Source of the DNA: a virus
Virus record (IMG/VR): IMGVR_UViG_3300021364_001752
Span: 1-64,000 of that record
DNA: 64,000 nt
Strand: one strand, 5' to 3'
The position numbers were made by a program, and so were the translations under genes. The notes under the pieces were generated by a model. It was not told the origin of the DNA and searched no databases. It worked only from the letters and a program-made list of their open reading frames with translations. Positions 1 to 64,000 of this stretch are shown here, piece by piece. Numbering within the stretch: the stretch's first letter is position 1; each line of letters opens with the position of its first letter.

Positions 1-63
1 GTTCTATTTATTATGTTACAAAACATTTACAAAGTTTTTGATAGACAAAGAGTAAATAGATCT

Positions 64-109
64 GTAGTATCTAAATTACTACATTTGTGAGCGACGGGGT
101 AAAGCCGTC
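64..109 (+). promoter_or_regulatory. Two small hairpins in the leader of the phosphate permease
   Basis: Two short inverted repeats precede the first gene: GTAGTA/TACTAC (64-69 with 77-82) and GACGG/CCGTC (93-97 with 105-109). The second ends just before the ribosome-binding site AAAGGAG (114-120). A TAAATA core lies at about 53-58. They could shape the leader RNA or be the end of an upstream unit; no known riboswitch is recognised. Confidence 0.3.
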
Positions 110-126
110 AAGCAAAGGAGAAAAAA

Positions 127-1092
127 ATGGAAGCACTCACTTTATGGAGCCTGGTTGGGTTCCTTTTCGCTGCATATGCAGTTATAGCCAATGATAGTGT
201 GCAAACTCTCGGCACATGGATGGCATCAAACAACGAGAGATTTAATTGGAAAGTCATGTGGGCCGCAGCAAGTGCGGTTTTATTATGGGCAATTTGGTAT
301 GGATGGTATGTCTATGGTGGAGATATTTCCTATGGAAGACTTAATAAAATTCCATTCCAAGAAGTGCAATGGTATCATGCAATGGCGCCGGCTGTGTTGC
401 TGGTGCTGACTAGAGTCGGAGTGCCAGTGAGCACAAGTTTTCTAGTGTTAAGCGCATTCGCATCTACATTTGTATTAGAAAAGATGTTGATTAAATCAAT
501 GATGGGTTATGTGGTAGCAGCTACCGCGGCCTATGGTATTTGGTTTGCTGTATCACGACTGTTAGATGAAACCAAGCCAGTTCCTGAAGGACAAAAACGT
601 TGGTGGCGTATTGCACAATGGGTATCCACAGGAGGACTTTGGTGGACATGGCTGAGCCATGATATGGCCAACATCGCAGTGTTCTTGCCAAGAGAACTAT
701 CAGTTGATTTAATGATTCTTATCAGTGTAATCTTTGTAGGCGGCCTTTGGTTTATGTTTAGAGAGCGTGGAGGAAAGATCCAGAACATCGTTCTAGAAAA
801 ACACAACACAAGATATGTGCGCAGTGCAACACTGATTGACTTGTTCTATTGGCTGGTGCTTTGGTTCTTCAAAGAACTGAACGATATTCCAATGAGCACT
901 ACATGGGTCTTTGTTGGGTTACTTGCCGGACGTGAGTTTGCCATTGCAAGTTTTACAAACAAAAGAAAGACCAAAAGTGTATTTCCACTAGTAGGTCGAG
1001 ACTTTATGAAAATGATGATAGGACTGAGTGCTTCATTAGCAATTGTCCTGCTTATCCATTATGTTATTGTTCCTAACAATATAGGATTATAA
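127..1092 (+). CDS. PiT-family-like inorganic phosphate (phosphate/sulfate) permease
   Basis: A 321-aa multi-spanning inner-membrane protein with about eight hydrophobic segments. It resembles the PiT/COG0306 permeases, which import inorganic phosphate with a cation. The family's duplicated signature is visible: first half IANDSVQTLGT (about residues 20-30) and VPVSTSF (about 98-104), second half SHDMANIAVF (about 177-186) and IPMSTTWVFVG (about 255-265). The start has a strong AAAGGAG seven bases upstream. The motifs diverge from E. coli PitA, so a sulfate or other anion is possible. Phage phosphate permeases are auxiliary genes thought to feed nucleotide synthesis. It is followed by a strong promoter for a different gene, so it may be the last gene of its unit. 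Confidence 0.72.
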   Translation: MEALTLWSLVGFLFAAYAVIANDSVQTLGTWMASNNERFNWKVMWAAASAVLLWAIWYGWYVYGGDISYGRLNKIPFQEVQWYHAMAPAVLLVLTRVGVPVSTSFLVLSAFASTFVLEKMLIKSMMGYVVAATAAYGIWFAVSRLLDETKPVPEGQKRWWRIAQWVSTGGLWWTWLSHDMANIAVFLPRELSVDLMILISVIFVGGLWFMFRERGGKIQNIVLEKHNTRYVRSATLIDLFYWLVLWFFKELNDIPMSTTWVFVGLLAGREFAIASFTNKRKTKSVFPLVGRDFMKMMIGLSASLAIVLLIHYVIVPNNIGL

Positions 1093-1098
1093 TATAGG

Positions 1099-1137
1099 TT
1101 GACAATGCAATCCTACGATGCTATAATCGTAGGATTG
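1099..1137 (+). promoter_or_regulatory. Perfect sigma-70 promoter with embedded 12-bp palindrome
   Basis: TTGACA (1099-1104), a 17-base spacer and TATAAT (1122-1127) match the sigma-70 consensus exactly. A perfect inverted repeat, CAATCCTACGAT (1108-1119) and ATCGTAGGATTG (1126-1137) with a 6-base loop, covers the spacer, the -10 box and the likely start point. It therefore looks like an operator for a dimeric repressor of the peroxiredoxin gene. It could also form a hairpin at the end of the upstream transcript, but no T-run follows. Confidence 0.8.
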
Positions 1138-1172
1138 TAGTCAACAGAACATTACAATGAGGAAATAAAACT

Positions 1173-1712
1173 ATGATTGAAGGATTTAGACCACCTTGCG
1201 TGGTTTTCCGCACACGGGTAAGAGATGAAAGTATCGAAGGACCTAATCCCTATCGTTGGCAAGATGTAACCAGCGATGAAATATTCAAAGGCAAACGTGT
1301 TGTGTTGTTTAGCCTGCCGGGTGCATTCACACCGACATGCTCAACATATCAACTACCCGGCTTTGAAGAAAACTACGATAGAATTCGTAACAATGACATA
1401 GATGAAGTGTATTGCATATCAGTCAATGATGCATTTGTTATGAACGCTTGGGCAAAGAACCAAGACATCCAGCACGTAAAAGTTATTCCAGATGGTTCTG
1501 GTAACTTTACTCGTTACATGGGTATGCTGATTGGAAAGAACCATTTGGGTTTTGGCATGCGCAGTTGGAGATACATGTGCATTATCAATGATGGTGTAGT
1601 TGAGAAGTGGTGGCAGGAGCCTGGCATCAACAACAACGGAGAGGACGATGATCCTTACGAACAAACTACGCCAGAAAATTGTTGTGCATATTTAGAAAAA
1701 GGGTTAACCTAA
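1173..1712 (+). CDS. Peroxiredoxin (Prx5-like, AhpC/TSA family)
   Basis: A 179-aa thiol peroxidase that reduces hydrogen peroxide and organic peroxides. The core motif LPGAFTPTCS contains the peroxidatic cysteine C56 with the expected upstream Pro and Thr. The ISVNDAFVMNAW segment and the RSWRYMCIINDGVV strand fit the Prx5 subgroup. No signal peptide is present, so it acts in the cytoplasm. The start follows AATGAGG and its own consensus promoter with a palindrome, so it is probably expressed early and separately regulated. A plausible role is protecting RNR radicals and Fe-S proteins during infection. Glutaredoxin, a common reductant of this group, is also encoded in the window. Confidence 0.9.
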   Translation: MIEGFRPPCVVFRTRVRDESIEGPNPYRWQDVTSDEIFKGKRVVLFSLPGAFTPTCSTYQLPGFEENYDRIRNNDIDEVYCISVNDAFVMNAWAKNQDIQHVKVIPDGSGNFTRYMGMLIGKNHLGFGMRSWRYMCIINDGVVEKWWQEPGINNNGEDDDPYEQTTPENCCAYLEKGLT

Positions 1713-1774
1713 GTCAACCCTTTCAATTAAAACAGTCAGGTCATAGACCTCGTGTTGCGGCGGAATACGCACGA

Positions 1775-1807
1775 GCAGGGCCAATGGTTAGCCCTGCATG
1801 TTTTTTT
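1775..1807 (+). terminator. Rho-independent terminator after the peroxiredoxin gene
   Basis: GCAGGGC (1775-1781) pairs with GCCCTGC (1791-1797), followed by ATG and seven T. It ends the + transcript and overlaps the 3' end of the convergent lipase gene. A weaker stem AAAGGGTT/AACCCTTT sits upstream at 1698-1723. Confidence 0.75.
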
Positions 1808-2549
1808 CAATATTAGAAATGTAATCGCCTATGTTATGGTCTGAAAAACTGTCAATGCTCTTGTTTTTTAAACCCATCAAATAACCTTGAAACTTGTCTT
1901 TGATGCGTTGCATTGGAGTCATTGTTCTTTCTATTCCGTTGCAATCCATATAGTGCTCATGTCCGTCGTGGACGTATCCCATTATTCTCAGTGGCACAGT
2001 GGTTACAATATCATTGTTGTTTACCCAACGGTGATGTTTACAACCTAGATTTTTTACAAATTTGCGCCAACCAACACGTGGTGAACCGTATGTGTAAACT
2101 TCTTCGATGTTAGGCATCTCATTATCTGCTTCACAACGGCTTGCCATAATGGTTGTCATGGCTGCACCAAGGCTATGCCCAGTGAACCATACTGTGACAT
2201 GTGAATTATCCTTGTCAAGCAGATCTTCTTTGACCATAGGCCACAGTTCGTCTACTTCCTTTTTGAAACCCATATGCACTCTACCCACAGTCTCTGCTAT
2301 GACAGGAGCAGCCTTTAGGTCTGCTGCAATATCATTGAATTGTGTGGGTTCTGTTCCACGACATGCGATTACCATGTCTGTATCGTTTTGAAATCTATAT
2401 GCTTGAGCTCCTCCGAGATCGTAAAACTCACACTCTTTGAATCCTAATGCTTTACCATCTTTGGCAGCAGCCTTTGGACCTTTATAAGCAATTTGTGAAA
2501 GTTTTGCGAACAGCAGACTACGCTCATAAAAAGTCATGTCTTTGATCAT
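1788..2549 (-). CDS. Class 3 (fungal-type) lipase
   Basis: A 253-aa alpha/beta hydrolase of the lipase class 3 family, which cleaves acyl esters in glycerolipids. The nucleophile elbow TGHSLGAA places Ser126. NNNDIVTTVP gives Asp180 and SDHNIGDY gives His238, so the triad is complete and the C-terminal DH...Y pattern is typical. There is no signal peptide, so a cytoplasmic or membrane-facing role is likely, perhaps attacking host membrane lipids at lysis. It is one of few minus-strand genes and has its own minus-strand TAAATA late promoter at 2574-2579, a GAAGGG ribosome site and ATG at 2549. A second, unrelated lipase-like gene lies at 50174. Confidence 0.88.
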   Translation of the reverse strand: MIKDMTFYERSLLFAKLSQIAYKGPKAAAKDGKALGFKECEFYDLGGAQAYRFQNDTDMVIACRGTEPTQFNDIAADLKAAPVIAETVGRVHMGFKKEVDELWPMVKEDLLDKDNSHVTVWFTGHSLGAAMTTIMASRCEADNEMPNIEEVYTYGSPRVGWRKFVKNLGCKHHRWVNNNDIVTTVPLRIMGYVHDGHEHYMDCNGIERTMTPMQRIKDKFQGYLMGLKNKSIDSFSDHNIGDYISNIEKNMQG

Positions 2550-2573
2550 ATATTTGCCCTTCAGTTGTAAAAC

Positions 2574-2599
2574 TATTTAGTCTTTTGAATTACTAAATA
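2574..2599. promoter_or_regulatory. Divergent late promoters (TAAATA on each strand)
   Basis: TAAATA reads on the minus strand at 2579-2574, toward the lipase, and on the plus strand at 2594-2599, toward the 2618 gene. The two cores are only 14 bases apart. Both match the core of the T4 gp55-type late promoter TATAAATA. Confidence 0.65.
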
Positions 2600-2617
2600 C
2601 AAACAAGGAAAGACATT

Positions 2618-2869
2618 ATGAGAAAACGCACAAGAAGTATATTAGAAGAACTCAACAATCTGCATAGTGCAGATCGTGGCGATGACTTTATTCAAACAAC
2701 AGGCACTAATATTATTGAAAGTGCTGTTAATCTTATAGAAAAAATTTATAAAACCTATGATACCGAACAGGCAATAGATCTAGAACGTAGACTGCTCAAT
2801 AGTATTCGAGCAGGCAGCAGTAAAAAATTCAAAGTGGGCGTTGAAAAAATCAAAGAGAGTAAACGTTAA
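2618..2869 (+). CDS. Hypothetical protein, 83 aa, late
   Basis: A small charged, mostly helical protein (starts MRKRTRSILEELNNLHSADR), not recognised. It follows a TAAATA late promoter and has an AAGGAAAG ribosome site. Its stop overlaps the next ATG by one base (TAATG), so the two genes are probably translated together. Its place at the head of a late operon suggests a virion or assembly role. Confidence 0.7.
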   Translation: MRKRTRSILEELNNLHSADRGDDFIQTTGTNIIESAVNLIEKIYKTYDTEQAIDLERRLLNSIRAGSSKKFKVGVEKIKESKR

Positions 2870-3738
2870 TGAACTTTATACAAGAGCTGCAAGAGGCTAG
2901 ATTAACACGCAACAGCAATAATCAACGTGAATTAACTTATACCGATTGCAAAGAGCGAGCATATCTGTTGATGCTGATGCTGCAAACCATGCGTCAATAT
3001 AGGCAATATCGTGGTGCAGCCGCAAGTTATGCCCAAAGAACAGTTATGTATCGCGATTATACAAGATTTAGAATCGACAGCACTGATCTATACAACTTCT
3101 TTTATTTTATAACTGGAGATAAAGACGCATTAAGCAAACTTAAAAATCCAGGTGCAGCTGAAAAAGAACGTAGAACAACTATTATCAGTCAAGGTAATTT
3201 AAACGGTTTGTTGAGAAGAATGGGCAGCAATGATTCGCCTTCCAAACAAGACACTGTTGATTTAAAACGATTAGAAGATGACTTGGGAATACGCAATGGA
3301 GATTATAAAACACTGCGTAGACGTCTTAGCACATTTTCAACTGATACACAAAGTGAACGCAAGACCACAGTCACCAGGCTGATATTTGCTGCAAGAGCAA
3401 AGCTCAGTGACAGTGACTTTATGCCTTTGTTTAGCAAGTTTGCATTGGATAAGAATTTAGAAGACTTTGATGCTACCAATCCAGAACCTACTATCAGCTC
3501 GCCTGATATCAAAAGCGACTTTGATGCAGTCAATTATAGATTCTTATTAAATCCTAGAGCTATACCATATGTGGCAAGGTTTTTAGAAATTGCTAGCAAG
3601 GGAGGAAGTATACCATCTACCTATGTAAGCACATACTTTCCTATTATAAAAATGGTGCATGACATTGTAAAAGCAGGTCCAGTGTATGTAGAACAGCTGA
3701 AAATGGTGCATTCTAGAGCAAAAAATAGCCGTAAGTAA
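2869..3738 (+). CDS. Hypothetical late protein, 289 aa
   Basis: A soluble basic/acidic mixed protein with no signal peptide or membrane segment. It begins MNFIQELQEARLTRN, a style of N-terminus (short amphipathic helix with an E-A-R pattern) common to small virion proteins of marine T4-like phages. No catalytic motif is visible. It is coupled to the preceding gene by TAATG. The following gap carries another late promoter, so this looks like a two-gene unit. Function unknown; a structural role is inferred from promoter class only. Confidence 0.72.
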   Translation: MNFIQELQEARLTRNSNNQRELTYTDCKERAYLLMLMLQTMRQYRQYRGAAASYAQRTVMYRDYTRFRIDSTDLYNFFYFITGDKDALSKLKNPGAAEKERRTTIISQGNLNGLLRRMGSNDSPSKQDTVDLKRLEDDLGIRNGDYKTLRRRLSTFSTDTQSERKTTVTRLIFAARAKLSDSDFMPLFSKFALDKNLEDFDATNPEPTISSPDIKSDFDAVNYRFLLNPRAIPYVARFLEIASKGGSIPSTYVSTYFPIIKMVHDIVKAGPVYVEQLKMVHSRAKNSRK

Positions 3739-3758
3739 CCGTTTTTTTCCTAAAAGAC

Positions 3759-3764
3759 TAAATA
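3759..3764 (+). promoter_or_regulatory. Late promoter core
   Basis: GACTAAATAC, about 60 bases upstream of the 3823 start. It matches the T4-type late core TAAATA. The leader runs from about 3770 to the AAGGAG ribosome site. Confidence 0.6.
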
Positions 3765-3822
3765 CAATATACAAAAGTCCACAGAGTGTGGGCAGTCATT
3801 TAGAGATATTAAGGAGAAAAAA

Positions 3823-4188
3823 ATGGCAGAGGTAACAAGAGTAAATCCAACAGCAGTAGCTCGCGGAACAATCCAAAAAACACGTGAACTTAATATGTTC
3901 AAAGTCGTTCTAGCAGGCGGCAACGGTCTAGGTGCAATGGGCACAGACGCAGCCGCAGCTAAAGTAACAGATGCTTGTGGTTCATTCGCAGGTCTATTCC
4001 AAGTGAAATCAGACGGTAGCGAACTATACATGGTAGCAGACAACCATGGTGTTGATGCTGATGCAATTGCAACAACTATTGCACAGGTGCTAGACACAGG
4101 CGCATTTACAGTAACAGGTGGTGAAGCAACACTATCAGATGGCGACACTGTAACAGTTACAGAAGTAACAGACTTCGAAACTATCTAA
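3823..4188 (+). CDS. Small Ala/Thr/Val-rich late protein, probable virion component
   Basis: A 121-aa protein rich in Ala, Gly, Thr and Val, lacking Trp, with no signal peptide and no known motif. Composition (beta-rich C-terminus with TVTGGEATLSDGDTVTVTEV) resembles small head-decoration or tail proteins. Expression should be high: it has its own late promoter, an AAGGAG site seven bases upstream, preferred codons, and its own terminator right after the stop. This single-gene, strongly expressed layout is typical of abundant virion proteins. Not recognised by sequence. Confidence 0.72.
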   Translation: MAEVTRVNPTAVARGTIQKTRELNMFKVVLAGGNGLGAMGTDAAAAKVTDACGSFAGLFQVKSDGSELYMVADNHGVDADAIATTIAQVLDTGAFTVTGGEATLSDGDTVTVTEVTDFETI

Positions 4189-4210
4189 GTTTAGATACTA
4201 TAAAAAATTA

Positions 4211-4240
4211 AAGCGTCACTTTTACAGTGGCGCTTTTTTT
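4211..4240 (+). terminator. Rho-independent terminator
   Basis: AAGCGTCAC (4211-4219) pairs with GTGGCGCTT (4227-4235, one G-T wobble), followed by a run of T to 4240. It ends the 3823 unit. Confidence 0.85.
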
Positions 4241-4247
4241 ATGGCTG

Positions 4248-4260
4248 TAAATAACATATG
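4248..4260 (+). promoter_or_regulatory. Late promoter abutting the start codon (leaderless arrangement)
   Basis: TAAATA at 4248-4253, then four bases, then ATG at 4258. A T4-type late core places transcription start about 5-6 bases after its last A, that is at the ATG itself. No Shine-Dalgarno sequence is present, so the mRNA should be leaderless. Confidence 0.7.
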
Positions 4261-4821
4261 CGTTACTTGCCTGAACACAGTGTTACTTTTATACACAATC
4301 CTAAAACAGCCGGAACCAGTATCAGTCAGTGGCTGGATGATAACTTCAAAACTGTTGCAGGACGCAAGCATGGAAATTATGAGGAAGTTCAAAACTATTT
4401 TCCAGACACAGTTTACACTTTTGGCGTTGTGCGTAATCCTTGGAGCAGACTGGTAAGCTGGTATAAATTTAGAGGACAAGGAGCAGGCACATTTGAAGAA
4501 TGGTTTTGGGACAGATATTCAGCTGCTCAACACAATGCACTAGGTTTCAACAGCAATTTAATCTGGGCAAGGAATTGGTATACACTGATAACTCCACAAT
4601 GCAATTGGTTTGATGACGAAACAGTGGTGTTAAAATTTGAAGAATTAGAAACTGATTTTGGAATCATACAAGAAAAATTACAGTGTAAACTAGATCTACC
4701 AAATACAAATAACACTCCTGTTGATGATTATACACAATATTATAATAGAGACCTGGCCGAAACTGTAAGAGATATATATTTAGATGATGTAATAAAGTTT
4801 GGATATGAGTTTGGAATTTGA
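4258..4821 (+). CDS. Sulfotransferase-family protein
   Basis: A 187-aa protein with sulfotransferase motifs for the donor PAPS: a 5'-phosphosulfate loop-like segment, FIHNPKTAGTSI (about residues 11-22), and a 3'-phosphate-binding segment, VVRNPWSRLVSWY (about 60-72). The family transfers sulfate from PAPS to sugars or other hydroxyls. Length is short but covers the core. It starts leaderless behind a late promoter, so activity would come late, perhaps modifying surface sugars or a virion component. The acceptor cannot be told. The first codons ATGCGTTAC are shared with two other leaderless genes. Confidence 0.75.
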   Translation: MRYLPEHSVTFIHNPKTAGTSISQWLDDNFKTVAGRKHGNYEEVQNYFPDTVYTFGVVRNPWSRLVSWYKFRGQGAGTFEEWFWDRYSAAQHNALGFNSNLIWARNWYTLITPQCNWFDDETVVLKFEELETDFGIIQEKLQCKLDLPNTNNTPVDDYTQYYNRDLAETVRDIYLDDVIKFGYEFGI

Positions 4822-5173
4822 ATTATATACCACAGTTGACATAACTAACACAAAAGCTCGTAAAGGAGCAGACCCTAAGGCATACAGGCAATACCAAAAC
4901 TATATGACTGTATTGCAAACAATAGGCATGCGCAGCAATCCTACGGTAACCAAAGACCCTGTTAAAACCACCCACAAAAACTTTCCTGATCAAAATGTAT
5001 GGTATTTAGGATTTAGCATTGAATACGAGCAAGGACACAGCCTTGATTTATTGAATAATGATTTTAATTTGGTTCCATTTATAAGTGGATTAGACGAAAC
5101 AGCTGAATTTAATGATACAGTGTTTATTACAAAAGGTGGTAAACAAAATATTCTTTTCATTGAAAAAGAATAA
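4805..5173 (+). CDS. Conserved late phage protein, 122 aa (unknown)
   Basis: It starts at the ATG inside the end of the sulfotransferase gene (17-base overlap); an upstream TTG at 4799 is less likely. The sequence FELYTTVDITNTKARKG...TIGMRSNPTV is of a type often seen next to structural genes of T4-like marine phages, but no function is known to me. There is no signal peptide, membrane segment or catalytic motif. The stop codon TAA forms part of the next TAAATA late promoter. Confidence 0.7.
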   Translation: MSLEFELYTTVDITNTKARKGADPKAYRQYQNYMTVLQTIGMRSNPTVTKDPVKTTHKNFPDQNVWYLGFSIEYEQGHSLDLLNNDFNLVPFISGLDETAEFNDTVFITKGGKQNILFIEKE

Positions 5174-5176
5174 ATA
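5171..5176 (+). promoter_or_regulatory. Late promoter core overlapping a stop codon
   Basis: GAATAAATAC: the stop TAA of the 4805 gene is the first half of TAAATA. It drives the 5255 gene after a leader of about 75 bases containing GGAGAAATAA. Confidence 0.65.
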
Positions 5177-5254
5177 CAAGCAGCTCTATGAGCTTAGGCA
5201 TTTATTTTAGGTAACGAAAAGGCTATTTCCTGTCGTAAACAATTGGAGAAATAA

Positions 5255-5488
5255 ATGTCGACATCTGCATTAGAAAAAGAAAGTTTAGAAGCACACGTTG
5301 ATTTGTGTGCGTTACGTTATGAACAATTTGATAAACGTTTAACTTCGGTCGAATCCAAGTTAGATGATATTGCAGATCAAATGTCACAAGGACAAAGCAG
5401 CCTAGTAAAAGTCATTATTGGTGCAGCAGGAACAATTGTTGCAGGACTACTTTCAACTATTGTCGTTATTTTATTACAGGTTAACTAA
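5255..5488 (+). CDS. Small membrane protein with N-terminal helix, holin-like
   Basis: A 77-aa protein with an acidic amphipathic/coiled helix (residues 1-45, including RLTSVESKLDDIADQM) and one strong membrane segment (about 51-75, VIIGAAGTIVAGLLSTIVVILL). This layout matches single-span phage hemolysin/holin-like (XhlA-type) proteins, but that class is defined loosely. It has a GGAG site and its own late promoter. It could equally be a virion-associated membrane protein. Confidence 0.6.
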   Translation: MSTSALEKESLEAHVDLCALRYEQFDKRLTSVESKLDDIADQMSQGQSSLVKVIIGAAGTIVAGLLSTIVVILLQVN

Positions 5489-5489
5489 C

Positions 5490-5774
5490 ATGAATTTAAG
5501 AGAGCTTTTTACTGATATCAATGATGATCTATACGAAAGACAAGTTTGGGGCAAAAGCGGCAACAAGGTTGTCCGTAAATTCCGCTGCACTAGCGGACCA
5601 AGAAAAGGCAGAGCAGTTGCACAAATGGCACAATGCTTTGCAGCACCTGATATTAAAAAACGTGTAAAATTAAAATTGACAAAAGCTCGCCTAGGTGCTA
5701 AAATGGCAAGAAAAGCCAAAAAGACCAAAAGAGTAAATCCAGCAAGCGTTAGAGTAAAGGCACTAAACAGATGA
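5490..5774 (+). CDS. Small, very basic late protein
   Basis: A 94-aa protein whose C-terminal two thirds is extremely Lys/Arg rich (KKRVKLKLTKARLGAKMARK), preceded by FRCTSGPRKGRAV. I chose MNLRELF at 5490, just after the previous stop, rather than an upstream in-frame ATG inside the membrane-protein gene. Basic proteins of this layout occur in marine T4-like phages beside structural genes. A DNA-packing or head role is possible but not shown. Confidence 0.7.
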   Translation: MNLRELFTDINDDLYERQVWGKSGNKVVRKFRCTSGPRKGRAVAQMAQCFAAPDIKKRVKLKLTKARLGAKMARKAKKTKRVNPASVRVKALNR

Positions 5775-6598
5775 GATTCGAGGAGATAATGGAAAGGGGG
5801 CAAGACCCTGACCAGCAACGTCCGCCACGCCGTGGAATGGATCCATCTACCTACAACGATAAAGACACGAAGCCTGGTAACACTAGATCTATAGATGACA
5901 TACTTAGAGATTTAGAAGCAGAGTATGGAACAGGAGATGAATTTTTGCCTCCTGAGGCAGGTGATATCGGAGCAGCCACAGTGCCTAGCGAACCGAGCAC
6001 TCAAGGATTTCCAGGCGTTCCTTTTCCTGATCCAGAACCAAAAGATCCAGACCCTGCGCCTGATCCTAGTCAAACACCTCCGCCACCTGACCCAGCAATG
6101 GAACCAGATGATGGCGATATTCCCCCGGAGCCAGAGCCAGAACCACAGCCGCCTGAAATGCCGGATCCAATGGATGACTTGCTAGGTCCAGACGAACCAG
6201 ACGTTCCACCAGCACCAGAGCCCGATCCTGAACCAGATCCTGAACCAGGCAGTGACGAAGGTCCTACACCTGATCCATTAACACCAGGGGACGATGTGCA
6301 AGCTGAGCCAGAAGTTGATCCTGGCACACCCCCAGAAGATGTTGCAGCAGATGCAGTAGCCAAAGGCACAGGCGAGCAAGGGCAATCAGAAGTCAAAGGC
6401 GGAGAAGAAGCACCACCTTACACAAAGAAAAGAACGTTAAGCAGCACAGGCACTACCACAAACGTGGGTGTTAGCCGGGCAGAAAAAGGTAATCAAACTT
6501 ATGTAATTGCAGACGTTACTGGCGATTCTGCTAAAATCTATGGCGACGAAGAGGCCCTGCGCCAGTATTACCCAGATGCGGAGATATATCGTGACTAA
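5771..6598 (+). CDS. Acidic proline-rich repeat protein
   Basis: A 275-aa protein with a long central stretch (about residues 75-195) of degenerate P-D-P/P-E-P repeats, forming a stiff, acidic, extended linker. Short folded-looking ends flank it: N-terminal RFEEIMERGQDP and C-terminal QTYVIADVTGDSAKIYGDEEALRQYYPD. It is coupled to the 5490 gene by a 4-base ATGA overlap. A similar Pro/Glu-rich linker recurs in the 957-aa protein at 6915, suggesting the two belong to one structure. Function unknown; likely virion or tail linker. Confidence 0.7.
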   Translation: MRFEEIMERGQDPDQQRPPRRGMDPSTYNDKDTKPGNTRSIDDILRDLEAEYGTGDEFLPPEAGDIGAATVPSEPSTQGFPGVPFPDPEPKDPDPAPDPSQTPPPPDPAMEPDDGDIPPEPEPEPQPPEMPDPMDDLLGPDEPDVPPAPEPDPEPDPEPGSDEGPTPDPLTPGDDVQAEPEVDPGTPPEDVAADAVAKGTGEQGQSEVKGGEEAPPYTKKRTLSSTGTTTNVGVSRAEKGNQTYVIADVTGDSAKIYGDEEALRQYYPDAEIYRD

Positions 6599-6905
6599 AT
6601 CAGCAACAGAACTTTTAAGAGCCTATTCAGACATACTAGCCGAACAGCCTACCATGCCAAATACTGGGCAACAAATGGGTGCCAAAGCAGATGCACAAAT
6701 TGCAGCTCAACAACAAGCAAATCCTAATCAACCTCAGTCACCTGAACAACAGCGTCAACAACAAATGCAACAACAGCAGGATGCTGAACAACAAAAAAGA
6801 GATCAGCAAACTAATTTAAGGATGCAAATCAAACAAGCACAGGATGCTGAAAGGCAAGCCCGTGAGCAAATAGCAGTATTACAAAAACAACTAGCAGAAT
6901 TGTAA
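6591..6905 (+). CDS. Gln-rich coiled-coil protein (GTG start)
   Basis: A 104-aa protein. The start chosen is GTG at 6591, with GGAG about eight bases upstream and an 8-base overlap with the previous stop; an upstream in-frame ATG at 6507 lies deep in the previous gene. The middle and C-terminus are Gln/Ala-rich helices (EQQRQQQMQQQQDAEQQKRD) ending in a coiled coil. Probably a structural or assembly partner of its neighbours; not recognised. Confidence 0.65.
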   Translation: MTKSATELLRAYSDILAEQPTMPNTGQQMGAKADAQIAAQQQANPNQPQSPEQQRQQQMQQQQDAEQQKRDQQTNLRMQIKQAQDAERQAREQIAVLQKQLAEL

Positions 6906-6914
6906 GGAGTTGTT

Positions 6915-9788
6915 GTGCGTCTTCGTCAATTATATACAGAACAAACATTAACACTAAAACAAGCTCTCAAAGCATACGCCAAAGAAGTGTATGGATCTGG
7001 CATGATGACAATATATCCAGAAGCTCTAGTCGGCGGTTTGCTCTACAGTCTGGATCCTGTAGATTTTACTAGTAAATGGCAAGAAGGTATAAATGCAATG
7101 ACCTCTCTAGAAGACGGCAGATATATTTCAGATAAATTAGATGTTGACCGTATAGTTAAAATTTTGCAAGATGCAGATAACAAGCCAGGTTCTGATTTTC
7201 ATAGGTGGGCCAGCAGGTGGTATGCATTGGATGACCCTAGCAAAAACAAAGCAGTTGATAACTGGAAAAAAGCCATTAAAGACAAGACTGAGTTTGACTT
7301 AGATGCCTATAGAAAAGCTGGAATACGATCATATGGAGGAACATCTGGATCTGATGACTCAGATGAACCATCATCATCTGCACCTGATTATATTCCAATA
7401 AATCCTGATGCAGCAAAGTTTACTAAACCGGCATCGGAATATTCCAACAAGCCGCTAACTCCTCAAGTGATTGCAAACGGGACATGGACCCCTGACGAAA
7501 TTCCACCTCCGCAGCCAATTATTCCTGAACAAAAAACTGGCGAATTTTACTTTGGAGATGAGTTTGCGGGAGATTGGAAATATTCACAGTTTGCCAAGCT
7601 GGCTGTAGGTGTTGCCCTCACAGGTGACACTAGATTATTTAATCGCCAGACAAAGCAGGATTGGTATTTCGAAGATTTTCTTGCTTCATATCCAGGTAAT
7701 ATAGATATCAATCATGGCATTAACCAATACAACAGGACATCAAGATATGACGGCGGCGGATCTAAATGGGAAAATGGATTATTATATTATTTAAATGACC
7801 TGACTGATATCCCTAGGTATATGAGAATACTTCCTGATATGATACAAACCGTGAAGGAAAATTACAAAGCAGCACAAGAGGCTGCTGCTAGAGGCGACAA
7901 GTCTAAGATACAAAAACCCAAAAGATATGCTGCACCATCTAGACCAGGGGAAGTTTCGAATTTTGGTAAAGATCATTGGGTAACATTCAACATGAGTGTT
8001 TTTAAAGACAGCCTGCAATTGATGGCAGATCGTGGAATTGCCAGTAAATTGAATACACTAAAAGATCCTATCCTTACACTTGGATTGTTAGGCGATCCAA
8101 GAATGAAAGAAGATATAGACAAAGTTAAGATGATGTATGGTCCTATTGAGGAAATTGACTTTGATGCTATGCCTTATGGGTTTTTAGGTATTTACAGTAT
8201 TAAAAAACCAACACCTAAAGATGATGGCACGATTCCTGATATTGCAATAGGCGGAACACAAATGGGTTTGACCTTGCTTGACAGAGCTTTTGGACTGGAA
8301 CAAACCAGTATATCAAAAACATTAGCACACGAACTTAGACATAGAGCTTTCAATATTATAATGGATATTGAAGAGCTACGCAATATGATGCCAGCAGATC
8401 TTCGTGAAGGTGGAGACTGGTGGGGAAGCTGGGGAGGCTATTACGAGGATAGCAAAACTGATGAAGGTGCCACAGCAGAACATGCAATGCTTTATGCTAT
8501 GGATTGGGGTTTAAACCCCCCTTTAAGGCGAATGGGTTTCTTTGATAATCGTGTGTTTACTACTGAAACCCATCCTATACAGTATTGGCATGACCTTTAT
8601 GAAGAATGCTCTAAAGCTGTTGGGGAATATTTGAAAAAAGTAGGAGCCGGGTTAGTAGATGTGGAAGCCGTCACAATCAATCGTCCTGACACATTTGGCG
8701 ATGATGTCATTACACCGCAGGATACAAGAAATCAAGCATTGTTGAATCTTACTCCGGGCTTGCCCGAATTGTTTAGACATATAGTGCAAACTGATCAATT
8801 GGATGCACTAGAAGCTGTAGAAGATGCAGCCGGTTTTCTTGATATGCTGATAATCGGTTTTGGTGATATTCTTTGGGGCGAAGATGTCAAAGAATATTTA
8901 ATGCCAACTCTTAACAGTCTTGTAGCTGCTACAAAGTATGCAGATTTCAAAGTAGCACTTGCTCAAACAAAAAAATTAAAAAGAATTTTGAATTATGTGC
9001 AAATGTTAAAAGATAGAAATCCTGACTACGGCGGAAAATATTTCAAGCAAAAAGATATAGAAAGGCAGATAGAATTTATAGACAAACACCTTGAAGCATT
9101 GGGTAAATTCAAAGACATAAACAAACTATCTCCATCTTACTTTGCTGCACTGTTAGCGGCTGGAAAAATTGAACCAGCAACACTTGCCGAAGTAAGAGCA
9201 GCAATGCCTTACACCATGTGGGACCTGGCAGATTACAGTGGTTATGATAGAGAACAATTCAAAGATCCAGGTGCTCAGCCACCAGAAAATGTTGGGCTAC
9301 CTAATCCGTTAACACCGCCCGAACCTGATCCAGCCAGCGAACCAGATGACGGCGACTTTGGGCCAGCAGAACCAGAAAAACCAGAAGACACACCAGAACC
9401 CGAGGACGAACCAGAAGATACACCAGAACCCGAGGAGCCACAACGAGGAGACGATCCTGAAGATCTTCCTTACATCTATGATGGAATACCGTTATTTCAT
9501 GTCGGAGGTAAACCTTTGACAGGCAATGAACTCCTCACATCTCAAGCTATTCAAGAAGTTTTAGATTATTTGATAAACTCAGATCTCACAGATGAGTTTG
9601 ACGATTGGGCAGGCACACCATGGCCTGGCAATTATGATATGCGTAAAACAATTGATTACTACAATAAAAACATAGGCGGTAATTCAGATGCAGCCTATAG
9701 AGGCAGCATTGGAGAATATATAGATGACGAACTTGCTGCTAAAATTATACGTAGATACGAAAAAGAAAAAGCAACAAGAGATGTATAA
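6915..9788 (+). CDS. Large late protein with HExxH zinc-protease motif
   Basis: A 957-aa soluble protein starting at GTG 6915 with GGAG nine bases upstream. Residues 468-480 read KTLAHELRHRAFN: H472, E473 and H476 form a zincin metallopeptidase motif. A nearby downstream Glu/His could be the third ligand. Residues about 800-860 form a Pro/Glu/Asp-rich linker followed by a C-terminal domain (FHVGGKPLTGNELLTS onward). It is the largest gene in the window and sits in a run of late structural-type genes, so it may be a virion protein carrying a protease, for maturation or for entry through the envelope. No close family is recognised. Confidence 0.72.
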   Translation: MRLRQLYTEQTLTLKQALKAYAKEVYGSGMMTIYPEALVGGLLYSLDPVDFTSKWQEGINAMTSLEDGRYISDKLDVDRIVKILQDADNKPGSDFHRWASRWYALDDPSKNKAVDNWKKAIKDKTEFDLDAYRKAGIRSYGGTSGSDDSDEPSSSAPDYIPINPDAAKFTKPASEYSNKPLTPQVIANGTWTPDEIPPPQPIIPEQKTGEFYFGDEFAGDWKYSQFAKLAVGVALTGDTRLFNRQTKQDWYFEDFLASYPGNIDINHGINQYNRTSRYDGGGSKWENGLLYYLNDLTDIPRYMRILPDMIQTVKENYKAAQEAAARGDKSKIQKPKRYAAPSRPGEVSNFGKDHWVTFNMSVFKDSLQLMADRGIASKLNTLKDPILTLGLLGDPRMKEDIDKVKMMYGPIEEIDFDAMPYGFLGIYSIKKPTPKDDGTIPDIAIGGTQMGLTLLDRAFGLEQTSISKTLAHELRHRAFNIIMDIEELRNMMPADLREGGDWWGSWGGYYEDSKTDEGATAEHAMLYAMDWGLNPPLRRMGFFDNRVFTTETHPIQYWHDLYEECSKAVGEYLKKVGAGLVDVEAVTINRPDTFGDDVITPQDTRNQALLNLTPGLPELFRHIVQTDQLDALEAVEDAAGFLDMLIIGFGDILWGEDVKEYLMPTLNSLVAATKYADFKVALAQTKKLKRILNYVQMLKDRNPDYGGKYFKQKDIERQIEFIDKHLEALGKFKDINKLSPSYFAALLAAGKIEPATLAEVRAAMPYTMWDLADYSGYDREQFKDPGAQPPENVGLPNPLTPPEPDPASEPDDGDFGPAEPEKPEDTPEPEDEPEDTPEPEEPQRGDDPEDLPYIYDGIPLFHVGGKPLTGNELLTSQAIQEVLDYLINSDLTDEFDDWAGTPWPGNYDMRKTIDYYNKNIGGNSDAAYRGSIGEYIDDELAAKIIRRYEKEKATRDV

Positions 9789-9799
9789 CCTGGTGATTT

Positions 9800-10210
9800 A
9801 TGAACAAACTAGCAACTGAATTACAAAATCTGATAGAATCAGGCAGTAAAAAGTATCCTTTGCCTTATAAAAAAGGTAACAGTATACGTTTAGGTCACGT
9901 AATCATACGTGCAAAGAAAGACGGATTTATACTTTTTGACTGCAAAGAAGGCGCACAAATTTGTATGACAGCCAGCAAGCACGGAGCATTGGCCGCAGCA
10001 AAAACCTATCTTGCAAATCAAGACATAAACAAAGTTTTACGATTGGATCATAGTTACAGTAAACATGATAATGATTGTGCTTTTTATTCTCATACAATCA
10101 AAAAAGCAAAAGATGACTTTAAAAAAGAAATTGCACAAACCAGATTAGATATCAGCGAAGCCGAGCGCAGTGGCTTGGTAAATGATTTAGAGGCTATCAT
10201 CTTTAATTAA
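9800..10210 (+). CDS. Hypothetical protein, 136 aa
   Basis: A basic, soluble protein with no signal peptide. The N-terminal half looks like a small alpha/beta domain (GHVIIRAKKDGFILFDCKEG), and the C-terminus is helical (KKAKDDFKKEIAQTRLDISEAERSG). It is the last gene of the unit that starts at 5255. No motif tells its function. Confidence 0.65.
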   Translation: MNKLATELQNLIESGSKKYPLPYKKGNSIRLGHVIIRAKKDGFILFDCKEGAQICMTASKHGALAAAKTYLANQDINKVLRLDHSYSKHDNDCAFYSHTIKKAKDDFKKEIAQTRLDISEAERSGLVNDLEAIIFN

Positions 10211-10214
10211 ATGA

Positions 10215-10220
10215 TAAATA
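10215..10220 (+). promoter_or_regulatory. Late promoter core
   Basis: GATAAATAAC, 25 bases upstream of the 10245 ATG. An AGGA ribosome site lies in the short leader. Confidence 0.6.
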
Positions 10221-10244
10221 ACTTAAACAACCAGGAACAGATCA

Positions 10245-11426
10245 ATGCACATATCAGAATTTGCTAAACCGGTAACATCAAAGAGCTTGAACGAAAGTCT
10301 AGCTCGCCGTTTCGGTAATAAAATTAAATTAGAAACTTATACATTGGAGCAGCTACAAGATGCTCGCAATAAACTACGCACAAAACTTAGTCAAGTTGAA
10401 ATGACTGAAAACTTTAATACAGTCGTAGAAAGCGATAGTTACCAAAAAAGTAAACTAATGTTAGACATTCTAAATGCTGCTATTACAGAGCGTGGGGATA
10501 TCGAAGAAGCTGAAGCAAAGCCAGACTTCCGTGATGTTGATGGCGACGGCGATCGCGAAGAATCATGGAAAGATGCTGAAAAGGACAAAGAAGAACAAAC
10601 AGACGAAGGTGCATACGGTAAAAAGAAAAAGAAGCGCAAAATGTCTGAAGGTGCTGAAGATCAGGCAGAGATTGTTATGGCAGCAAAAGAAATGGTTGAC
10701 CGTCTTACTGGTTGGATGGAAGACACAGCTGAAATGCAAACTGAATCTATGCTAGAACTTGCAGATGCTATTCGTGATGAAATGGGTTCACAACAAAGCC
10801 AAGCATATGTAGACAGCATCAAGCCTGCTCTACAAGATCTTTACAGTGCAATGGAGGTCACACGTGGTGCATTAAGTTCAGGTGTTGGCATGCTCACTGG
10901 TGAAGAACAACCAGCAGCACCAATGGGTGCAGAAGAACCAATGCCAGCAGGTGACGAAATGGCAATGGAACCAACAGTAGATATGGAAGCACCAGTTGAT
11001 GATGGCGAAGGCTTTGCTGTCGCTGGCGCAGCAGCTGGAGGAGATGAAGCAGCAGGTAGAGCACGTAGAGAGTCTATACAGTTTAACGAAGACAACGCTG
11101 GCGCTGATATTGAAGATGCCTGGAAAGGACATCTAAGCGCGGAATTGGTTGGCCCAGAAGCTCGTGAAGAAGTTAAAAAATTAATACTTGCATATCGTCA
11201 CCAAATGAAGATTGGTAACAAAGCCGGAGCAATGTTAATTCTTGATACTATTAAGAAAAAGCATGATTGGGCGATGTATATAATAAAAGGTGACAATTTG
11301 CTTGACATCGCACCACAATCGAACATACCGCCTAACCAGTCACGACCAATGTCGACTCCTAACCAAAGAGAAAGTGTTGATCCACGCAAGCTGGCCAACA
11401 AACTTGCTAGCTCAAAAAAAAAGTAA
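10245..11426 (+). CDS. Acidic late structural/scaffold-like protein
   Basis: A 393-aa protein. Residues 1-90 are helical (LEQLQDARNKLRTKLSQVEM, DSYQKSKLMLDILNAAI). The middle (about 95-130) is highly charged and resembles an EF-hand-like acidic stretch (DVDGDGDREE). Residues about 220-270 are Ala/Met/Pro/Glu rich. The C-terminus is basic and ends LASSKKK. Proteins of this build lie among head/core genes of marine T4-like phages, so a prohead-core or virion role is likely but unproven. The gene ends at an A AAA AAG slippery run, and an open -1 frame continues for 105 codons, so a longer fusion form is possible. Confidence 0.72.
   Translation: MHISEFAKPVTSKSLNESLARRFGNKIKLETYTLEQLQDARNKLRTKLSQVEMTENFNTVVESDSYQKSKLMLDILNAAITERGDIEEAEAKPDFRDVDGDGDREESWKDAEKDKEEQTDEGAYGKKKKKRKMSEGAEDQAEIVMAAKEMVDRLTGWMEDTAEMQTESMLELADAIRDEMGSQQSQAYVDSIKPALQDLYSAMEVTRGALSSGVGMLTGEEQPAAPMGAEEPMPAGDEMAMEPTVDMEAPVDDGEGFAVAGAAAGGDEAAGRARRESIQFNEDNAGADIEDAWKGHLSAELVGPEAREEVKKLILAYRHQMKIGNKAGAMLILDTIKKKHDWAMYIIKGDNLLDIAPQSNIPPNQSRPMSTPNQRESVDPRKLANKLASSKKK
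11414..11426 (+). promoter_or_regulatory. Candidate programmed -1 frameshift site (A AAA AAG)
   Basis: Nine A followed by G (11414-11423). In the reading frame this is TCA AAA AAA AAG TAA, so the last sense codons form the A AAA AAG heptamer used in E. coli dnaX, immediately before the stop. A -1 slip enters an open frame running to 11740. No strong downstream stem was found by eye. Confidence 0.6.
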
Positions 11427-11740
11427 TTGAAGCCATAGACACTGATACGCTGTTTGCAACCCTTAGACATCTTAAGAACAAAGGTGTAGAAAGCCTATCG
11501 TTCAAGCAGTTGGATAAGTTTATGGCTAACAGCGATAGACAACAGTTTGATTTTGAAACTTTCAAAGCAGCATTTGATACAGATCCACGTATAAAAAATG
11601 TTGTCACAAACTTTGACCAAGACAAAATAGATTTTAAACAAAGTGAAGTCGACGACTTAGGTGCAGCAAGTGCTCCTGGTGGTGATGCAGTTGGCAAGAT
11701 GGCATCTAAGGCAACTGATCTTGGTGCAAGTTTAACTTGA
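11423..11740 (+). CDS. -1 frame extension of the 10245 gene
   Basis: An open frame of 105 sense codons (KVIEAIDTDTLFATLRHLKN... to ...ATDLGASLT) that continues the 10245 protein after a -1 slip. Its codon use and charged/helical content look coding. The first in-frame ATG (11522) and TTG (11510) have no convincing ribosome site, which favours expression by frameshift. Alternatives are weak internal initiation at 11522, or a homopolymer length error that splits one real gene. Its TGA stop lies inside the -35 box of the next promoter. Confidence 0.6.
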   Translation, partial: VIEAIDTDTLFATLRHLKNKGVESLSFKQLDKFMANSDRQQFDFETFKAAFDTDPRIKNVVTNFDQDKIDFKQSEVDDLGAASAPGGDAVGKMASKATDLGASLT

Positions 11741-11765
11741 CAACAAAATTACAATAAGTTATAAT
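11737..11765 (+). promoter_or_regulatory. Perfect sigma-70 promoter
   Basis: TTGACA (11737-11742), 17-base spacer, TATAAT (11760-11765). It drives the NifU-like gene and the nuclease gene behind it. The -35 box overlaps the previous stop codon. Confidence 0.85.
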
Positions 11766-11787
11766 ACAAATATTAATAGGAGGTCTT

Positions 11788-12105
11788 ATGACTGAAAGAA
11801 CACAAGAGCAGATTGTGGAGCATATCCAGTTGGTGCTGGAGACATATGTTGCACCCGCAGTAGCAGGACACGGCGGAGAAGTAAATTTTGTAGAATACAA
11901 CAATGGCAAGGTATTGCTTGAACTTAGTGGTGCATGTAGTGGTTGCGCAGGCAGCACTATGACACTTAAATTTGGTGTTGAAAACATGCTACGAGATATG
12001 ATTCCTGAAGTAGAAGAAGTTGAAGGAATGGACGATCCATTTAGCACTGTAGATCCTTTCTACTCAAGTGCTCCTCATTGGATGTATGAAGACGAGACTC
12101 CTTAG
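11788..12105 (+). CDS. NifU/NfuA C-terminal-domain Fe-S scaffold protein
   Basis: A 105-aa protein made almost entirely of the Nfu domain: VAPAVAGHGGEVNFVE...LLELSGACSGCAGSTMTLKFGVENML. The C50-x-x-C53 pair binds a [4Fe-4S] cluster at a dimer interface, which the family passes to client enzymes. It has a very strong AGGAGG site and a consensus early-type promoter. The acidic tail (residues 80-105) is extra. Clients could include phage radical SAM or RNR-linked enzymes; this is inference. Such single-domain Nfu genes are known in T4-like marine phages. Confidence 0.9.
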   Translation: MTERTQEQIVEHIQLVLETYVAPAVAGHGGEVNFVEYNNGKVLLELSGACSGCAGSTMTLKFGVENMLRDMIPEVEEVEGMDDPFSTVDPFYSSAPHWMYEDETP

Positions 12106-12785
12106 TGTCCCTTATTGTAGAAAAGTATAGTTACGAAAAATTAAAGCGTGTAGAAGTTGACGGTAAGAGACGTTACGCTGCCCCCGGCGGTGCTCCTGTA
12201 GCAAGCGTTACAACTATCTTAGGCGAAACAAAAGATAAGACACATTTAATTGAATGGCGTAAACGTGTAGGTGAAAAGAAAGCACAAGAGATTACAACTG
12301 AAGCAGCAGGTGTAGGCACAAGGATGCACCACTATTTAGAGAAGTATGTTGAAACTGGGGAATGGCCTAGTGCAGGTAGTAATCCTTATGCACAGCAAGC
12401 ACACATGATGGCAACAAAGATTAAAGTCCATGCAATGGATGATGTAGATGAAATTTGGGGCAGCGAAGTTCCGCTTTATGTTCCTAATATCTACGCTGGC
12501 ACAACTGACCTTGTAGGTGTTTACAAAGGCAATCCTTGCATAATGGATTTTAAACAAACCAACAAGCCCAAGAAACTTGAATGGGTAGAAGATTATTTCT
12601 TACAACTTACAGCATACGCAATTGCGCACAATGAAGTTCATGGCACAGACATACGTGAAGGACATATCTTTATGTGCAGTCGTGCAGGCGAATACCAACA
12701 GTTTGATTTATGGCCAGATGAATTTGCAGAGTGGGAACAAGAATGGTGGAATAGGTGTAAGCAGTATTACGAGAAGTTCGGCTAA
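12105..12785 (+). CDS. PD-(D/E)XK exonuclease, RecB/Cas4-like
   Basis: A 226-aa nuclease starting at GTG 12105, overlapping the previous stop (TAGTG). The restriction-like core is visible: E121 region, D135 in GTTDLVG, then D148-F-K150 in CIMDFKQTNK, followed by LQLTAYAIAH (the motif with Q and Y seen in RecB nucleases). The family cuts DNA ends in recombination and repair. It shares the promoter of the NifU-like gene; some RecB/Cas4 nucleases hold an Fe-S cluster, but no cysteine cluster is seen here. Confidence 0.85.
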   Translation: MSLIVEKYSYEKLKRVEVDGKRRYAAPGGAPVASVTTILGETKDKTHLIEWRKRVGEKKAQEITTEAAGVGTRMHHYLEKYVETGEWPSAGSNPYAQQAHMMATKIKVHAMDDVDEIWGSEVPLYVPNIYAGTTDLVGVYKGNPCIMDFKQTNKPKKLEWVEDYFLQLTAYAIAHNEVHGTDIREGHIFMCSRAGEYQQFDLWPDEFAEWEQEWWNRCKQYYEKFG

Positions 12786-12807
12786 ATACTAGTAATAATA
12801 CTAGGAG
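12783..12807 (+). promoter_or_regulatory. Late promoter within an RBS-hiding hairpin
   Basis: TAAATA (12783-12788, overlapping the stop) is followed by CTAGTA (12789-12794), AATA-type loop, and TACTAG (12799-12804) running into the ribosome site AGGAG (12803-12807). Late transcripts should start near 12794 and lose the left arm. Read-through RNA keeps the hairpin next to and partly over the ribosome site. Confidence 0.6.
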
Positions 12808-12813
12808 CATAGA

Positions 12814-14565
12814 ATGGCAGTCGTTCAGATTTCGAGGATACAACTTAGAAGAGGTAGAGTAGGTGATAGCAGTCCTCCTATTCTTGCTTCTGGCGAAATG
12901 GGTTGGGCAATTGATACCCAGGAGTTGTTTATTGGTAATGGTGCTGTATCAGAAGGCGCACCCGAAGTTGGTAATACTAAAATCCTTACCGAACGAGATA
13001 ATCTATTTGACTTAATAGGCGAATACTCACTAGGTAAAAGCGGCGATACTTTTTCAGTTACCACAGGCATTTCCCCAGCACAACCTATACAACGTCCTTT
13101 ACAATCAAAGTTAGACGACTTTGTTACAGTAAGAGATTTTGGTGCAGATGGTGATGGAGACGACGGCGGCGGCATACAAAGAGCTATCTATGAATTGTTT
13201 CTAAATCAAAGAGCAGGTTTTGAAAATGTAGAACTACGCATACCTGCAGGAACCTATTTGTTATCTGCTCCTCTTTTTGTTCCTCCGGGAGCAAAGATCG
13301 TAGGCGATGGCAAAGGCGTTACAACTCTACAATTAGAAAATGGAATCAATACTCCTATTTTCCAAATGGTAAATTCCACATGGGATCCTAACACACAGCT
13401 ACAAGATACTACCACCGTAGATAACCAGTCAAAAAATGTTATAATCAAAGATATGTCTTTAGATAACACTACAAACTTTGGCGGTTGTATTTTGTTATCC
13501 AGCACTATAAACAGTGTGTTTGAAAATTTACATCTAACAACAGCACATGATTTTGCAATTGACGGATTATATACAGATGGTGTAACTGAATTGTCTATTA
13601 CCGATCAGGGCGGTATTAAATTTGATTACAATGCAGGCAACGCATACCCAAGTGAAAATAATAAGTTTATCAATATAGAATTTGAAAACATGGTTTATGG
13701 TGTTGATGCTCCAAAGAATGCTAACTATAATTTGTTTGAAGGATGTTCATTTAACAATGTAGGTTATGGGATAATGTTTGGTGAAGTAGACGGAGTATCT
13801 ACTAGAGTAATACCTACTGCGGATTATGCATTTGCACCAAAATACAACACAGTTACTAATAGTTATTTCAACGATGTAAGAAGAGAAGCATGGCGTATTT
13901 CCAAAGGACAATACAATAGAAGCAGCAGCAACACATTTTTACGTGTAGGAAATAATGGCGGTAGCAGCGCAGGAAATGCATGGCCAGTGCTTACTTTTGA
14001 TGATTTACATAACAAAAGTGATAATGACTATTTCCAAAGAACATTTGATCTAGCTCTTAATTATGATGTGTTTAATACTTCAGACGAAGATACCATTATT
14101 GATAACTTTGCTGACTATAATTATTATCCTGAGATATCAGGCAGTTTTGATTATGTTAATAGTTTTCCAATTGAAAAGGGCATCGGCAACAATGACTCTC
14201 CATTGCCCTCTGAAAGTAGTTTAGAAACATCATTTATGTATTTGCCAGCACCAGCATTCCAAGGTATTATACAGCTAGACTATACTTATAATGTTCAATT
14301 AGCATCAACACAATTAATACGCAACGGAAAAATTGAAATAATATATGACCAACGAGAAGGCAGTATTACACTAAGCGACGATTATGTTTTTGTAGGTGAC
14401 GAGTCAAGAGATGACTTGCTTACCTTTACTGCTAGTTATGCAAATGGCCGCAATGATGTTATCAGTATTAAGGTAGTAAACGAAACTTTGCTGGATGGCG
14501 AATCATATACAGATTTGTTTACTACAACCATTAGACAAAAATCAACTTATCTGCAGGCTCCGTAA
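12814..14565 (+). CDS. Tailspike / receptor-binding protein with pectate-lyase-3 fold
   Basis: A 583-aa protein. The N-terminus (VVQISRIQLRRGRVGDSSPP...GEMGWAIDTQELFIGNG) is the short phage-fibre attachment domain seen in many tail proteins. From about residue 103 the motif VRDFGADGDGDDGGGIQRAIYEL begins a right-handed beta-helix of the Pectate_lyase_3 type, with repeated N-x-F/I turns through about residue 420. Such spikes bind or cleave host surface polysaccharides at adsorption. The C-terminal 130 residues form a beta-rich cap. It has its own late promoter. Confidence 0.85.
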   Translation: MAVVQISRIQLRRGRVGDSSPPILASGEMGWAIDTQELFIGNGAVSEGAPEVGNTKILTERDNLFDLIGEYSLGKSGDTFSVTTGISPAQPIQRPLQSKLDDFVTVRDFGADGDGDDGGGIQRAIYELFLNQRAGFENVELRIPAGTYLLSAPLFVPPGAKIVGDGKGVTTLQLENGINTPIFQMVNSTWDPNTQLQDTTTVDNQSKNVIIKDMSLDNTTNFGGCILLSSTINSVFENLHLTTAHDFAIDGLYTDGVTELSITDQGGIKFDYNAGNAYPSENNKFINIEFENMVYGVDAPKNANYNLFEGCSFNNVGYGIMFGEVDGVSTRVIPTADYAFAPKYNTVTNSYFNDVRREAWRISKGQYNRSSSNTFLRVGNNGGSSAGNAWPVLTFDDLHNKSDNDYFQRTFDLALNYDVFNTSDEDTIIDNFADYNYYPEISGSFDYVNSFPIEKGIGNNDSPLPSESSLETSFMYLPAPAFQGIIQLDYTYNVQLASTQLIRNGKIEIIYDQREGSITLSDDYVFVGDESRDDLLTFTASYANGRNDVISIKVVNETLLDGESYTDLFTTTIRQKSTYLQAP

Positions 14566-14595
14566 ATTGTCCATAAATATTTCAACGGTATTTTA

Positions 14596-15018
14596 ATGTT
14601 TGACAAACCATTTTACGATAGATTAAAGTGCTGGAAAGAATTAAGATATGAAATTGAAACAGCCAAGGATCCTTTTTCCTTGGTGCTTGATTTTTGGCGT
14701 TCTGCTCCAGCAACCAAAATTGCCACTGATCCATACGACAGTGAGACATGGCCAGATCCCTGGGCAATGATAGAAGAAAATCAATACTGTGACTTTATGA
14801 AAATTCTAGCAATTTTCTATACTTTACAGTTAACAGAACGTTTTTCGGAGAGTGAATTTGAGATACATATATTTTTAGACCAGAAAGAATGTTCAACAAT
14901 TTACCTTCTTTCAGTTGACAAAAAATCAATAGGATATTACAATGAAAGTTATATTGCAAGAGTTACAACTACCTTTAAACCGCAAGCGCATTATAACTCT
15001 TTACCAACATATACATAA
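14596..15018 (+). CDS. Hypothetical late protein, 140 aa
   Basis: A Trp/Phe/Tyr-rich soluble protein (MFDKPFYDRLKCWKELRYEI...) with no signal or motif known to me. A TAAATA core at 14574-14579 lies 16 bases from the ATG, giving a leader of about ten bases without a clear Shine-Dalgarno, so it is nearly leaderless. It follows the tailspike gene and may be its chaperone or a small tail protein; this is position-based inference only. Confidence 0.65.
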   Translation: MFDKPFYDRLKCWKELRYEIETAKDPFSLVLDFWRSAPATKIATDPYDSETWPDPWAMIEENQYCDFMKILAIFYTLQLTERFSESEFEIHIFLDQKECSTIYLLSVDKKSIGYYNESYIARVTTTFKPQAHYNSLPTYT

Positions 15019-15037
15019 CAAATAATAAGGAGCAAAA

Positions 15038-17344
15038 ATGTCCAATGGAACTATGATAGTGAAACGTAGTGGCGCGAAGGAGCCTCTAAACATCGACAAA
15101 ATACATTTTGTTGTTGAAGAAGCATGTAAAAATTTGGCAGGCGTAAGCAGTAGCCAAATTGAGATGAACGCCAATCTACAGTTTTACGATGGCATGACCA
15201 CAAAGGATATACAGGAAATTCTAGTGCGCAGTGCTAATGATTTAATTTCCTTGGACAATCCAAACTATCAAACAGCAGCAGCACGGCTTCTCAGCTATGG
15301 TATCAATAAAGAAGTTTTTGGTCGCTATGAGCCAATAAGCCTGCGTGAAATGATTGACCTAAATATCAAGCGTGGTGTTTATGATGATGAAATACTAGAC
15401 TGGTATACAGACGAAGAAATTGAACGTATGGATAGTTATATTCATCACAAGCGTGATGAAAACTTTACCTATGCAGGATTACGTCAAGTGGTAGACAAAT
15501 ATCTATGTCAGGATAGATCTACTAACCAATTATTCGAAACTCCTCAGTTCATGTATATGATGATTGCTGCCACGTTGTTTGCAAATTATCCTAAAGAAAC
15601 ACGTATGCACTATGTAAGGAGATACTACGATGCGACCTCTCTTTTTAGAATCAATATCCCAACGCCAGTCATGGCAGGAGTCAGAACACCTATACGACAA
15701 TTTGCAAGCTGCGTTCTTGTTGACAGCGATGATACCCTTGATAGCATCTTTGCCAGCGATATGTCTATTGGACGCTATACTGCGCAAAGAGCAGGAATTG
15801 GAATCAACTCGGGACGCATCAGAGCAGTAAACTCAAAAATACGTGGAGGTGAGGTAGCACACACAGGGATCATTCCATTTCTTAAAAAGTTTGAATCAAC
15901 TGTAAGATGTTGCACACAAAATGGAGTGCGTGGTGGTAGTGCGACTGTGCATTTTCCTCTTTGGCATTATGAAATCGAAGACATCCTTGTGCTGAAGAAC
16001 AACAAGGGCACTGAGGATAATCGTGTGCGCAAGTTAGACTACAGTATACAGTTGAACAAACTCATGTATGAGCGTCTACTACAAGACGGTGAAATTACAC
16101 TGTTCTCACCGCAAGACGTTCCTGGACTTTATGATGCGTTCTACAGCGACCAAGACAAGTTCAAAGAACTTTACGAAATGTATGAACGTAAAACCAGCAT
16201 CCGTAAAAAGAAAATTAGTGCAATGGAACTGTTCAGCGATCTTATCAAAGAACGTGCAGAAACAGGACGCATTTATATTATGAATGTAGATCATGCTAAT
16301 ACACACAGTTCATTCAAAGACACTGTTTACATGAGTAACCTGTGCCAAGAAATCACATTGCCCACAAAGCCACTACAGCACATTGATGATCCAGATGGCG
16401 AGATTGCTCTGTGTATCCTAAGTGCAATCAATGTAGGTATTATCAAAGACTTGGACGATCTAGAAGAGCTTTGCGATTTAGCTGTAAGAGCATTAGAAGA
16501 AATTATTGATTATCAGCGTTACCCAATTGTTGCTGCTGAGAAATCAACCAAGGCTAGACGTTCGTTAGGCATAGGTTATATCGGACTTGCTCACTATTTG
16601 GCAAAGAACAAAGTTCAATATAACGACCCAGAAGCATGGAAGGTTGTGCATGATCTTACTGAAGCGTTCCAATACTATCTACTCAAAGCCAGCAACAAAT
16701 TAGCGCAGGAGCGTGGTGCATGTGATTACTTTGACCGCACTAAATACAGCGACGGCATTCTTCCAATTGACACATACAAGAAGGATGTAGACGCAATAGT
16801 GGAGAACAAGTTAAACTATGATTGGGATAGTTTACGCAATGATATCAGAGAGCACGGGCTACGACATTCAACGTTGTCCGCACAGATGCCATCGGAGAGT
16901 AGCTCTGTTGTGTCGAACGCTACCAATGGAATCGAACCACCCCGCGGTTACCTGTCCGTTAAGAAGTCAAAGAAAGGGCCTCTTAAGCAGATTGTTCCGC
17001 AATATCAAAGTCTAAAACAATACTACACATTGTTGTGGGACATGCCTAGCAACGAAGGTTATATCAATGTAGTTGCAGTAATGCAAAAGTTCTTTGATCA
17101 GGCTATCAGCGGTAACTGGAGTTACAATCCAACACACTATCCAGATAATGAAGTGCCTATGAGTCAGATGATCAACGATTTGTTAATGACTTACAAACTG
17201 GGTTGGAAAACAAGTTACTATCAGAACACATACGATTATAAAACTGATCCTAGCGAAATTGAAGAAGAAAAACCGCAGACAGAATTAGCACCATCAGAAC
17301 TTGATCTCAGTGAAGATGAAATGTGCGAAGCCTGCGCTATATAA
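15038..17344 (+). CDS. nrdA: Ribonucleoside-diphosphate reductase alpha subunit (class I)
   Basis: A 768-aa catalytic subunit that reduces ribonucleoside diphosphates to deoxy forms. The N-terminal ATP-cone-like segment (MIVKRSGAKEPLNIDKIHFVVEEA) holds the usual activity-site sequence. Catalytic-core motifs include ASCVLVDSDDTLDSIF (first redox Cys), NLCQEITLPT with the thiyl-radical Cys, and QMPSESSSVVSNATNGIEPPR. The C-terminal CEACAI is the redox-exchange CxxC tail. It has an AAGGAG site. With nrdB and glutaredoxin downstream it forms the dNTP supply operon. The stop overlaps a perfect TATAAATA sequence (17340-17347), which may be chance. Confidence 0.97.
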   Translation: MSNGTMIVKRSGAKEPLNIDKIHFVVEEACKNLAGVSSSQIEMNANLQFYDGMTTKDIQEILVRSANDLISLDNPNYQTAAARLLSYGINKEVFGRYEPISLREMIDLNIKRGVYDDEILDWYTDEEIERMDSYIHHKRDENFTYAGLRQVVDKYLCQDRSTNQLFETPQFMYMMIAATLFANYPKETRMHYVRRYYDATSLFRINIPTPVMAGVRTPIRQFASCVLVDSDDTLDSIFASDMSIGRYTAQRAGIGINSGRIRAVNSKIRGGEVAHTGIIPFLKKFESTVRCCTQNGVRGGSATVHFPLWHYEIEDILVLKNNKGTEDNRVRKLDYSIQLNKLMYERLLQDGEITLFSPQDVPGLYDAFYSDQDKFKELYEMYERKTSIRKKKISAMELFSDLIKERAETGRIYIMNVDHANTHSSFKDTVYMSNLCQEITLPTKPLQHIDDPDGEIALCILSAINVGIIKDLDDLEELCDLAVRALEEIIDYQRYPIVAAEKSTKARRSLGIGYIGLAHYLAKNKVQYNDPEAWKVVHDLTEAFQYYLLKASNKLAQERGACDYFDRTKYSDGILPIDTYKKDVDAIVENKLNYDWDSLRNDIREHGLRHSTLSAQMPSESSSVVSNATNGIEPPRGYLSVKKSKKGPLKQIVPQYQSLKQYYTLLWDMPSNEGYINVVAVMQKFFDQAISGNWSYNPTHYPDNEVPMSQMINDLLMTYKLGWKTSYYQNTYDYKTDPSEIEEEKPQTELAPSELDLSEDEMCEACAI

Positions 17345-17353
17345 ATATAACAC

Positions 17354-17383
17354 TTGACATACAGCCCTCATGGGCTGTATACT
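17354..17383 (+). promoter_or_regulatory. Sigma-70 promoter with embedded 9-bp palindrome
   Basis: TTGACA (17354-17359), 18-base spacer, TATACT (17378-17383). The inverted repeat ATACAGCCC (17359-17367) / GGGCTGTAT (17372-17380) fills the spacer and touches both boxes, like an operator. It allows nrdB to be expressed apart from nrdA. It is the second promoter in the window with this design; the first is at 1099. Confidence 0.75.
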
Positions 17384-17413
17384 CTATACAGACACAATTA
17401 AAAAGGAATAACA

Positions 17414-18517
17414 ATGTCGAAGACTGTTTTTAATCAAGAAAAAGTTGACTTTACAAAACAAAACATGTTCTTTGGCGAAGACCAAAACACACAGCGTTAT
17501 GATACATTTCGCTTTCCTGTCTTCGACAAGTTGAACCAAACCATGCTAGGTTACTTCTGGCGTCCGGAGGAAGTGAGTCTGCAAAAAGATCGTGCTGACT
17601 TTGCTAACTTCCGTCCAGAACAAAAACATATTTTTACAAGTAACCTAAAATATCAAACATTGCTAGACAGTGTGCAAGGACGTGGCCCGTGCCTAGCATT
17701 TTTGCCACACGTAAGTTTGCCTGAGCTCGAAGGTTGCATTGTCACTTGGGACTTCTTTGAAACTATCCACTCACGTTCATATACACACATTATGAAAAAC
17801 GTGTATGCAGATCCTGCAGAGGTTTTTGATACTATCCTCGACGATGAAAAGATTATTGCTCGTGCAACCAGTGTAACCAAACACTACGATGCATTCAATG
17901 AAGCAGCTGATGCATACTTCCATAGAGGTGAAGGCTCTTTGTATGATGTAAAGAAAAAACTATATCTTGCAATGATGACAGTTAACATCTTAGAAGGGTT
18001 GCGTTTCTATGTAAGTTTTGCTTGCACGTTCGGCTTTGGAGAACTCAAGCTAATGGAAGGTAGTGCAAAGATTATTAGTCTTATCGCACGTGATGAAGCA
18101 CAGCACCTGGCACTAAGCACACACGTTCTTAAACTTTGGGCACAGGGCAAAGACGATCCAGAGATGGCCAAGGTTGCTAAAGAGTGTGAAGAAGATGTTT
18201 ATGACCTGTGGCGTGAATGTGTTGCAGAAGAAAAAGATTGGGCAGAGTATCTATTCAAAGACGGCTCAATGATTGGACTTAACACAAACCTATTGAATCA
18301 ATATGTTGAATATATTGCAAACAGACGTCTAAAAGCCCTTGGCTTCAATGCTATTTTTGATGCACCAGTGAACACCAATCCACTACCGTGGACACAGCAC
18401 TGGCTTTCAAGTTCAGGCTTGCAAGTTGCTCCACAGGAAACAGAAGTAGAAAGTTATATTATTGGCGGCATCAAACAAGATGTTGATAAAGACAAATTAA
18501 AAGGATTTTCACTATGA
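17414..18517 (+). CDS. nrdB: Ribonucleoside-diphosphate reductase beta subunit (class I)
   Basis: A 367-aa ferritin-like subunit carrying the di-iron/tyrosyl-radical cofactor that starts catalysis in NrdA. Iron-ligand helices are visible: CIVTWDFFETIHSRSYTHI (Asp/Glu and Glu-x-x-His), then ILEGLRFYVSFACTFGF and RDEAQHLALSTH (Glu and Glu-x-x-His). The C-terminal tail needed for NrdA binding is present. It has a GGAATAACA leader and a private promoter, and its stop overlaps the glutaredoxin start (ATGA). Length is normal. Confidence 0.97.
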   Translation: MSKTVFNQEKVDFTKQNMFFGEDQNTQRYDTFRFPVFDKLNQTMLGYFWRPEEVSLQKDRADFANFRPEQKHIFTSNLKYQTLLDSVQGRGPCLAFLPHVSLPELEGCIVTWDFFETIHSRSYTHIMKNVYADPAEVFDTILDDEKIIARATSVTKHYDAFNEAADAYFHRGEGSLYDVKKKLYLAMMTVNILEGLRFYVSFACTFGFGELKLMEGSAKIISLIARDEAQHLALSTHVLKLWAQGKDDPEMAKVAKECEEDVYDLWRECVAEEKDWAEYLFKDGSMIGLNTNLLNQYVEYIANRRLKALGFNAIFDAPVNTNPLPWTQHWLSSSGLQVAPQETEVESYIIGGIKQDVDKDKLKGFSL

Positions 18518-18765
18518 TACACATTTGGGGTAAACCAGCATGTCCATCATGCACTAAAGCAAAAGCACTTTGCGAGTCAAATAGTTTTCAATACGAGTAT
18601 CTTGAATTAGGTAAAGATTTTGATAGAGAAGCAGTATTAGCAGAATTTCCAGAAGCAAGAACGTTTCCGCAGATTGTGATTAACGGACAAAAAATTGGCG
18701 GGTATGAACAGATGCTTAAATACATTGAAGACACAGGTTACACAGGAACAGGACACACTTTATGA
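18514..18765 (+). CDS. Glutaredoxin
   Basis: An 83-aa thioredoxin-fold protein with the dithiol active site C10-P-S-C13 and the cis-Pro segment RTFPQIVINGQKIGGYEQM, which binds glutathione. It supplies electrons to the phage RNR directly upstream; start and stop overlap its neighbours by four bases (ATGA). It may also recycle the phage peroxiredoxin. Confidence 0.95.
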   Translation: MIHIWGKPACPSCTKAKALCESNSFQYEYLELGKDFDREAVLAEFPEARTFPQIVINGQKIGGYEQMLKYIEDTGYTGTGHTL

Positions 18766-19055
18766 TTATTGAAACACCTTACAAACAAAACGACACAGTA
18801 TCAATAAAAACCAACGCTGGTGACGAAGTTGTTGCACGTTTTGTTGAAGAGGACAAAGATACAATTACAGTTCAGAAGCCTCTTGCATTGATGGCAACAC
18901 CTCAAGGCGGTGTAGGACTAGGCAACTTTGCGTTTACTATTCCACAAGATACAAAATTAAAGTTAAATAAAAGTGGTATATTATTTGTGCATAAAACAGA
19001 AGCTGAGATGGCTAAACAATATGTTAATAGCACAAGTTCTATACAAATGGTTTAG
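18762..19055 (+). CDS. Conserved phage protein, 97 aa, Sm-like barrel appearance
   Basis: A small beta-rich protein (QNDTVSIKTNAGDEVVARFVEEDKDTITVQKPLALMATPQGG), with the strand pattern of an Sm/SH3-like barrel. It sits directly behind the RNR-glutaredoxin genes, overlapping by ATGA, and just before the PAAR gene. I do not know its function; the N-terminal pattern suggests a small RNA- or protein-binding barrel. Confidence 0.65.
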   Translation: MIIETPYKQNDTVSIKTNAGDEVVARFVEEDKDTITVQKPLALMATPQGGVGLGNFAFTIPQDTKLKLNKSGILFVHKTEAEMAKQYVNSTSSIQMV

Positions 19056-19063
19056 GAGTTAAA

Positions 19064-19372
19064 ATGCCAGGGGTGGTTAGAGAAATAGTTGATACAAATA
19101 TTGGACATGCAAAGCCACCACCTGATCCAGAACCATTTCACCAGTTTCCTTTTGTAAGAAATCAAAGCACAGTTTTTGTAGACACCTATGCAGTTATTAC
19201 AGATGGCGGATCAACACAGTGCGGCGATGGTGTAAATGTCCCAAGTAGTAGAAATGTCTATGTAGAGAATCAACGGGTTGCTATTATAGGTGATCCAACA
19301 GGCGGCCATGGCGGGTTTGGAGGCAACAGTGTTGCCAGTGGAAGCGGAGATGTTTTTATAAATGGCCTTTAA
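19064..19372 (+). CDS. PAAR-like spike-tip protein
   Basis: A 102-aa Gly/Val-rich protein with the PAAR-type repeated beta-strand pattern (DGGSTQCGDGVNVPSSRNVYVENQRVAIIGD, GGHGGFGGNSVASGSGDVFING). In T4-like phages such proteins cap the gp5 needle as the sharp tip that first pierces the envelope. His/Cys residues may bind the structural metal. A strong TTAGGAGTTAAA ribosome site is present. It heads the baseplate/fibre gene run. Confidence 0.8.
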   Translation: MPGVVREIVDTNIGHAKPPPDPEPFHQFPFVRNQSTVFVDTYAVITDGGSTQCGDGVNVPSSRNVYVENQRVAIIGDPTGGHGGFGGNSVASGSGDVFINGL

Positions 19373-19631
19373 CGTAAGCTATGGTAGTTTTGATTTTCCT
19401 CCTAATCCTGATATTGCAGGGTTACTGGCTCAAGCAGCGGCAGAAACTGATCCTGTATTACAGGCACAACTTTATCAACAGGCTTATAGTTTTTCAGCAC
19501 CCTTGACAAACGAAGAAAAAACTTTGTTTTCTTATATGCAAGATGATTACATAGAAAACAATCCAGGACTGGTAGGCAATCGACAAACCAGTTATGTAGG
19601 AGCAAGAACGTTAGACGACCTTACAGAATAA
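19362..19631 (+). CDS. Hypothetical baseplate-region protein, 89 aa
   Basis: A small acidic protein overlapping the PAAR gene by 11 bases, so translation is probably coupled. Sequence MAFNVSYGSFDFPPNPDIAGLLAQAAAETDP... has no known motif. Its TAA stop is the first half of the next late promoter. A structural role is inferred from its neighbours. Confidence 0.65.
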   Translation: MAFNVSYGSFDFPPNPDIAGLLAQAAAETDPVLQAQLYQQAYSFSAPLTNEEKTLFSYMQDDYIENNPGLVGNRQTSYVGARTLDDLTE

Positions 19632-19641
19632 ATACTGTATG
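19629..19641 (+). promoter_or_regulatory. Late promoter abutting the start codon (leaderless arrangement)
   Basis: TAAATA (19629-19634), CTGT, ATG (19639). The 17-base string AGAATAAATACTGTATG occurs identically upstream of the 39812 gene. No ribosome-binding sequence precedes the ATG. Confidence 0.75.
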
Positions 19642-21117
19642 GCAATAACGAAAAGAGCAGACAAAGGTGCTGCATTATCATATGAAGAAATGGATGCAAA
19701 CTTTGACGCAGTTGCTCCTCGTGACAGCGCAACCGGTGCAATAGAAATACCTACAGGCACCACTGGAGAACAGCCTGCTTCTCCTGTAGTTGGACAACTT
19801 AGATTTAACACACAATTAAATTTGTTTGAAGGTTACTTTGATACATTAGGATGGAGTGCCTTAGCAGCTTCTGGTGTATCAGGCGAAGTAAACCAAAATG
19901 CTTGGGCTGAAATAGCAGTGGCAGGACAAACAAACGTTGCCGCAGATCAAAAGTCAGATGTGTTAACATTTGTTGCCGGCACTGATATTAGTATTACTAC
20001 CAACGCTACAGCTGATAGCATAACAATCAACAGCACATATACACCACCGAGTAACGTGAGCGCATTTACAAACGATTCGGGTTACTTGACTAGCGAAACT
20101 ACAACCACGCTTACCGCAGACAGTGTCAACACAAAACTTGTCTTTACAGACGAAACTGGCACAGCAAACGATATCGATCTCAGTTGGACCATTGATGACA
20201 CAAATCTAGCACGTATCACCAGCGGCACTGTAGATGGTGCAACAGGCATTGCAACATTCACAAGAGATGATGCTACAACTTTTACAACAGACTTTAGTGC
20301 TTTATTTGATGATACAAACCTTACAAGAATAACCAGTGGTAGTTTTAACAGCGGCACTGGTGACCTTACACTCACTCGCAGTGATGCAACTACAGCGGCG
20401 ACTATAAGTCTAGACGGAAGATACCTTACCAGTTACACAGTTACAGAATCAGATGTGACACAGCACCAAGCAGCATTAAGTATAACACAAAGTCAGATAA
20501 GTGATTTAGCACATTATTCTAATAGCGATGTTGATTCACATTTAAATACAGGAACTGCATTAGGAAGTCAAATTTTAAGTTGGACTGGCACTGATTATGA
20601 CTGGGTAGCACAGCCTAGTGGCGGACTTGCAAATGTTGTTGAAGACACAACTCCACAACTTGGCGGCAACTTGGATGTTAATAGCAACTCTATTACAGGC
20701 ACCACAGTGAATATTACAACTACAACAAATGGTGATGTTGTGATTCAGCCTTCTGGAACAGGTGGAATATCTTTACGCAAAAGCTACGATGAACACTTTG
20801 TATCACTTGGAACCTTGTTTGGCACAGAACAAATTGATGTAGGAACAGCAAGTCATTTTTATGGCTCAATACAAAGCAACGTTACATTTCAGTTTATAGG
20901 GGAGACTGCTACAACTAACCAAGTAGATAGTTTTACTTTGTATCTTTATAGAGCAACCAGTTTTAGTATTACACTAACATGGCCTGCTGAAGTTCAATGG
21001 AGTAACGGAACAGCACCGGCTCTACCTGGTGTAGGCGAAATGGATATCTATGTATTTACTACTATCAATAACGGAACATCGTGGTTTGGCTTCCAAGCCG
21101 GAGATGCTATGGCATGA
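19639..21117 (+). CDS. Tail fibre protein
   Basis: A 492-aa fibre subunit. The N-terminus MAITKRADKGAALSYEEMDANF is the conserved fibre start of many marine T4-like phages. Then come Thr/Ser/Asp-rich strand repeats (DDTNLARITSGT..., DDTNLTRITSGS...), two copies of a DDTNL-x-RITSG unit around residues 190-245 that suggest a triple beta fibre. The end (SFTLYLYRATSFSITLTWPAEVQWSNG) resembles a common C-terminal domain of fibre and collar proteins. It starts leaderless behind a late promoter and overlaps the next gene by ATGA. Confidence 0.85.
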   Translation: MAITKRADKGAALSYEEMDANFDAVAPRDSATGAIEIPTGTTGEQPASPVVGQLRFNTQLNLFEGYFDTLGWSALAASGVSGEVNQNAWAEIAVAGQTNVAADQKSDVLTFVAGTDISITTNATADSITINSTYTPPSNVSAFTNDSGYLTSETTTTLTADSVNTKLVFTDETGTANDIDLSWTIDDTNLARITSGTVDGATGIATFTRDDATTFTTDFSALFDDTNLTRITSGSFNSGTGDLTLTRSDATTAATISLDGRYLTSYTVTESDVTQHQAALSITQSQISDLAHYSNSDVDSHLNTGTALGSQILSWTGTDYDWVAQPSGGLANVVEDTTPQLGGNLDVNSNSITGTTVNITTTTNGDVVIQPSGTGGISLRKSYDEHFVSLGTLFGTEQIDVGTASHFYGSIQSNVTFQFIGETATTNQVDSFTLYLYRATSFSITLTWPAEVQWSNGTAPALPGVGEMDIYVFTTINNGTSWFGFQAGDAMA

Positions 21118-23000
21118 TACATAAAATGCTTATGGCTGCTGCCGGTGCAGGCGGCGCCCCTGACACTTCATATCATATAACCAATATAGCATACAGTGGG
21201 ACAGATACACCTAACGTTCAAACGATAGAAGCTCAGCGTGATACAAGGAAAGGAGGAAGTAAAATATTATACAATTTTGACTTCTTCAATAATGGGCAAG
21301 GTATAATCACATCCAGTGGTGCTAATAGTGATTTTTGTGCATACACAGTTGAGTTTGGCGGAGGCGCATATACAAAAGGCACAGAATTATTTGATTCTTC
21401 CACAAGTGTAAGCATGCCAACAAATGACAGATGTGATTTTTTAACTTTTATTGACAGCACAAATTTAGTTGGCGCATATGGTAATACATTAAAAAAATTC
21501 ACATGTTCAACACCCTGGGACATAAGCACTTTAAGCAATAACACCTACTTTACCAGTTCTTTTGCCAGTCCTCCGTTTTCGGGTCTTATAAAATATTTTA
21601 AGTTTAACTCTACTGGAACTGAAATAATAATAGTTACCCCAGGTCAGTCTCCTAATGGCTTGTTTAAATTTACTTTGTCAACGCCATATGATATAGCAAC
21701 TATATCGTCCAGTCCGACACAGTCCGATGCTACTCATCCTAGAGGCGTTGTTCATATAAACGATGCAGGCACAGTCATAACATACCAAAACGGTGGTGTG
21801 GATTGGAACTACAGGCAACAAACAATGAGCACACCATTTGACCTATCTACACTGAGCACAGAAACTGTTTACACATTTAACTTTTCGGACGGCTACGGAA
21901 CTCAATATAATGAAGGATTAGGTTTTGCCGAAGCACATGGATCTTTTGCAGCAGGAGAAGTATTCTTTTTTAACAAGGGTCCAAACGTTATCGGTAGAGG
22001 TGTTTGCTCTACAGCATACGACCTAAGCACTATCACATGGGATACAGATATTCCTAGCGGATCAAAAGCTACAACAATATTCCAAGCAAGCGGAAATGCA
22101 GATATAGCTTCTACCAACAGAATGTGGTATTTAGAAAATTATCCTGATAATTTTAATCGTAATGGCCAATTTTATGTAGGATTTGATAGGTATCCAGGGC
22201 AAGGCGATAAATGGGTTTGGCAACTTAGTTTTCCATATACAATAGAAAATTTAAGTGTTTATGGGGACGGAAGTGCAATAAATCTTACCAATACCTCAAA
22301 ACAAAGAAGGACATTCTGTAGAACTAGAACCAACTATTATGCATTTATCAGCACTGAGTATGTTAATAATGCTTATGCATTTTATCTTGACTATGTGCCT
22401 CAAGTTTTCGGCGGCGGTATAGATTCTACCAATGCAGTCGACTATGGGTCCGAGATTACAGTAGATATTACTAGTTGGATATCAGATGGTGGGTTAAATT
22501 TGAACACAATTTATCCAAAAAGAATACAAATGAGACAAGAGCATGAGTATACCAGCGGTTTGAACGAATATCGTTGTTGGGTATTGTTAGCAACACAATC
22601 AACCAGTGCGACACCACAGGTAGATATAATTAGACAAATGACAGCAACAACTAGCCCTCAGAGTGATCCTACAGTATGGTCTCTTGACACAGGAGCCAAT
22701 GCAACATGGCAAATACCAAGAGGAGGAACTTATGAACCTGCTACAGATGAACTCATATCTGATTTCCAAGTTAGTCATGATGGAAGATATATTTTAATTT
22801 GCACTTGGCGAGGTAAACTTTACCTTTTTGAAAATGACGATCCTTGGAACTTGAGTGGTAATATCACAGCAATTCAGGAAGCTACTATACCATTAGAGGG
22901 AAATAAAAGACCAGAACAAATACATTTTAACAGCGACGGAACCAAACTTTTTGTGCATGATACGAGTGCAATTATATATGAATACGATATTGGCACTTAA
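21114..23000 (+). CDS. Fibre/adhesin with propeller-like repeats
   Basis: A 628-aa protein. The start chosen is ATG 21114, overlapping the previous stop, instead of the upstream in-frame 21081. It contains at least four spaced repeats of ST-P/A-W/Y/F-D-L/I-S-T (about residues 129, 194, 240 and 300) followed by serine-rich strands. This spacing suggests a beta-propeller of the kind found in phage tail proteins. The last 100 residues (DFQVSHDGRYILICTWRGKLYLFENDDPWNLS) repeat the same theme. It probably displays the host-binding end of the fibre encoded upstream. Confidence 0.78.
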   Translation: MIHKMLMAAAGAGGAPDTSYHITNIAYSGTDTPNVQTIEAQRDTRKGGSKILYNFDFFNNGQGIITSSGANSDFCAYTVEFGGGAYTKGTELFDSSTSVSMPTNDRCDFLTFIDSTNLVGAYGNTLKKFTCSTPWDISTLSNNTYFTSSFASPPFSGLIKYFKFNSTGTEIIIVTPGQSPNGLFKFTLSTPYDIATISSSPTQSDATHPRGVVHINDAGTVITYQNGGVDWNYRQQTMSTPFDLSTLSTETVYTFNFSDGYGTQYNEGLGFAEAHGSFAAGEVFFFNKGPNVIGRGVCSTAYDLSTITWDTDIPSGSKATTIFQASGNADIASTNRMWYLENYPDNFNRNGQFYVGFDRYPGQGDKWVWQLSFPYTIENLSVYGDGSAINLTNTSKQRRTFCRTRTNYYAFISTEYVNNAYAFYLDYVPQVFGGGIDSTNAVDYGSEITVDITSWISDGGLNLNTIYPKRIQMRQEHEYTSGLNEYRCWVLLATQSTSATPQVDIIRQMTATTSPQSDPTVWSLDTGANATWQIPRGGTYEPATDELISDFQVSHDGRYILICTWRGKLYLFENDDPWNLSGNITAIQEATIPLEGNKRPEQIHFNSDGTKLFVHDTSAIIYEYDIGT

Positions 23001-23003
23001 TGG

Positions 23004-23032
23004 TTGACAGAGGTTGTAGGTAAAGTTATTAT
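23004..23032 (+). promoter_or_regulatory. Sigma-70 promoter
   Basis: TTGACA (23004-23009), 17-base spacer, TATTAT (23027-23032). It drives the lipoprotein gene at 23070. Confidence 0.75.
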
Positions 23033-23069
23033 TAATCATAGGCGATGTTGCCTATTGAACGGAGATCTT

Positions 23070-23588
23070 ATGTTTAAAATTATCGCGGGTGTCGCAGTAG
23101 CAGGCGCCCTCACTGGTTGTGCTATTGGTGCAGAACCACAGGCGTTTGGTGTTGTCCGCAGCATTGAACCACATTACGAAACAGTTAGTTTCTTTCCTCC
23201 TGATGCAAACTGCACAGTGTATCCTCATTACCAGCAAGAACTTAGCCCTAGTGGTGCTCTAGTTGGTGCTGCTGCCGGATACGTTCTATCTGGTGGATTG
23301 TTGGTTCCGACTCTTGCAGTCGGCGGCGCAGGTGCAGTAGCATTTGGTAATGTTGAAAACTACTCAAATGTTGTATGCGAAAATGATTATTTGCCACCTG
23401 TAGAGCAAGAGGTAATTTCACACTTCAATGTCACTTACGAATACAAGGGTTATGAAGGCCGTGGCACTACCCAAACACAATACCAGGTTGGAGATAGTAT
23501 TCCGCTATCCCATACACAAACTTATGCTCGTGAACTTACAGAATTTTTCACTGATGCACCTTATATCAATCCTGTATTAGAAAAGTAG
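23070..23588 (+). CDS. Glycine-zipper lipoprotein (17-kDa-antigen/SlyB-like)
   Basis: A 172-aa protein. The start is ATG 23070 with GGAGATCTT upstream; an in-frame upstream start would destroy the signal peptide. The signal sequence MFKIIAGVAVAGALTGC ends in a lipobox with Cys17, so it is probably lipidated and anchored in the outer membrane. A Gly/Ala-rich hydrophobic hairpin follows (residues 69-100, ALVGAAAGYVLSGG...), as in Rick_17kDa_Anti/SlyB proteins. The motif EPHYETV is shared with the 60443 protein (EPRYETI), so the two are probably distant paralogues. Role in infection unknown; a surface-exclusion or envelope-stability role is possible. Confidence 0.75.
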   Translation: MFKIIAGVAVAGALTGCAIGAEPQAFGVVRSIEPHYETVSFFPPDANCTVYPHYQQELSPSGALVGAAAGYVLSGGLLVPTLAVGGAGAVAFGNVENYSNVVCENDYLPPVEQEVISHFNVTYEYKGYEGRGTTQTQYQVGDSIPLSHTQTYARELTEFFTDAPYINPVLEK

Positions 23589-23589
23589 G

Positions 23590-23618
23590 TTGACAAATAC
23601 TTGCAAATCTACTAAAAT
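23590..23618 (+). promoter_or_regulatory. Sigma-70 promoter
   Basis: TTGACA (23590-23595), 17-base spacer, TAAAAT (23613-23618), upstream of the HAD-family gene. Confidence 0.75.
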
Positions 23619-23646
23619 ATGATATAGGCAAAACAGAAAGGCAAAC

Positions 23647-24246
23647 ATGAACAAGATTATACTTACAGACTGTGACGGAGTGCTACTTAATTGGGAGTAT
23701 GCTTTTTGTGTATGGATGGAACAACATGGCCATGCACAGATAGAAAATGGCAACGAAGAATATAACATCGCAAAACGATTTAATATTACTGAAGATGCAG
23801 GCAAAAAACTGGTAAAACAGTTTAATGAAAGTGCTGCAATGGGCTTTCTACCTGCACTGCGTGATGCACGTTATTATGTAAAACGGCTACACGAAGAACA
23901 TGGATACGAGTTTCATTGTATTACTAGCATGAGCTTGGATCCTAATGCTAAAAAACTACGTCAAATGAATCTTGATAAGATGTTTGGTCCAACAGCATTT
24001 CCGGTTTTGCACTGTTTAGATACTGGTGCAGATAAAGATGAATTCTTAGATGAACACTATAGCGATAGTGGTCTATATTGGATTGAAGACAAAATGTCTA
24101 ATGCTATTGCTGGACTTAACGTAGGATTGAATCCTATATTGATTGAGCATGGTTGGAACATGAACGATAGCGTTCCAGTAGGTATGCGTAAATGTGTCAA
24201 CTGGAAAGAAGTATATGAGCTTATCGTAAATGACAGAGTTACATGA
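23647..24246 (+). CDS. HAD-superfamily phosphatase, 5'-nucleotidase-like
   Basis: A 199-aa HAD-fold hydrolase. Motif I is LTDCDGVLLNW with nucleophile D8 and acid D10. Motif II is the Thr/Ser in HCITSMS, and motif IV is in YWIEDKMSNA. The spacing and the helical cap after motif I fit 5'(3')-deoxyribonucleotidase-like members, which dephosphorylate nucleotides. The substrate is not certain. It heads a run of small overlapping genes driven by its own early-type promoter. Confidence 0.75.
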   Translation: MNKIILTDCDGVLLNWEYAFCVWMEQHGHAQIENGNEEYNIAKRFNITEDAGKKLVKQFNESAAMGFLPALRDARYYVKRLHEEHGYEFHCITSMSLDPNAKKLRQMNLDKMFGPTAFPVLHCLDTGADKDEFLDEHYSDSGLYWIEDKMSNAIAGLNVGLNPILIEHGWNMNDSVPVGMRKCVNWKEVYELIVNDRVT

Positions 24247-24409
24247 ACAATTAAAACTGGCTTTCGCAGTTTACGTTAGAGAAAGCGAAAAATTTGAAAA
24301 TGAAGGTGTCAAGGTGAGTGCAGTAAGAGCTCGCCAGGCACTTTCTGATATCAACAAATTGATTGCTGCTCGTAGAAAAGAAATTCAAACATTAAAAGAT
24401 AATACATGA
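24230..24409 (+). CDS. Small basic histone-H1-like protein, 59 aa
   Basis: Found by reading the gap: ATG 24230 to TGA 24409, overlapping the genes on both sides by 17 and 4 bases. The sequence (LHEQLKLAFAVYVRESEKFENEGVKVSAVRARQALSDI, split across residues 4-41) resembles short Hc1/histone-H1-like helical proteins of marine T4-like phages. A DNA-binding role follows only from that resemblance and its basic C-terminus (AARRKEIQTLK). Confidence 0.6.
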   Translation: MTELHEQLKLAFAVYVRESEKFENEGVKVSAVRARQALSDINKLIAARRKEIQTLKDNT

Positions 24410-24720
24410 TTAGTAATTACTTGGATAACATAGCACATCGTGTGCAACGATTAAATGATGCAAAAGAAACCACAGTCAAGTATCTGATTAAAGAAGAAGT
24501 AAAAGACAAAGACAAAATTGAAAATTGTGTGGTGATGAGTCAAATTTGGGCTGCGCATCAATTGGGTGAGCGCATGACAATGACAGACTTGAATATTGCT
24601 TTAGGTGGTCATGAAGATGTGATTGACCATCGAGAGCTATCACTTGATCCCGAATATGAAGATTATACCCTAATCGAAATGCTAGACGAGCTTTTACACA
24701 ATGATGACAATAAGAATTAA
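24406..24720 (+). CDS. Hypothetical protein, 104 aa
   Basis: An acidic helical protein overlapping its neighbours (ATGA at the start). Sequence MISNYLDNIAHRVQRLNDAKETTVKYLIKEEVKDKDKI... shows no known motif. Part of the small-gene run behind the HAD phosphatase. Confidence 0.65.
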   Translation: MISNYLDNIAHRVQRLNDAKETTVKYLIKEEVKDKDKIENCVVMSQIWAAHQLGERMTMTDLNIALGGHEDVIDHRELSLDPEYEDYTLIEMLDELLHNDDNKN

Positions 24721-24946
24721 TAAATCAGAATTAAAAGTTTGCGAGAGCACTGCTAAAGTAGCAGTTTTAAATGCTACAGAAACTGATGTTAATGATATAG
24801 CAGAGTTGATCACCAGCAGGAACTATACTTGTGCTGTGATATATACCAAAGATCAAACAGCAGCACAAAAGTTATTTGAACAGGTAGGTGGCGAAACTAC
24901 AAATTCTTACGACCGTCTGTATGCTTATGTAAGCAGTTTCACTTGA
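24701..24946 (+). CDS. Hypothetical protein, 81 aa
   Basis: A small alpha/beta protein (KSELKVCESTAKVAVLNATETDVNDIAELI) overlapping the previous gene by 20 bases. The start could be ATG 24701 or the adjacent ATG 24704. No function is recognised. A short weak hairpin followed by five T's lies at its end (about 24944-24965). Confidence 0.6.
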   Translation: MMTIRINKSELKVCESTAKVAVLNATETDVNDIAELITSRNYTCAVIYTKDQTAAQKLFEQVGGETTNSYDRLYAYVSSFT

Positions 24947-24973
24947 TGTTAGCGCCAGCATTTTTAAAAAATG

Positions 24974-24986
24974 TAAATACAGTATG
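24974..24986 (+). promoter_or_regulatory. Late promoter abutting the start codon (leaderless arrangement)
   Basis: TAAATA (24974-24979), CAGT, ATG (24984). Same four-base spacing as at 4248, 19629, 39802 and 40588; no ribosome-binding sequence upstream. Confidence 0.7.
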
Positions 24987-25205
24987 TTGAGAAACGACCT
25001 TAAAGAATACTACAAAGTTTTCTACATGGTGAAAGGTCACCTCGACGCATCACCTCAGACAGTTATAGATAGTTACAACGGATACTTTCGTCGACTATGG
25101 ATCGATGGAAGTAACGGCGCTCCTCTGTATGACTATGAAGAACAGTTCGAACAAGCATGGGAAGACATACAAAATGGTTTCAAAGAAAATACAAGAACTC
25201 AGTAA
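24984..25205 (+). CDS. Hypothetical late protein, 73 aa, leaderless
   Basis: A small soluble protein (MLRNDLKEYYKVFYMVKGHLDASPQT...), not recognised. Its ATG coincides with the predicted late transcription start. It overlaps the next gene by 32 bases. Confidence 0.65.
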   Translation: MLRNDLKEYYKVFYMVKGHLDASPQTVIDSYNGYFRRLWIDGSNGAPLYDYEEQFEQAWEDIQNGFKENTRTQ

Positions 25206-25392
25206 CGACGACTTGTCGTATTTAGAAAAACTATTAGGCGAGCAATTTGCCAAAGAACTTGAAAGAGACAAAACCTGGGTCCAAAAAAATAACTATCATC
25301 GCCCAGGTGAAAAGAAAAGCAGAATACTTCGCCTTATGAATGCCATCCGTGCTCAACAAGATATCAAAAAACGCACAGCAGAAAAGTGGTAA
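25174..25392 (+). CDS. Hypothetical basic protein, 72 aa
   Basis: The start chosen is ATG 25174 (MVSKKIQELSNDDLSYLEKLLGEQ), which has a GGAAG about nine bases upstream, rather than the in-frame ATG at 25105. It is helical, basic at the C-terminus (EKKSRILRLMNAIRAQQDIKKR), of unknown function. Confidence 0.6.
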   Translation: MVSKKIQELSNDDLSYLEKLLGEQFAKELERDKTWVQKNNYHRPGEKKSRILRLMNAIRAQQDIKKRTAEKW

Positions 25393-25418
25393 TGCATATC
25401 TGATATGCACCAAAAAGG

Positions 25419-25449
25419 TTGACCTCATTTACATAACATGTTATAAATA
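25419..25449 (+). promoter_or_regulatory. Dual promoter for the tmRNA locus
   Basis: TTGACC (25419-25424), 17-base spacer and TATAAA (25442-25447) form a sigma-70 promoter. The same -10 reads TATAAATA (25442-25449), the full T4 late consensus, so the tmRNA could be made early and late. A palindrome GCATATC-T-GATATGC lies just upstream (25394-25408). Confidence 0.7.
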
Positions 25450-25454
25450 GCTTT

Positions 25455-25516
25455 GTTAGCGTTGAAGCAACGTGGACACATACTGGACCCGGGTGCGATT
25501 CCCGGCAGCTCCACCA
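25455..25516 (+). ncRNA. ssrA: tmRNA acceptor piece (two-piece, permuted tmRNA)
   Basis: The 3' (tRNA-like) half of a circularly permuted tmRNA, placed upstream of the coding half as in alphaproteobacteria. It contains the T arm CCGGG-TGCGATT-CCCGG and ends CAGCTCCACCA at 25516. CAGCTCC pairs with the GGGGCTG that starts the coding piece at 25671, giving a 7-bp acceptor stem with a G-U wobble at pair 3, the alanine identity element. The CCA is encoded. The 5' end is estimated from the promoter. Confidence 0.88.
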
Positions 25517-25529
25517 TAAGGACACTATA

Positions 25530-25658
25530 ATGGCATTGATTTGGACAGGAATACAATACACAAGTTTAGCCGCACTACTGGGAATGTGTGTGACGAAATG
25601 GGTTATTGATTTCCGTGCTTGGAGAGCAGGCAGACAAAAGCCAAAATGCTGCGGATAG
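25530..25658 (+). CDS. 42-aa membrane peptide inside the tmRNA intervening segment
   Basis: ATG 25530 (AAGGA site seven bases upstream) to TAG 25658 lies wholly between the tmRNA acceptor and coding pieces. It encodes one hydrophobic segment (IQYTSLAALLGMCVTKWVI) followed by a basic tail ending KPKCCG. In permuted tmRNA precursors this segment is normally a short processed-out loop. An ORF with a proper ribosome site there is unusual. It may be chance, but length, ribosome site and membrane character argue for a real gene. Confidence 0.5.
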   Translation: MALIWTGIQYTSLAALLGMCVTKWVIDFRAWRAGRQKPKCCG

Positions 25659-25670
25659 TGTTTTTATGAT

Positions 25671-25865
25671 GGGGCTGATCAGGATCGACAGGTGTGAAAG
25701 TGAAGTGGAGTTAACCGGATGACTGCGTAATAAGTCAATCAAACTAGATGCAAACGATAATTTTGCACCATCTGAGTTCGCTCTAGCAGCGTAACCACAG
25801 GGGGTATGGGCTCCACCTAGCAACAGAACGGGCCTCCAAGATGAAACATAGGTTATAGCACATCT
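25671..25865 (+). ncRNA. ssrA: tmRNA coding piece (tag ANDNFAPSEFALAA)
   Basis: It starts GGGGCTGATC at 25671, which pairs with the acceptor piece upstream. The resume codon is GCA 25750 and the tag reads ANDNFAPSEFALAA, ending at TAA 25792. The AND start and ALAA end are typical for alphaproteobacterial tags recognised by Clp proteases. tmRNA rescues stalled ribosomes and marks the broken protein for degradation. The 3' end (about 25865) is estimated. The phage also encodes ClpS and ClpP. Confidence 0.9.
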
Positions 25866-25880
25866 GAAAGGAAACCCAAA

Positions 25881-27008
25881 ATGTTTAAAACAATCGCCGC
25901 ATCGATGATGCGGTTTTCAGCGTTAGCAGCGTTGGCATTGACTATTCTCACTCCATCACAAGCAGCAGCAGAAACCAAAGTAGGTTTTGTTTACGTAGGT
26001 CCAGTTGGCGACCTTGGTTGGACATACCGCCATGACATTGGACGTCAAGCTGTAGAACAAGCATACGGTGATGAAGTTTCTACTACCTACCTAGAAAACG
26101 TGCCAGAAGGTCCTGAAGCAGTTGAAGCAATTACTCAACTTGCAGAAGCTGGACACGATATTATCTTTACGACCTCTTTTGGATTCATGGATGCAACCAA
26201 CGAAGTTGCTTCTAGATATCCAGACATTGCATTTGAACATGCAACTGGTTATATTCGCGAAACTGAAAACATGGCTACCTTTGGAGCACGTTTTTATGAA
26301 GGGCGTGTTGTAGAAGGCATGCTTGCAGCGGAAATGACCAAAACCAACAAGATTGGTTACATCGCATCATTCCCTATTCCAGAAGTGGTGCGCGGTATCA
26401 ACGCATTTATGTTGGAAGCACAAAAGCACAATCCAGATGTTGAAGTTGACATTGTTTGGGTTTACACCTGGTTCAACCCAGCAGTTGAAGCATCAGCAGC
26501 ACAGGCATTGATTGATGAAGGTGCTGATATCATTGTGCAGCATACAGACTCGCCAGCGCCATTAAGTATTGCAGAAAAAGCTGGTGTATACGGATTCGGA
26601 CAAGCGTCAAACATGAGCCGCTTTGGTCCTAGTGCGCATCTTGTGAGTATTGTAGATGATTGGGATAGTTACTATGTTGACCGTGTAGGTGAAGTTATCA
26701 ACGGCACCTGGGAAGGCGGAGACACCTGGTGGGGTCTTACCAAAGACGGTCAAGGTGGCGAAAAGGGTATGGTAGCCCTTGAGAGCTACAATGTCGAAGT
26801 GCTTGGACAGGATCTAGTCGATCGTGCCATTGCACTTGAAGAGTCACTTGCTAATGGTGAGCGTCACGCATTTCCATGTGAAGGATTGTTTATGCAAGAC
26901 GGTTCGGTTCCAGAGGACTGTGCAAATGGCGAAGAGCATCTTACAGATGGAACTTTGCTTGGTATGAATTGGTATGTAAAAGGAATTGACGCATCCCTTC
27001 CAAACTAA
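25881..27008 (+). CDS. BMP-family periplasmic substrate-binding protein (nucleoside/purine-type)
   Basis: A 375-aa secreted protein with a signal peptide (about residues 1-30, ending PSQAAAE) and the BMP/Bmp-PnrA domain (VGFVYVGPVGDLGWTYRHDIG, FTTSFGFMDATNEVA, GFGQASNMSRFGPSAHLVSIVDDW). In alphaproteobacteria this family feeds ABC importers of purine nucleosides and related solutes. No permease or ATPase is encoded nearby, so it would have to work with host ABC components, raising or redirecting nucleoside uptake. It sits immediately after the tmRNA with a GAAAGGA site. Its GC-richer coding and close bacterial character suggest transfer from the host. GMP reductase at 34883 could use imported guanine compounds. 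Confidence 0.9.
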   Translation: MFKTIAASMMRFSALAALALTILTPSQAAAETKVGFVYVGPVGDLGWTYRHDIGRQAVEQAYGDEVSTTYLENVPEGPEAVEAITQLAEAGHDIIFTTSFGFMDATNEVASRYPDIAFEHATGYIRETENMATFGARFYEGRVVEGMLAAEMTKTNKIGYIASFPIPEVVRGINAFMLEAQKHNPDVEVDIVWVYTWFNPAVEASAAQALIDEGADIIVQHTDSPAPLSIAEKAGVYGFGQASNMSRFGPSAHLVSIVDDWDSYYVDRVGEVINGTWEGGDTWWGLTKDGQGGEKGMVALESYNVEVLGQDLVDRAIALEESLANGERHAFPCEGLFMQDGSVPEDCANGEEHLTDGTLLGMNWYVKGIDASLPN

Positions 27009-27190
27009 CCAATTTATATGTTGTCATCCATTATGATGATAGAGACTGGTGGGCACCGCCTAAAACGGTGTCTGCTAGACTGCCCTACGAAAATGCAATG
27101 GATGAGCTCGCTAGGTTAAATGCAATGGCTGGTCCACCGGACAAATATCAAGTTATGATGATTGAATGCCATCGGCCTGGTAAGAAATAA
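26990..27190 (+). other. Small open frame without a standard start codon
   Basis: An open frame in the -1 phase relative to the BMP gene continues past its stop to TAA 27190. It reads LYVVIHYDDRDWWAPPKT and then a helical stretch ending CHRPGKK, which looks coding. No ATG, GTG or TTG precedes it in frame except ATG 27098, which gives only 30 residues. It could use ATC 26993 with AGGAA upstream, be a frameshift extension, or be a gene broken by insertion of the BMP gene. Confidence 0.4.
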
Positions 27191-27191
27191 A

Positions 27192-27222
27192 AAAGGGGGA
27201 GTGTAAAAACTCCCCTTTAGTT
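27192..27222 (+). terminator. Hairpin terminator between convergent units
   Basis: AAAGGGGGAGT (27192-27202) pairs with ACTCCCCTTT (27209-27218, one G bulged), followed by T-rich sequence to 27235. It separates the BMP unit from the convergent gene ending at 27234. Confidence 0.7.
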
Positions 27223-27233
27223 TTGCGCTTTTT

Positions 27234-28241
27234 TTAAAAAGTTTTACCTATTTTTTCTTCGTCGTGGTCAGCGCCGAAAAACTCTTTGTAGGTATCAGGA
27301 TTTATAATGACCTTAAGTTTATCTTCAAGGTTTAATGATTTATACCATTCTTTGAAATTGTTGCCAAATGTGTCTACGTCATCACCAATTTCAACAGTTG
27401 CATTTACCCAGCCAGTGTTTCTTTTCCTGTCCGGATCTACGTAATATTTTACTTCAGGCCAACGGCTTGCCATATCGTCAAGAAAGTCTTTTTTGTTGAT
27501 AAGTGCATAAAGTTTTTTTAGCTTTTCAACATCATCGTTTTGATGGAACGCTATAAGTATACCCTGTAACACTATATCATCTTGTGGATTTTTAATGTAT
27601 TTAGAAAGTTTTTCTACTCTGTAGTGTGCCAATCTACGTAGTTCAATAGCTGATTCAATAGATAACTTGCTACGTAGAGCAAAGGTGGTTGCTACAGCGT
27701 CAAGTTTATCTTGATCGTCCATTTGCGCTAAAGTCATATCCCAATCTCTGTTGGCTCGAACTTCCTTATACATCGGAATATTGTAAGCATCGTATCGTTG
27801 ACTGCCTTGCGATCTTCGGCGTGGAGGAGTTGTAGTAGATCTGCCTTGATCAAAACCTGATGCATCTCTATCGCCTCTAGCTCTACGTCTTCCTTTACCA
27901 GGATTCATCCATTGATAATGTTGACCAGCAATTGCAACCATACCAGTGACTAGATTGCCTAATTTATCTAATAGTTGCTTAGTTTTAGATGAAGGACCAG
28001 CTGCCCGTCTTGAACCTCTAGGCGAATCAAATTCATCTCCATATGCTCTTGGTGGTGCATCAAATTCGTCGCCGTAGTTTGCACCTGGTGGTGCATCAAA
28101 TTCATCTCCATATGTTGCACCTGGACCTGCTGAAAATTCATCACCGTATGTAGCAGGTGTTCTTGCTGACATCATACGGTCAAATGCATCTCTCGAGGAT
28201 GGCATGCGTGGATCTTCACTAAGGATATCAATAATTTTCAT
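27234..28241 (-). CDS. Late protein with YGDEFDAPPGA repeats
   Basis: A 335-aa protein. The start is ATG 28241 (GGAG site seven bases upstream), not the longer frame to 28352, which crosses the late promoter. After MKIIDILSEDPRMPSSRDAF comes a tandem repeat of about 11 residues, YGDEF-D/S-A/S-P-P-G-A, four times (about residues 29-75). A Gly-rich hydrophobic segment (LGNLVTGMVAIAGQHYQW) and a charged region follow, then a helical domain. The N-terminal pattern recalls small virion proteins. It is alone on the minus strand with its own late promoter. Function unknown. Confidence 0.68.
   Translation of the reverse strand: MKIIDILSEDPRMPSSRDAFDRMMSARTPATYGDEFSAGPGATYGDEFDAPPGANYGDEFDAPPRAYGDEFDSPRGSRRAAGPSSKTKQLLDKLGNLVTGMVAIAGQHYQWMNPGKGRRRARGDRDASGFDQGRSTTTPPRRRSQGSQRYDAYNIPMYKEVRANRDWDMTLAQMDDQDKLDAVATTFALRSKLSIESAIELRRLAHYRVEKLSKYIKNPQDDIVLQGILIAFHQNDDVEKLKKLYALINKKDFLDDMASRWPEVKYYVDPDRKRNTGWVNATVEIGDDVDTFGNNFKEWYKSLNLEDKLKVIINPDTYKEFFGADHDEEKIGKTF
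28025..28150 (-). repeat. Tandem coding repeat (YGDEF units)
   Basis: Four imperfect copies of a roughly 33-39-base unit within the minus-strand gene; each encodes TYGDEF/NYGDEF/AYGDEF plus an acidic Pro/Gly linker. Copy number probably varies by slippage between related phages. Confidence 0.7.
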
Positions 28242-28260
28242 TGTGTTCTCCGTGTTACAG

Positions 28261-28266
28261 TATTTA
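28261..28266 (-). promoter_or_regulatory. Late promoter core (minus strand)
   Basis: On the minus strand GGTAAATACTG, about 20 bases upstream of the 28241 ATG, with CGGAG in the short leader. Confidence 0.65.
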
Positions 28267-28392
28267 CCTTGCCTATCAAAACCATGCATGCCTTTAAATG
28301 GGTAATATTTGCAAGAAAACCTATTGCTCCAAGCGAAGGTATATAAACGCATTGTTTACCATGCCTGCTACACTTTAGCGCAGTTCTACAAC

Positions 28393-28421
28393 TTGACATT
28401 GTAAAATTTGTATGCTATATA
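28393..28421 (+). promoter_or_regulatory. Sigma-70 promoter
   Basis: TTGACA (28393-28398), 17-base spacer, TATATA (28416-28421; TATATT two bases on is an alternative -10). It drives the unit from 28449 to the pseudoazurin gene. Confidence 0.72.
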
Positions 28422-28448
28422 TTAATACTTAGACACACGGAGATTAAT

Positions 28449-28652
28449 ATGAGTGATACTGTAAGAGCAGCAGCACAAAAGCAAGCCGAAGAAGCAATGG
28501 ATGGATTTATCCTATGGAGCAAACGAGTCACACTGTGGAGCGCATTCTTTTTATGTGTTGTTGTATTTGCTTGTAACTCAGGCGTAGACGGCAGTGGCAG
28601 TGGTTATAACGGAGAACAATATTCTCCTAGCAACTTGAATGTTAAAAAATGA
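28449..28652 (+). CDS. Small single-span membrane protein, 67 aa
   Basis: An N-terminal amphipathic helix, one membrane segment (about residues 27-45, VTLWSAFFLCVVVFACN) and a Gly/Ser-rich tail. It might be a lipoprotein-like anchor, but the Cys context is not a clear lipobox. It overlaps the next gene by ATGA. Unknown function. Confidence 0.6.
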   Translation: MSDTVRAAAQKQAEEAMDGFILWSKRVTLWSAFFLCVVVFACNSGVDGSGSGYNGEQYSPSNLNVKK

Positions 28653-28885
28653 AGTGGTTAATCGTATTTGCAATGTTGGAAGCAGATCCATTTGCAATAA
28701 AAAGTTTACAATTTGACACACAAAACGAATGCAAAGCATATATCAATGATCCTGCTAACAGCAGCAGACTTGCAATAGAAGTGATTGATGTGGCAGGATT
28801 TAACGATACAATATTAAATGTGGCTTGTATGCCCGCAAACAAAATTACGAGGGAGATGTTGAATGAAACCGAACAAGAAGTTTGA
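28649..28885 (+). CDS. Small protein with hydrophobic N-terminus, 78 aa
   Basis: MKWLIVFAMLEADPFAIKSLQFDTQNECKAYINDP...: a short hydrophobic lead that could be a weak signal or anchor. C28 and C59 could form a disulfide if exported. Similar small proteins occur in marine T4-like phages; function unknown. Overlaps the next gene by 23 bases. Confidence 0.6.
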   Translation: MKWLIVFAMLEADPFAIKSLQFDTQNECKAYINDPANSSRLAIEVIDVAGFNDTILNVACMPANKITREMLNETEQEV

Positions 28886-29027
28886 GTTATCAGTAAAAGA
28901 TTTAGAACTTATCGAGAATGCACTGCACAGACTAGAACCAACTCGAGAAGTTCAGGAACTTTTAGGACGACTACACAATCAAAAGAATTGGTATCGTCCA
29001 AAAGACGCAATCTATGTAGGAGGATAA
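28863..29027 (+). CDS. Small conserved phage peptide, 54 aa
   Basis: ATG 28863 to TAA 29027, overlapping the previous gene. It encodes KFELSVKDLELIENALHRL...GRLHNQKNWYRPKD, a compact helical peptide with the look of a small phage regulator, of unknown function. The ribosome site of the next gene (AGGAGG) lies at its end. Confidence 0.6.
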   Translation: MKPNKKFELSVKDLELIENALHRLEPTREVQELLGRLHNQKNWYRPKDAIYVGG

Positions 29028-29029
29028 AG

Positions 29030-29464
29030 ATGCGGATTTTAACTACACTAGGACTACTGTTAGTAATGGCAACAAGTGCCTTTGCTGAATCAAGGACAGT
29101 TGAAATGTGGAACAAGGACCCAGAAGACAAAAAGCGTAAGATGGTGTTCTCAGAAGAAATCGTCGTTATTGAACCAGGCGAATCAGTTACTTGGTTAGCA
29201 ACAGACAAAGGTCACAATGTGCAATTTATTGACGGTCCAGATGGCTACGAACTGCCAAAGAAATCAAAGATTTCAAAAGACGTTACAATTACATTTGATA
29301 CTCCAGGTGTTTATGTTTATGTTTGCACACCACACGCAACAATGGGCATGATTGGAATGATCATAGTAGGAGATTTAACTCAAGAAGGAGTTGATGCAAT
29401 ACGTGACGCAAAGTTACGTGGAAAAAGCAAAAAGAAGTTTAAACAACTTTTGAGCGAACTGTAA
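29030..29464 (+). CDS. Pseudoazurin (type 1 blue copper protein)
   Basis: A 144-aa exported electron carrier. The start is ATG 29030 behind AGGAGG; residues 1-19 are a clean signal peptide (ILTTLGLLLVMATSAFA). The cupredoxin copper ligands are visible: His in DKGHNVQFI, then Cys, His and Met in VCTPHATMGMIG. In alphaproteobacteria pseudoazurin passes electrons in the periplasm, for example from the bc1 complex to nitrite or nitrous-oxide reductase, or to oxidases. The C-terminal AIRDAKLRGKSKKKFKQLL helix is typical. No partner reductase is near. A phage copy would alter periplasmic electron flow, which is striking. Confidence 0.9.
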   Translation: MRILTTLGLLLVMATSAFAESRTVEMWNKDPEDKKRKMVFSEEIVVIEPGESVTWLATDKGHNVQFIDGPDGYELPKKSKISKDVTITFDTPGVYVYVCTPHATMGMIGMIIVGDLTQEGVDAIRDAKLRGKSKKKFKQLLSEL

Positions 29465-29480
29465 ACACATTTTGCTTTAA

Positions 29481-29502
29481 AGTGTTGTTTTTAAGCAACA
29501 CT
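29481..29502 (+). terminator. Weak hairpin after the pseudoazurin gene
   Basis: AGTGTTG (29481-29487) pairs with CAACACT (29496-29502); the T-run lies in the loop rather than after the stem. A possible transcript end of modest strength. Confidence 0.4.
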
Positions 29503-29569
29503 CACTGGTTTTATAATACTATCCACAGGGTAATATGCTCATAAAACTTACAAAGCAAAATTAGTGTGT

Positions 29570-29613
29570 TATAAATAAAGAGTAATTTGAAAGGGCACCT
29601 TTTGCGCCCTTTC
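29570..29613 (+). promoter_or_regulatory. Full-consensus late promoter with 5'-end hairpin
   Basis: TATAAATA (29570-29577) is a complete T4 late octamer. The transcript, starting near 29583, would open with the stem GAAAGGGC (29589-29596) / GCCCTTTC (29606-29613). A hairpin this close to the 5' end is known to stabilise mRNAs such as ompA, which would suit a highly expressed porin-like gene. Confidence 0.65.
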
Positions 29614-29647
29614 ATTTTGCCTCATAATAAAAAGAAGGAAAAATATT

Positions 29648-30499
29648 ATGCGCAAGGTATTTACCATTTTAGCGGCTACCATGGTAGCTGGTGTAGCTTC
29701 AGCACAAGAAGCACCAGCACCGACAGTCGTAATGCCAGTTGTAAGTGGCGAAGTTTCACTAGATTTTGCTGAAACTGCAGGCGGTTCAATTGGCGGCACT
29801 ATGGGTCTTGATTTAGGTATTGATGCAGGCGATATTGCTTACATCGATCTTGGTCTAAGTGCAACCGACGGAAATGCAGTTACACTAGATAACTGGGAAG
29901 TCGGAACCGAACTAGGCGGTGTAGGCGTTGCATTAGGTGACGACATTAACCTATTCTCAGAAGCAGAAGATGGTTCAACACTTTCTGCACCAGGCGGCGC
30001 CGAGTCAGTTAAAGTTACTGTAGGCGGTGCAGCAGTTGCAGTTGGTCTAACTGACTGGACAACCGACGTTACTGATTTTAGCAATGTTCAGGGTTCATAC
30101 ACCATCGGTGATGTATCAGAACTATCAGCTATAACAGTAGCAGGTGAAATGGATCTAGCAGACGATACACTATTGCTAGGTGCAAGTGCTGGTTATGGCT
30201 TCAATGACATTGGCCTTACTGGACATCTTACTTGGGAAGAAGCAGGTTATGTATCAGACACAGTAGCTGGAACTTCAAGTGACCTAATTGGTTACGAAGT
30301 TGTTGCTAGCCTTGGTTCACTAACTGCTTATGCCAACGGCAACAACCAGTCAATTGACGAGGCTGACGTTGAGTGGATCCAAAACATTGGTGCTTCATAT
30401 GAGTATGGACTAGGTGGTGCAACATTCACTGCCGGTGCAAACTACGATATGGTTGCACAAGAACTTGCTCCAACAGCAGGTATCAGCTTCAGCTTCTAA
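29648..30499 (+). CDS. Porin-like outer-membrane beta-barrel protein
   Basis: A 283-aa exported protein with a signal peptide (residues 1-19, ending GVASA). The mature part is made of short alternating strands rich in Gly, Ala, Asp and Ser, ending in SFSF with a C-terminal Phe, the outer-membrane assembly signal. Overall it resembles small general porins of marine alphaproteobacteria, with very low Lys/Arg. Full late promoter, a 5' hairpin, an AAGAAGG site and a strong terminator suggest abundant late synthesis. It might change host permeability, block superinfecting phages, or be carried in the virion; which one is unknown. Confidence 0.75.
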   Translation: MRKVFTILAATMVAGVASAQEAPAPTVVMPVVSGEVSLDFAETAGGSIGGTMGLDLGIDAGDIAYIDLGLSATDGNAVTLDNWEVGTELGGVGVALGDDINLFSEAEDGSTLSAPGGAESVKVTVGGAAVAVGLTDWTTDVTDFSNVQGSYTIGDVSELSAITVAGEMDLADDTLLLGASAGYGFNDIGLTGHLTWEEAGYVSDTVAGTSSDLIGYEVVASLGSLTAYANGNNQSIDEADVEWIQNIGASYEYGLGGATFTAGANYDMVAQELAPTAGISFSF

Positions 30500-30522
30500 G
30501 CAATAGAAGAAAAACAAGTATC

Positions 30523-30549
30523 AAGGGGCGTTTCGGCGCCCCTTTATTT
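30523..30549 (+). terminator. Rho-independent terminator after the porin-like gene
   Basis: AAGGGGCG (30523-30530) pairs with CGCCCCTT (30537-30544) around TTTCGG, followed by a short T-rich tail. A strong GC stem. Confidence 0.8.
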
Positions 30550-30554
30550 GTGAC

Positions 30555-30560
30555 TAAATA
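30555..30560 (+). promoter_or_regulatory. Late promoter core
   Basis: GACTAAATAA directly after the terminator, 30 bases before the nuclease start; GGAGGG ribosome site in the leader. Confidence 0.6.
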
Positions 30561-30590
30561 ATACGGGCATATTACTTTAGGAGGGCAGAA

Positions 30591-31073
30591 ATGCAACAAA
30601 ACGAATATGATGTAGTGCTACTCAAATGTGTAGATGGAGATACAGTTGATGTAGATATTGACCTAGGCTTTGGCGTATGGTTAAAAGATGAACGTGTTAG
30701 AATAATGGGTATTGATACACCAGAATCACGCACAAGAGACAAAGTAGAAAAACTTTTTGGCACAGCAGCAAAAGAAAGACTCAAAGAATTATTAGCAGAA
30801 GGCGGCAAACTAATCACTACAGAAAACAAAGACGGTGAAGATATGAAAGGCAAGTTCGGACGTATCCTAGGCGACTTTTATGTAGAGCGTTACGAAGGAC
30901 AGCGTGAAAAAGTAACAGACATTATGATCGAAGAAGGACATTGTGTTGCTTACTTCGGCGGTAGCAAAGAAGAAATTGCAATGAAGCACATGGCCAATAG
31001 AGAGAAGTTATTACGTGAAGGTGTGGTAAGTAGAGAAGCATATGAAGAAGCTCAAAACCTAATGGAGGACTGA
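30591..31073 (+). CDS. Staphylococcal-nuclease-like (SNase) protein
   Basis: A 160-aa OB-fold nuclease. Family motifs: VDGDTVDVDIDLGFG (calcium and substrate Asp), ERVRIMGIDTPESR (catalytic Arg and Asp) and GRILGDFYVE (second Arg), followed by EEGHCVAYFGG. SNases cut DNA and RNA to 3'-phosphates using calcium. There is no signal peptide, so it acts in the cytoplasm or inside the virion. Late expression fits host nucleic-acid breakdown or release. Confidence 0.88.
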   Translation: MQQNEYDVVLLKCVDGDTVDVDIDLGFGVWLKDERVRIMGIDTPESRTRDKVEKLFGTAAKERLKELLAEGGKLITTENKDGEDMKGKFGRILGDFYVERYEGQREKVTDIMIEEGHCVAYFGGSKEEIAMKHMANREKLLREGVVSREAYEEAQNLMED

Positions 31074-31074
31074 A

Positions 31075-31329
31075 TTGTTCAATACCAGACCGTCAACTAT
31101 ACGAGAAATACAAAGTTGGATTCACGGAAGAAAAAGTGCTGCAAGAGCAGAGCTTAAAAACACAGAGCCAGGCACCGAAAAGTATGATTACCTACTAGGT
31201 CGCTTGGCTTACTACGATGAATGGTCACAAAAATATGGATCTTTAATAGGAAAAAAGATGCCACCTAAGCGTGATCGTAGTAATGAAAAAAACCTGCCAG
31301 AACATTTGAAAACCAAAAAAAGAACTTGA
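31075..31329 (+). CDS. Hypothetical protein, 84 aa (TTG start)
   Basis: TTG 31075 has AATGGAGG six bases upstream and follows the nuclease stop by one base. A basic soluble protein (FNTRPSTIREIQSWIHGRKSAARAEL...) with a Lys-rich tail. Unknown; probably co-expressed with the nuclease. Its stop lies in the -35 box of the next promoter. Confidence 0.62.
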   Translation: MFNTRPSTIREIQSWIHGRKSAARAELKNTEPGTEKYDYLLGRLAYYDEWSQKYGSLIGKKMPPKRDRSNEKNLPEHLKTKKRT

Positions 31330-31353
31330 CAAACACTGACTATCTGCTATAAT
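31326..31353 (+). promoter_or_regulatory. Perfect sigma-70 promoter boxes
   Basis: TTGACA (31326-31331), 16-base spacer, TATAAT (31348-31353). It drives the 31384 gene. Confidence 0.82.
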
Positions 31354-31383
31354 GAAAGAACAGTAACAACGCAGGAGTCTAAT

Positions 31384-31746
31384 ATGAGTATGCATCTTGT
31401 AGGTCCACATATGACCACAACCAATTACAAGAAACGCAAACAGAAAGGTCTTACAAAAAGAGATCGTCAAGCTCAAGTTGAACACGAAGCATGGCTTAAG
31501 AAGATGGGTGTGCATCCAACACAGATCAAACCCAAGAGTCAGCCGTTGCAAACAAAAAACAATTACCAGCGTAATCCTGACATTCCTAGTTGCAGCGATA
31601 AGATTGATGGCTATGCACCTAAGAAAGAGTCACAACAGTATACAGGCACGTATATCACTGGTATTGCAACCATGCATAAATCTAACATGGTTCCTATTAG
31701 CAATAAGAAAGATGCTATTGAAGTTGCTAGAATGCGCAGAGGTTAA
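31384..31746 (+). CDS. Basic protein of unknown function, 120 aa
   Basis: Lys/Arg/Gln-rich and low in hydrophobic residues (TTNYKKRKQKGLTKRDRQAQ), so probably nucleic-acid binding or disordered. It has its own consensus early-type promoter and a CAGGAG ribosome site. Not recognised. Confidence 0.65.
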   Translation: MSMHLVGPHMTTTNYKKRKQKGLTKRDRQAQVEHEAWLKKMGVHPTQIKPKSQPLQTKNNYQRNPDIPSCSDKIDGYAPKKESQQYTGTYITGIATMHKSNMVPISNKKDAIEVARMRRG

Positions 31747-31777
31747 ACTGCGCATTTATAACCATATTACTTAACCG

Positions 31778-31783
31778 TAAATA
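31778..31783 (+). promoter_or_regulatory. Late promoter core
   Basis: CGTAAATAAT, 18 bases before the SleB-type gene. The ribosome site is GAGGT. An out-of-frame ATG at 31788 has the four-base spacing but opens only a short frame. Confidence 0.55.
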
Positions 31784-31800
31784 ATATATGAGGTATAATA

Positions 31801-32292
31801 ATGAAAACTCTAATCTTAGTGTTGGCAGGTGTTTTGATGGCTAGCCAAGTTGTAGCAGAAAGTTTGTTTGACAAAGATGCACATCCAGATGCCTTTTGTC
31901 TTGCACAAAATATATACTACGAAGCACGTGGTAGTAATCTAGCTGACCGAGCAGCAGTTGCAGATGTAGTTATTAACCGTGTAGAAGATACACGTTATCC
32001 TAATACAGTGTGCGAAGTAGTAAAACAAGGACGTAAAGATTCAAACGGAAATATGATTAGAAACCAATGCCAATTCAGTTGGTATTGTGATGGAAAAAGT
32101 GATAACCCTCAGGATGCCGATCTATGGGCGGATGCACAAATGTTGGCATGGAATGTGTTTTATTTCGATAAGTATAATGGACTGACCGAAGGTGCAACAC
32201 ACTATCATGCAACTTATGTTTCGCCGAGTTGGGCAAAAGAATTACAATTGGTAGGAAGAATCGGAGGACATATCTTCTACCGTTGGGAATAG
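31801..32292 (+). CDS. Cell-wall hydrolase, SleB/CwlJ family, exported
   Basis: A 163-aa enzyme with a signal peptide (residues 1-19, ending QVVAES) and the Hydrolase_2/SleB domain: DAFCLAQNIYYEARGSNLADRAAVADVVINRVED (with the catalytic Glu in YYEARG) and QCQFSWYCDGKSDNP. The family cleaves peptidoglycan glycan strands. Export by the host Sec system plus a late promoter fits an endolysin that gathers in the periplasm, so lysis would need only membrane depolarisation by a holin or pinholin. No separate spanin pair is evident next to it. Confidence 0.88.
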   Translation: MKTLILVLAGVLMASQVVAESLFDKDAHPDAFCLAQNIYYEARGSNLADRAAVADVVINRVEDTRYPNTVCEVVKQGRKDSNGNMIRNQCQFSWYCDGKSDNPQDADLWADAQMLAWNVFYFDKYNGLTEGATHYHATYVSPSWAKELQLVGRIGGHIFYRWE

Positions 32293-32304
32293 GAATTTCA
32301 ATAA

Positions 32305-34230
32305 ATGTTTTTAGGTTTACTAGTTTTAATCACGGCCCTATCTATCTCTGCCGTTGCAATTTATTACAGTGTTAGCGGTCTGGTAGCAATCTTTGCTGCC
32401 GCCGCTATACCAATTCTAATCATGGGAGGAGTATTAGAAATAGGAAAACTTGTGACTGCTGTTTGGTTGCATAGGTATTGGCGTGAAGCCAAGTGGTGGC
32501 TTAAAACTTATCTCAGTATCAGTGTCCTTGTGCTCATGTTTATTACAAGTATGGGTATTTTTGGTTTCCTATCAAAAGCACACATTGAGCAAACGGCTGC
32601 CGCAGAGGAAGGTATTGCTCAATTACAGATTATTGACACAGAAATTGCAAGATCACAAGCAATCATTGAAAGAGCAGAAATAAAGATAGAAGAAGCTCTT
32701 GCCAGTGTAGGACAAGGCAACGATGCAATACAAGCTCAAATTGACAAAGAGCAAGAGCGAATTGATACAGCATACGATCGCATTCAGCCTGCTATTGATG
32801 AACAAAATGCCATTATAGCCAATGCAAGACAAGACGATGCAAAAAGAACCGAACCTTATGAGCAACAGCTGGCGTCTTTAGATGTTGAGCTACGCAGTCT
32901 AGCAGAGCAAGCCAATCAATATGAAGAACGTATAAGTGCCTTGGTTGTGGATAACAGTGCAAGTAATCCGCTATTAGATAATATTGCTCTTATACGTGAA
33001 AGTATAACTAGAGTAAACGCACAACTTGCCAGTAGAGAACGTGAGCAAATACGACAGGCACAAAGAACTATTGGTGCTAATCCTGATGGATGGGCAGGAC
33101 AAAATACAAGAAACGCAGCCGATGCATGGATCAATCAACAAAATCTAGTAATTGAAGATTTACAAGAACAAGTTAGTATTCTAAGAGAAGAAGCACAAAC
33201 TGAAGTTAACAATGAACGAACAAGGTTGAGCAATCTTGTTGCATCATTGCGAGGGCAAAAGACAGACGAAATTAAAAGTAGACAACTTGAAATTCTTGCT
33301 ACCATAGATCAAGTTAGGGGAACAGAATCTCCTATAATTGTTTCAGCAAGAAAAGAAATATCTAGGCTACGAGAAAGTGCAGATACACAAATTACACAAT
33401 CAAATGATCTTATACAAAGACTACGTGATAGTCTTACAGTAGGCGTTGATGAAGAAGTAGAAGCAGAAGTAGAACAGCAACAACAAAAAATTATAGAAGC
33501 AAACAATTCTATTGACACACTTACAGAACAAAAGTATACTCTTCAAGCAGAGTATAGAAAACTAGAAGCAGAAGTAGGACCAGTAAAATATCTTGCAGAG
33601 TTTGTTTACGGAGAAACCGCTAACCAAGATTTACTAGAAGAGGCAGTAAGATGGGTCATTATTATGATTATTTTTGTATTTGATCCCCTGGCAGTCCTTC
33701 TGTTGATAGCAAGCCAGACAACATTCGAAATGCGCCGAGCCAATAAGATGGCTAATAAGGAGTATCTTCGGCAAAAAGAGTGGAAAAACTATGAGCAAGC
33801 AAGGGCACAAGCTATAGTCAATAATCCTGGCTTCACAGTAGGAGATAAAGATGACAATGAAAGCATTGATAATAAGCATGATGAACATGCACAATCCAGA
33901 AGTGTCGACAGAGGATCTAGTGACACCAACGGAGCCACCCATGAAGACGGAGCCGGACCAGGAGAAGATATCCTCGCCTATGCCGAAATGTATCACGATA
34001 CTGGAACCAACGATAATGGAGGAAGCACTACCGTCGGACTTTCTGACTCCCAAAAACAAGAACGAATAAGTGAATTAGAAGAAAAAGAACAGGATCTAAA
34101 TTATACAGAGCTGAAAAGAAAATGGAAATTGAAATATCCAGATCAGACCGCAAAGTTTTGGAAAGAGCAATATATACTTGGTAAAATTAACAGTCTTCCT
34201 TGGGAAGATTTTGAAAACACATCTGATTAA
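32305..34230 (+). CDS. Large membrane-anchored coiled-coil protein
   Basis: A 641-aa protein. Three or so N-terminal membrane segments (residues 1-25, 27-48, 72-95) are followed by a coiled coil of about 320 residues (QTAAAEEGIAQLQIIDTEIA onward). Another membrane segment lies near 448-468 (WVIIMIIFVFDPLAVLLLIA), then a hydrophilic tail with WKLKYPDQTAKFWKEQ. Similar proteins are common in marine T4-like phages, but their role is not known to me. The position after the endolysin allows a role in membrane remodelling or superinfection control. Start spacing from the previous gene is 12 bases. Confidence 0.7.
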   Translation: MFLGLLVLITALSISAVAIYYSVSGLVAIFAAAAIPILIMGGVLEIGKLVTAVWLHRYWREAKWWLKTYLSISVLVLMFITSMGIFGFLSKAHIEQTAAAEEGIAQLQIIDTEIARSQAIIERAEIKIEEALASVGQGNDAIQAQIDKEQERIDTAYDRIQPAIDEQNAIIANARQDDAKRTEPYEQQLASLDVELRSLAEQANQYEERISALVVDNSASNPLLDNIALIRESITRVNAQLASREREQIRQAQRTIGANPDGWAGQNTRNAADAWINQQNLVIEDLQEQVSILREEAQTEVNNERTRLSNLVASLRGQKTDEIKSRQLEILATIDQVRGTESPIIVSARKEISRLRESADTQITQSNDLIQRLRDSLTVGVDEEVEAEVEQQQQKIIEANNSIDTLTEQKYTLQAEYRKLEAEVGPVKYLAEFVYGETANQDLLEEAVRWVIIMIIFVFDPLAVLLLIASQTTFEMRRANKMANKEYLRQKEWKNYEQARAQAIVNNPGFTVGDKDDNESIDNKHDEHAQSRSVDRGSSDTNGATHEDGAGPGEDILAYAEMYHDTGTNDNGGSTTVGLSDSQKQERISELEEKEQDLNYTELKRKWKLKYPDQTAKFWKEQYILGKINSLPWEDFENTSD

Positions 34231-34235
34231 AACAT

Positions 34236-34628
34236 ATGGCTCACATAAACGTTATTACTCCTCCTGACATGTTGCACAATGCTGCATTGACATTTTGTTT
34301 GATACAACCTAGCGACAGTATCAAAGAACAGACGCAAAAACTTATAGAAAATTTTGATGATCCTGTGAACATTTATATCTACGACCCAGAAGCCGAGCAA
34401 GACAGAGATTGGGACTGGCTTATCAACACAGCTAGGTTAGCTGATTATACCATATTAGATATTGATAATTTAGATGTAATCACACGTAATTTTGCAAGCT
34501 ATTTCGTCAGCTTGCCAAATGTTTTTTACTTGACAAATGACGAAAACACCCCTTATAATAAATTAAGTTTGAACAGAGTTTACAACTTAGATTGGCTTTA
34601 CGATAAAATCTTAGAGAGGAAAACATGA
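34236..34628 (+). CDS. Hypothetical protein, 130 aa
   Basis: A compact alpha/beta protein, starting MAHINVITPPDMLHNAALTF, with a Rossmann-like strand pattern (NIYIYDPE, YTILDID, VFYLTNDE). It overlaps the bS21 gene by four bases. No catalytic motif is firm enough to name. Confidence 0.65.
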   Translation: MAHINVITPPDMLHNAALTFCLIQPSDSIKEQTQKLIENFDDPVNIYIYDPEAEQDRDWDWLINTARLADYTILDIDNLDVITRNFASYFVSLPNVFYLTNDENTPYNKLSLNRVYNLDWLYDKILERKT

Positions 34629-34873
34629 GCAGATACAATCGCAAACAAAAAAACTTTGAAGAAGGCATCAAAGGCCTTGCTGTAGAAGTTTACAACAACG
34701 ACATCAACAAAGCACTTCGCAAGTTCAAAAAGAAAGTGCAAGAGGATGGAATTTTACAAGAGCTTCGTAAGCGTGAATATTACGAAAGCAAAGGCACAAA
34801 GAAACGTAAAGCCAAAGAAGCTGCAATCCGTCGTCATCGCAAGCAGCGTCTCAAAGAAGCAGCTAACTGGTAA
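34625..34873 (+). CDS. rpsU: Ribosomal protein bS21 homologue
   Basis: An 82-aa basic protein. The bS21 core is clear: VEVYNNDINKALRKFKKKVQEDGI, then ELRKREYYESKGTKKRKAKEAAIRRHRKQRL, as in E. coli S21 ([21 protein letters not shown]...). bS21 sits on the 30S platform beside the anti-Shine-Dalgarno end of 16S rRNA and affects which mRNAs are initiated. Phage bS21 genes are known and are thought to replace the host protein on ribosomes. This phage also encodes IF-1 and seems to make leaderless late mRNAs, which gives the gene special interest. Confidence 0.92.
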   Translation: MSRYNRKQKNFEEGIKGLAVEVYNNDINKALRKFKKKVQEDGILQELRKREYYESKGTKKRKAKEAAIRRHRKQRLKEAANW

Positions 34874-34882
34874 GAGGTAATT

Positions 34883-36019
34883 ATGCGTCTCGAAGAAGAC
34901 CTTAAACTAGACTACAAGGACGTCCTAATTCGTCCCAAGCGTAGCACTCTCAAAAGTCGTTCTGAAGTTAGTCTCGAACGTAAAACAAACTTTCGTAACT
35001 ATGAACCAGACTTTGATATTGGAGACTACCATTACCGTGGTATTCCAATTATGGCAAGTAATATGGATGGTGTTGGCACATTTGAAATGGCTGACAAACT
35101 TGCCGAAGGCGATATATTCACCTGTCTAGTAAAGACCTATAGCGTAGAGGAACTAGTTGAATATTTCAATGGTCCTATTGAACGCACTGAATGTGTTGCA
35201 ATGAGTATTGGCACAGGTGATAGTGATTATAATAAACTTATCCAAGTTAAGAAAGAATGTGATAACAAATTAAAATATGTTTGTATGGACATTGCAAATG
35301 GATACAGTGAACATTTTGCTGACCATGTAAGAAAGGTCCGCGAAGATTTTCCTGATCTTGTGATTATTGCTGGTAATGTTGTCACTAGAGAAATGACGGA
35401 GGAATTGATTCTTGCTGGAGCCGACATTGTTAAAGTGGGCATTGGCCCTGGTAGTGTTTGCACTACTCGTATTCAAACTGGTGTGGGTTATCCACAACTT
35501 TCGGCTGTTATTGAGTGTGCTGATGCTGCTCATGGTCTCGGCGGTCACATTATTGCTGATGGCGGGTGTTCGACGCCTGGAGATGTCGCAAAAGCCTTTG
35601 CCGCAGGAGCCGACTTCGTCATGCTTGGAGGAATGCTTGCAGGACACGATGAAGGCGGAGGAGAATCCATTTTCAAATATGAAGGAACTGGTGAGTTCTA
35701 TTTTATGAAAGAGGACGAAATTTACAAGCCGGTTATCAACAGAAAAGAATATCGTAAGTTTTACGGTATGAGTAGCGAAACAGCTAATGAAAAACATTTT
35801 GGCGGACTTAAAGACTATCGTTCGTCGGAAGGTCGCACAGTGCTTGTGCCATACAGAGGACCTGTAGCTAAAACAGTGCAGGAAATCATGGGTGGTGTGC
35901 GTAGCACCTGCACCTATACGGGTGCAAAGAAAATCAAGCAGTTGCCCAAGTGTGCAACTTTTATACGTTGTTCACAAACACATAATTCAGTGTATGAAGG
36001 AAGCACAATTGGTAAATAA
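34883..36019 (+). CDS. guaC: GMP reductase
   Basis: A 378-aa TIM-barrel enzyme that converts GMP to IMP with NADPH, releasing ammonia. It aligns with E. coli GuaC from residue 1 ([53 protein letters not shown]). The catalytic Cys is C193 in GPGSVCTTR. There are no CBS domains, which separates it from IMP dehydrogenase. The C-terminal part ([29 protein letters not shown]) is intact. It would turn host or imported guanine nucleotides into IMP and then adenine nucleotides, useful for an AT-rich phage. Confidence 0.94.
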
Positions 36020-36070
36020 ACATGAGCGCCGAAAGGGCTCAACATATCTTGCTTAAAAAGGAGAAATGAC

Positions 36071-36517
36071 ATGACAAGATTAACAACTCTAGACTTACCT
36101 ACATTCGCTCGTGCCACAATTGGCTTTGATAGAATGTTTGAGCAACTCGATAGAGAGTTTTCAAATTCAAAAAGCTCAGGATATCCTCCATACAATGTTG
36201 TCCAAGAAAACGACGATGAGTATACTATCTCATTGGCTATTGCTGGATTTTCTATGAACGACCTTGACATCACTTTGGAGAAAAATGTCCTAACAATCGA
36301 AGGCACATCGCCCGAAGTTCCAGAAGGTAAAAATTACCTACATAAAGGCATTGGCAACAGAAACTTCCGTAGACAGTTTACACTAGCTGAACACATTGAA
36401 GTTGAAGATGCTGAACTAGAAAACGGTATGCTACATATCAATTTGGTGCGTAATGTGCCAGAAGCACAGAAGCCAAAGAAGATTAATATCCGTGAAGTTG
36501 GAATGATCGAAGGCTAA
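36071..36517 (+). CDS. Small heat-shock protein, Hsp20/IbpA-like
   Basis: A 148-aa ATP-independent chaperone. The alpha-crystallin domain spans about residues 37-130 (YNVVQENDDEYTISLAIAGFSMNDLDITLEKNVLTIEG, split here only to locate it, and NRNFRRQFTLAEHIEVEDAE). The A-x-L-x-N-G-x-L motif reads AELENGMLHINL, and a C-terminal I-N-I provides the oligomer contact. It holds unfolding proteins during infection or assembly. Hsp20 genes are common in T4-like marine phages. An AAGGAG site precedes it. Confidence 0.93.
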   Translation: MTRLTTLDLPTFARATIGFDRMFEQLDREFSNSKSSGYPPYNVVQENDDEYTISLAIAGFSMNDLDITLEKNVLTIEGTSPEVPEGKNYLHKGIGNRNFRRQFTLAEHIEVEDAELENGMLHINLVRNVPEAQKPKKINIREVGMIEG

Positions 36518-36525
36518 AAAGTCTA

Positions 36526-36547
36526 GGGGGAGTGAAATACCTCCCCC
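36526..36547 (+). terminator. GC-rich hairpin between hsp20 and clpS
   Basis: GGGGGAG (36526-36532) pairs with CTCCCCC (36541-36547), loop of eight. No T-run follows, so it may be an attenuator or an RNA-processing/stability element rather than a full terminator. Confidence 0.5.
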
Positions 36548-36566
36548 AATTATAGGAGATGAATGA

Positions 36567-36872
36567 ATGAGTGTTGATACAGAAGTTGTATTAGACGAAA
36601 AAATTAAAATCAAACAGAAACAGCCAAAAAAATATAAAGTTGTTTTCCTAAACGATGATACTACGCCTATGGAGTTTGTTGTAGGTGTGTTAATGGAAAT
36701 ATTCAAACACTCTGCCGCTACAGCAGAAAAAATTACAATGACTATACACAACGAAGGCAGTGGTGTCGTTGGTGTTTACAGTTACGAAATTGCAGAACAA
36801 AAAAGTATCGAAACTACACAAGCTGCAAGAAACAATGGTTTTCATTTACAGGTTAGATTAGAAGAAGAATGA
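36567..36872 (+). CDS. clpS: ClpS, adaptor of the ClpAP protease
   Basis: A 101-aa adaptor. The ClpS domain covers residues about 20-101: YKVVFLNDDTTPMEFVVGVL with the N-degron pocket residues N-D-D and Met, then TMTIHNEGSGVVGVYSYEIAEQK with the His that contacts the N-terminal residue. ClpS delivers proteins with destabilising N-terminal residues to ClpAP and blocks ClpA from SsrA-tagged substrates. Here it would shift host Clp specificity while the phage also provides tmRNA and ClpP. It overlaps the heme oxygenase start by ATGA. Confidence 0.93.
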   Translation: MSVDTEVVLDEKIKIKQKQPKKYKVVFLNDDTTPMEFVVGVLMEIFKHSAATAEKITMTIHNEGSGVVGVYSYEIAEQKSIETTQAARNNGFHLQVRLEEE

Positions 36873-37405
36873 GCAAACTCAAAGAACTTACTTGGGCAAA
36901 TCATCAAAAAGCAGAACGCACAGAACATGCCCGTAAACTGCTAAAAGGAATGACTCCTGAAGAGTATCACAGATACATTTATAATCAATATGTGCAATAC
37001 GCAGTTTTAGAAAGTAGAGCAAAAGATGTTTCTGCTCTTGCTGGTATAGAAACTATATGTAGAGCAAAAAATATATTAGAAGACTTGGAAGAATTAGAAT
37101 CAGAATTTGATATTCAACGCAATGTCGACTTGCTTTGTCCGGTGGTTGCTCAATATACAGGACATGTAATGAGTCTAACTGAAATTGATGACTTGCTTGC
37201 ACACATTTACGTAAGACATTTTGGTGATATGTATGGCGGACAAATGATCAACAAACGCAACCCCGGCTCGGGTAAAATGTATGAGTTTGAAGATGTAGAA
37301 GGTTTGAAACTTACGGTAAGAGCAAGGCTAAAAGACTCAATGGCAGACGAAGCCAATCGCTGCTTCGAGTTTGCAATGCAATTATTCGAAGAACTTGATG
37401 GTTAA
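36869..37405 (+). CDS. Heme oxygenase (biliverdin-forming)
   Basis: A 178-aa all-helical enzyme that opens heme to biliverdin, releasing iron and CO, with electrons from ferredoxin. The proximal ligand is H12 in WANHQKAERTEH. The distal helix YVRHFGDMYGGQMI (residues 114-127) holds the Gly pair over the heme. It is shorter than plant/cyanobacterial HO1 and fits the phage/alphaproteobacterial HemO group. The bilin reductase at 38093 would use its product. Stop overlaps the next start. Confidence 0.9.
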   Translation: MSKLKELTWANHQKAERTEHARKLLKGMTPEEYHRYIYNQYVQYAVLESRAKDVSALAGIETICRAKNILEDLEELESEFDIQRNVDLLCPVVAQYTGHVMSLTEIDDLLAHIYVRHFGDMYGGQMINKRNPGSGKMYEFEDVEGLKLTVRARLKDSMADEANRCFEFAMQLFEELDG

Positions 37406-38096
37406 AACTGTATATTCAATAGGGTGCAGTCATACTAATGGCTGCATGATTGACGGTATAAACGGAACAAGTAAAGTTAATAAACAAAATAGCTTTGCAG
37501 GACAAATTGCAAAAAGGCTTAAAGCAACACATTATAATCTGTCTTTAAACGGCGCAAGTAACCAGTATATATTTCGCATAGCTAACCAAGTTGTAGCGCA
37601 GGTCACTGACTCTGATGACACATTGTTTATAATAGGGTGGACTAGTCCTACTAGATTAGAGTTAAGAGAAGATAATAAAATTTTTCCAGGCCATCCTGAG
37701 GGATATGACAATAACTATATTCCTTTTAGTGTTGGGGCTAATAAAGACAACTTTTCTAAAGAGTATAAAAGGCTATTAAATGATGCACCTGCATTGTGTA
37801 ATATAACAATGTTAATTGATCACTGGACTTGCTACATCATTGCACTTCAAAATTTATTTGCACAGCATAAAATAAGATATATAATGTGTAATACAATGCA
37901 GCCCATTGAGCAAACAAGCAATAATAGTGACATGATTAAAATGATAGATACATCAAATTATTATAAACCTTTTGATGTTGATGAAAGTTTTTATAATTGG
38001 GCAAACCTTAATTATGAAAGAACACCATGTCATCACTTCCCCTTAAAAGCACATAAAGATTTTGCTGTAAAAATTATGAAAGAGATGAAATTATGA
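37398..38096 (+). CDS. SGNH-like hydrolase domain protein
   Basis: A 232-aa protein. The chosen start is ATG 37398, overlapping the heme oxygenase stop; the upstream in-frame start would extend further into that gene. VYSIGCSHTNGCMI resembles block I of SGNH esterases/lipases with Ser or Cys as nucleophile position. Block II-like SLNGASNQYIFR and a terminal DESFYNWA...CHHFPLKAH, with a possible Asp...His pair, also fit. Substrate unknown. It lies between the two bilin-pathway genes and may be a later insertion. Confidence 0.65.
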   Translation: MVKTVYSIGCSHTNGCMIDGINGTSKVNKQNSFAGQIAKRLKATHYNLSLNGASNQYIFRIANQVVAQVTDSDDTLFIIGWTSPTRLELREDNKIFPGHPEGYDNNYIPFSVGANKDNFSKEYKRLLNDAPALCNITMLIDHWTCYIIALQNLFAQHKIRYIMCNTMQPIEQTSNNSDMIKMIDTSNYYKPFDVDESFYNWANLNYERTPCHHFPLKAHKDFAVKIMKEMKL

Positions 38097-38779
38097 GTGA
38101 AGTTTGGAATACACTGATTAAAATTCAAGATAGACTAATTGAACGTTTTGATGATACTGGCAAAGAAATAGAAGAACCAGGAATGAATAGATTCAATCAA
38201 CCAGGCTGGATTAATAGAGTTTGGAGCAGTGAAGCCTATCGTCGAGCTCACGTAGATGTTGTCGATGCAAGAGACACTAAAGGTCTATGGATGATGCATT
38301 GTTGTGTGTTTCCACACTTGCACAACGATGGTCCTATCTTTGGATTAGATGTTATTGCAGGTAAAAATAAAATTACAGGTTACTTTCATGATTACTCACC
38401 GACTAGCAATCCTGCAAATGAAATGATTGAGGCGTTTGGAGATGAAGTTGCAAAACTAGAATGGCGCAAACCTCGCGAGCTACCAGATTGGGCCAAAGCA
38501 ATATTTACAGAACATATGGTAGCAGCAGGAAATGTTAACAGCGAAGAAGAATTACAGCAGTTGCTTGATCTTAGTTTTGAAAGCATAGATAACTATCTAG
38601 AATACATTAGTGCATACAATAACGTAGCCAACGAGCAAGCAGGTAAAGATGCACAAAATCGCTATGCTCATTATCAAAAACAAAATCCGCATACGCCACG
38701 CACAATGACCAGTTTAGGACTTGATGAAGAAGATGTGCAAGTATTTGTGCAGGAGTGTCTTTTTCCCGACATTGAATAA
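38093..38779 (+). CDS. pcyX: Ferredoxin-dependent bilin reductase, PcyX/PebS-like
   Basis: A 228-aa protein with the FDBR fold signature: CCVFPHLHNDGPIFGLDVI (about residues 69-87), where PebS has LPCFGMDL, then YFHDYSPTSNP, and a C-terminal QVFVQECLFPDI like the PebS ending VNDFLFCYK. These enzymes reduce biliverdin to open-chain pigments. From memory, phage PcyX enzymes found beside hemO in marine metagenomes make phycoerythrobilin and form a clade near PcyA. The catalytic Asp/Asn near QNPHTPRTM appears to be Asn. The neighbouring heme oxygenase supports the call. Exact product is uncertain. Confidence 0.78.
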   Translation: MSEVWNTLIKIQDRLIERFDDTGKEIEEPGMNRFNQPGWINRVWSSEAYRRAHVDVVDARDTKGLWMMHCCVFPHLHNDGPIFGLDVIAGKNKITGYFHDYSPTSNPANEMIEAFGDEVAKLEWRKPRELPDWAKAIFTEHMVAAGNVNSEEELQQLLDLSFESIDNYLEYISAYNNVANEQAGKDAQNRYAHYQKQNPHTPRTMTSLGLDEEDVQVFVQECLFPDIE

Positions 38780-39804
38780 TGCCACAATGCAAAGCTCTAA
38801 CAAACCAACTTCATATTAATGTAGACGGGGAATATAAGCCCTGTTGTGCCTATAGTGGTGATACAGGTTACAAGGTAGCTAACACCGATCATAAAGATTT
38901 TTTGTCCAGCCCGTTGATGCAAACCATTAAGCAAGAAATGGAACAAGGATGGCATGACGGGTGTCTTGGGTGCAAACACGCAGAAGAAAGTGGACAAATG
39001 AGTGCTCGCAATGCATTTAATATGTGGTGCAAACAGCAACCTGGTGTGTTAGAATATCTTGATATAAGTTTAAGCAATCAATGCAATCTAGCCTGTAGAA
39101 TGTGCAATGAGATAAGCAGTAGTCGTTGGGAAAAATTATTAGACTGTAAAACTGCTCCTAAAAATAATTTAGATAGCATAATAAAAGACCTAGATTTAAA
39201 TCTATTAAATCACATAAAGTATCAAGGCGGCGAGCCTTTTATAACTCCTGAAATAATAGATGTGTTAAAATTAGTTGCTTCGCAAAAAACTTTCTTTACA
39301 TTCAGCACCAACTTGACGCTGTATCCTAAAAAGTATGAAAGCCTACTAATGCAAGCCAAAGGAATATATGCAAACTTTAGTTTGGACGGATACAAGCATG
39401 TAAACAATTATATAAGAAGTTGTGCTTGGGATACTATAGATTCTAATCTAGATCGTTGGCTTAAATTTTTTAAAAAATACAATATCAAAGGTATGCAAAA
39501 TGTTAGCACAGTGGTTCAAGCTCTAAATTTTCACGACCTTCAAAATATAAAAAATTATGTAAACGGAAAAAATATAATTTGGATAGCACAAGAAATAGTA
39601 GATCCTGATTATATGAGTATAAATGCTTTACCTGAATCTTATATAGAGCAAGTTATAGACGATGTAAATTCAAAATTTTTACACTCATACAAATTTGATC
39701 AACAACTTTTTAAAGATTTTAAACAAAACATTTTGGCACAAGATAAGTTGTTAGGCACAACATTGCAAACAGTAAATCCGTTGCTGTATTCTTATTTAGA
39801 ATAA
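38779..39804 (+). CDS. Radical SAM protein with N-terminal cysteine cluster
   Basis: A 341-aa enzyme. The SAM [4Fe-4S] motif C102-NLA-C106-RM-C109 and the GGEP box (YQGGEPFI, about residue 155) define a radical SAM core. Upstream, C4, C22, C23, C62 and C65 (C-L-G-C) look like a second cluster site placed before the core instead of after it, as in twitch/SPASM proteins. That arrangement suggests modification of a peptide or protein. No precursor peptide is obvious next to it. Similar twitch-domain proteins are known in T4-like marine phages. Its stop is part of a late promoter. Confidence 0.85.
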   Translation: MPQCKALTNQLHINVDGEYKPCCAYSGDTGYKVANTDHKDFLSSPLMQTIKQEMEQGWHDGCLGCKHAEESGQMSARNAFNMWCKQQPGVLEYLDISLSNQCNLACRMCNEISSSRWEKLLDCKTAPKNNLDSIIKDLDLNLLNHIKYQGGEPFITPEIIDVLKLVASQKTFFTFSTNLTLYPKKYESLLMQAKGIYANFSLDGYKHVNNYIRSCAWDTIDSNLDRWLKFFKKYNIKGMQNVSTVVQALNFHDLQNIKNYVNGKNIIWIAQEIVDPDYMSINALPESYIEQVIDDVNSKFLHSYKFDQQLFKDFKQNILAQDKLLGTTLQTVNPLLYSYLE

Positions 39805-39814
39805 ATACTGTATG
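39802..39814 (+). promoter_or_regulatory. Late promoter abutting the start codon (leaderless arrangement)
   Basis: TAAATA (39802-39807, including the previous stop), CTGT, ATG (39812). Identical over 17 bases to the 19629 promoter. No ribosome-binding site. Confidence 0.75.
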
Positions 39815-40594
39815 CGTTATAAAGAAGTTATACCAGAACAAGATAGAATCGTGTCTGTCGGCGGCGACAAATTGCTATATCATTCAACCAGCTATGCGCA
39901 TGCCGCTGCCATACTAAGCGATGATGGATTCAAGCCCGGAGTATCAGATGGCGGGCAACCTGTAAAAAAGGACAGTTTTATCAGTTTTAGTAGAACACCC
40001 GGAAACACATATGCAGGGTCATCTATGACTGTTACATTTGAAATTGATGAAGAAAAATTACAAAGACATTTGAATAGCCAGGCAAGAAAATTTGACATGG
40101 AGCCGCATAGATTTGCAAGATTTTATCACGGAGAGCGTGAAACAAGATTGAACCTAGGCGGTGCTGACAAAATTACAAACTTAAAAAAATTTGTAAGAGC
40201 AATTCATGTATGGCCTGTCAAAGATATACAAGATGTAGCATCATGGGAAATTGAAGCAGACAAAATGCCTGCTATGGTAGGAGGTTTAGACAGTGATCCT
40301 AATCGTGTTGATCCAGCTGATCCTAATGCTAGAACACCCAAAGGCGAAGCACAATATAGAAAAATAGTTACAGGCCATGCAAAAACAGAAGCAGAACCGT
40401 TGGATGTGATGCTTAAACTTGCAAAACAAAAAGGCATACGCACTCATATCTATTTAGACAGAACAGACTTTTTGTCTAAGCGCATAGACCGTAGTGCAAG
40501 GGTAACAAATAGGCCTGCAATTTTTCCAATTGTTAAGGCATTACTACAGCGCAAATTTGTAAAAGCAGCAAGGTTAATAGGCGGAGATAAATAG
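39812..40594 (+). CDS. Late protein, possible ADP-ribosyltransferase-like domain
   Basis: A 260-aa soluble protein. Residues 21-70 (LLYHSTSYAHAAAILSDDGF ... SFISFSRTPG) resemble the opening of ADP-ribosyltransferase/RES-type folds, where Y-H-S/T-T binds NAD and a later S-F-S strand lines the site. A catalytic Glu cannot be assigned with confidence. T4 packages ART enzymes (Alt) in its head, so a late, leaderless ART-like protein could be injected. The alternative is a plain structural protein. The start shares ATGCGTTA with two other leaderless genes. Confidence 0.5.
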   Translation: MRYKEVIPEQDRIVSVGGDKLLYHSTSYAHAAAILSDDGFKPGVSDGGQPVKKDSFISFSRTPGNTYAGSSMTVTFEIDEEKLQRHLNSQARKFDMEPHRFARFYHGERETRLNLGGADKITNLKKFVRAIHVWPVKDIQDVASWEIEADKMPAMVGGLDSDPNRVDPADPNARTPKGEAQYRKIVTGHAKTEAEPLDVMLKLAKQKGIRTHIYLDRTDFLSKRIDRSARVTNRPAIFPIVKALLQRKFVKAARLIGGDK

Positions 40595-40600
40595 TATATG
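40588..40600 (+). promoter_or_regulatory. Late promoter abutting the start codon (leaderless arrangement)
   Basis: TAAATA (40588-40593), GTAT, ATG (40598). A GGAG lies upstream of the core (40583-40586), 11 bases from the ATG, so read-through RNA might still be translated normally, while late RNA would be leaderless. Confidence 0.68.
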
Positions 40601-41695
40601 CGTTACAATGATTTTAAATTAGTTGAATATGTAGATCCAGAAGAAGCCAAGCGTGAAATCTTGACAAAAGTTCAACAACTAGATGTAAATACAGAAGAAA
40701 ACCAAGCTCTGCTTGACAGAGTTTACAGCATTGTGCATCAGACAGGTGTTACTGATAGACTTATGCCCAGCCTAGAAGGTGCTCTTAAAGACGAGTATAA
40801 CGATGCTGCAATCAAAATGATAGCAGAAAAAATTGTAATAGCAAATAGTTTAAATTTAGCGCAAAAGAAAAAATTCTTACAAAACTTAGAAAATAACAAG
40901 TGTGTAAATCACAAGTTATTTCTTCAAAATGGCCATTTCAATTTAGACGAATTGTTCTACAACGACCCTATTAACAAACAGATGTTTTTAGAATTTATAA
41001 ACTTTGGTGCTGGCCAAAAACGTGCAGGTAAAGGTGAACATGCATTTGCTATTCTAAGTCAGAATATTACACAAAAAGGCTTAGGCGATCTTGATGTTGA
41101 TGGTGCACCAGTTGAGTTAAAAGTTGCAACTACAAAAGGTAGCGGTAGACTAGGCGAAGGCGGAGTTAACCCAGAAAAAGCAAGACAAATAATTGCACAA
41201 TTTGAAGAACTAACGGATGCACTAAATGGATACTCCAAAGGTGGACACCAAGGTGATAGTGAATTTATTAAAAGTCGCGGCACTCCAGACAAACCACAAA
41301 AAAGTGTAAACCTAGTAGACTTTACTCGTATATGTAATGCATTGAGATTAGACGAGCAGCGCAGACAAGCCATAGGCAAAGCAGTATTCAATGATAGGTT
41401 TGGAAAGTTTGGCGATACTATTACAGCAGTATTCCAAAAACCTGGTGCAGCACCAACAGCAGTGCTTGATGCTTATATTGAAGCAAACTTTGAATTCTAC
41501 AAAGCAAGTGAAGGTGGCGGCGCATGGCAAACATTAACTAGTATTGCATTAGGATCAAACAGTGGTGTGACAGCTGATACTGGCAAAGCATTAGCTCAAC
41601 TTTTTGCAGATGGCGCTCTTGCTAGCAGTATTCCTGCTGTAATTCCTACACAAGATCCTGAAGTTTTCTATCAAGTTAACCCAGCCGTAAAGTAA
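40598..41695 (+). CDS. Late protein with restriction-endonuclease-like (PD-(D/E)XK) motif
   Basis: A 365-aa soluble protein. Around residues 148-178, GKGEHAFAILSQ is followed by GLGDLDVDGAPVELKVATTKG: Glu, then Asp, then E-L-K, the order of a PD-(D/E)XK nuclease core. The N-terminal 140 residues are helical. Late and virion-linked nucleases of this type are found in T4-like marine phages, but target and role are unknown. It directly precedes the curli-type operon but has its own promoter. Confidence 0.65.
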   Translation: MRYNDFKLVEYVDPEEAKREILTKVQQLDVNTEENQALLDRVYSIVHQTGVTDRLMPSLEGALKDEYNDAAIKMIAEKIVIANSLNLAQKKKFLQNLENNKCVNHKLFLQNGHFNLDELFYNDPINKQMFLEFINFGAGQKRAGKGEHAFAILSQNITQKGLGDLDVDGAPVELKVATTKGSGRLGEGGVNPEKARQIIAQFEELTDALNGYSKGGHQGDSEFIKSRGTPDKPQKSVNLVDFTRICNALRLDEQRRQAIGKAVFNDRFGKFGDTITAVFQKPGAAPTAVLDAYIEANFEFYKASEGGGAWQTLTSIALGSNSGVTADTGKALAQLFADGALASSIPAVIPTQDPEVFYQVNPAVK

Positions 41696-41719
41696 GCAGT
41701 TATAAAAGAACTGTTTCGA

Positions 41720-41743
41720 TAAATATACATGGAGGGCCATGTA
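41720..41743 (+). promoter_or_regulatory. Late promoter within an RBS-hiding hairpin, upstream of csgF
   Basis: TAAATA (41720-41725) is followed by TACATGG (41726-41732), loop AGGG, and CCATGTA (41737-41743), whose last base is the A of the start codon. The Shine-Dalgarno GGAGGG is therefore in the stem-loop. Late transcripts should start near 41730 and cut off most of the left arm, freeing the site. Confidence 0.65.
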
Positions 41744-42225
41744 TGAAAAGAATAGCGAACATCGCCATGTTGCTGCCTATGTTTGTGTCACTGTCAGTGT
41801 CACATGCAGGAGCAGATCTAGTTCATCAGTTTAAAAATCCCAGTTTTAGTGGTATTGGGTATAGCACCCATGTTTTGAGTTTAGAACAATTACAATTTAA
41901 CAGAACAGAGGACATTGCAAAGGCAGCTGAAGCAGAAGAGCGTAGGCTAGAGCGCGAGCTAGAAAATTCAACATTAAACAAATTTATTAAAAATGTAGAG
42001 TCTCGCATATATGCAACATTGAGCAAGCAAATGGTAGACGCTATGTTTGAATCATGCACTGATGACACTGGGCTTACCTGTCCTACAAGCGGAACTACTG
42101 AAATTGAGGATAGCACCATTACTTGGAGCAAAGATACAACCACAGGAGAAATTACAATTGTTGTTGATGGTCCTGACGGTTATACTGAAATCAGCATACC
42201 GGGATCAGGGGAGTTTGCCTTTTGA
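41743..42225 (+). CDS. csgF: CsgF-like curli assembly protein
   Basis: A 160-aa exported protein with a signal peptide (residues 1-23, ending SVSHAG). The mature N-terminus ADLVHQFKNPSFSGIGYSTHVL matches the CsgF start (TFQFRNPNFGG) that plugs into the CsgG pore and forms its second constriction. A helical middle (about 55-105) and a beta-rich end (ITWSKDTTTGEITIVVDG) also fit CsgF, which links the pore to the fibre nucleator outside the cell. Two Cys (SCTDDTGLTC) may form a disulfide. It overlaps csgG by four bases, as an operon partner. Confidence 0.88.
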   Translation: MKRIANIAMLLPMFVSLSVSHAGADLVHQFKNPSFSGIGYSTHVLSLEQLQFNRTEDIAKAAEAEERRLERELENSTLNKFIKNVESRIYATLSKQMVDAMFESCTDDTGLTCPTSGTTEIEDSTITWSKDTTTGEITIVVDGPDGYTEISIPGSGEFAF

Positions 42226-43001
42226 AGTATTTAATGATACTTGGAATTTTATTTTTAACAGGTTGCACGGTGCCACAAAGCGTTCAAGAAGCAATGGATA
42301 GCGAACCTGAAGTCCAAGTAAATCCTATGCAAGCTGAGTTGAGAGCACTACCTGGACCAGATGGCGATCCAGTGCCAATAGGTGTTTACAGTTTTTCAGA
42401 CAAAACTGGACAGCGTAAGCCTGCTGACAGTGTAGCAAATCTAAGTTCAGCTGTTACACAAGGCGCAGAAGTATGGCTTATTGATGCACTACTGGAGGCA
42501 GGCGAAGGCGAATGGTTTAATGTTGTCGAGCGTGTTAGTTTAGACAACATTATAAGAGAAAGACAACTTATACGAAGCACAAGGGAAAATTATGATGATC
42601 CAAGTCCTTTAGAGCCAATGCTCTTCGCAGGAGTGGTTTTAGAAGGCGGAATTATAGGATATGACAGCAACCAGACCACAGGAGGGTATGGTGCAAGATA
42701 TTTTGGAATAGGCGCTGCTACTGAATACAGAGTAGATACTGTGACAGTTGGCATGCGTTTAGTGAGCGTTGGCACTGGAAGAGTGTTAATGAGCGTGGCA
42801 GCAGAGAAGACTATAGCTAGCCATAGGAGTGGGGCAGATGTTTTTAAGTTCTTAGACATGAGCACCAAGGCACTGGAAATAGAGAGCGGATACAGTGTCA
42901 ATGAGCCTACCAATTATGCTGTGAGGGCAGCAATAGAGGCAGGAGTAATAGAACTAATTTATGAAGGAAATCGAAAAGGTTTTTGGACATTTAAACAATG
43001 A
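42222..43001 (+). CDS. csgG: CsgG-like outer-membrane curli secretion pore
   Basis: A 259-aa lipoprotein: signal MKYLMILGILFLTGC with lipid Cys15. It aligns with E. coli CsgG along its length: VGSIIGYESN is VLEGGIIGYDSN here, GARYFGIGA is identical, and YSVNEPTNYAVRAAIEAGVIELI matches the C-terminus. CsgG forms a nonameric outer-membrane barrel that secretes curli subunits. In the constriction loop (KPADSVANLSSAV) the Asn is kept, but the position of Phe56 is Leu and Tyr51 has no clear match, so the channel may be wider or choose other cargo. It lies between csgF and two curlin-repeat genes. Confidence 0.93.
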   Translation: MKYLMILGILFLTGCTVPQSVQEAMDSEPEVQVNPMQAELRALPGPDGDPVPIGVYSFSDKTGQRKPADSVANLSSAVTQGAEVWLIDALLEAGEGEWFNVVERVSLDNIIRERQLIRSTRENYDDPSPLEPMLFAGVVLEGGIIGYDSNQTTGGYGARYFGIGAATEYRVDTVTVGMRLVSVGTGRVLMSVAAEKTIASHRSGADVFKFLDMSTKALEIESGYSVNEPTNYAVRAAIEAGVIELIYEGNRKGFWTFKQ

Positions 43002-43013
43002 GGGCAACGATAA

Positions 43014-43721
43014 ATGAAAAAAATAATATATGCCGCCTTATTTGGTCTTATTAGTTCGGTTGCATTAGCAAATGAAATTTATATCAGTCAAATAGGTGAC
43101 ACATTAGACTTAGACATTACCCAAAGCGGTGATAACAACAAAATAGGAACCAGTTTAGCCGATATGGTTATTCAAGGTGACGACATGACATTCAGTATTA
43201 CACAAACTGGAGATAGCAATACGATTGATGCAACTATAAAAGGAGCCAATTATACAGGCACATGGGATTTTACAGGAAGCAATAACGATGTTGATCTTTT
43301 ATGTAGTTCAACTACCGCAGGCAATTGTGATACTGTAACCCTTAACATAGATACCACTGGCGGATACAACAATTTCACATTTGCTATTGGCGAAACCGCT
43401 TCGGCTGACAGCAGTATTATTAACTTTACTGTGACAGGGGATAGTCAAGTATTTGATGTTACTGTAGATGGCGAAGCAATTGATGTAACAGTTGTAATTG
43501 ATGATGGCACAAGCGGTCTTACAAACACAGCGGGCAACACTAACAATTTAACAATTGATACAAGTGGCAATGGCGGAACCAACGGTAACACAGTTGACTT
43601 GAACATTACAGGTTCGGGTGGGACATACAACGTTACACAAACAGGAACGCTAATTGATCAGACCATTGATGCAACATTCAGTGGCGATGACGCAACAGTT
43701 GATATCACACAGAGCGACTGA
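43014..43721 (+). CDS. Curlin-repeat protein 1 (CsgA/CsgB-like)
   Basis: A 235-aa exported protein with a signal peptide (residues 1-20, ending VALANE). The mature part carries curlin-type repeats with Q-x-G-D-x-N spacing: ISQIGDTLDLDITQSGDNNK, FSITQTGDSNTIDATI, NVTQTGTLIDQTI, ending VDITQSD. Each predicts a strand-turn-strand unit of an amyloid beta-solenoid. It is longer than CsgA, with a Thr/Asp/Gly-rich middle. As the first gene after csgG it is the obvious cargo. Whether it forms amyloid cannot be told from sequence alone. Confidence 0.82.
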   Translation: MKKIIYAALFGLISSVALANEIYISQIGDTLDLDITQSGDNNKIGTSLADMVIQGDDMTFSITQTGDSNTIDATIKGANYTGTWDFTGSNNDVDLLCSSTTAGNCDTVTLNIDTTGGYNNFTFAIGETASADSSIINFTVTGDSQVFDVTVDGEAIDVTVVIDDGTSGLTNTAGNTNNLTIDTSGNGGTNGNTVDLNITGSGGTYNVTQTGTLIDQTIDATFSGDDATVDITQSD

Positions 43722-44812
43722 TGTGGAGATTGTTATTTGTGCTGCTGTTTTTTGCCAGCAGTGCTATAGCTCAAATAGGCGAAATCGCTGACATAGAAGG
43801 CAGCGGCATTGTTAAGCGTGACAGTGAAAAGATAAAAGGTGAACTGGGCATTGGTGTTCAAATGGCCGACAAAATTATTACGGCCAAAGGACGTATGCAA
43901 TTACACTTCTCTGACGAAACTCGTGTAGACGTAACTGAGCATAGTGCAATGGTGATCGATGAGTTTATATATGATCCTGCACAAGGCACAGGTGCATTAA
44001 AAATGCGAGCTACATTGGGTGCAGTAAGATATGCCAGCGGACAGATAGCCAAAACCAGCAGACAAAGAGTTAGTATCAGAACACCTAGTGCAACTATCGG
44101 TGTTCGCGGCACAGACTTTATAATGATTGTTGATGAAATAGGCGGCAGCATGGTTACCCTCTTACCTAGCTGTGATGACAGAGGCTTTTGTATGGTTGGT
44201 GAAATTACTGTAGAGAGCGATGCAGGTATTGTAATAATGAATCAAGCCTATCAAACAACAATAGTTAAACACAGTGCTGCTCCTCCTGCGCCACCTAAGA
44301 TATTAGACTTACCAGACGATCTTTTACGTGCAATGTTGATAGTAAGAAAGACTTCTCCTTACGATGAAATTAATGAAGAGGCTGTAGCTGCAACAGATAT
44401 TTTAAAATTTGATTTTCTAGCATTTGATGGTTTAGATGAGGATTTACTTAATGCAGATGAGCTATGGGTAACTGATTTAGACAATGAATCTTATTTAAAC
44501 CAAATGTTTGTAGATCAGTTAACCCAGGCACTGAAAGAATTGTTCGCATTACTTACAAGTCTATTGGATTTACAAGCAGAAGAATTTATGCGTATACAAG
44601 TATTTGGATACGATCCCGAAACTGGTATAACCTTAGAAGACCAGCCACCAAATTATGTATTCACACGAACAGAAAATACACACCATGTGAGATTAACATT
44701 GAATGAAAATTATGGTTATAATATTGATTTAATTCAAAACGATTTTTCAATATTTGATTACAGTATAGGAGTAGGAGCAAATGACATTTACATCAATCAG
44801 CAAGAAAATTAA
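43721..44812 (+). CDS. FecR-domain protein in the curli-type operon
   Basis: A 363-aa exported protein with a signal peptide (residues 1-17, ending SSAIA). A FecR domain spans about residues 45-160: DKIITAKGRMQLHFSDETRVDV, then VSIRTPSATIGVRGTDFIMIVDE, the hallmark TP-T/S-A-x-x-G-V-R-G-T. In bacteria such domains sit in the periplasm or at the surface as sensors or peptidoglycan/sugar-binding scaffolds. The remaining 200 residues are acidic and helical, then beta. It lies between the two curlin genes, overlapping the second by 32 bases, so a role as fibre anchor or assembly factor is likely. Confidence 0.8.
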   Translation: MWRLLFVLLFFASSAIAQIGEIADIEGSGIVKRDSEKIKGELGIGVQMADKIITAKGRMQLHFSDETRVDVTEHSAMVIDEFIYDPAQGTGALKMRATLGAVRYASGQIAKTSRQRVSIRTPSATIGVRGTDFIMIVDEIGGSMVTLLPSCDDRGFCMVGEITVESDAGIVIMNQAYQTTIVKHSAAPPAPPKILDLPDDLLRAMLIVRKTSPYDEINEEAVAATDILKFDFLAFDGLDEDLLNADELWVTDLDNESYLNQMFVDQLTQALKELFALLTSLLDLQAEEFMRIQVFGYDPETGITLEDQPPNYVFTRTENTHHVRLTLNENYGYNIDLIQNDFSIFDYSIGVGANDIYINQQEN

Positions 44813-45473
44813 ATTGCTGGTATTATTTGCAGCATTTCCTGCCCATGCTAACGAAATTTATATTACGCAAACCGGTGATAGCCTTGCCTTGCGTGTTGAG
44901 CAGCGAAGTGCAGACAATTATGTCAATCTAAGCAGCACTGGTAATACAAACGACATAAGCATTACACAAGGCATGCATTACGATGGCTCTACATATTGGG
45001 TAGACACAGACGAGACTGGTGGACACGAAGCATACTGGACCATTACTGGTGCAAACAATACCGTGTGGAGTAGTCAAACAGATGTCAACAGAGGTGGTGG
45101 TGGAGGATCTCCGCACCATTTGGCAAACATAGTAAATGGAGATTACAATACAATTGCACATACACAAATGGGAAAAGCAGGACACGATGGCTTTGTAGAA
45201 ATACAAGGTGACAACAATGATGTTACACTTTATCAGAGAGGTAATGGTGGTGCAAAGTGGGCAGATGTTGTGCTCAACGGTGATGGACATAGTGTAGACG
45301 TTAACCAAAGAGGAAGCCAAAGTGCTAATGCTACTGTAGATTTAACCAATAGTGGCGGTGCATATGATTTTATACTCACACAGAATGTTACTACTAGTGC
45401 TGATACATATAGTATAACTGGCATTTGCACAAACAGTGCAGGTTGCGCATTGTCTGTTGATCGCAACAACTAA
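44781..45473 (+). CDS. Curlin-repeat protein 2
   Basis: A 230-aa exported protein with a signal peptide (residues 1-23, ending FPAHAN). The mature start EIYITQTGDSLALRVEQRS parallels curlin protein 1 (EIYISQIGDTLDLDITQS), so the two arose by duplication or form a major/minor pair like CsgA/CsgB. Repeats continue (DISITQGMHYDG, VEIQGDNNDVTLYQRGNGG, VDVNQRGSQSANATV, FILTQNV). It is richer in aromatic and His residues than protein 1. The AGGAG site lies in the end of the FecR gene. Confidence 0.82.
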   Translation: MTFTSISKKIKLLVLFAAFPAHANEIYITQTGDSLALRVEQRSADNYVNLSSTGNTNDISITQGMHYDGSTYWVDTDETGGHEAYWTITGANNTVWSSQTDVNRGGGGGSPHHLANIVNGDYNTIAHTQMGKAGHDGFVEIQGDNNDVTLYQRGNGGAKWADVVLNGDGHSVDVNQRGSQSANATVDLTNSGGAYDFILTQNVTTSADTYSITGICTNSAGCALSVDRNN

Positions 45474-45476
45474 ATA
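45471..45476 (+). promoter_or_regulatory. Late promoter core
   Basis: AACTAAATATATG overlapping the stop of curlin protein 2; a GAGGGCATACA ribosome site follows before the 45493 ATG. Confidence 0.6.
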
Positions 45477-45492
45477 TATGTGAGGGCATACA

Positions 45493-45633
45493 ATGGGCGA
45501 AAGTATCATAGCATTCTTTGTAGCAGGATTTTTCACCGCATTTGGCTGGTGGGCTGCCGGCAAGGTTACCACACAGATTGACTCTCACATAGAGGAGCAG
45601 CACAATGGATCTAATTTGGGCACTGGCGATTAG
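45493..45633 (+). CDS. Small membrane peptide, 46 aa
   Basis: ATG 45493 with GAGGG seven bases upstream, to TAG 45633. One membrane segment (IIAFFVAGFFTAFGWWAAGKV) and an acidic tail. It overlaps the next gene by 29 bases and carries that gene's ribosome site (GAGGAG). Its build resembles a pinholin or small holin, as well as small accessory peptides. Confidence 0.62.
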   Translation: MGESIIAFFVAGFFTAFGWWAAGKVTTQIDSHIEEQHNGSNLGTGD

Positions 45634-45952
45634 CACACATCTAGGAATGGAAGGCGATTACAACAGCATTCATCCACACGTAAGGATAGAAGATGGAGGA
45701 GCAATAGCAGGAGCCTATTACAACAGCATGGACCGCATAAGTTTATATGCGGGGCACAGATTAGAATCGGGTAACGCAGGCTTAGAGTTTGCGTTGGTCA
45801 CAGGATACGATGAATGGATGCCCGTAGCACCATACATTAGAGGCACATATGACTTAGGCAATGTTAGAGCGTTTGCATCACCAACAGGGGAAGTATGGAA
45901 CGGCGAAACCAATATAGGCGTGGTTTTTGGAATTGAATACACGTTTAAATAG
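45605..45952 (+). CDS. Small beta-barrel-like protein, 115 aa
   Basis: Alternating strands with aromatic ends (AIAGAYYNSMDRISLYAGHRL, AGLEFALVTGYDEW, TNIGVVFGIEYTFK) and a C-terminal strand ending T-F-K, like a very small outer-membrane barrel or half-barrel. A weak N-terminal hydrophobic start (LIWALAISTHLG) is not a full signal peptide. Similar proteins occur in marine T4-like phages. Function unknown. Confidence 0.62.
   Translation: MDLIWALAISTHLGMEGDYNSIHPHVRIEDGGAIAGAYYNSMDRISLYAGHRLESGNAGLEFALVTGYDEWMPVAPYIRGTYDLGNVRAFASPTGEVWNGETNIGVVFGIEYTFK
45946..45951 (+). promoter_or_regulatory. Late promoter core
   Basis: TTTAAATAGT at the end of the 45605 gene, followed by a leader of about 60 bases containing GC-rich repeats and the AAGGAG site of the 46019 gene. 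Confidence 0.55.
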
Positions 45953-46018
45953 TATGTGGACCGCGGCGTGAGGGCGCAACCGGCATAACAAGAAGTCTTC
46001 AATCAAGGAGAACATTAA

Positions 46019-47518
46019 ATGAGGGCAATCAAAAATACGTTAGGCGGAGCCATTGTCGCCTCTTTATTATCAACAACAGCAATGGCACACACAAATTCAG
46101 TTGGTTATGTTGGTGACGGTAACGGAAACATTACTGTATGGTATGGTTCATGGCACGACGGCACAACATTTAACGAAGCAGAACTAAAAGTATTAGATTC
46201 TAATGATGCTAAAATTACACAAACACAGTTTAACTTACTGTCGCAGGATTCACCAGCAGGACTTATCTCAGGTGTAAACTACTTTGGTAGTGATGGTATA
46301 CAGTTGATTGATTATGATGTAAACACGGGTGGTGGCGAGTCATACACTTGGCAAGGTGCAACATTTACACTGGCACCAGGTGACTACACATTTGTATACA
46401 TTCCATTACAGGATGCAGAAAGCACACTATGTCCGGCTGGCACATCAGGATGCGGTCCAACACAAGACTGGGTTCCAATGGACGAAATTATTCGCAGTTT
46501 AAGTATTACACTTACACAAAATGATATCGATGGTGATGCTAACGCAAACGGAATCCTTGATACAACTGAAGTTGCTGTAGGTGATGCGGCGGCCGCGGCA
46601 AGTGGTCCAACAGTAGTAAGCCAGGGTTCAAGCACAGTAATTGGATATGTTGCGGCAAGCGGCGGCGTTATACAGATTGTTCAAAGAACAAGCACAACAA
46701 CTATGTGGAATAATATGAGTGACGGATCTATAGATGGACTACACACAATGGCTCCTGTTACACTCGATCCGTTCGAAGGACGCATTGATCAGGTGGATCA
46801 AATGTTAAATTTAAATTTACATAGAAGCACACCTATTGCAGATGGTATTCAAAGCGGACGTATCAGTCACGAAATGGGCGACGGATATGACGCAGATACA
46901 AGAACCTATAGTTTAGGACACACTGTATTCACAGAAGAAGGTATGAGTATACAAGGTGGAATAACAAAAGGATCAACTACCTTTACAGGAAGCGATAGCA
47001 CAGGATCAATGGAATCTATGATGTTGCAAGGAAGAGTAGGTAAAGCCTTAGATGATAGAGATATTACAATAGGCGTAGGTGCGCATGTGCATAACAGCGA
47101 TATTGAATATTCTAGAACAATAGGAGATTTCAGTGCTGCTGGTTCAACCAGTGCAAGTGACATCGGAGCTAACATTACTTTTGAAAAATCAACTGGTAAC
47201 GTTCGTCCTTTTGTAGGATATACAATTGGAAAGCAGTCAACAGATGCTTATGATGAGACAGGAGATGCACAAGTAGCTCTATCACGTGATGCAGCAGAAG
47301 AGACTTACAACTTTGCAACAATTGGTATCAACATTGATGCAGGAATGTTTACAGCAAATTTTGCTAGAGATTTCGACGATGTAGGAACTACCAGAATAGG
47401 GCTGGGCATTGATAAGCACATAAATGATAGAATATCTATAGGTGCAAGTGCTAATCGTTCTATGAGTGGTGACAACACAAGCACATACCTAAGTGCAGGA
47501 TTTAAAATTAAATTTTAA
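46019..47518 (+). CDS. Outer-membrane protein with autotransporter-like barrel
   Basis: A 499-aa exported protein with a signal peptide (residues 1-23, ending TTAMAH). The N-terminal 190 residues are a beta-sandwich-like domain (SVGYVGDGNGNITVWYGSWHDG). The middle holds an Ala-rich stretch, and the last 250 residues are barrel-like strands (SIQGGITKGSTTFTG, ARDFDDVGTTRIGLGIDKHI), ending SAGFKIKF with C-terminal Phe. An acidic DIDGDANANGILDTTE segment (about 174-189) looks like a calcium-binding dockerin/EF-type loop. It may work with the curli genes upstream as surface anchor, or replace a host porin. Confidence 0.75.
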   Translation: MRAIKNTLGGAIVASLLSTTAMAHTNSVGYVGDGNGNITVWYGSWHDGTTFNEAELKVLDSNDAKITQTQFNLLSQDSPAGLISGVNYFGSDGIQLIDYDVNTGGGESYTWQGATFTLAPGDYTFVYIPLQDAESTLCPAGTSGCGPTQDWVPMDEIIRSLSITLTQNDIDGDANANGILDTTEVAVGDAAAAASGPTVVSQGSSTVIGYVAASGGVIQIVQRTSTTTMWNNMSDGSIDGLHTMAPVTLDPFEGRIDQVDQMLNLNLHRSTPIADGIQSGRISHEMGDGYDADTRTYSLGHTVFTEEGMSIQGGITKGSTTFTGSDSTGSMESMMLQGRVGKALDDRDITIGVGAHVHNSDIEYSRTIGDFSAAGSTSASDIGANITFEKSTGNVRPFVGYTIGKQSTDAYDETGDAQVALSRDAAEETYNFATIGINIDAGMFTANFARDFDDVGTTRIGLGIDKHINDRISIGASANRSMSGDNTSTYLSAGFKIKF

Positions 47519-47529
47519 GTGATAGTTTT

Positions 47530-47564
47530 ATTGCCCTCATTGGATAAATACCTTTGAGGGCAAT
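47530..47564 (+). promoter_or_regulatory. Late promoter within an RBS-hiding hairpin
   Basis: A perfect 10-bp inverted repeat, ATTGCCCTCA (47530-47539) and TGAGGGCAAT (47555-47564), encloses the late core TAAATA (47545-47550). The right arm holds the ribosome site GAGGGC directly before ATG 47565. Read-through RNA would sequester the site; late RNA, starting near 47556, would not. This matches the design known for T4 genes such as e and soc. Confidence 0.75.
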
Positions 47565-47960
47565 ATGAGAATAATAATTTTATTATGTATACTGGCGGGA
47601 CCAGTATGGGCTGACTCCAATCACGATAGCAAACTCTGCTTGGAGCGGTATGGGTATTCTGTAGAAAATTTTGATAGGTTTGACTGGAACAAAGCAGCAG
47701 CATGTGCAAGTAAACTAAGACAAAAACAAAATGCAGAAGAATTAGCAGAACTAAGAGACTTTCTCAAACATAATCCAAGATACAGAGTGCCAGGACAGAG
47801 TTTAAATCGTTGCTGGGGCAAGCCACGTGAAATGCCGTTTGAAAGTGTAACAGCAAGTGCCAGTGCAGATGGCAGTTGGCATGTGGGTGTAAATTATAAA
47901 GATAAACTGCCAGCAGGATGCTATGAAAATGCTCCGTGGGATAATAGGGACTCAAAATAA
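47565..47960 (+). CDS. Exported Cys-containing protein, 131 aa
   Basis: A signal peptide (residues 1-16, ending GPVWAD) and a mature domain with four Cys (SKLCLERY, AAACASKL, LNRCWGK, AGCYEN) likely forming disulfides in the periplasm. Not recognised. It is controlled by a hairpin/late-promoter switch, which argues that early expression is harmful, as for lysis or envelope proteins. Confidence 0.65.
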   Translation: MRIIILLCILAGPVWADSNHDSKLCLERYGYSVENFDRFDWNKAAACASKLRQKQNAEELAELRDFLKHNPRYRVPGQSLNRCWGKPREMPFESVTASASADGSWHVGVNYKDKLPAGCYENAPWDNRDSK

Positions 47961-48118
47961 TGTGGAAAACATCATTAGCAATACTTTTAATCATACTAGG
48001 CGTAACTTGGTGGAGGTATGGAGAGCAAAGTCAAACATATTGGCAGAACGTAGGACCTTCTTGGGACAAGATGTTAAACCCGAATAAATACACGGAGCAA
48101 CACAATGAAGGACAATAA
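47960..48118 (+). CDS. Small membrane peptide, 52 aa
   Basis: ATG 47960 overlaps the previous stop (TAATG). One membrane segment (SLAILLIILGVTWWRYG) and a polar tail. It might be an Rz/spanin-like or pinholin-type peptide, but no clear feature proves it. Another late promoter lies inside its end (48085-48090). Confidence 0.6.
   Translation: MWKTSLAILLIILGVTWWRYGEQSQTYWQNVGPSWDKMLNPNKYTEQHNEGQ
48085..48090 (+). promoter_or_regulatory. Late promoter core
   Basis: GAATAAATACACGGAG inside the end of the 52-aa gene, upstream of the adenylate cyclase gene. Confidence 0.55.
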
Positions 48119-48120
48119 TA

Positions 48121-50169
48121 ATGACCAAAAAAATTCTTCTGTCACCACTGTGGAGCGTTCTGCTTTTAGGCCTCTTAGCCTACGTGATATCGCTGTCGCC
48201 CAGCTTCCTGCAGAGCATCCAACTAAGATACTTCGACCAACTTATAATCAATCAACCAAAAGTTGAAAACAATATCTACACTGTAGACATTGACGAAGAT
48301 ACAATCAACGCATATGGACAATGGCCATTTCCAAGGGGCGATTATGCAATGCTTATTGATGATCTTTATGCTAGGGGTGCAGGTTTGGTTGTGTTCAATG
48401 TTTTAATGAGTGAGCCTGATAGGTCTGGTCAGGACGATATACTTGCAGATACAATGGAACAGTTTCCTGTTATTTTAACCATGCTAGGAGCAGCAGAAGG
48501 TAAAAATGAACCTATCAATCCAGGTGCAACCATTGTTAACAGTGACTTCTTACACACAATTCCCAGTGTTCCAGGCATAATTGCCAATGTGCCTGAAATT
48601 GAAAATGTAGCAGTTGGAAGTGGAATAATCAACTCATGGGCAGAAATAGACGGCGTTACTAGACGCATACCACTGGTTGTTATGGCTGATGGCACATTGT
48701 ATCCTAATGTAACAATGGAAGTGTTACGTGTGTTAGCAGGTGATCCCTCGTTCCAAATCAAACTAAATGCACTAGGTGTAGACAAACTACGCATACCACA
48801 GTTTGGCTTTTTACAAACAAATCCAGATGGTGAAGTATGGATTGACTGGAGTCAAGGATATAAACGTTATAGTGCAGTAGACTTGCCAGACGACTTTGCG
48901 GGTGGTATTGTATTTGTAGGTCCAACAGCAGCTGGTGTAACACAACCTATAGCTACTGCAATGGGCAGTGTATTTCCGCATCAAATACAAGCAGCATTGC
49001 TTGGCACAGTTTTTAACGAATCAAACATAAGCAGACATCCTGACGCAGAAGCATGGGGCGAATTAGCCGCCTTTGTTGTTGCAGGCTTGCTGTTAATCGC
49101 ACTCGCCCGATGGACATATGTTGGCATAGCCTTTTACATTATGTCAGTAGGCGGCTTTATTGGAGTTAGTATATATGTATTTAATACGCAAAACATTCTT
49201 ATTGATGGCGCTACTATCAGTGCTTTCCTCTTGCTCGTGGGCCTTCAACGATACGTGCTCAAGTTCATCGACGAGTTCTTGCAAAAGCAAGCCATTAAAA
49301 AACAATTCGAAGGATACGCCAGCCCAGCAGTTGTTAAATTACTACAACAATCTCCAGAGCTTGTTAAGCAGGGTATAAAGAAAGATGTAAGCATCGTGTT
49401 CTCAGACTTACGTGGCTTTACACCATTAGGTGAAAGTTTTGGTGATGATGTGCAAGGACTTACAAGAATAATGAATGGCTATATGGATGCCATTACACAA
49501 CCTGTGCTAGACGCAGACGGGATGATTATAAAATATATTGGTGATGCAAGTATGCATATACACAACGCACCTATAGACGATGCTAACCACGCTAGAACAG
49601 CAGTGCAGTGTGGCTTAGACATGTTAAGAGCAGTGGAGAAATTCAATGACGAAGTTATTATTCCAGAAGGTCGCCCTCCTGTTGGGATGGGTGCTGGGAT
49701 TAATACTGGCCTTGGCTACATTGGCGAAATGGGCAGTAGTAAGCGGCATAGTTACGATGTGCTTGGAGACGCCGTCTCAACGGCTGCTAGGGTTGAATCT
49801 AAATGTAAAGAATACGGTTGTTTGTTATTGGTGGGAGAAGCCACCTATGAAGCAACTAAGGATGATTTCTTCTATTTAAAAATTGACGACTTGCAAGTTA
49901 AAGGCAAAAGTGTAGGATTAGGCATTTATACAGTTTTAGACGACACAAAGGCACACTTTACAGTTAGCAAAAAGTATCACGATCAAATGCACAAACAATA
50001 TAGAGATCAAGACTTTGACGGTGCTATAGAAACAATAAAGAAAATATACAGTGGATTTGATGGCAGGATGCAAGGGTATTATGATATGTGGATAGAACGT
50101 TGTGAGTATATGAAGAAGCAAGAATTGCCTTCAAATTGGAATGGCACATTTATAGCAACGTCTAAATAG
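48121..50169 (+). CDS. CHASE2-domain class III adenylate cyclase
   Basis: A 682-aa membrane enzyme. An N-terminal membrane helix (about 8-28) leads to a CHASE2 sensor domain outside the inner membrane (about 30-300; VDIDEDTINAYGQWPFPRG is typical). Three membrane helices follow (about 305-385), then a cytoplasmic cyclase domain (about 420-600): metal Asp in FSDLRGFT, K-Y-I-G-D for adenine recognition, and YDVLGDAVSTAARVE for the transition state (Ser where Asn is usual). The K/D pair predicts ATP as substrate, giving cAMP. The late promoter and the neighbouring envelope genes suggest signalling tied to the envelope state. A phage-borne receptor cyclase is very unusual. Confidence 0.9.
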   Translation: MTKKILLSPLWSVLLLGLLAYVISLSPSFLQSIQLRYFDQLIINQPKVENNIYTVDIDEDTINAYGQWPFPRGDYAMLIDDLYARGAGLVVFNVLMSEPDRSGQDDILADTMEQFPVILTMLGAAEGKNEPINPGATIVNSDFLHTIPSVPGIIANVPEIENVAVGSGIINSWAEIDGVTRRIPLVVMADGTLYPNVTMEVLRVLAGDPSFQIKLNALGVDKLRIPQFGFLQTNPDGEVWIDWSQGYKRYSAVDLPDDFAGGIVFVGPTAAGVTQPIATAMGSVFPHQIQAALLGTVFNESNISRHPDAEAWGELAAFVVAGLLLIALARWTYVGIAFYIMSVGGFIGVSIYVFNTQNILIDGATISAFLLLVGLQRYVLKFIDEFLQKQAIKKQFEGYASPAVVKLLQQSPELVKQGIKKDVSIVFSDLRGFTPLGESFGDDVQGLTRIMNGYMDAITQPVLDADGMIIKYIGDASMHIHNAPIDDANHARTAVQCGLDMLRAVEKFNDEVIIPEGRPPVGMGAGINTGLGYIGEMGSSKRHSYDVLGDAVSTAARVESKCKEYGCLLLVGEATYEATKDDFFYLKIDDLQVKGKSVGLGIYTVLDDTKAHFTVSKKYHDQMHKQYRDQDFDGAIETIKKIYSGFDGRMQGYYDMWIERCEYMKKQELPSNWNGTFIATSK

Positions 50170-50176
50170 TATTATG
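50163..50176 (+). promoter_or_regulatory. Late promoter five bases from the start codon
   Basis: TAAATA (50163-50168), GTATT, ATG (50174). No ribosome-binding sequence; nearly the same leaderless geometry as the four-base group. Confidence 0.65.
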
Positions 50177-50818
50177 CTGAACTACATAAGAAATTTATTC
50201 GGTAATCATACCGAAGAAAAACGCACTACAGATGATATAAATGTTATATGGCTACATGGCGCAAATCAGTCAAGTCTAAGTTTCAAATATCTACAAACCA
50301 AAACACAATTTTCAAATGAAATATTGCCTAACTATAGCAGTATGAATCGCTTCTATGATAATCTTGAAATGATTGCAGATTCATGCCAAGGCAAAGGTCC
50401 TCATTTTGTTATAGGTCATTCTATGGGCGGTCTATATGCACTGCATTTAACTAGATATGTTAGGGTAATTGGAGGAGTAAGCATAGGAACTCCCTTTGCA
50501 GGCAGTAGCACAGCAGATTGGGCAAAATATATAGTGCCAAACTATCAATTGTTTAGAGACATAGGACGTAAAAGCGACCCTGTAAAAGAATCACAACAAA
50601 TAGAATTAGAAATACCTTGGACTCAGATAGTAAGCACTCACGGAAGCGTTCCTTATCACGGTGGACCAAATGATGGTGTAGTGACAATTGCTAGCATGAA
50701 GTATAGAAAAGATATGAAAATTATTGAAGTTCCACATACACACCATGAAGTTATGGTTAGTGATAAAGTAGGCGAAATAATTTTAGATTCTTACAACGCT
50801 ATTGTAAATCCTTCTTGA
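50174..50818 (+). CDS. Alpha/beta hydrolase (lipase/esterase-like)
   Basis: A 214-aa protein with the nucleophile elbow GHSMGGLY (Ser about residue 77) preceded by a strand (GPHFVIGHS). A possible Asp lies in HGGPNDGVV and a His in PHTHHEVM, so the triad seems complete. No signal peptide. Distinct in family from the class 3 lipase at 1788. Likely an esterase acting on lipids or acylated sugars late in infection. It ends in 20 bases of overlap with the convergent minus-strand gene. Confidence 0.75.
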   Translation: MLNYIRNLFGNHTEEKRTTDDINVIWLHGANQSSLSFKYLQTKTQFSNEILPNYSSMNRFYDNLEMIADSCQGKGPHFVIGHSMGGLYALHLTRYVRVIGGVSIGTPFAGSSTADWAKYIVPNYQLFRDIGRKSDPVKESQQIELEIPWTQIVSTHGSVPYHGGPNDGVVTIASMKYRKDMKIIEVPHTHHEVMVSDKVGEIILDSYNAIVNPS

Positions 50819-51197
50819 TTTCTTTTAGATCGTCTTTGCTAAAACTTTCTTTATTTAAATCTGGCTTAGGCTTTGGTGCTTCCTCTATGCCTGTGCTGTT
50901 GAAAACTTCGCTAGTGCTTTGGTAACGAGCAACAATATCATTTAGTTCGTCCTGTCTTTCTTTGTCTAACATGGCACGATGTTCTAGAACCATACTTAGT
51001 TTACTATTAAGTCTAATCATATCATTGTCAAGCATACGAATACGATCAACAAGTTTTATTAATGTTCCCATTGTTTCACCTAGCACAGGATCAATGGTTT
51101 CAGTTACCCATTTCCATATAAAGAATATAAAATACCCCATACCCATTGCGGCAATAATAGGAAATCCGTATTCTGCTACTGCTGCTCCGATATCCAT
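50799..51197 (-). CDS. Single-span coiled-coil membrane protein (holin-like), second of pair
   Basis: A 132-aa protein with an N-terminal membrane segment (about 10-33, YGFPIIAAMGMGYFIFFIWKW) and a long helical cytoplasmic part (LIKLVDRIRMLDNDMIRLNSKLSMVL). It shares the layout x-x-GFPI/A-A...-D-N-x-x-x-x-M-x-N-D with the gene just before it on the minus strand, so they are paralogues. Such pairs in marine phages are often called holin-like, but evidence is structural only. Start follows the first gene's stop with no gap. Confidence 0.62.
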   Translation of the reverse strand: MDIGAAVAEYGFPIIAAMGMGYFIFFIWKWVTETIDPVLGETMGTLIKLVDRIRMLDNDMIRLNSKLSMVLEHRAMLDKERQDELNDIVARYQSTSEVFNSTGIEEAPKPKPDLNKESFSKDDLKEIKKDLQ

Positions 51198-51476
51198 TTA
51201 GTCTCTCCTAGCATCATTTTTGCCTTCGTTGGCTGCAATACGGTCTATATTTGGTTTTACATTGAGTGCGTAACTAAGTAGTGCATCTATCTTAACAAGG
51301 TCATTGTTCATCGTTTGAACACGGTTGTCCAATTGACCAATGATGTTCTTAAGAGTCGTTACACTACCTGTTACACCAGCTAATATGAATTTTAGTGTGA
51401 GAAATACAAAGCCACCTGCGGCTAATGCTCCAGCTATTGGAAACCCTACATCGCCCACTAAACTTAAAAAATCCAT
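51198..51476 (-). CDS. Single-span coiled-coil membrane protein (holin-like), first of pair
   Basis: A 92-aa protein with a membrane segment (about 11-35, GFPIAGALAAGGFVFLTLKFILAG) and a helical tail (IGQLDNRVQTMNNDLVKIDALL). It has an AGGAGGG ribosome site and a minus-strand late promoter. A paralogue of the gene following it. Late time, membrane location and pairing suit a holin/antiholin pair partnering the exported SleB hydrolase at 31801; this is inference. Confidence 0.62.
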   Translation of the reverse strand: MDFLSLVGDVGFPIAGALAAGGFVFLTLKFILAGVTGSVTTLKNIIGQLDNRVQTMNNDLVKIDALLSYALNVKPNIDRIAANEGKNDARRD

Positions 51477-51514
51477 TTGCCCTCCTGGTAGAACGCCCTC
51501 ACGCTCTGCACTTG

Positions 51515-51552
51515 TATTTAGTAGTTGACAACCGTAAATGATATGTTATACT
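51515..51552. promoter_or_regulatory. Back-to-back late (minus) and sigma-70 (plus) promoters
   Basis: Minus strand: TAAATA at 51520-51515, toward the holin-like pair. Plus strand: TTGACA (51525-51530), 16-base spacer, TATACT (51547-51552), toward the 51571 gene. The two promoter classes abut, marking the switch from the late block to an early-type block. Confidence 0.75.
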
Positions 51553-51570
51553 ACAACAAAGGAGTAAAAA

Positions 51571-52296
51571 ATGGCTACTAAAGAAGAAAAGCAAGAAACG
51601 GTTGATGTTCTAAAAGGTCCGCGATACTATCGTATCTATTTGAATGGATATGGTGGCGAAGCAGCATACATCAACATTTCAAAAGAAGCATATGAATTTT
51701 GGAAAGATGTTACTGAAGAAAATGGCGACAGCGATCTTGTAAATTATATGGTAGAAGCAGAGAACGGCGATTTAGATGATCTAGAAGTTATCGTTCCGCC
51801 TGAAGCAATGTTTATGCAGGAAGAAGACGATGGGGAAGTATATGCTTATCCTTGGTATGAATCACCACATGAATTTGTGCATCAATACGGTGTAGAATAT
51901 GGTAGTGCTAGGCTTGTAGTTGAGGAAGTTGATTCAGATGACTATATGAGCAAAACAATTGCAGATGTAATTGATGGCGAAGATCTACAAGAGTATATGG
52001 ACAATGTAATGGAGAAAAACAATTACGAATTTGATCTAGTTGAAGCAGATGAGGACTTTGGCGAAGAAGGCGATTATGTTGTTCAATTCTACAGTAGTGA
52101 AAAAGGCTGCTTTTTTGATGGCATCATCGACACTCACGGCGAGTTTGATCCTACAAAATTAAAAGTCATTTATACAGAATATCCTAATGGCGAAGATGTT
52201 GTAACCAGTATTGAATACGACGGTGTTGAGATTGATAATCAAGGTGGCGATACAAACGGCAAAGGATATTCAGCTCACCTTTGGAAAAATGTATAA
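51571..52296 (+). CDS. Acidic protein of unknown function, 241 aa
   Basis: A strongly acidic soluble protein (Glu/Asp about a quarter of residues) with aromatic patches (GPRYYRIYLNGYGGEAAYINIS, AYPWYESPHEFVHQYGVEYGSA). An acidic early protein of this kind could mimic DNA or bind a basic host protein, but nothing specific is recognised. It has its own sigma-70 promoter and an AAGGAG site. Confidence 0.68.
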   Translation: MATKEEKQETVDVLKGPRYYRIYLNGYGGEAAYINISKEAYEFWKDVTEENGDSDLVNYMVEAENGDLDDLEVIVPPEAMFMQEEDDGEVYAYPWYESPHEFVHQYGVEYGSARLVVEEVDSDDYMSKTIADVIDGEDLQEYMDNVMEKNNYEFDLVEADEDFGEEGDYVVQFYSSEKGCFFDGIIDTHGEFDPTKLKVIYTEYPNGEDVVTSIEYDGVEIDNQGGDTNGKGYSAHLWKNV

Positions 52297-52333
52297 AATA
52301 TTTTGCTAAATTATATATAACCAGGAGTTGTAT

Positions 52334-52564
52334 ATGATTTGGGTAGATTATATTGTAGAAAGTGCTGGAGGTAAAGGCCAAGCATTTCGTGTAAAAGGTG
52401 ATTGGGAAGGTGAAGTTATGGGTGTCGGTAAAGATGGCACTCCTAAAGATAGCTGGTTATACAAACCAGGAGATGTGTTTATTGTGAATGAACACGGATG
52501 GCTGGTAAAAACAGACGAAGTAAATATGCTGTTAACAAAGTATGAACAAGGAAAGAAAAAATGA
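52334..52564 (+). CDS. Hypothetical protein, 76 aa
   Basis: The start chosen is ATG 52334, six bases after AGGAG; an upstream TTG is out of place. A small beta-rich protein (IWVDYIVESAGGKGQAFRVKGDWEGE). Overlaps the next gene by ATGA. Unknown. Confidence 0.62.
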   Translation: MIWVDYIVESAGGKGQAFRVKGDWEGEVMGVGKDGTPKDSWLYKPGDVFIVNEHGWLVKTDEVNMLLTKYEQGKKK

Positions 52565-52752
52565 TTGTGGTAGGATACAGATCAACTGCAAATTTTATAG
52601 AAGCAACCAATGTGATTAGAAAGCACACAGAATTTAGTCTAAATGATACGAAAACTATCATTGAAAACATTAAATCAGGTAAGGGTGTAAAGCTGCCCGA
52701 TGACTTTGTGCTTAGAGCAGACTTAGAAGACCTTGATTTTTTGGTGCAGTAG
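52561..52752 (+). CDS. Small protein resembling the L7/L12 C-terminal fold
   Basis: A 63-aa protein (MIVVGYRSTANFIEATNVIRKHTEFSLNDTKTIIENI, located here by its ends, with KSGKGVKLPDDF) with the beta-alpha-alpha-beta pattern and the L-x-x-x-K-x-x-I-E segment of the ribosomal L7/L12 C-terminal domain. That domain recruits translation factors. The match is weak. Its place two genes before IF-1 makes it worth noting. Confidence 0.45.
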   Translation: MIVVGYRSTANFIEATNVIRKHTEFSLNDTKTIIENIKSGKGVKLPDDFVLRADLEDLDFLVQ

Positions 52753-52753
52753 C

Positions 52754-52945
52754 ATGGTAAATAATACTTACACATACAAAGTTGAAGAAATATTTGAAGA
52801 TATCCCTGGAGATCCAGATAATGTTAATATGAACATTCCTAATGAGATTATGGAATCTCAAGGCTGGAAAGAAGGGGATATTTTAAAAATTAAAATAGAA
52901 GAAGGATTAATAACAATAGTGAAAGCAAATAATGGCGAAGAGTGA
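52754..52945 (+). CDS. AbrB/SpoVT-like small protein
   Basis: A 63-aa protein; start ATG 52754, right after the previous stop. [34 protein letters not shown] fits the swapped-hairpin AbrB/MazE DNA-binding fold (the I-P-x-E-I...G-x-G/D-x-L pattern). It may be a small transcription regulator. Overlaps the IF-1 gene by 14 bases. Confidence 0.6.
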
Positions 52946-53150
52946 AGACCTGCTCGAGTTTGAAGGCGATATAATAGAAGTGTTGCCTAATCAAATGTTT
53001 AAGGTCAAACTGGATAACGAACATGTAGTCACATGTTATACCGGCGGAAAGATGCGCCAGTTTAAGATAAGACTAGTAGCAGGCGACAGGGTGCGCATAG
53101 AAATGACGCCTTATGATTTAGAAAAAGGCCGTATAGTTCGTAGATTATAG
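52932..53150 (+). CDS. infA: Translation initiation factor IF-1 homologue
   Basis: A 72-aa OB-fold protein, the same length as E. coli IF-1. Matching positions are numerous: [26 protein letters not shown] against [26 protein letters not shown], and [34 protein letters not shown] against the IF-1 C-terminus. IF-1 binds the 30S A site and tunes start-codon selection with IF-2 and IF-3. A phage copy is rare. Together with phage bS21 and leaderless late mRNAs it suggests control of initiation. It is in an early-type operon. Confidence 0.93.
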
Positions 53151-53179
53151 TTGACAGCCATTTTGCCTTGTGCTATAAA
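53151..53179 (+). promoter_or_regulatory. Sigma-70 promoter
   Basis: TTGACA (53151-53156), 17-base spacer, TATAAA (53174-53179), directly after the IF-1 stop. Drives the unit from 53201. Confidence 0.78.
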
Positions 53180-53200
53180 ATAGTATACACGGAGGGTAAC

Positions 53201-53503
53201 ATGGCGTTATTAGAATTAGCAAGTTTTGAAATGATTGAAGAGCATGACATACTGGGTAAACAACAGTGTGTGCTTGCGTTTGGCGATGAATATGAACTCA
53301 GCATTATTTCTGGCGAAGGAGCATACAGCACCAAAGATGCTCCATATGAAATTGGTGTTTTCAAAAACGGTGACTTTGTGCATATGCCTGGTATTACAGA
53401 TGATGGTGATACTGTAAAAGGTTACCTTACCGAAACTGAAGTCAACGGTATAATCAAAAAAATGTTTTTGGTTAGCGGCTTCAAAAATCCGGTGCAAGTA
53501 TGA
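53201..53503 (+). CDS. Hypothetical protein, 100 aa
   Basis: Start ATG 53201 behind GGAGGG; the longer in-frame start would include the promoter. A small alpha/beta protein (LASFEMIEEHDILGKQQCVLAFGDEYELSII, by its ends). Overlaps the GIY-YIG gene by ATGA. Unknown. Confidence 0.65.
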   Translation: MALLELASFEMIEEHDILGKQQCVLAFGDEYELSIISGEGAYSTKDAPYEIGVFKNGDFVHMPGITDDGDTVKGYLTETEVNGIIKKMFLVSGFKNPVQV

Positions 53504-53892
53504 AAGACAAAATAAAAGAAAGCATTAATAAGATTGTTACCCTATATGATATATGGGGCAATATACAATTTGATCAATGGAGTTCTAAACCCAACATTGA
53601 AAATAAAAGAGCACGTGGTGTCTACGTTATCTATGATAATGAACGTGTTTATTATGTCGGAAAGGGATTTATACGAGATCGTCAAGACAAACACAAAGAA
53701 AAGTTTTTAGGCGAATTCCGTAATGCAAGAGACACTAGAGGTTTTAAAGCCTTTAGAGACAAATTTGGCATTTTAGACTTGACACAGCTGGATTTCTGCT
53801 ATATAACTTTAGATGAGGAAACAGCAATAGGTGCTGTTGAAACAGGGCTAATTCACTTACTTCAGCCTTTAGCAAATGATGAGACACAATGA
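53500..53892 (+). CDS. GIY-YIG nuclease-domain protein
   Basis: A 130-aa protein. The GIY-YIG core is GVYVIYDNERVYYVGKG (G40-V-Y, Y51-Y-V-G), followed by IRDRQDKH with catalytic Arg59 and a His, and E114 in AVETGLIHLL as metal ligand, with P and N near the end. It is a stand-alone domain with no DNA-binding extension seen in homing endonucleases. Probable roles are DNA repair or degradation of foreign DNA. Coupled to both neighbours. Confidence 0.82.
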   Translation: MKDKIKESINKIVTLYDIWGNIQFDQWSSKPNIENKRARGVYVIYDNERVYYVGKGFIRDRQDKHKEKFLGEFRNARDTRGFKAFRDKFGILDLTQLDFCYITLDEETAIGAVETGLIHLLQPLANDETQ

Positions 53893-54287
53893 TTTATGTA
53901 GAGGGCGGCACAAAGTCACAAAAGACATATGCATACAGCATGGCAGACTTTGTATGCAATAAATTTAATATCGATGCAGATATAGAAATCTACTTTCGCA
54001 GCATGACTAATGATAGGAGTTTAGGTGGGTGTGTTCAAGTAGATCAGCATGAATATGAGATTGATATTAAGCGTGGTATGAAACTGCGTGATATGCTTAC
54101 AACACTTGCGCATGAACTGGTTCATGTTAAACAATATGAAGCAGGCGAACTTGATCACGATGCAGAACGTGATATTGAATACTGGGACAAGCCCAGTGAA
54201 ATCGAAGCACATGGACGTGAAGTTGGACTGTTTGTTCGGTGGGCAGAACAGCACAATCACGCACACAAAAAATGGACTCAGGTATAA
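53889..54287 (+). CDS. SprT-like zinc metallopeptidase
   Basis: A 132-aa protein with TLAHELVHVKQ: H75, E76 and H79 form the HExxH site. The downstream PSEIEAHGREVG gives a likely third ligand. Layout (strands, then HExxH helix) is like small SprT/DUF zincins. There is no signal peptide. It could clear proteins from DNA or process a phage protein. Overlaps the next gene by TAATG. Confidence 0.75.
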   Translation: MIYVEGGTKSQKTYAYSMADFVCNKFNIDADIEIYFRSMTNDRSLGGCVQVDQHEYEIDIKRGMKLRDMLTTLAHELVHVKQYEAGELDHDAERDIEYWDKPSEIEAHGREVGLFVRWAEQHNHAHKKWTQV

Positions 54288-54895
54288 TGTGGACACAGGA
54301 TAACGTTGACTTCTTACGAGGATTAGGAAAAAGAAGTATCACACTCAATGACTATGTAAAGGCATATTATGATGTAGAAATTTTGCCTTACGATACAGCT
54401 CTCAATAATACACTACAAAAAGTTATAGATCGTGTATATGAGATTACAAAAGAAGCATATGACAATCCTAGTCATGAATATTACTATGCTCCTAACAGAC
54501 GCATTAATGAATACGGAAACCACGTGGAAGATGTATTGTGTCAGGCAATTGAAGATGTAGATGGCACAGAAGCAAAAAACCTTGGTGTTGGTTATCCGGA
54601 TGTGCGGACAAAACTAGGCGGCACGTTTTTATATCCAGAATGTAAAATCAGCAGCAACATAGACGAAGTGGGTTCTATGCGCAGTTTTTATACCAGTGTT
54701 CCTGCTGAACGCACAAAGAAGATTAAAAACCTGCAAGATGGTATGCATATCCTATTCAAGTTTCAACACAATGGACCAGGTGTGCTTACGGGGCGCCACA
54801 AGGTGTTTGATCTAAACGGAATGGAGTATGTAAGCGAAGCATTGCAGCAGGGCAATGACAAAAATGTTTATGCTTGTAAAATGCTTTTCGGTTGA
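54287..54895 (+). CDS. Restriction-endonuclease-like protein
   Basis: A 202-aa protein; start ATG 54287 overlapping the previous stop. GVGYPDVRTKLGGTFLYPECKI carries Asp and then E-C-K, a PD-(D/E)XK-type metal site with an Asp, a spaced strand and E-x-K. The helical N-terminus (NVDFLRGLGKRSITLNDYV) may bind DNA. Substrate unknown. Its end overlaps the next promoter. Confidence 0.65.
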   Translation: MWTQDNVDFLRGLGKRSITLNDYVKAYYDVEILPYDTALNNTLQKVIDRVYEITKEAYDNPSHEYYYAPNRRINEYGNHVEDVLCQAIEDVDGTEAKNLGVGYPDVRTKLGGTFLYPECKISSNIDEVGSMRSFYTSVPAERTKKIKNLQDGMHILFKFQHNGPGVLTGRHKVFDLNGMEYVSEALQQGNDKNVYACKMLFG

Positions 54896-54920
54896 CATTG
54901 GGCAAAAGACTCGTTATATT
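54892..54920 (+). promoter_or_regulatory. Sigma-70 promoter
   Basis: TTGACA (54892-54897), 17-base spacer, TATATT (54915-54920), upstream of ATG 54955. Confidence 0.78.
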
Positions 54921-54954
54921 ACACTTACACAAAGGCAAAACAAAGGCACAACAA

Positions 54955-55635
54955 ATGGAATATCCTACTCAACAACTCCTCGAAATGTCATATGCTGCTT
55001 ATCGTATTAACAAGGGCTATGTAAAACAAACACGCCGTTACAGCGAAGGCCAGCCCACAACATTCAGCAACAAAGAAATGATTACATACACCGCACATGG
55101 TGAATGGAAGCCAGAAGACTTTGTCCCAATTGAGATTACTGACGAAGATCGTGAAGCAAAGGTTAAAGGCGACAAGCATATGCGCCGTTATACTCTTTTG
55201 GCAATGGGCGATTTGCCGCAGTTTGAATCAGATCTTTTTGCTGCTTACAGCAGTGATAAAATGCCAATTGGTCGTGTTGGCTTAATTGCATATTTACCTG
55301 CATTTGTTGACCGTGAACTACAGGATAAAATCTATAAGCAGCGTCTTAAGACTGAATTTAGTGATAGTCAATATCTCAATGACAATATCACCGAGGCAAC
55401 CGATGTTGAAATATTGAAAGTCATTCCACTTAACAATGACTGGATGTCGGAACCTGCTTACATGCACTTTGGTGCAATTGGCAAAGATTTGGTTTGCTTT
55501 ACAAAGAAAGAAATGTTTGCAGTTGGAGAGACATATGACCTTATTGGTCGTATCAAAGGGGTGGACACAGAACGTGACAGCGGATTGCCGCTAACACGTC
55601 TTAACTATGTTAAAATTCGTAAACAAGAGGTATGA
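54955..55635 (+). CDS. Hypothetical protein, 226 aa
   Basis: The start is ATG 54955, downstream of the promoter; the longer frame from 54892 would cross it. A soluble protein (MEYPTQQLLEMSYAAYRINKG...) with a beta-rich second half (VGETYDLIGRIKGVDTERDSGLPLTRLNYVKIRK). No motif recognised. It heads a chain of overlapping small genes that runs to TilS and beyond. Confidence 0.65.
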   Translation: MEYPTQQLLEMSYAAYRINKGYVKQTRRYSEGQPTTFSNKEMITYTAHGEWKPEDFVPIEITDEDREAKVKGDKHMRRYTLLAMGDLPQFESDLFAAYSSDKMPIGRVGLIAYLPAFVDRELQDKIYKQRLKTEFSDSQYLNDNITEATDVEILKVIPLNNDWMSEPAYMHFGAIGKDLVCFTKKEMFAVGETYDLIGRIKGVDTERDSGLPLTRLNYVKIRKQEV

Positions 55636-55636
55636 T

Positions 55637-55879
55637 ATGAATCGAGTTACAAAAAAGTTTCTAAACAAAATATGGCCGCCGTTTGCAGTAATGGCGTATG
55701 TGTTTGTAGTTTTCTATGTCGCAACAATGGCAAAGGATCCGCTAACCATGGCATTGATCATAGGAAGTTGTTTGGCTGTTCCTATATTGTATGTTTTCTT
55801 TAGAGATTCATACAAAGATGCTAAATGGGAAGTAGAACAAGAAAACCAAATAATGTTGAGTAAAATTAAAGGTGAATAA
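55637..55879 (+). CDS. Two-span membrane protein, 80 aa
   Basis: Start ATG 55637 with AGAGG upstream. Two hydrophobic helices (about 13-31 PPFAVMAYVFVVFYVATMA, 38-57 MALIIGSCLAVPILYVFF) and a charged tail. Stop overlaps the next ATG (TAATG). Unknown. Confidence 0.62.
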   Translation: MNRVTKKFLNKIWPPFAVMAYVFVVFYVATMAKDPLTMALIIGSCLAVPILYVFFRDSYKDAKWEVEQENQIMLSKIKGE

Positions 55880-56055
55880 TGTTCAACTACTATAATGTAT
55901 GGTTAGTTGATGCAAATGGCAAAAAAATCAAACACATTGATACTGTCAAATGTATTAGCAAAAGCACAGCAGAACAACGCTGTTTCATGGCATATGGTTC
56001 AGCAAGTAAATACACTGGCTGGGGCCGAGATAATTTTGTAGCGGAGGTAGCATGA
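55879..56055 (+). CDS. Hypothetical protein, 58 aa
   Basis: ATG 55879 to TGA 56055, overlapping both neighbours (TAATG and ATGA). A small soluble protein (NYYNVWLVDANGKKIKHIDT, SASKYTGWGRDNFVAEVA). Tight coupling on both sides supports that it is a real gene. Unknown function. Confidence 0.62.
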   Translation: MFNYYNVWLVDANGKKIKHIDTVKCISKSTAEQRCFMAYGSASKYTGWGRDNFVAEVA

Positions 56056-56273
56056 TTACAGATATTATTACAGATCCATTAACCTATTGGTTTTTGCTAA
56101 CAGCAGTTATTTTTACTCTGCTCGGACGTTGGATGGCATACCATGACATTATCCATAATGCCGTAGAAGCAACACTTGACAGTCTTATCAAACAAGGTTA
56201 TATTAAAACCAAAGGTGTTGGTGAAGATATGGAAATTCTTAAAGTTTCGGAGTGGTGCAGCAAAGATGATTAA
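56052..56273 (+). CDS. Single-span membrane protein, 73 aa
   Basis: One membrane helix (about 10-28, TYWFLLTAVIFTLLGRWMA) and a helical acidic tail (NAVEATLDSLIKQGYIKTKG). Overlaps the TilS gene by eight bases. Unknown. Confidence 0.6.
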   Translation: MITDIITDPLTYWFLLTAVIFTLLGRWMAYHDIIHNAVEATLDSLIKQGYIKTKGVGEDMEILKVSEWCSKDD

Positions 56274-56886
56274 ACTACAGGGCAAACTGCCTAGACGGGT
56301 TTATCTTGCATGTAGCGGTGGAGTAGATTCAATGGCAGCATTGGATTTTCTTCGCCGTAATCATGACATCCATGTGTTACATTTTAATCATGGAACAGCA
56401 CACGGTGAAAAAGCACAAGCGTTTATGGAACGCTATTGCACCGAAAAGCAAATTCCTCTTACCATCGGAGAAGTCAGTGGCACTATTCCTCCTGGCCCAA
56501 TCAGTAGAGAAGCATGGTGGCGTGAACAGCGTTATGCTTTTCTTGACAAGTTTTTTACTGTTCCTGTTATTACCTGTCATCATTTAGACGATTGTGTTGA
56601 AACTTGGGTAATGAGCAGTATGCACGGAACAGGTAAATGGATTCCGTATCGTAGACGTCATGTAATTCGTCCCTTCCGTCTTACTCGTAAGAGAGATCTT
56701 ACTTTATGGTGTGAACTAAATAATGTGCCATGGATTGAAGACGGAACAAACGAAGATATTCATTATACCCGTAATTATGTGCGGCATGAGATGATGCCAC
56801 ATGTATTGCAAGTAAATCCAGGCATCCATAAAACGATTGCAAAAAAGGTTAAAAAAGATGTCGAAGGCATCGAAAGAACAGAGTAA
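56266..56886 (+). CDS. tilS: Short TilS-like tRNA(Ile)-lysidine synthase
   Basis: A 206-aa PP-loop ATPase; start ATG 56266. The ATP loop is CSGGVDSMA (residues 16-24). TilS landmarks follow: HFNHG, REAWWREQRYAFLDK (R-x-x-R-Y), THCxDD-like TCHHLDDCVETW, and PWIEDGTNEDIHYTRNYVRHEMMP. TilS changes C34 of a CAU-anticodon tRNA to lysidine, so it reads AUA. The usual C-terminal domains are missing, making it about half length, like a minimal catalytic form. No tRNA gene is present in this window; a tRNA-Ile(CAU) elsewhere in the phage would explain it. Confidence 0.85.
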   Translation: MIKLQGKLPRRVYLACSGGVDSMAALDFLRRNHDIHVLHFNHGTAHGEKAQAFMERYCTEKQIPLTIGEVSGTIPPGPISREAWWREQRYAFLDKFFTVPVITCHHLDDCVETWVMSSMHGTGKWIPYRRRHVIRPFRLTRKRDLTLWCELNNVPWIEDGTNEDIHYTRNYVRHEMMPHVLQVNPGIHKTIAKKVKKDVEGIERTE

Positions 56887-57001
56887 AAAGTTGTTGAAGG
56901 AATGGAAGCAGCATCTAGCACAAACAAGGCTCACACCTCAACAACAAAATAAAAGGGCACGTGAGTTTACAAGGAAAGGAATGCGACCTAATGAGTCATG
57001 A
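56858..57001 (+). CDS. Small basic protein, 47 aa
   Basis: ATG 56858 to TGA 57001, overlapping the TilS end by 29 bases and the next gene by 11. Very basic and Gln-rich (SKASKEQSKKLLKEWKQHLA, then NKRAREFTRKGMRPNES). An AAGG lies upstream. Possibly nucleic-acid binding. Confidence 0.55.
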   Translation: MSKASKEQSKKLLKEWKQHLAQTRLTPQQQNKRAREFTRKGMRPNES

Positions 57002-57194
57002 TTATCTAGGGTTAGAAGATAGTTTAGAAGAAGATGATTACGGATTCATCTTGGATAAAGAAGGCAATCTCAAAGGCATGTGGATACCACAAAGCCAAGA
57101 AGATGAACCTGTGCCAGAAGCCATAGTTGCCTTGTTAAAAGCTCACTGGGGAGTTGACTTAACAGATCCTACGGAATATGGAACAATCCATTGA
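56991..57194 (+). CDS. Acidic protein, 67 aa
   Basis: Start ATG 56991, within the end of the basic small gene. Sequence MSHDYLGLEDSLEEDDYGF... is acidic and soluble. The pairing of a basic and an acidic tiny protein is notable but function is unknown. Confidence 0.6.
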   Translation: MSHDYLGLEDSLEEDDYGFILDKEGNLKGMWIPQSQEDEPVPEAIVALLKAHWGVDLTDPTEYGTIH

Positions 57195-57307
57195 AACTGT
57201 ATTGGGTGTTCCTTTTCTGTATTTCTGTAGCATTTGGAGTTGCTGTTTATTTTTGGTTATGGCAATTCCTACTTTTAGCCTATCTTAATATTGGATTAAA
57301 ATCATGA
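57191..57307 (+). CDS. Membrane peptide, 38 aa (TTG start)
   Basis: TTG 57191 overlaps the previous stop (TTGA) and the TGA 57307 overlaps the next start (ATGA). It encodes one long hydrophobic segment (VFLFCISVAFGVAVYFWLWQ). The exact fit between neighbours supports it, although the TTG start lowers certainty. Confidence 0.5.
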   Translation: MKLYWVFLFCISVAFGVAVYFWLWQFLLLAYLNIGLKS

Positions 57308-57534
57308 CACCACAAGAGATATTTGAATACAAACAACGTTGGAAACCAGGTCATACTGTAAGACTTCACAGCGATGTAGTTGACTTGGGCAAGACATGGT
57401 GTAAACGGCAATGTGAAAAACACGAATGGAGTTGCACCACATGGACTGGCCCTTACGAACATACATTCCATTTTGAAAATATTTTAGCAGCACAAAATTT
57501 TGCAATGGAAATGGGAAGGTATGCAAATCAATGA
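57304..57534 (+). CDS. Hypothetical protein, 76 aa
   Basis: A small soluble protein with several His, Trp and Cys (TWCKRQCEKHEWSCTTWTGPYEHTFHFEN, by its ends), which could bind a metal. Overlaps its neighbours by four bases on each side. Unknown. Confidence 0.62.
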   Translation: MTPQEIFEYKQRWKPGHTVRLHSDVVDLGKTWCKRQCEKHEWSCTTWTGPYEHTFHFENILAAQNFAMEMGRYANQ

Positions 57535-58001
57535 AAATACATATTCCAAGTTACGACGAAAGAGATGATATAGGCACAGAAATTATAATCCATTCTTGGG
57601 ATACCTGGAATATGGATCATACCTTAGCTTTGATTATTCTGCCTATGCTGAAGCAACTGAAAAAAACAAAGCATGGGTCGCCAAATGTGAAGGACGAAGA
57701 TGTGCCTAAAGAATTACAGTCAACCAATGCTGCGCCTAAAGAGAACACTTGGGATATTGACGAGTTATGGCACCAAAGGTGGGACTATGTTCTTGATGAA
57801 ATGATTTGGACTTTTGAACAAATGCACATAGAACAAGGTTGGGAAGACCAATATTATGGACCATATATCAAGGGGCCAGAAGGCGGCGTCAAAGATGGAC
57901 ATTTTGAATGGATAGATGACAAAGGTTTGAAAGCACACCAAAAACGTATGGATAATGGATTTCTGTTGTTTGGAAAATATTATCAAAACCTTTGGGATTA
58001 A
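57531..58001 (+). CDS. Conserved phage protein, 156 aa
   Basis: A Trp-rich soluble protein (IHSWDTWNMDHTLALIILPMLKQL, WDYVLDEMIWTFEQM, NGFLLFGKYYQNLW). Proteins with this pattern are common in T4-like marine phages, without a known role. Last gene of the chain starting at 54955. Confidence 0.68.
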   Translation: MKIHIPSYDERDDIGTEIIIHSWDTWNMDHTLALIILPMLKQLKKTKHGSPNVKDEDVPKELQSTNAAPKENTWDIDELWHQRWDYVLDEMIWTFEQMHIEQGWEDQYYGPYIKGPEGGVKDGHFEWIDDKGLKAHQKRMDNGFLLFGKYYQNLWD

Positions 58002-58005
58002 CTTA

Positions 58006-58034
58006 TTGACATTAATAGTATTTTATATTATAAT
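58006..58034 (+). promoter_or_regulatory. Perfect sigma-70 promoter
   Basis: TTGACA (58006-58011), 17-base AT-rich spacer, TATAAT (58029-58034). It drives the 58057 gene, clpP and the genes behind. Confidence 0.85.
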
Positions 58035-58056
58035 GAACAAATAGTTTGGAGATAAA

Positions 58057-58335
58057 ATGACTGAATTACTAACTAGAACTGAAGCAGTTGGAAGGCTTAT
58101 AGAGCTTGCCAGAGAAATGGAAATAAAAACCTTTGATGTAGTTCCAAGCGAAATCAATATTGATCATGCATATGAAATGTGTGCAAATAACGTGCTTACA
58201 CAACTATATGCAGTTCCTGAAGACCATAAAGAAACTGTTTCGCTGGCAACTATTACTAAACTGCTGGTAGAAAACATGATGTTACATATTAAATTAAACG
58301 AGGTAAAAAATGTATCTAATTCCAACAGTGATTGA
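58057..58335 (+). CDS. Hypothetical protein, 92 aa, upstream of clpP
   Basis: A helical soluble protein ([36 protein letters not shown]). Overlaps clpP by 26 bases, so the two are probably translated together; it could be a small partner of the protease. Not recognised. Confidence 0.62.
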
Positions 58336-58927
58336 AAAAACAAGTAAAGGCGAACGTGCTTACGATATCTACAGTCGCTTGCTTAAAGATCGTATTGTAA
58401 TGCTGAATGGTCCTGTAGAGGACGGAATGGCAAACAGTATTGTATCGCAATTGCTTTTCTTAGAAGCAGAAAATCCTGACAAAGAAATTAATTTGTATAT
58501 TAACTCTCCAGGTGGCGCTGTAACTGCTGGACTTAGTATCTATGACACCATGCAATTTATCAAGTGTGATGTTAGAACAATTGTTTTAGGTCAAGCAGCA
58601 AGCATGGGTAGCTTCTTAGCACAAGCAGGCACAAAAGGTAAACGAGTAGTGCTACCAGAAAGCCGCACAATGATTCATAGAGTATCAAGTGGAACACGAG
58701 GCACCAGTGGTAGTGTCCATGTTCAAGAACTTGAGTTTGAAGATGCTCGTAGACACTTTGAAGAAAGTAAACGCCTTAATCAACGTTTGACTGAACTTTA
58801 TGTAAAACACAATTCAGTAGGCAAATCTTATGAAGAACTTTTTGAAACTATGAAGTTTGACACATTCTTGAGTGCTGAGGAGGCAGTGGAAAATGGATTC
58901 GCAGACAGAGTCATCGAAAGTCGCTGA
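58310..58927 (+). CDS. clpP: ClpP protease subunit
   Basis: A 205-aa serine protease that forms a double-heptamer chamber and degrades substrates fed by ClpA or ClpX. The triad is complete: S98 in [12 protein letters not shown]123 in [10 protein letters not shown] and D184 in [12 protein letters not shown]. The N-terminus ([22 protein letters not shown]) matches bacterial ClpP. No ClpA/X gene is in the window, so it would use host unfoldases. It may cleave head proteins or, with the phage tmRNA and ClpS, reshape host proteolysis. A GAGGT site precedes ATG 58310. Confidence 0.95.
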
Positions 58928-59252
58928 AACAGTAGCAGCTCTTAAAGGCATACCCACAAGAGAAGAGCTGCTAAAGTTACTCAGTGAAGAAATTTGTTAT
59001 GTAACATTTAAAAAACTAAGTGGCGATGAACGTAAGATGCGCTGCACTTTGATTCCGAGTATGTTGCCGCCGGCTCAGCGTGATGACAAATTAAGTCAAA
59101 CAAAAATACGCAACCTGGAAGACAAAGTTTTTGTTGTATGGGCAATTGACATTGATCCTAGTGCATGGCGCAGTTTCAGATATGATAGAGTTACTGATGT
59201 AGAGGTTGATAAGTATTATGGTAATGGACATGAAGATGGAGCAAACTATTGA
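58893..59252 (+). CDS. DUF2693/WYL-like small regulatory domain protein
   Basis: A 119-aa protein; start ATG 58893 with GAGGAGG about ten bases upstream, inside the clpP end. [28 protein letters not shown] and [25 protein letters not shown] match an SH3-like barrel often labelled DUF2693 in T4-like phages; WRSFRYDRV resembles WYL-type ligand-binding strands. Role unknown, possibly a regulator. Overlaps the next gene by TTGA. Confidence 0.68.
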
Positions 59253-59788
59253 TACTTGAAACAAAACTTAACTATGATTTATCTGTATTTCTATCAGCTG
59301 ATTACGAGCAACACAAAGGTAGCTGTATCAGCTATCAGGTTCGTGAGCAGGAAGACATTCATAAAACATTTGGAGGTTTTCCGCCTAGTTACAGTGAAGA
59401 AAATACAAAGATACAGCAGTTATGGTTTGATGACGGTGATATAGATTATGCTGCTCTAGGCAAAGAGCTTGACATTGAAATTGTAACAGTGAGCAGCATA
59501 TTACAGCCCCCTGGTAATACTATAACCATGCACAGGGATACATTTTTTAAGATTAACAATATGTATCCAGATGACCAACGTAAAAAAGTTCGTGCAAACA
59601 TTTATTTGGAAGATTGGGCACCAGGTCATTTTATAAACTATCAAGATTCTAACAAACAATGGCAAACCAGCACACACTGGCATGCAGGTGATGGATTTAT
59701 TTGGGATAGTGACCATTTGCATTTGAGTGCAAATGCAGGACTCACTCCAAAATATACATTACAAATTTCAGGTTTTTGGCAAAAATAG
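59249..59788 (+). CDS. 2OG-Fe(II) dioxygenase-like protein
   Basis: A 179-aa double-stranded beta-helix protein starting at TTG 59249 (TTGA overlap). Metal-ligand candidates are H-x-D in ITMHRDTFF (about residues 92-96) and a distal His in DSDHLHLSANAGL, followed by KYTLQISGFW, where the Lys may hold 2-oxoglutarate. Family members hydroxylate proteins, nucleic acids or small molecules. Substrate unknown. It is one of three such enzymes in the last 5 kb. Confidence 0.72.
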   Translation: MILETKLNYDLSVFLSADYEQHKGSCISYQVREQEDIHKTFGGFPPSYSEENTKIQQLWFDDGDIDYAALGKELDIEIVTVSSILQPPGNTITMHRDTFFKINNMYPDDQRKKVRANIYLEDWAPGHFINYQDSNKQWQTSTHWHAGDGFIWDSDHLHLSANAGLTPKYTLQISGFWQK

Positions 59789-59789
59789 G

Positions 59790-59818
59790 TTGACCTTGCT
59801 GCATAAGTCGTATATGTT
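59790..59818 (+). promoter_or_regulatory. Sigma-70-like promoter
   Basis: TTGACC (59790-59795), 17-base spacer, TATGTT (59813-59818), upstream of the 59851 gene. Confidence 0.65.
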
Positions 59819-59850
59819 ATTTGCATAGGCAATAACAAAAGGCTAAAGGA

Positions 59851-60438
59851 ATGGCAACTGTATTAACCGAGAACTGTCAAAAAGGTGATAACCTTATTTT
59901 TGACCAAATTATCAATTATGCTTACCAAGGCATTACAAAAGACACTTATAATGTTTTGAGACGTATGGTAGACGACGGTGTTTTGCAAATAGAAACACTG
60001 GTAGAACAAGCAATCAGCAAGGCAGGCCAATTAGAACGTGAAAGTATTGAAGGCCGTGACTTTGTAGACGGCTCAGATGCCAAAAAGGCTATCACAACCG
60101 AATGTGTAGAACCTAGTAAAAACACTTATAGACGTGTTGCACATATCAGTAATATCAAAGGCAAACAAGGTATTTTGCGTATTGTTGTCAGCGAAACTGT
60201 AAACAATAAGCTTCATTATTTTGCTATTCCAAAATATGCATACGAAGGACTACAAAGTATCCGTATCTATTTTAATTGGGATGGAACCCCTAAGCTAGGT
60301 GGTAAATGGTTTGTTTACCGCTGCAAATCTTTTGAACAGATGGCAAATATAAAAGATGAAGATATCAATCAATTAATGGTTGACAATAACCCTATGTTGC
60401 GCTATATTATAAATACAGGCACAAACTTGGAAGGCTAA
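59851..60438 (+). CDS. Hypothetical protein, 195 aa
   Basis: A soluble alpha/beta protein. The N-terminal half is helical (FDQIINYAYQGITKDTYNVL), the second half strand-rich (TYRRVAHISNIKGKQGILRIVVSETVNN, and SIRIYFNWDGTPKLGGKWFVYRC). No motif recognised. First gene of a new early-type unit. Confidence 0.66.
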   Translation: MATVLTENCQKGDNLIFDQIINYAYQGITKDTYNVLRRMVDDGVLQIETLVEQAISKAGQLERESIEGRDFVDGSDAKKAITTECVEPSKNTYRRVAHISNIKGKQGILRIVVSETVNNKLHYFAIPKYAYEGLQSIRIYFNWDGTPKLGGKWFVYRCKSFEQMANIKDEDINQLMVDNNPMLRYIINTGTNLEG

Positions 60439-60442
60439 AACT

Positions 60443-60952
60443 ATGAAAAACATTATTGCAGGTGCAATCATCTCATCATCTGTCTTTGCAACCACTGCAA
60501 TGGCAGAAACCGTTACGGCTACTGTAACATACGTAGAACCTCGTTATGAAACTATCTATCAAAATGTTCCATCAACGCACTGTCAAAATGTGCAAGTTCC
60601 GATTTATGGAACTGTGCAAGGCGGCGGAGCAACCGGTGGCGATGTATTAGGTGGAATGATTATCGGCGGTTTGCTTGGTAAAGGTGTAACTGGCAAAGAC
60701 AACGGTGCAGCAGCTGGTGCTGTTATTGGCGGTATCATTGCTGCTGATCAAGGTAACCGTAGTCAGCAAGTTATTACAGGCTACAGAAATGAACGTCAGT
60801 GCAGCGAAGTTATTAATCGTGAACAAGTGCGTCAGCTAAAAAACTATTACATTGAGTTTGATTGGAACGGTGTTGAAGGAAGTGCATACACTTACAATAA
60901 TTACCGTATCGGCGATCAACTTTATGCAACAGTTTCTATTGTGGCACAATGA
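60443..60952 (+). CDS. Glycine-zipper outer-membrane protein (17-kDa-antigen-like)
   Basis: A 169-aa exported protein with a signal peptide (residues 1-21, ending TAMAE), no lipobox, and a Gly-zipper hairpin (GGDVLGGMIIGGLLGKGVTG, then GAAAGAVIGGIIAADQG). The motif VTYVEPRYETIYQN parallels the 23070 lipoprotein, so they are distant paralogues. Such proteins stabilise or span the outer membrane. Overlaps the next gene by ATGA. Confidence 0.75.
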   Translation: MKNIIAGAIISSSVFATTAMAETVTATVTYVEPRYETIYQNVPSTHCQNVQVPIYGTVQGGGATGGDVLGGMIIGGLLGKGVTGKDNGAAAGAVIGGIIAADQGNRSQQVITGYRNERQCSEVINREQVRQLKNYYIEFDWNGVEGSAYTYNNYRIGDQLYATVSIVAQ

Positions 60953-61095
60953 ACGATAACCGTGAAATTCTAGCCTTCCTACAAGAAATTTTAGCAAGGC
61001 TAGAAAAGATTGAACAGCAGTTGAAATCCCCTAAAGCTGCCAATGTAAATCGTTTGGCTCCAAAATTACGATTGATTACAGACGAAGACGAATAA
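60949..61095 (+). CDS. Small coiled-coil peptide, 48 aa
   Basis: ATG 60949 to TAA 61095, overlapping the previous stop (ATGA). Residues 5-27 form a heptad coiled coil (REILAFLQEILARLEKIEQQ). Possibly an oligomerising partner of its neighbour. Unknown. Confidence 0.58.
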   Translation: MNDNREILAFLQEILARLEKIEQQLKSPKAANVNRLAPKLRLITDEDE

Positions 61096-61102
61096 CTATA
61101 AT

Positions 61103-61363
61103 ATGGACATCAAAGATATTATACCTGGCAACAGTTATGGTTGCAAATTTAGAATAACAACAATGCTCAATGAGCTAGGTCATCCTGTAGCAGAAGATGA
61201 GAAACTTGCTATCAAAGGACCAGGACGTTATGAAGCGTTTGGTATTTTAGTAAGACGTGATTCAACAAATCAACTTGTAGAAGTCTATGACGATGATATA
61301 AAACGTAATTTTGTTGTGCATTGGGATGACATTTGGGACGTAGATGATATAGAATGGATATAG
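61103..61363 (+). CDS. Hypothetical protein, 86 aa
   Basis: A small beta-rich acidic protein (MDIKDIIPGNSYGCKFRITTML, GRYEAFGILVRRDSTNQLVE) with an SH3/OB-like strand pattern and acidic end. Overlaps the following oxygenase gene by ten bases. Unknown. Confidence 0.62.
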   Translation: MDIKDIIPGNSYGCKFRITTMLNELGHPVAEDEKLAIKGPGRYEAFGILVRRDSTNQLVEVYDDDIKRNFVVHWDDIWDVDDIEWI

Positions 61364-62031
61364 AAAAATTACTGTATCTACCAATTGAAATTGAAAAACC
61401 GCCTACAGATTTTCTGGATCATCTGAATAATTTAAAATTAGAAAAGTTATACGACGATGAATACAGGCAATGTTATCATGTGCCTATCATGTATGACTTT
61501 AAGCCTGGCAACTTTACTTGGACACCTTATGCCTTGCCTTATCCTTCATTGAGAGAATGGGCAGAAGATGTTTTACTACCTGCATTTGGAAAAAGTCGTA
61601 TTATGATTATAACAACTCCGGCAGGTATAACAAATCCTCCACACATTGATTGTGATAGGAAAAAATTTCACACTACATTACAACACAAGTTTAGATATGT
61701 GTTGCAAGGCAATATAGATGATTTGTATTTTATGTCCGACAAAGGCGATGTTAGAGCACCTCACGGTCCAGACAAGCCATTTATTATGAGTGGCAAATGG
61801 CCTCACTATATGACCAATACCAGCAGCGATACAAAATTCACATTGGCGCTTGGAGCACCTTGGGATGGTAGTATAGACGATAAAGCATATGTTGATTTGC
61901 TAACAAACAGTCATAAGGTGAATAAAAAATATTACCTAGAAGCAGATTTTGATTTACCAAATGACTATGATAACCTGTTTGAAGAATCTTATGATTTTAG
62001 AGAACGTGCAAAAAAGTTTATCAAACACTGA
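61354..62031 (+). CDS. 2OG-Fe(II)/aspartyl hydroxylase-like protein
   Basis: A 225-aa protein. The metal triad is likely H-x-D in NPPHIDCDRK (about residues 89-95) and a distal His in SGKWPHYMTNTSSDTKFTLAL (about 152). The stretch between (HTTLQHKFRYVLQGN) fits the beta-helix core of aspartyl/asparaginyl hydroxylase-type enzymes. Substrate unknown; protein hydroxylation is possible. It ends in a short overlap (11 bases) with the convergent aminotransferase gene. Confidence 0.72.
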   Translation: MDIEKLLYLPIEIEKPPTDFLDHLNNLKLEKLYDDEYRQCYHVPIMYDFKPGNFTWTPYALPYPSLREWAEDVLLPAFGKSRIMIITTPAGITNPPHIDCDRKKFHTTLQHKFRYVLQGNIDDLYFMSDKGDVRAPHGPDKPFIMSGKWPHYMTNTSSDTKFTLALGAPWDGSIDDKAYVDLLTNSHKVNKKYYLEADFDLPNDYDNLFEESYDFRERAKKFIKH

Positions 62032-62842
62032 GAAGGTTAGATAAGCACATACGATTGATAATCGTTCTTTCAAATTTATCCCATTTAGCGTCATTACTGG
62101 TTCCAAATATCACAGTATTGGTAGTATCAATGTTGTGTTCATTGCAAATTTCTACACTGCGTGATTTGTATTTGTCAACGATGTAATTAGAACTAAATTC
62201 TCTCATTAGATATTGATGTATCAAAGAACCTAATTGATTATTGTATGCCCAAAGATTTTGATGTAACAAAGGTGTGTTGTATTTTTCTCTAGTATATAAA
62301 AAGCCAGTCCTATAGGAGCCTGTATTAAATGCTTTGCTAAAACTAAAAGCGCAGTGAGTTACACATTTAGGAATACTCAATTCTAAATCGTATGCAACAC
62401 CAAATAGGCACAAGTCAAGAAACACACTTATGTTCAAGGACTCGCATACATTGATTATGTTTTGCCAGTCTGGATGCACTGTGCCTGTTGCGCTGAATGG
62501 AAAGCTGATAATCAATGCACTGTTTGGCTCTATCTCTCCAATGCGACTTATTTGTTTTATGCCTATGTCTCTATGATAATTGTATTCTCCTTCGAGAACA
62601 AATATATTTTTATGCAAGAAATAAAAATCGTTAAAAGCATCTGTGACGCCGTGCGTAACATTACAATATTCAAAATCCAAGTCTATTTTAAAATTTTTAG
62701 ATTTTGCTATCCATTGCCTGTGTTGTTTTACAATGGTATCTGGTAACACAAGTTTGTTATAGTTTCTAGCAAAATCAAAATTTAGTATTGCATCATCTAC
62801 ATCATTGTCTTTGATAGCAAATGCTTTACGAACTAGAGCCAT
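62021..62842 (-). CDS. PLP-dependent aminotransferase-like enzyme (fold type I)
   Basis: A 273-aa protein. ALIISFPFSATGTVHPDWQNI and VFLDLCLFGVAYDL hold the PLP-ring Asp. FSFSKAFNTGSYRTGFLYTR has the Schiff-base Lys (S-x-S-K) and a phosphate-binding Arg. It is shorter than standard class I aminotransferases (about 380-400 aa), lacking part of the N- and C-terminal small domain, so it may be a trimmed or specialised enzyme. It lies in a three-gene minus-strand set with a 2OG oxygenase and an amidinotransferase-like gene, overlapping the oxygenase by 17 bases. Confidence 0.78.
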   Translation of the reverse strand: MALVRKAFAIKDNDVDDAILNFDFARNYNKLVLPDTIVKQHRQWIAKSKNFKIDLDFEYCNVTHGVTDAFNDFYFLHKNIFVLEGEYNYHRDIGIKQISRIGEIEPNSALIISFPFSATGTVHPDWQNIINVCESLNISVFLDLCLFGVAYDLELSIPKCVTHCAFSFSKAFNTGSYRTGFLYTREKYNTPLLHQNLWAYNNQLGSLIHQYLMREFSSNYIVDKYKSRSVEICNEHNIDTTNTVIFGTSNDAKWDKFERTIINRMCLSNLLSV

Positions 62843-63551
62843 TGTTCTTTACCACGTTTTGTGAAAACACATTGTAAAATCCTGTAAGTGTCACTCTCAT
62901 ATTTTGTCCTGCGTCTGGATCTACTCTAGTGATACCATGCACAGTGCCGCCATTTATAAGCACAAGTCTATTTGGTTTAGGACTTACAAATGTTCCTAAC
63001 CCATGTTGTATTAAATTTTTATTCTTTTCTTTTTGTTCAAATAATTCTAAACTGACTAAATCTTTATAAGAATCATATTGCACAGTCCCAGGTAGCAATG
63101 GCATTTTTTGTTTAAAATTGACACTGCCTTTTGGTAATACCAATAGTGTGCTATCCCAGTTGATTTCCCATTCCTTATGAAGATAGTAGGTATATGTTGT
63201 AGCACCTAAATCCATATGCCACGGGTTCTTAGAACCTACAGGATAGGCATGGCACCGCATGGCTATGTCTGTGTATTTTTTTACATATGGCTGTGCTGCT
63301 TCACACTTGCTGCTAAATTCGTGTATCGCTTGAAACCAAAGATCAAAATTATCATTGTATGGTGCCTGTTTAAGAAAACGTTTGATACCTTTGTAATTAG
63401 GACCATCTGTGATGTGCCAATATCTATCATCTGTTTCGGTTTGTGTCCATGCATCTACCTGAGCTTGGTTGAGTATTTTATCCCATGTGGTTTCGTCAAG
63501 AAAGTCATCAACAACCAACAGCTCTGGTGTTTGCATTACAATATTATACAT
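62826..63551 (-). CDS. 2OG-Fe(II) dioxygenase-like protein
   Basis: A 241-aa protein starting MYNIVMQTPELLVVDDFLDETT, the common start of prolyl-4-hydroxylase-like 2OG enzymes. Metal ligands: H-x-D in NPWHMDLGATT (about residues 111-115) and distal His in GGTVHGITRVDPDAGQNMRVTLTGF, with an Arg for 2-oxoglutarate. It sits between the amidinotransferase-like and aminotransferase genes and overlaps both, pointing to a shared pathway, perhaps hydroxylating a guanidino or amino-acid product. Confidence 0.8.
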   Translation of the reverse strand: MYNIVMQTPELLVVDDFLDETTWDKILNQAQVDAWTQTETDDRYWHITDGPNYKGIKRFLKQAPYNDNFDLWFQAIHEFSSKCEAAQPYVKKYTDIAMRCHAYPVGSKNPWHMDLGATTYTYYLHKEWEINWDSTLLVLPKGSVNFKQKMPLLPGTVQYDSYKDLVSLELFEQKEKNKNLIQHGLGTFVSPKPNRLVLINGGTVHGITRVDPDAGQNMRVTLTGFYNVFSQNVVKNNGSSS

Positions 63552-64000
63552 AACTCTCGCAAGTTCCTTCTCTTGTCAAATCAAGTGTTACACAGTGCAA
63601 GCCTCCGTCCCAGAAAAATTTATGTCTAAAATCAAAAGGCACCATTTCTACACCATAGCGTTTTAATTGTGCAGCAATGTCTTTGTCGTATCCATTGGTG
63701 ACAACAAGTTCTGGTGAAACACTGACTATATTTACATCAAATATTGTTTCGTCTACATGCCCTATCCAACTGTCTAACCAACGTGCTACATTTTTTGCTT
63801 TGATAGGTTGTATTTTACTTTGCCAAAATTGCTCTGGCACAGGTTGCTTGGGCACCTGTATGTAATCCCATGACTTTAATTCTTCTGGAATCATGTCAGG
63901 TGTCCAACACATCAACAAGCCCGGTTTGATTAGTGCTAACTTTCCATCTGCATGTCCGCTTTCGTGCAAACCAATCCATTTAGCATCTATGGTGTCTTGC
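63544..64000 (-). CDS. Amidinotransferase/arginine-deiminase-family protein (partial, runs off the window)
   Basis: The frame is open to the window edge, so the N-terminus is missing; 151 residues are visible. Family landmarks: WIGHVDETIFDVNIVSVSPELVV with the catalytic His-x-Asp, and FFWDGGLHCVTLDLTREG, where the Cys is the nucleophile. The pattern fits glycine amidinotransferase-like enzymes, which move an amidino group from arginine to an amine. The residues upstream of TTG 63969 (DTIDAKWIGLHESGHAD) also match the family, so that TTG is not the start. It overlaps the oxygenase gene by eight bases. Confidence 0.8.
   Translation of the reverse strand, partial: QDTIDAKWIGLHESGHADGKLALIKPGLLMCWTPDMIPEELKSWDYIQVPKQPVPEQFWQSKIQPIKAKNVARWLDSWIGHVDETIFDVNIVSVSPELVVTNGYDKDIAAQLKRYGVEMVPFDFRHKFFWDGGLHCVTLDLTREGTCESYV

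Follow-up and report, generated by a model that had tools for sequence, protein, structure and literature searches.

The E. coli dnaX gene carries a programmed -1 frameshift on the heptamer A AAA AAG, and known -1 frameshift sites do not all need stimulatory elements. Among double-stranded DNA phages, the frameshifted virion proteins described in PMC5009743 include the coat protein of T3 and proteins of the Lactobacillus phage A2 and the Listeria phage PSA. These proteins, like the tail chaperones G/GT, are given a C-terminal extension by a slip near the end of the gene. The internal proteins of T4, as set out in PMC9026906 and PMC9958956, carry a capsid targeting sequence roughly 10 residues long, and the gp21 protease cuts after L/I-X-E.

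The locus described here lies in a 64,000-nucleotide stretch of viral DNA ("the window"; positions 1 to 64,000 of IMG/VR record IMGVR_UViG_3300021364_001752). It consists of a gene for a protein called N here and an overlapping -1 frame coding for a domain called C. The site resembles that of dnaX in having the identical zero-frame heptamer, by which one gene could give two products. It differs from dnaX in that the shifted product is the longer one, the stop codon follows the slip directly, no Shine-Dalgarno (SD) or hairpin stimulators were seen at the window site, and the gene is of a phage virion type. It also differs from the T3, A2 and PSA proteins and from G/GT: N belongs to another family, the extension is predicted to be winged-helix-like and has a phi-x-E motif at the joint, and the separate genes that replace the extension in some relatives begin with a leader resembling a head-targeting sequence. 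Frameshifted virion proteins are already known in phages; what is unusual here is the exchange between slip and own leader, together with the phi-x-E at the joint. The logic proposed below, in which a passenger is fused at a set ratio to a capsid-bound partner and cut during maturation, is close to that of retroviral Gag-Pol (treated in PMC5009743). Nevertheless, this is a DNA phage, the cut is a proposed one and the passenger is neither a polymerase nor a protease. The resemblance to T4 IPII and IPIII, with their targeting sequences and gp21 cleavage, lies in the short, mostly phi-x-E-ending leader of C where C has its own start, and in the similar leader of N. Here, however, C is mostly leaderless and would ride on N, and the residue before x-E is mostly V, not L or I.

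The coordinates are collected in the table below. The N gene ends AGC TCA AAA AAA AAG TAA, which agrees with the original prediction of an A AAA AAG heptamer in the last codons (TCA AAA AAA AAG TAA) of the gene starting at 10245. The stop codon (TAA, 11424-11426) directly abuts this heptamer, and a further in-frame heptamer, A AAA AAA, is at 11414-11420. In the -1 frame the last stop before the overlap is a TAG at 11408-11410. The frame is thus open from 11411 and not, as had been proposed, from 11403, while the predicted 105 codons past the slip (11423-11737, followed by a TGA at 11738-11740) are present. The earliest ATG, GTG or TTG in this frame is a TTG at 11510, inside the predicted C domain, in line with the earlier claim that the -1 ORF has no good start of its own. 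The V codon of the V-I-E motif, GTA, is composed of the last base of AAG and the TA of the stop.

Table. Features of the N/C locus in the window (coordinates are window positions; a slash marks the putative cleavage point)
Feature	Position	Strand	Basis
N gene (frame 0), 393 aa	10245..11426	+	ORF
N-terminal leader MHISEF...SLNE/S, capsid-targeting-like, possible protease site LNE/S	10245..10298	+	conservation, leader enrichment, T4 rule
Lineage-specific 100-codon in-frame insert	11079..11378	+	tblastn; repeat read from sequence
-1-frame ORF (C domain)	11411..11740	+	sequence; purifying selection in relatives
A9 run	11414..11422	+	window sequence
Slippery heptamer A AAA AAG, zero frame	11417..11423	+	window sequence
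V-I-E/A phi-x-E motif directly after slip	11423..11434	+	window sequence
Predicted winged-helix-like domain, H-b-H-H-b-b	11441..11635	+	AF2, Foldseek/VIA
Conserved C-terminal motif VGKMASKATD	11690..11719	+	M93, A94 and A97 invariant in 51 sequences

Relatives were collected by scanning IMG/VR with the C part (25 loci) and with N (the best 80 of 507), and by two further scans, for which N proteins of greater divergence served as queries (80 loci each, on partly overlapping contigs). The loci were classed by profile HMMs of N and C, and one was kept for each distinct 120-base junction. Two loci in which N or C was cut off were omitted. This gave 136 distinct junctions including that of the window; many are closely related, and 84 slip junctions are left at less than 80% identity.

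An in-frame A AAA AAN heptamer is found at the end of the N gene in 122 of the 136 junctions, the window included. All of these 122 have C in the -1 frame, with the heptamer within the open N/C overlap, which is far beyond chance. In the 14 junctions that lack the heptamer the frame of C relative to N is mixed (-1, 0 and +1 in 5, 5 and 4 cases, respectively), and all 14 have an ATG of their own close to the N stop. Nine of these ATGs are preceded by an SD-like motif, four occur as TAATG, and the remaining one, which has no such motif, is located four bases beyond the stop. The original prediction had named as counter-evidence relatives in which the second ORF has a separate start. Such relatives do occur, and apart from one intermediate they are precisely those that lack the heptamer; this coincidence supports the frameshift reading and does not refute it. 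The intermediate, L089, counted among the 122, has TCA AAA AAG AAA TAG followed by its own SD-like motif and ATG. The heptamer and the -1 position of C were also found in L279, a locus detected later in a bacterial MAG. Relatives whose N proteins are 53-70% identical to that of the window share the heptamer, the -1 frame and the lack of an own start, and their conservation supports the -1 frameshift first suggested by the window alone. We regard a frameshift, by whichever machinery, as highly probable.

A tree of 101 N proteins (90 with the slip and 11 with an own start), made by a quick method, requires at least five switches between the two states, four of them forced by well-supported branches. 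The tree is unrooted and does not distinguish gain of the slip from its loss. A second copy of TCA AAA AAA AAG lies upstream, some 60 bases ahead of the N stop, in L051, L066, L193 and L266, and L141 has one as well. The -1 frame is closed at the upstream copy, where slippage would therefore be unproductive.

N matches phrog_14154 ("virion structural protein", "head and packaging") with an E-value of 5.6e-11, which fits the earlier description of the gene as structural. The AF2 model of N is all helical, with two long helices at residues 137-218, and most of residues 230-281 have a pLDDT below 50. An acidic disordered linker precedes the insert, which is framed by an RES repeat: RESI (11067-11078) precedes it and RESV (11367-11378) closes it. 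With tblastn, no relative locus matches N residues 281-393. Within the leader, L15 and N16 are invariant and E17 is conserved in at least 90% of 44 members. Searches of 50,697 phage records by tblastn gave no named relative for the C part (E 0.01) or for N (E 0.001); when N residues 1-280 were searched at E 10, Phosso and Atu_ph07 were the sole matches. Protein gp044 of the Agrobacterium phage Atu_ph07, a virion structural protein, matches the phrog_14154 profile end to end and has the conserved helical block of N, and the gene next to it starts MRLIDLLES. In that phage, however, gp044 and gp043 are two separate genes, and gp043 has no detectable sequence homology to C. No published account of the N/C gene pair was found in the literature searched, which does not imply its absence from print. 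A tail assembly chaperone of the G/GT type was considered and rejected: neither N nor C has a chaperone match, and the neighbouring genes code for a NifU-like domain protein and an exonuclease.

The slip could be made by the ribosome or by RNA polymerase. If the polymerase adds one A to the A9 run, giving A10, normal translation would yield the same N-C fusion by a different mechanism. The A-run is long enough for this: a run of at least 8 lies inside the open overlap in 113 of the 122 slip junctions, and runs of 9 As or Ts are reported in PMC5009743 to slip efficiently in vivo. Further, the run of 9 or 10 is preceded by TC in 102 of the 122, although in the rest of N 894 of the 1,996 Ser codons are AGT or AGC, and the window site has no 3' structure. 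Against the polymerase stand L188, L194 and L238, which read GGA AAA AAG. In these the longest A-run is 6, yet the in-phase A AAA AAG is kept together with a -1 C ORF that lacks an SD-backed start. The three are similar in sequence and should probably be counted as one case. L089, too, has no run longer than 6. That some relatives keep no more than A6 favours the ribosome. So does the third Lys codon: at 100 of the 122 slip sites the codon triplet that ends in the heptamer reads AAA-AAA-AAG (compared with 12 of 110 KKK triplets elsewhere in N), where AAA in the last position would extend the run. This argument is tempered by the fact that the same G also sets the V of VxE.

As to elements that might stimulate a ribosomal slip, there is no structure beyond chance downstream of the window site (z between +1.0 and -1.0), and no consensus structure was found in 10 sequences from around the window's clade. 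Over the 84 non-redundant sites there is a mild excess of downstream folding, the mean z being -0.84 to -1.38 as against -0.16 at 120 bases. An SD-like motif occurs just upstream of the slip in 15 of the 84 sites, compared with 5 and 3 in control ranges, and one clade (n = 15) has a 9-bp hairpin in which two pairs are changed on both sides. Taken together, slippage by the polymerase appears unlikely, though it is the best of the alternatives. Ribosomal slippage is favoured over it, and the slip is probably ribosomal.

The AF2 model of C, made from a 51-row alignment, has the order H-b-H-H-b-b and a mean pLDDT of 71.3. None of the Foldseek matches to the PDB is significant (best E 0.065), and VIA gave Z-scores up to 7.1, with 72 positions aligned and an rmsd of 2.6. 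The matched structures include the winged-helix domains of MCM, Sac3, ESCRT-II and others, none of them strong; many of the rows are winged-helix domains, some of them by their titles. In BFVD an uncharacterised phage protein ranks first (E 1e-3). In the model C looks like a winged-helix-like domain, although the structural matches may reflect no more than a common arrangement. C is slightly acidic. The C of the window belongs to no PHROG or Pfam family, and a scan of the 51 C members gave two weak single matches.

At the joint, a phi-x-E resembling a prohead protease site is found at most 9 residues after the slip in 120 of the 122 slip junctions, whereas after shuffling of the residues the mean number is 23.6 and the highest 37. 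The motif starts with V in 93 cases, with I in 15, with L in 11 and with F in one. The predominance of V is a departure from the L/I preference of T4. Where the stop abuts the heptamer, the codon for this V, L or I is made of the last heptamer base and the first two bases of the stop. When C has its own start, the protein opens with a leader, for example MKISDIINE/G, MLMSDIINE/A or MRVSDIILE/Q, and the leaders of separate C proteins end in phi-x-E in most cases. In three genomes the leader pattern is about 8-11 times as frequent at ATG starts as at internal methionines (3/77 versus 2/391, 6/148 versus 4/784, and 8/167 versus 4/908), an enrichment that is post hoc, as the pattern was chosen after the leaders had been seen and N itself was counted.

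A maturation protease of the T4 type was found in one relative. On contig C57 of the L279 record, the slip gene is at 27006-27764, a match to the S77 prohead protease at 235867-236334 and a match to the capsid protein gp23 at 237745-238689. This record, PBPT01000016.1, is 335 kb long and is filed under a Neomarinimicrobiota MAG; it carries genes for a T4-type S77 protease and gp23 besides the frameshift gene and probably represents a large phage that was binned as bacterial. Neither gp21 nor gp23 was found in the 80-kb record of the window or in 44 other relative contigs (Melnitz served as the positive control in part of these scans), but all of these are fragments, so that the lack of a match is weak evidence either way.

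These observations bear on what the fusion does. The slip might be real and the role of the fusion have nothing to do with head targeting or cleavage, for example if the fusion were an extended minor virion protein. Virion proteins to which a frameshift adds a domain are known (among the cases in PMC5009743), T4 does not prefer a V before x-E, and the head location of N is given by homology only. Against such a role stand the phi-x-E at 120 of 122 joints, the mostly phi-x-E-ending leaders of separate C proteins and the S77 protease of one relative, and we consider it rather improbable. For delivery of C into the head followed by cleavage, the chances appear even or slightly better.

C could also be a separate gene, translated by reinitiation or from a non-standard start codon past the N stop, with no fusion made. 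That own-start forms occur in several lineages is in keeping with this, as is a GTG that overlaps the stop in seven slip junctions. However, 109 of the 122 slip junctions, the window among them, have no ATG, GTG or TTG ahead of helix 1 of C. The other 13 comprise 11 with GTG or TTG only (seven being the GTG that overlaps a TGA stop) and two with ATG. An SD-like motif accompanies a start at the joint in L089 only, and in L205 such a motif precedes a GTG at +29. Translational coupling would, moreover, leave unexplained why the frame is fixed at -1 with the heptamer and mixed without it. A separate gene is thus very unlikely. An error of sequencing or assembly, or a decaying gene, has a negligible probability as the source of the frame break and is ruled out: homopolymers are prone to errors on some platforms, but the A-run, whose length the original prediction had proposed to compare in related phages, takes variant forms (A8, A6, A10, AAC) while the break is shared by 122 distinct junctions, and C, read in the -1 frame, is under purifying selection (pN<pS in 459 of 459 pairs of relatives, L089 omitted; median dN/dS 0.15 in the 326 pairs with usable dS).

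Several other features of the window and of its relatives were noted. Directly 3' of the frameshift gene, at 11788-12105, is a gene for a NifU-like domain protein (Pfam NifU, 85 bits). A tmRNA gene is predicted at 25423-25885, with the tag ANDNFAPSEFALAA, and a tmRNA is also annotated in the Melnitz phage. The gene at 48121-50169 codes for a relative of adenylate/guanylate cyclase-type proteins, 49% identical to that of Melnitz and 34% to that of HTVC008M; in Melnitz it comes after curli-type genes. On a relative phage contig (L108, 15234-16892, G001) the start of an ORF resembles, by eye, cytochrome c oxidase subunit I. A 148-kb relative contig has at its end (L277, 38-3197, G037) ORFs that look GroEL- and DnaK-like by eye, which may be a piece of host DNA or a chimera.

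The reading that we modestly favour is that a -1 slip produces an N-C fusion that carries C into the prohead, where the maturation protease sets it free. Most ribosomes would halt at the TAA and release N alone, while some would slip by -1 on A AAA AAG and make the fusion as a minor product. The leader of N would take N into the prohead core, and the winged-helix-like C would enter with the fusion as a passenger, in a lower but set ratio. After completion of the prohead, a T4-type maturation protease would cut after the phi-x-E at the joint. The freed C would remain inside the head, where it might sit on the DNA or await ejection. More tentatively, at somewhat less than even chances, this would be a Gag-Pol logic in DNA phages. 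By the slip, a head-targeted carrier would receive a DNA-binding-like passenger in a fixed proportion, and this passenger would be freed by the prohead protease at a site whose first residue comes partly from the stop codon of the carrier. Where the slip is lost, a separate ORF with a capsid-targeting leader would take its place.

If this is true, the locus represents a widespread and deeply conserved recoding event in uncultivated phages, which gene callers split into a gene and an orphan ORF. It would also offer a natural comparison of two routes into the capsid for one domain, by frameshift fusion and by a targeting leader of its own. The trans-frame peptides and the cleavage site are predicted and can be checked by proteomics of virions.

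Follow-up and report, generated by a model that had tools for sequence, protein, structure and literature searches.

The locus analysed here lies in a 64,000-nucleotide stretch (hereafter the window) of an 80,455-base viral record from IMG/VR, and contains a complete permuted (two-piece), alanine-type tmRNA gene at positions 25455-25865 of the plus strand. Between its two pieces lies an intervening sequence, which contains a predicted small protein gene of its own. The features of the locus and its immediate surroundings are as follows.

24984-25205 (+), upstream small gene (73 aa), a homologue of which sits inside the tmRNA spacer of another phage (L092)
25419-25449 (+), promoter, with -35 TTGACC (25419-25424), a 17-nt spacer, and TATAAATA (25442-25449), a T4-type late box that also serves as a -10
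25455-25516 (+), acceptor piece of the tmRNA (T-arm, acceptor 3' strand CAGCTCC, encoded CCA at 25514-25516)
25517-25670 (+), intervening sequence (spacer, 154 nt), removed when the two pieces mature, whose ends pair in a closing stem (25516-25529 with about 25656-25667)
25518-25522 (+), Shine-Dalgarno (SD) sequence AAGGA of the nested gene, 7 nt before its ATG and lying inside the closing stem
25530-25658 (+), nested protein gene, ATG to TAG, 42 aa, MALIWTGIQYTSLAALLGMCVTKWVIDFRAWRAGRQKPKCCG, with a hydrophobic N-terminal half and a basic tail, its stop 12 nt before the RNase P site
25671-25865 (+), coding (mRNA-like) piece of the tmRNA, starting with the acceptor 5' strand GGGGCTG, 3' end approximate
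25750-25794 (+), tag reading frame ANDNFAPSEFALAA and stop
25881-27008 (+), downstream gene encoding a Bmp/PnrA-like substrate-binding protein with a signal peptide (Pfam PF02608, E 4e-52), probably on the same transcript, as no plus-strand terminator-like site was found between it and the tmRNA

ARAGORN found exactly one gene of its kind in the window, a permuted tmRNA at 25423-25885 (+) with the tag ANDNFAPSEFALAA, which ends in a hydrophobic ..ALAA degradation signal. A search with Infernal and the Rfam models, which had been proposed beforehand as a test, agreed with this assignment, with RF04321 (tmRNA_permuted) scoring 108.4 bits (gathering threshold 47, E 3e-20) at 25455-25794 and RF01849 (alpha_tmRNA) scoring 97.9 bits (gathering threshold 50, E 2e-25) at 25415-25837, both over the full models. 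The acceptor piece ending in the encoded CCA lies upstream of the tag-bearing piece, and GGGGCTG (25671-25677) pairs with CAGCTCC (25506-25512), including the G3.U70 pair that marks alanine tRNAs. The original prediction, which had described a two-piece tmRNA of this kind carried by a phage, is therefore confirmed as an observation. It had not noticed the ORF inside the intervening sequence.

To place the phage, we compared other proteins of the window with known phages. A cyclase-domain protein is 49% identical to one of Methylophilales phage Melnitz and 34% identical to one of Pelagibacter phage HTVC008M, both T4-like marine phages, and ribonucleotide reductase and tail-fibre genes also match phage families. 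A protein encoded at 12814-14565 has a major-tropism-determinant N-terminal domain and a pectate-lyase-like fold and is a candidate tail-fibre or receptor-binding protein. At 34883-36019 there is an IMP dehydrogenase/GMP reductase-type gene (PF00478, E 6e-71), which together with the Bmp gene suggests purine-related auxiliary genes. Of 50 related IMG/VR records, 22 have a permuted tmRNA over the model's cut-off. In 22 of 56 distinct loci (for example those designated L037, L046, and L114; L numbers denote compared loci throughout), the first gene after the tmRNA encodes a short secreted protein of one family, with a signal peptide and repeats resembling an outer-membrane barrel, whereas in the window and L055 it encodes a Bmp/PnrA-like nucleoside-binding protein, and in L096, by eye, an AzgA-like purine permease.

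The interpretation given with the original prediction is only partly supported. It had claimed that permuted tmRNAs mark alphaproteobacteria (and some cyanobacteria and betaproteobacteria), and that the RNA indicates the lineage of the host and a horizontal acquisition. The two-piece form, the alpha type by covariance model, and the phage context hold, but the use of the tag as a marker of host lineage is not supported. A degenerate pattern for the exact tag gave 0 matches in 84,980 GTDB bacterial and archaeal species genomes, whereas the tag occurs in several other viral contigs, so that it is a phage-lineage tag. In addition, Melnitz carries an alpha-type two-piece tmRNA while infecting OM43, which is not an alphaproteobacterium (PMC9004378), so the permuted form does not fix the host. 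Horizontal acquisition from an alphaproteobacterial lineage is plausible but old. Presence in phages is not new in itself, as 53 two-piece tmRNAs had been counted in phage genomes by 2021 (PMC9004378).

The original prediction had also claimed that the promoter can be read both as sigma-70 and as a full late consensus, implying use throughout infection. A strict sigma-70 scan does not list this promoter because its -10 reads TATAAA, but the comparison with related genes supports it. Among 98 distinct viral permuted tmRNA genes, 53 have TATAAATA within 150 nt upstream, at a median of 75 nt before the CCA end (background 0.03 per 150 nt), and 43 have it or a close variant combined with TTGAC at the right spacing (TTGAC-N15-20-TWTAWATA). 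In contrast, TATAAATA was found upstream of 0 of 33 alphaproteobacterial tmRNA genes. The overlapped late and sigma-70-like promoter is a phage feature of these genes, conserved in relatives, while its use throughout infection is only inferred.

We next asked whether the ORF in the intervening sequence could be a chance open frame in a non-coding spacer of an ordinary phage two-piece tmRNA. In dinucleotide shuffles of the window spacer, an ORF at least as long occurs in 3%, one with ATG and SD in 0.05% (p=0.0005), and one that also has the observed hydropathy in 0 of 20,000, although these features were chosen after seeing the ORF, and ORF length alone is borderline (p 0.03-0.06). No homologue was found in isolate phages by tblastn, and in 50 related IMG/VR phages only three weak matches were found, inside long unrelated frames. 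Only one homologue of the window ORF was found, in a relative (L599), which carries the same gene with 6 synonymous and 2 non-synonymous changes (6 of 27 synonymous versus 2 of 99 non-synonymous sites; a single pair).

To extend this question to other viral tmRNAs, spacers were collected in several ways. Because ARAGORN misses or misplaces some long-spacer genes (L069 was not called, and the boundary of L097/L032 was shifted), an independent scan for acceptor pairing was used, which agreed with ARAGORN in 55 of 60 cases. In genes selected only by tag, by spacer length, or by relation to the phage of the window, and not for ORFs, 26 clusters have spacers of 120 nt or more, of which 18 have a forward ORF longer than chance (p<0.05) and only 1 has one on the reverse strand (Fisher 5e-19 versus 0.83). 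SD-led ORFs occur in 21 of 44 distinct spacers of 100 nt or more, compared with a mean of 2.3 and a maximum of 8 in shuffles, and 2 in reverse complements. Two pattern scans of IMG/VR for CCA followed by SD and ATG, which required an SD and an ATG but not an open frame, yielded 35 distinct spacers of 100 nt or more, and in 33 of these the frame from that ATG stays open to within 15 nt of the RNase P site, compared with 1.1 expected. Infernal confirmed a permuted tmRNA in all 12 of these carriers that were tested. Many viral permuted tmRNAs nevertheless have short or ORF-free spacers, and in the tag-selected sample about 14 of 74 distinct genes carry an SD-led nested ORF, not counting three spurious cases with short spacers. 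Sinorhizobium phage Phosso (PV764938; L021:1538-2140), a 469-kb phage of S. meliloti, has an unannotated permuted tmRNA (RF04321, 113 bits) with a spacer of about 400 nt but no convincing ORF. The spacer of L371 (approximately 1557-1654) lacks an ORF but contains a T-arm-like hairpin (GAAGGTTCGATTCCTTC) flanked by GAGTA/TACTC, resembling a tRNA fragment. The arrangement is not limited to alpha-type RNAs, as a beta-type permuted tmRNA (RF01850) in a viral contig (L562:6627-7091) also carries a nested ORF of 52 aa.

The nested frames are conserved as proteins. The spacer genes of L069 and L097 differ at 33 of 41 synonymous but only 6 of 157 non-synonymous sites. Of ten families with enough changes, nine have a pooled pN/pS of 0.05-0.39, and the tenth, with only 5 changes, 0.98. 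At least 30 unrelated families came from the two pattern scans, and more from the first sample, ranging from peptides of 20-40 residues, assigned to membranes by hydropathy only, to HNH endonucleases. The latter are found in three spacers (L379, L044, and L578) and are of at least two types (L379/L044, and L578/L640, matching phrog_655 at E 7e-15). Other cargo includes a DUF2061-like membrane protein (L105; Pfam E 2e-4, just below its cut-off), many short hydrophobic peptides, and, in L092, a relative of the gene that lies just upstream of the tmRNA in the window (54% identity over 35 aa, E 1e-11 for the single comparison). A chance open frame, although consistent with the borderline length of the window ORF and with the lack of an ORF in most sampled spacers, is therefore already largely refuted and appears very unlikely.

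Cellular genes served as a control. Of 289 alphaproteobacterial genomes, 263 have the gene over the cut-off. Among 150 listed model spans the median is 218, and only 2 are of 290 nt or more, both without an ORF. Thirty-six alphaproteobacterial spacers examined are 10-89 nt long (median 30.5 nt), with no ORF of 20 aa or more. A scan of genome contigs for the long-spacer pattern returned at least 116 matches, and none of these was a real permuted tmRNA by ARAGORN. In this sample, the nested gene is a phage trait. A short non-coding intervening sequence is typical of the bacterial genes but does not define the class, so that the assignment of the window gene, with its 154-nt spacer and conserved ORF, stands.

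Comparison of spacers and flanking pieces indicates that the cargo is exchanged. The spacers of the window and L599 are 94% identical, although their acceptor and coding pieces are only 69% and 79% identical. L376 and L023 show 98.5% identity in the spacer against 78-79% in the flanks, and L375 has nearly the same tmRNA as L376 but an empty 29-nt spacer. Over 323 pairs with alignable spacers, 51 have a spacer at least 10 points more alike than both flanks, and 2 show the reverse. These pairs are not independent and were chosen for alignable spacers, so the direction matters more than the count. The simplest account is recombination in the conserved tmRNA pieces that swaps the spacer. An alternative is that the inserts are selfish, homing-type elements, in which HNH genes and their degenerate or hitch-hiking passengers home into the tmRNA gene, as endonuclease genes do in introns. 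The mosaicism, the HNH genes inside spacers, the empty-like short spacers in close tmRNA relatives, and a second association, in which HNH genes of 217 and 209 aa abut the acceptor piece immediately upstream of the tmRNA in L034 and L050, favour this view. However, most cargo, including that of the window, is not an endonuclease and is under purifying selection as small, often hydrophobic proteins, and we consider homing unlikely.

The two ends of the spacer pair and extend the acceptor stem, and in the window this stem is present in both MFE and centroid folds. Over 79 distinct viral genes, 90% of the ten closing-stem pairs form, compared with 70% with partners permuted and 35-58% with a shifted register, and many compensated pair types are present. 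In the window the SD sequence lies inside this stem, while in many other genes it lies just after it. Stops fall mostly 12 or 1 nt before, or 13 nt after, the RNase P site, because the conserved 3' end of the spacer offers stops in all three frames. These positions, at which a ribosome would cover the cleavage site, the SD within the stem, and the several families that read across the site could also indicate that the ORFs act as leader peptides, whose translation would hold the stem open and delay RNase P, tuning tmRNA maturation rather than making a working protein. The conservation of amino acid sequence within families and the presence of an enzyme (HNH) among the cargo would not be needed for a pure leader, and this reading is unlikely, although it could coexist with the main one.

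Taken together, our results are best explained, with good confidence, by a working two-piece, alanine-accepting tmRNA gene of a T4-like aquatic phage whose intervening sequence carries a separate protein-coding gene. In this view, one precursor is made from the late/sigma-70-like promoter and serves first as mRNA and then as tmRNA. Ribosomes could translate the 42-codon gene from its own SD site, giving a small, probably membrane-inserted protein, while RNase P cutting before GGGGCTG and 3' trimming to CCA would free the two tmRNA pieces and destroy or release the spacer mRNA. As the SD of the window lies in the closing stem, translation would probably be favoured while the transcript is nascent and shut off once the precursor folds. 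Some nested frames run past the RNase P site, so that for those processing would cut the message. Across related phages, the spacer is a cargo site occupied by unrelated small genes, and the cassette moves between tmRNA genes by recombination. The tmRNA, the nested ORF, its conservation as protein, the diversity of the cargo, and the mosaic pattern are established by sequence, whereas transcription from the promoter, translation, processing into two pieces and its order, and the membrane location and function of the small proteins are inferred. A lysis, exclusion, or membrane-protease role would fit a small membrane protein, but nothing here decides between them. SmpB was not found in the record of the window or in 12 relatives, these records being fragments, and the phage tmRNA presumably uses host SmpB and alanyl-tRNA synthetase. 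A further reading, which remains tentative, is that the spacer is a general, exchangeable cargo site with RNase P acting as the switch from mRNA to tmRNA, and that maturation would turn the frames reading across the RNase P site into nonstop messages that the same tmRNA then tags, a built-in feedback comparable to arfA.

Phage tmRNAs are usually treated as borrowed rescue RNAs. Our findings suggest that the part that cells discard is reused to hold protein genes, in many phages and with dozens of unrelated contents, exposing a set of small phage proteins that annotation pipelines skip because they lie inside an RNA gene. The locus provides a natural system for studying competition between translation and RNase P on one transcript, and suggests a possible reason why two-piece tmRNAs are common in aquatic phages, namely that the permuted gene has a spacer that can carry cargo. 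Searches of the open literature for ORFs in tmRNA spacers found no earlier report, although a prior mention, for example in the 2009 review 'Variations on the tmRNA gene', cannot be excluded.

One of the closest known systems is the two-piece tmRNA of Melnitz (PMC9004378; MZ577097), a permuted alpha-type tmRNA in a T4-like marine phage related to that of the window, with a -35-like box plus TATAAATA upstream and a spacer of similar length (142 nt). We found no mention of an ORF in the spacer in that report, but we detect in Melnitz (L020:2777-3229) an unannotated, SD-led 54-aa frame (MFKWLSKTRLVVITRDYF...), unrelated to the gene of the window, that starts in the spacer and runs 42 nt past the RNase P site, with 12 family members in IMG/VR and a pooled pN/pS of 0.31. 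Melnitz was reported to have a glutamine riboswitch associated with its ssrA, whereas Rfam found none in the window. Alphaproteobacterial permuted tmRNAs (RF01849/RF04321) share the order of pieces, the G3.U70 acceptor, the ANDN-type tag start, and the covariance-model match, but differ in the short, ORF-free spacers of the genes examined. A tmRNA group I intron with a homing endonuclease gene (PMC11915505) also carries a protein gene in a part that is removed from the mature RNA. There, the carrier is a self-splicing intron in the T-loop region, whereas here, where no group I intron family matched in the window and the gene is permuted, it is the spacer, removed by tRNA-processing enzymes without rejoining, and most cargo is not an endonuclease. 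Finally, a permuted tmRNA with tRNA-Ala in its intervening sequence (GCA-2688965, PMC11915505) likewise has a second gene lodged in the spacer, but that is an RNA gene in a single nominally archaeal MAG, compared with protein genes in many phages here.

Follow-up and report, generated by a model that had tools for sequence, protein, structure and literature searches.

Can a segment that is normally cut out of a tmRNA precursor contain a genuine protein gene? This question was raised by the window, a stretch of 64,000 nt that is part of an 80,455-bp IMG/VR virus record (IMGVR_UViG_3300021364_001752). The original prediction, made from the sequence alone, was that a 42-codon ORF with an AAGGA ribosome binding site and a membrane segment lies between the acceptor piece and the coding piece of a tmRNA. 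If the ORF were real, one transcript would give the tmRNA halves as well as a membrane peptide, and processing and translation would compete.

As a first step, the tmRNA and the ORF were verified. ARAGORN found one tmRNA in the window, which is circularly permuted and has the tag ANDNFAPSEFALAA, a reading frame ending in a proteolysis-type tail. The Rfam model tmRNA_permuted (RF04321) scored 108.4 bits against a gathering score of 47, and alpha_tmRNA (RF01849) scored 97.9 bits against 50. The acceptor piece with its encoded CCA lies upstream of the coding piece, and the acceptor stem has the full 7 bp plus GGG. The features of the locus, and further genes of the window, are compiled in the table. 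The predicted arrangement was confirmed to the base.

Features of the tmRNA locus and further genes of the window (window coordinates)
Position	Strand	Feature	Remarks
25419-25447	+	sigma70-like promoter of the tmRNA transcript	TTGACC-N17-TATAAA
25455-25516	+	tmRNA acceptor piece (3' tRNA-like half)	ends in encoded CCA; RF04321 match starts at 25455
25517-25670	+	intervening segment (IVS), absent from mature tmRNA	154 nt between CCA and GGGG
25517-25528	+	5' strand of the IVS closing stem	contains the Shine-Dalgarno sequence (SD) AAGGA (25518-25522); pairs with 25655-25666
25530-25658	+	nested ORF MALIWTGIQYTSLAALLGMCVTKWVIDFRAWRAGRQKPKCCG	42 aa; ATG at 25530, 7 nt after AAGGA; stop TAG in the stem
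25655-25666	+	3' strand of the closing stem	contains the stop codon UAG (25656-25658)
25671-25837	+	tmRNA coding piece (5' tRNA-like half plus tag region)	starts with GGGGCTGA; 3' end approximate, from the RF01849 match end
25750-25794	+	tag reading frame ANDNFAPSEFALAA*	ARAGORN coding part 328-372 of the gene at 25423
24984-25205		ORF resembling the IVS ORF of phage contig L104	
58310-58927		ClpP protease	Pfam CLP_protease, E 4.8e-65
34883-36019, 36869-37405, 15038-18517, 25881-27008		metabolic genes: IMPDH/GMP reductase, heme oxygenase, ribonucleotide reductase large and small chains, and a PnrA-like substrate-binding protein	the last directly after the tmRNA
43014-45473		two ORFs with repeated QxGDxN-like motifs flanking a FecR-domain protein	by eye curlin-like, not tested

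To unravel whether the ORF is a gene, related sequences were searched with the ORF in its open frame, and six related contigs were found (sequences fetched for comparison are designated L with a number). L258, L259 and L260 carry the ORF in the IVS of tmRNAs whose backbones differ from that of the window and, for L260, also from the other two. L261, L262 and L263 carry it free-standing, directly after the 3' end of a tmRNA, while their own IVS is noncoding and has a length of 29 nt (L261, L262) or 92 nt (L263). AAGGA precedes the ATG in all seven copies. The window differs from L258 by 5 synonymous and 0 nonsynonymous changes, from L261/L262 by 4 and 0, and from L263 by 9 and 3 (omega 0.08), and dN/dS against the six relatives was 0–0.09. 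The ORF is under strong purifying selection. A dN/dS below 1 had been named in advance as the test for a real gene, and stop codons or frameshifts in relatives that keep both tmRNA pieces as the observation that would speak against it. The first was found, and no stop or frameshift was detected in any homologue. Because the reading frame is also conserved outside the IVS, RNA structure of the IVS cannot explain the conservation. A profile search returned the same six contigs, and a degenerate pattern search for divergent copies returned only the same six contigs' kin plus two chance hits, L388 and L389. A tblastn search of sequenced phages gave only weak chance matches. A misassembly was ruled out, because the ORF occurs in the IVSs of three other contigs with different backbones, and because four isolate genomes of the phage Melnitz carry a different IVS ORF.

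The properties of the encoded protein were less clear. The best 19-residue Kyte-Doolittle mean was 1.46, and AlphaFold2 predicted one helix, residues 3–36, with a mean pLDDT of 78.5. The C-terminus is basic and ends with KCCG. Membrane association is plausible and only moderately supported, but it is not shown, and these values do not decide whether the helix spans a membrane. The best PHROG match had an E value of 0.0029 and there was no Pfam hit, so no family with known function could be assigned, and the ORF is not a homing endonuclease by domain content.

To determine whether this is an isolated case, viral contigs were scanned with a tag pattern, an acceptor pattern and a CCA+TAAGGA pattern, followed by ARAGORN and paired nhmmer models, which yielded about 160 phage permuted tmRNAs. 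In the set chosen only by tag pattern, and thus without regard to IVS content, 18 of 96 distinct IVSs contain an SD-led ORF of at least 20 codons, while 100 dinucleotide shuffles gave 3.6 on average and 8 at most. In the set chosen by CCA+TAAGGA 31 of 33 do, but this set is selected for the SD. Together with cases recognized by hand, for which the criteria differed from those of the automatic test, 72 IVS ORFs in 35 sequence families were obtained by our clustering, in which the L024 entry was mis-started and counts as one family only. Most loci are metagenomic fragments and are partly redundant. Over the 13 families with two or more IVS members, the minimum changes at codon positions 1/2/3 were 168/82/295. 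The original prediction considered a single case, whereas the pattern is general in phages.

The families include HNH nucleases, which fill the IVS only in L036 and L222 and suggest that homing could spread IVS contents, a DUF2061-like membrane protein just under the Pfam cut-off (L117), and hydrophobic multi-segment proteins (L122, L245, L024). L024 has an IVS of 499 nt with two tandem ORFs, a short one of the PKYLSG type and one of 120 aa with hydrophobic stretches. Several families have free-standing homologues outside the IVS in other phages, some of them adjacent to the tmRNA. The L028/L185/L242 gene ends just before the tmRNA in L035, L090 and L121, and the L104 gene resembles an ORF of the window itself (see table). 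As those loci were fetched because they contain tmRNAs, closeness to the tmRNA is partly due to sampling.

Isolated phages were also inspected. The tmRNA of the cultured methylophage Melnitz (four genomes) has a 142-nt IVS with an SD and an ORF of the same PKYLSG type as IVS ORFs in L024 and L062. It is unannotated there, under a feature labelled SsrA, and its stop lies 42 nt inside the mature tmRNA. In contrast, the 410-nt IVS of Sinorhizobium phage Phosso (L377, 803–1212) has no SD-led ORF. A blastn search with the L026 tmRNA region matched only the tmRNA of the four Melnitz genomes, and tblastn with three other IVS ORFs as well as blastn with the L172 and L182 regions found nothing in isolate phages. 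Melnitz has also been reported to contain curli genes (PMC9004378).

As a control, the same tag pattern was applied to bacterial and archaeal genomes. This yielded 61 permuted tmRNAs with a median IVS of 29 nt, representing 55 distinct IVSs, none of which passed the automatic SD-led ORF test. The contig L298 does carry a 77-aa homologue of the phage L066 ORF, but it fails the SD motif. It is a marine contig labelled Euryarchaeota, and it is inferred that it is probably phage DNA. Of 150 listed matches in 190 alphaproteobacterial genomes, only 4 have a span implying an IVS of about 86 nt or more. These four and one slightly shorter case were read, and none holds an SD-led ORF filling the IVS. 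A general bacterial feature was therefore rejected.

The anatomy of the locus was characterized next. The ends of phage IVSs pair with 9.86 bp with their own partner, against 6.11 bp with the partner of another phage and a maximum of 6.65 in 200 shuffles, which supports a covarying stem that closes the IVS. In the window the SD is predicted to be more than 99% paired in this stem (unpaired probability below 0.01), while the A and U of the AUG are mostly unpaired, and folding of 25455–25700 gave z = -3.99. The two strands of the stem carry the SD and the stop codon, and thus the gene fills the loop. The SD lies in the 5' strand in 22 of the 35 families and after the stem in 15, with some families showing both, but sampling favours the former. 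At the position of the sigma70-like promoter 62 of 96 phage tmRNAs have a match of at least 10/12, most of them ending about 70 nt before the CCA end, against 7 of 96 after shuffling. A generic promoter scan did not report the site in the window, because it requires T at the last -10 position.

Taken together, we explain the locus with fairly high confidence as follows. The IVS of this permuted tmRNA is an intron-like slot that carries a genuine small-protein gene. The sequence comparison shows that the ORF is a conserved coding gene, and that close relatives carry the same gene either in the IVS or immediately downstream of a tmRNA. It is well supported that a promoter before the acceptor piece drives a single precursor and that the stem closes the IVS. 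The remainder is inference. As the IVS is removed by tRNA-type processing, i.e., RNase P and 3'-end processing as established for two-piece tmRNAs (PMC9004378, PMC11915505), a gene at this place would not damage the mature tmRNA and would be expressed with it. Ribosomes would load on the SD as it emerges, before the 3' strand about 140 nt later has been made, and once the stem closes, initiation would be shut and the ends would be processed. The cutting of this precursor into two mature RNAs is inferred from homology, no RNA, ribosome profiling or proteomic data exist, neither the peptide nor precursor processing has been observed, and the analysis does not tell which RNA, excised or precursor, is translated. 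As the SD is in a stable stem, translation might be weak, and only three other IVS copies of this ORF were found. The peptide is probably a small single-helix, perhaps membrane-attached, phage protein of unknown target. The original interpretation was thus supported with respect to a real gene and one transcript for both products, while competition between processing and translation is plausible but was not tested experimentally, and the membrane nature is only moderately supported.

Alternative explanations were considered. That the ORF arose by chance in a noncoding spacer and that its conservation comes from the RNA structure is very unlikely. It is true that 78 of the 96 IVSs of the unbiased set have no SD-led ORF, and that close tmRNA relatives such as L119, L018 and L044 have noncoding IVSs. 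However, the divergence is third-position-biased and almost wholly synonymous, many families have free-standing homologues, and the ORF stays conserved in L261–L263. Synonymous-only divergence in copies free of the IVS had been set as the finding that would exclude this reading, and it was found. A more serious possibility, although we regard it as less likely than not, is that the IVS is merely a harmless landing site, in which genes are swapped by recombination or HNH-driven homing, and that linkage to the tmRNA has no regulatory meaning. The unrelated cargo including HNH nucleases, the free-standing homologues elsewhere, and L129, which has a 97% identical acceptor but a different IVS start, are in accordance with this view. 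On the other hand, all seven copies of the window ORF are tmRNA-linked, although three are outside the IVS, and SD and stop are built into the closing stem.

The location of SD and stop in opposite strands of one stem, and the stem-type SD in 22 families, would also fit to a regulatory role, in which a ribosome on the SD holds the stem open and delays maturation, thereby coupling tmRNA supply to ribosome availability. This is unlikely at present, because fifteen families have members with the SD after the stem, the unrelated ORF sequences suggest cargo rather than a conserved sensor, and no kinetics are known. It is tempting to speculate that translation of the nested ORF and tmRNA maturation control each other. 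In families whose ORF runs past the RNase P site, including Melnitz, cleavage would then turn the ORF into a nonstop message that is tagged by the newly made tmRNA itself, a self-limiting loop. This is not excluded, but it is similarly doubtful.

The results show that the discarded spacer of a stable noncoding RNA gene serves many phages as a home for protein genes, which were probably missed because tmRNA genes are treated as noncoding during annotation. Small phage proteins are thereby linked to ribosome rescue, and it becomes a testable question whether translation of the spacer changes the amount of tmRNA. The phage also encodes its own ClpP in addition to a tmRNA that adds an ALAA-type degradation tag, and the two might work together. 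The pattern seems to be unreported, as text searches of the open PMC literature, which did not extend to subscription papers such as Sharkady and Williams (2004), turned up no report of protein genes in a tmRNA IVS.

The locus can be compared with three known systems. arfA-type nonstop mRNAs are controlled by tmRNA (PMC10107115), and in 11 of the 35 families at least one member's ORF runs into the mature tmRNA, so that RNase P cleavage would leave a nonstop message. The window ORF does not belong to this class, because its stop lies 12 nt before the cleavage site. The closest relatives are the two-piece tmRNAs of Alphaproteobacteria and of phages such as Melnitz (PMC9004378, PMC11915505; RF04321, RF01849). 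The window tmRNA is a member of this family, with the same gene order, acceptor-stem pairing, tag frame and closing stem. However, described IVSs are treated as discarded spacers. One tRNA-Ala and one repetitive element in an IVS, but no protein genes, are reported in the examined text of PMC11915505, and an ORF in the Melnitz IVS is not mentioned in that of PMC9004378, although one is present. Group I introns in tmRNA genes can contain ORFs including homing endonucleases (PMC11915505), and in both cases a protein gene rides in a segment that is removed from a tmRNA transcript, some of the IVS ORFs being HNH nucleases. In contrast to these introns, self-splicing and ligation are not involved, the flanks stay two molecules held by pairing, and the cargo consists mostly of small non-nuclease proteins.
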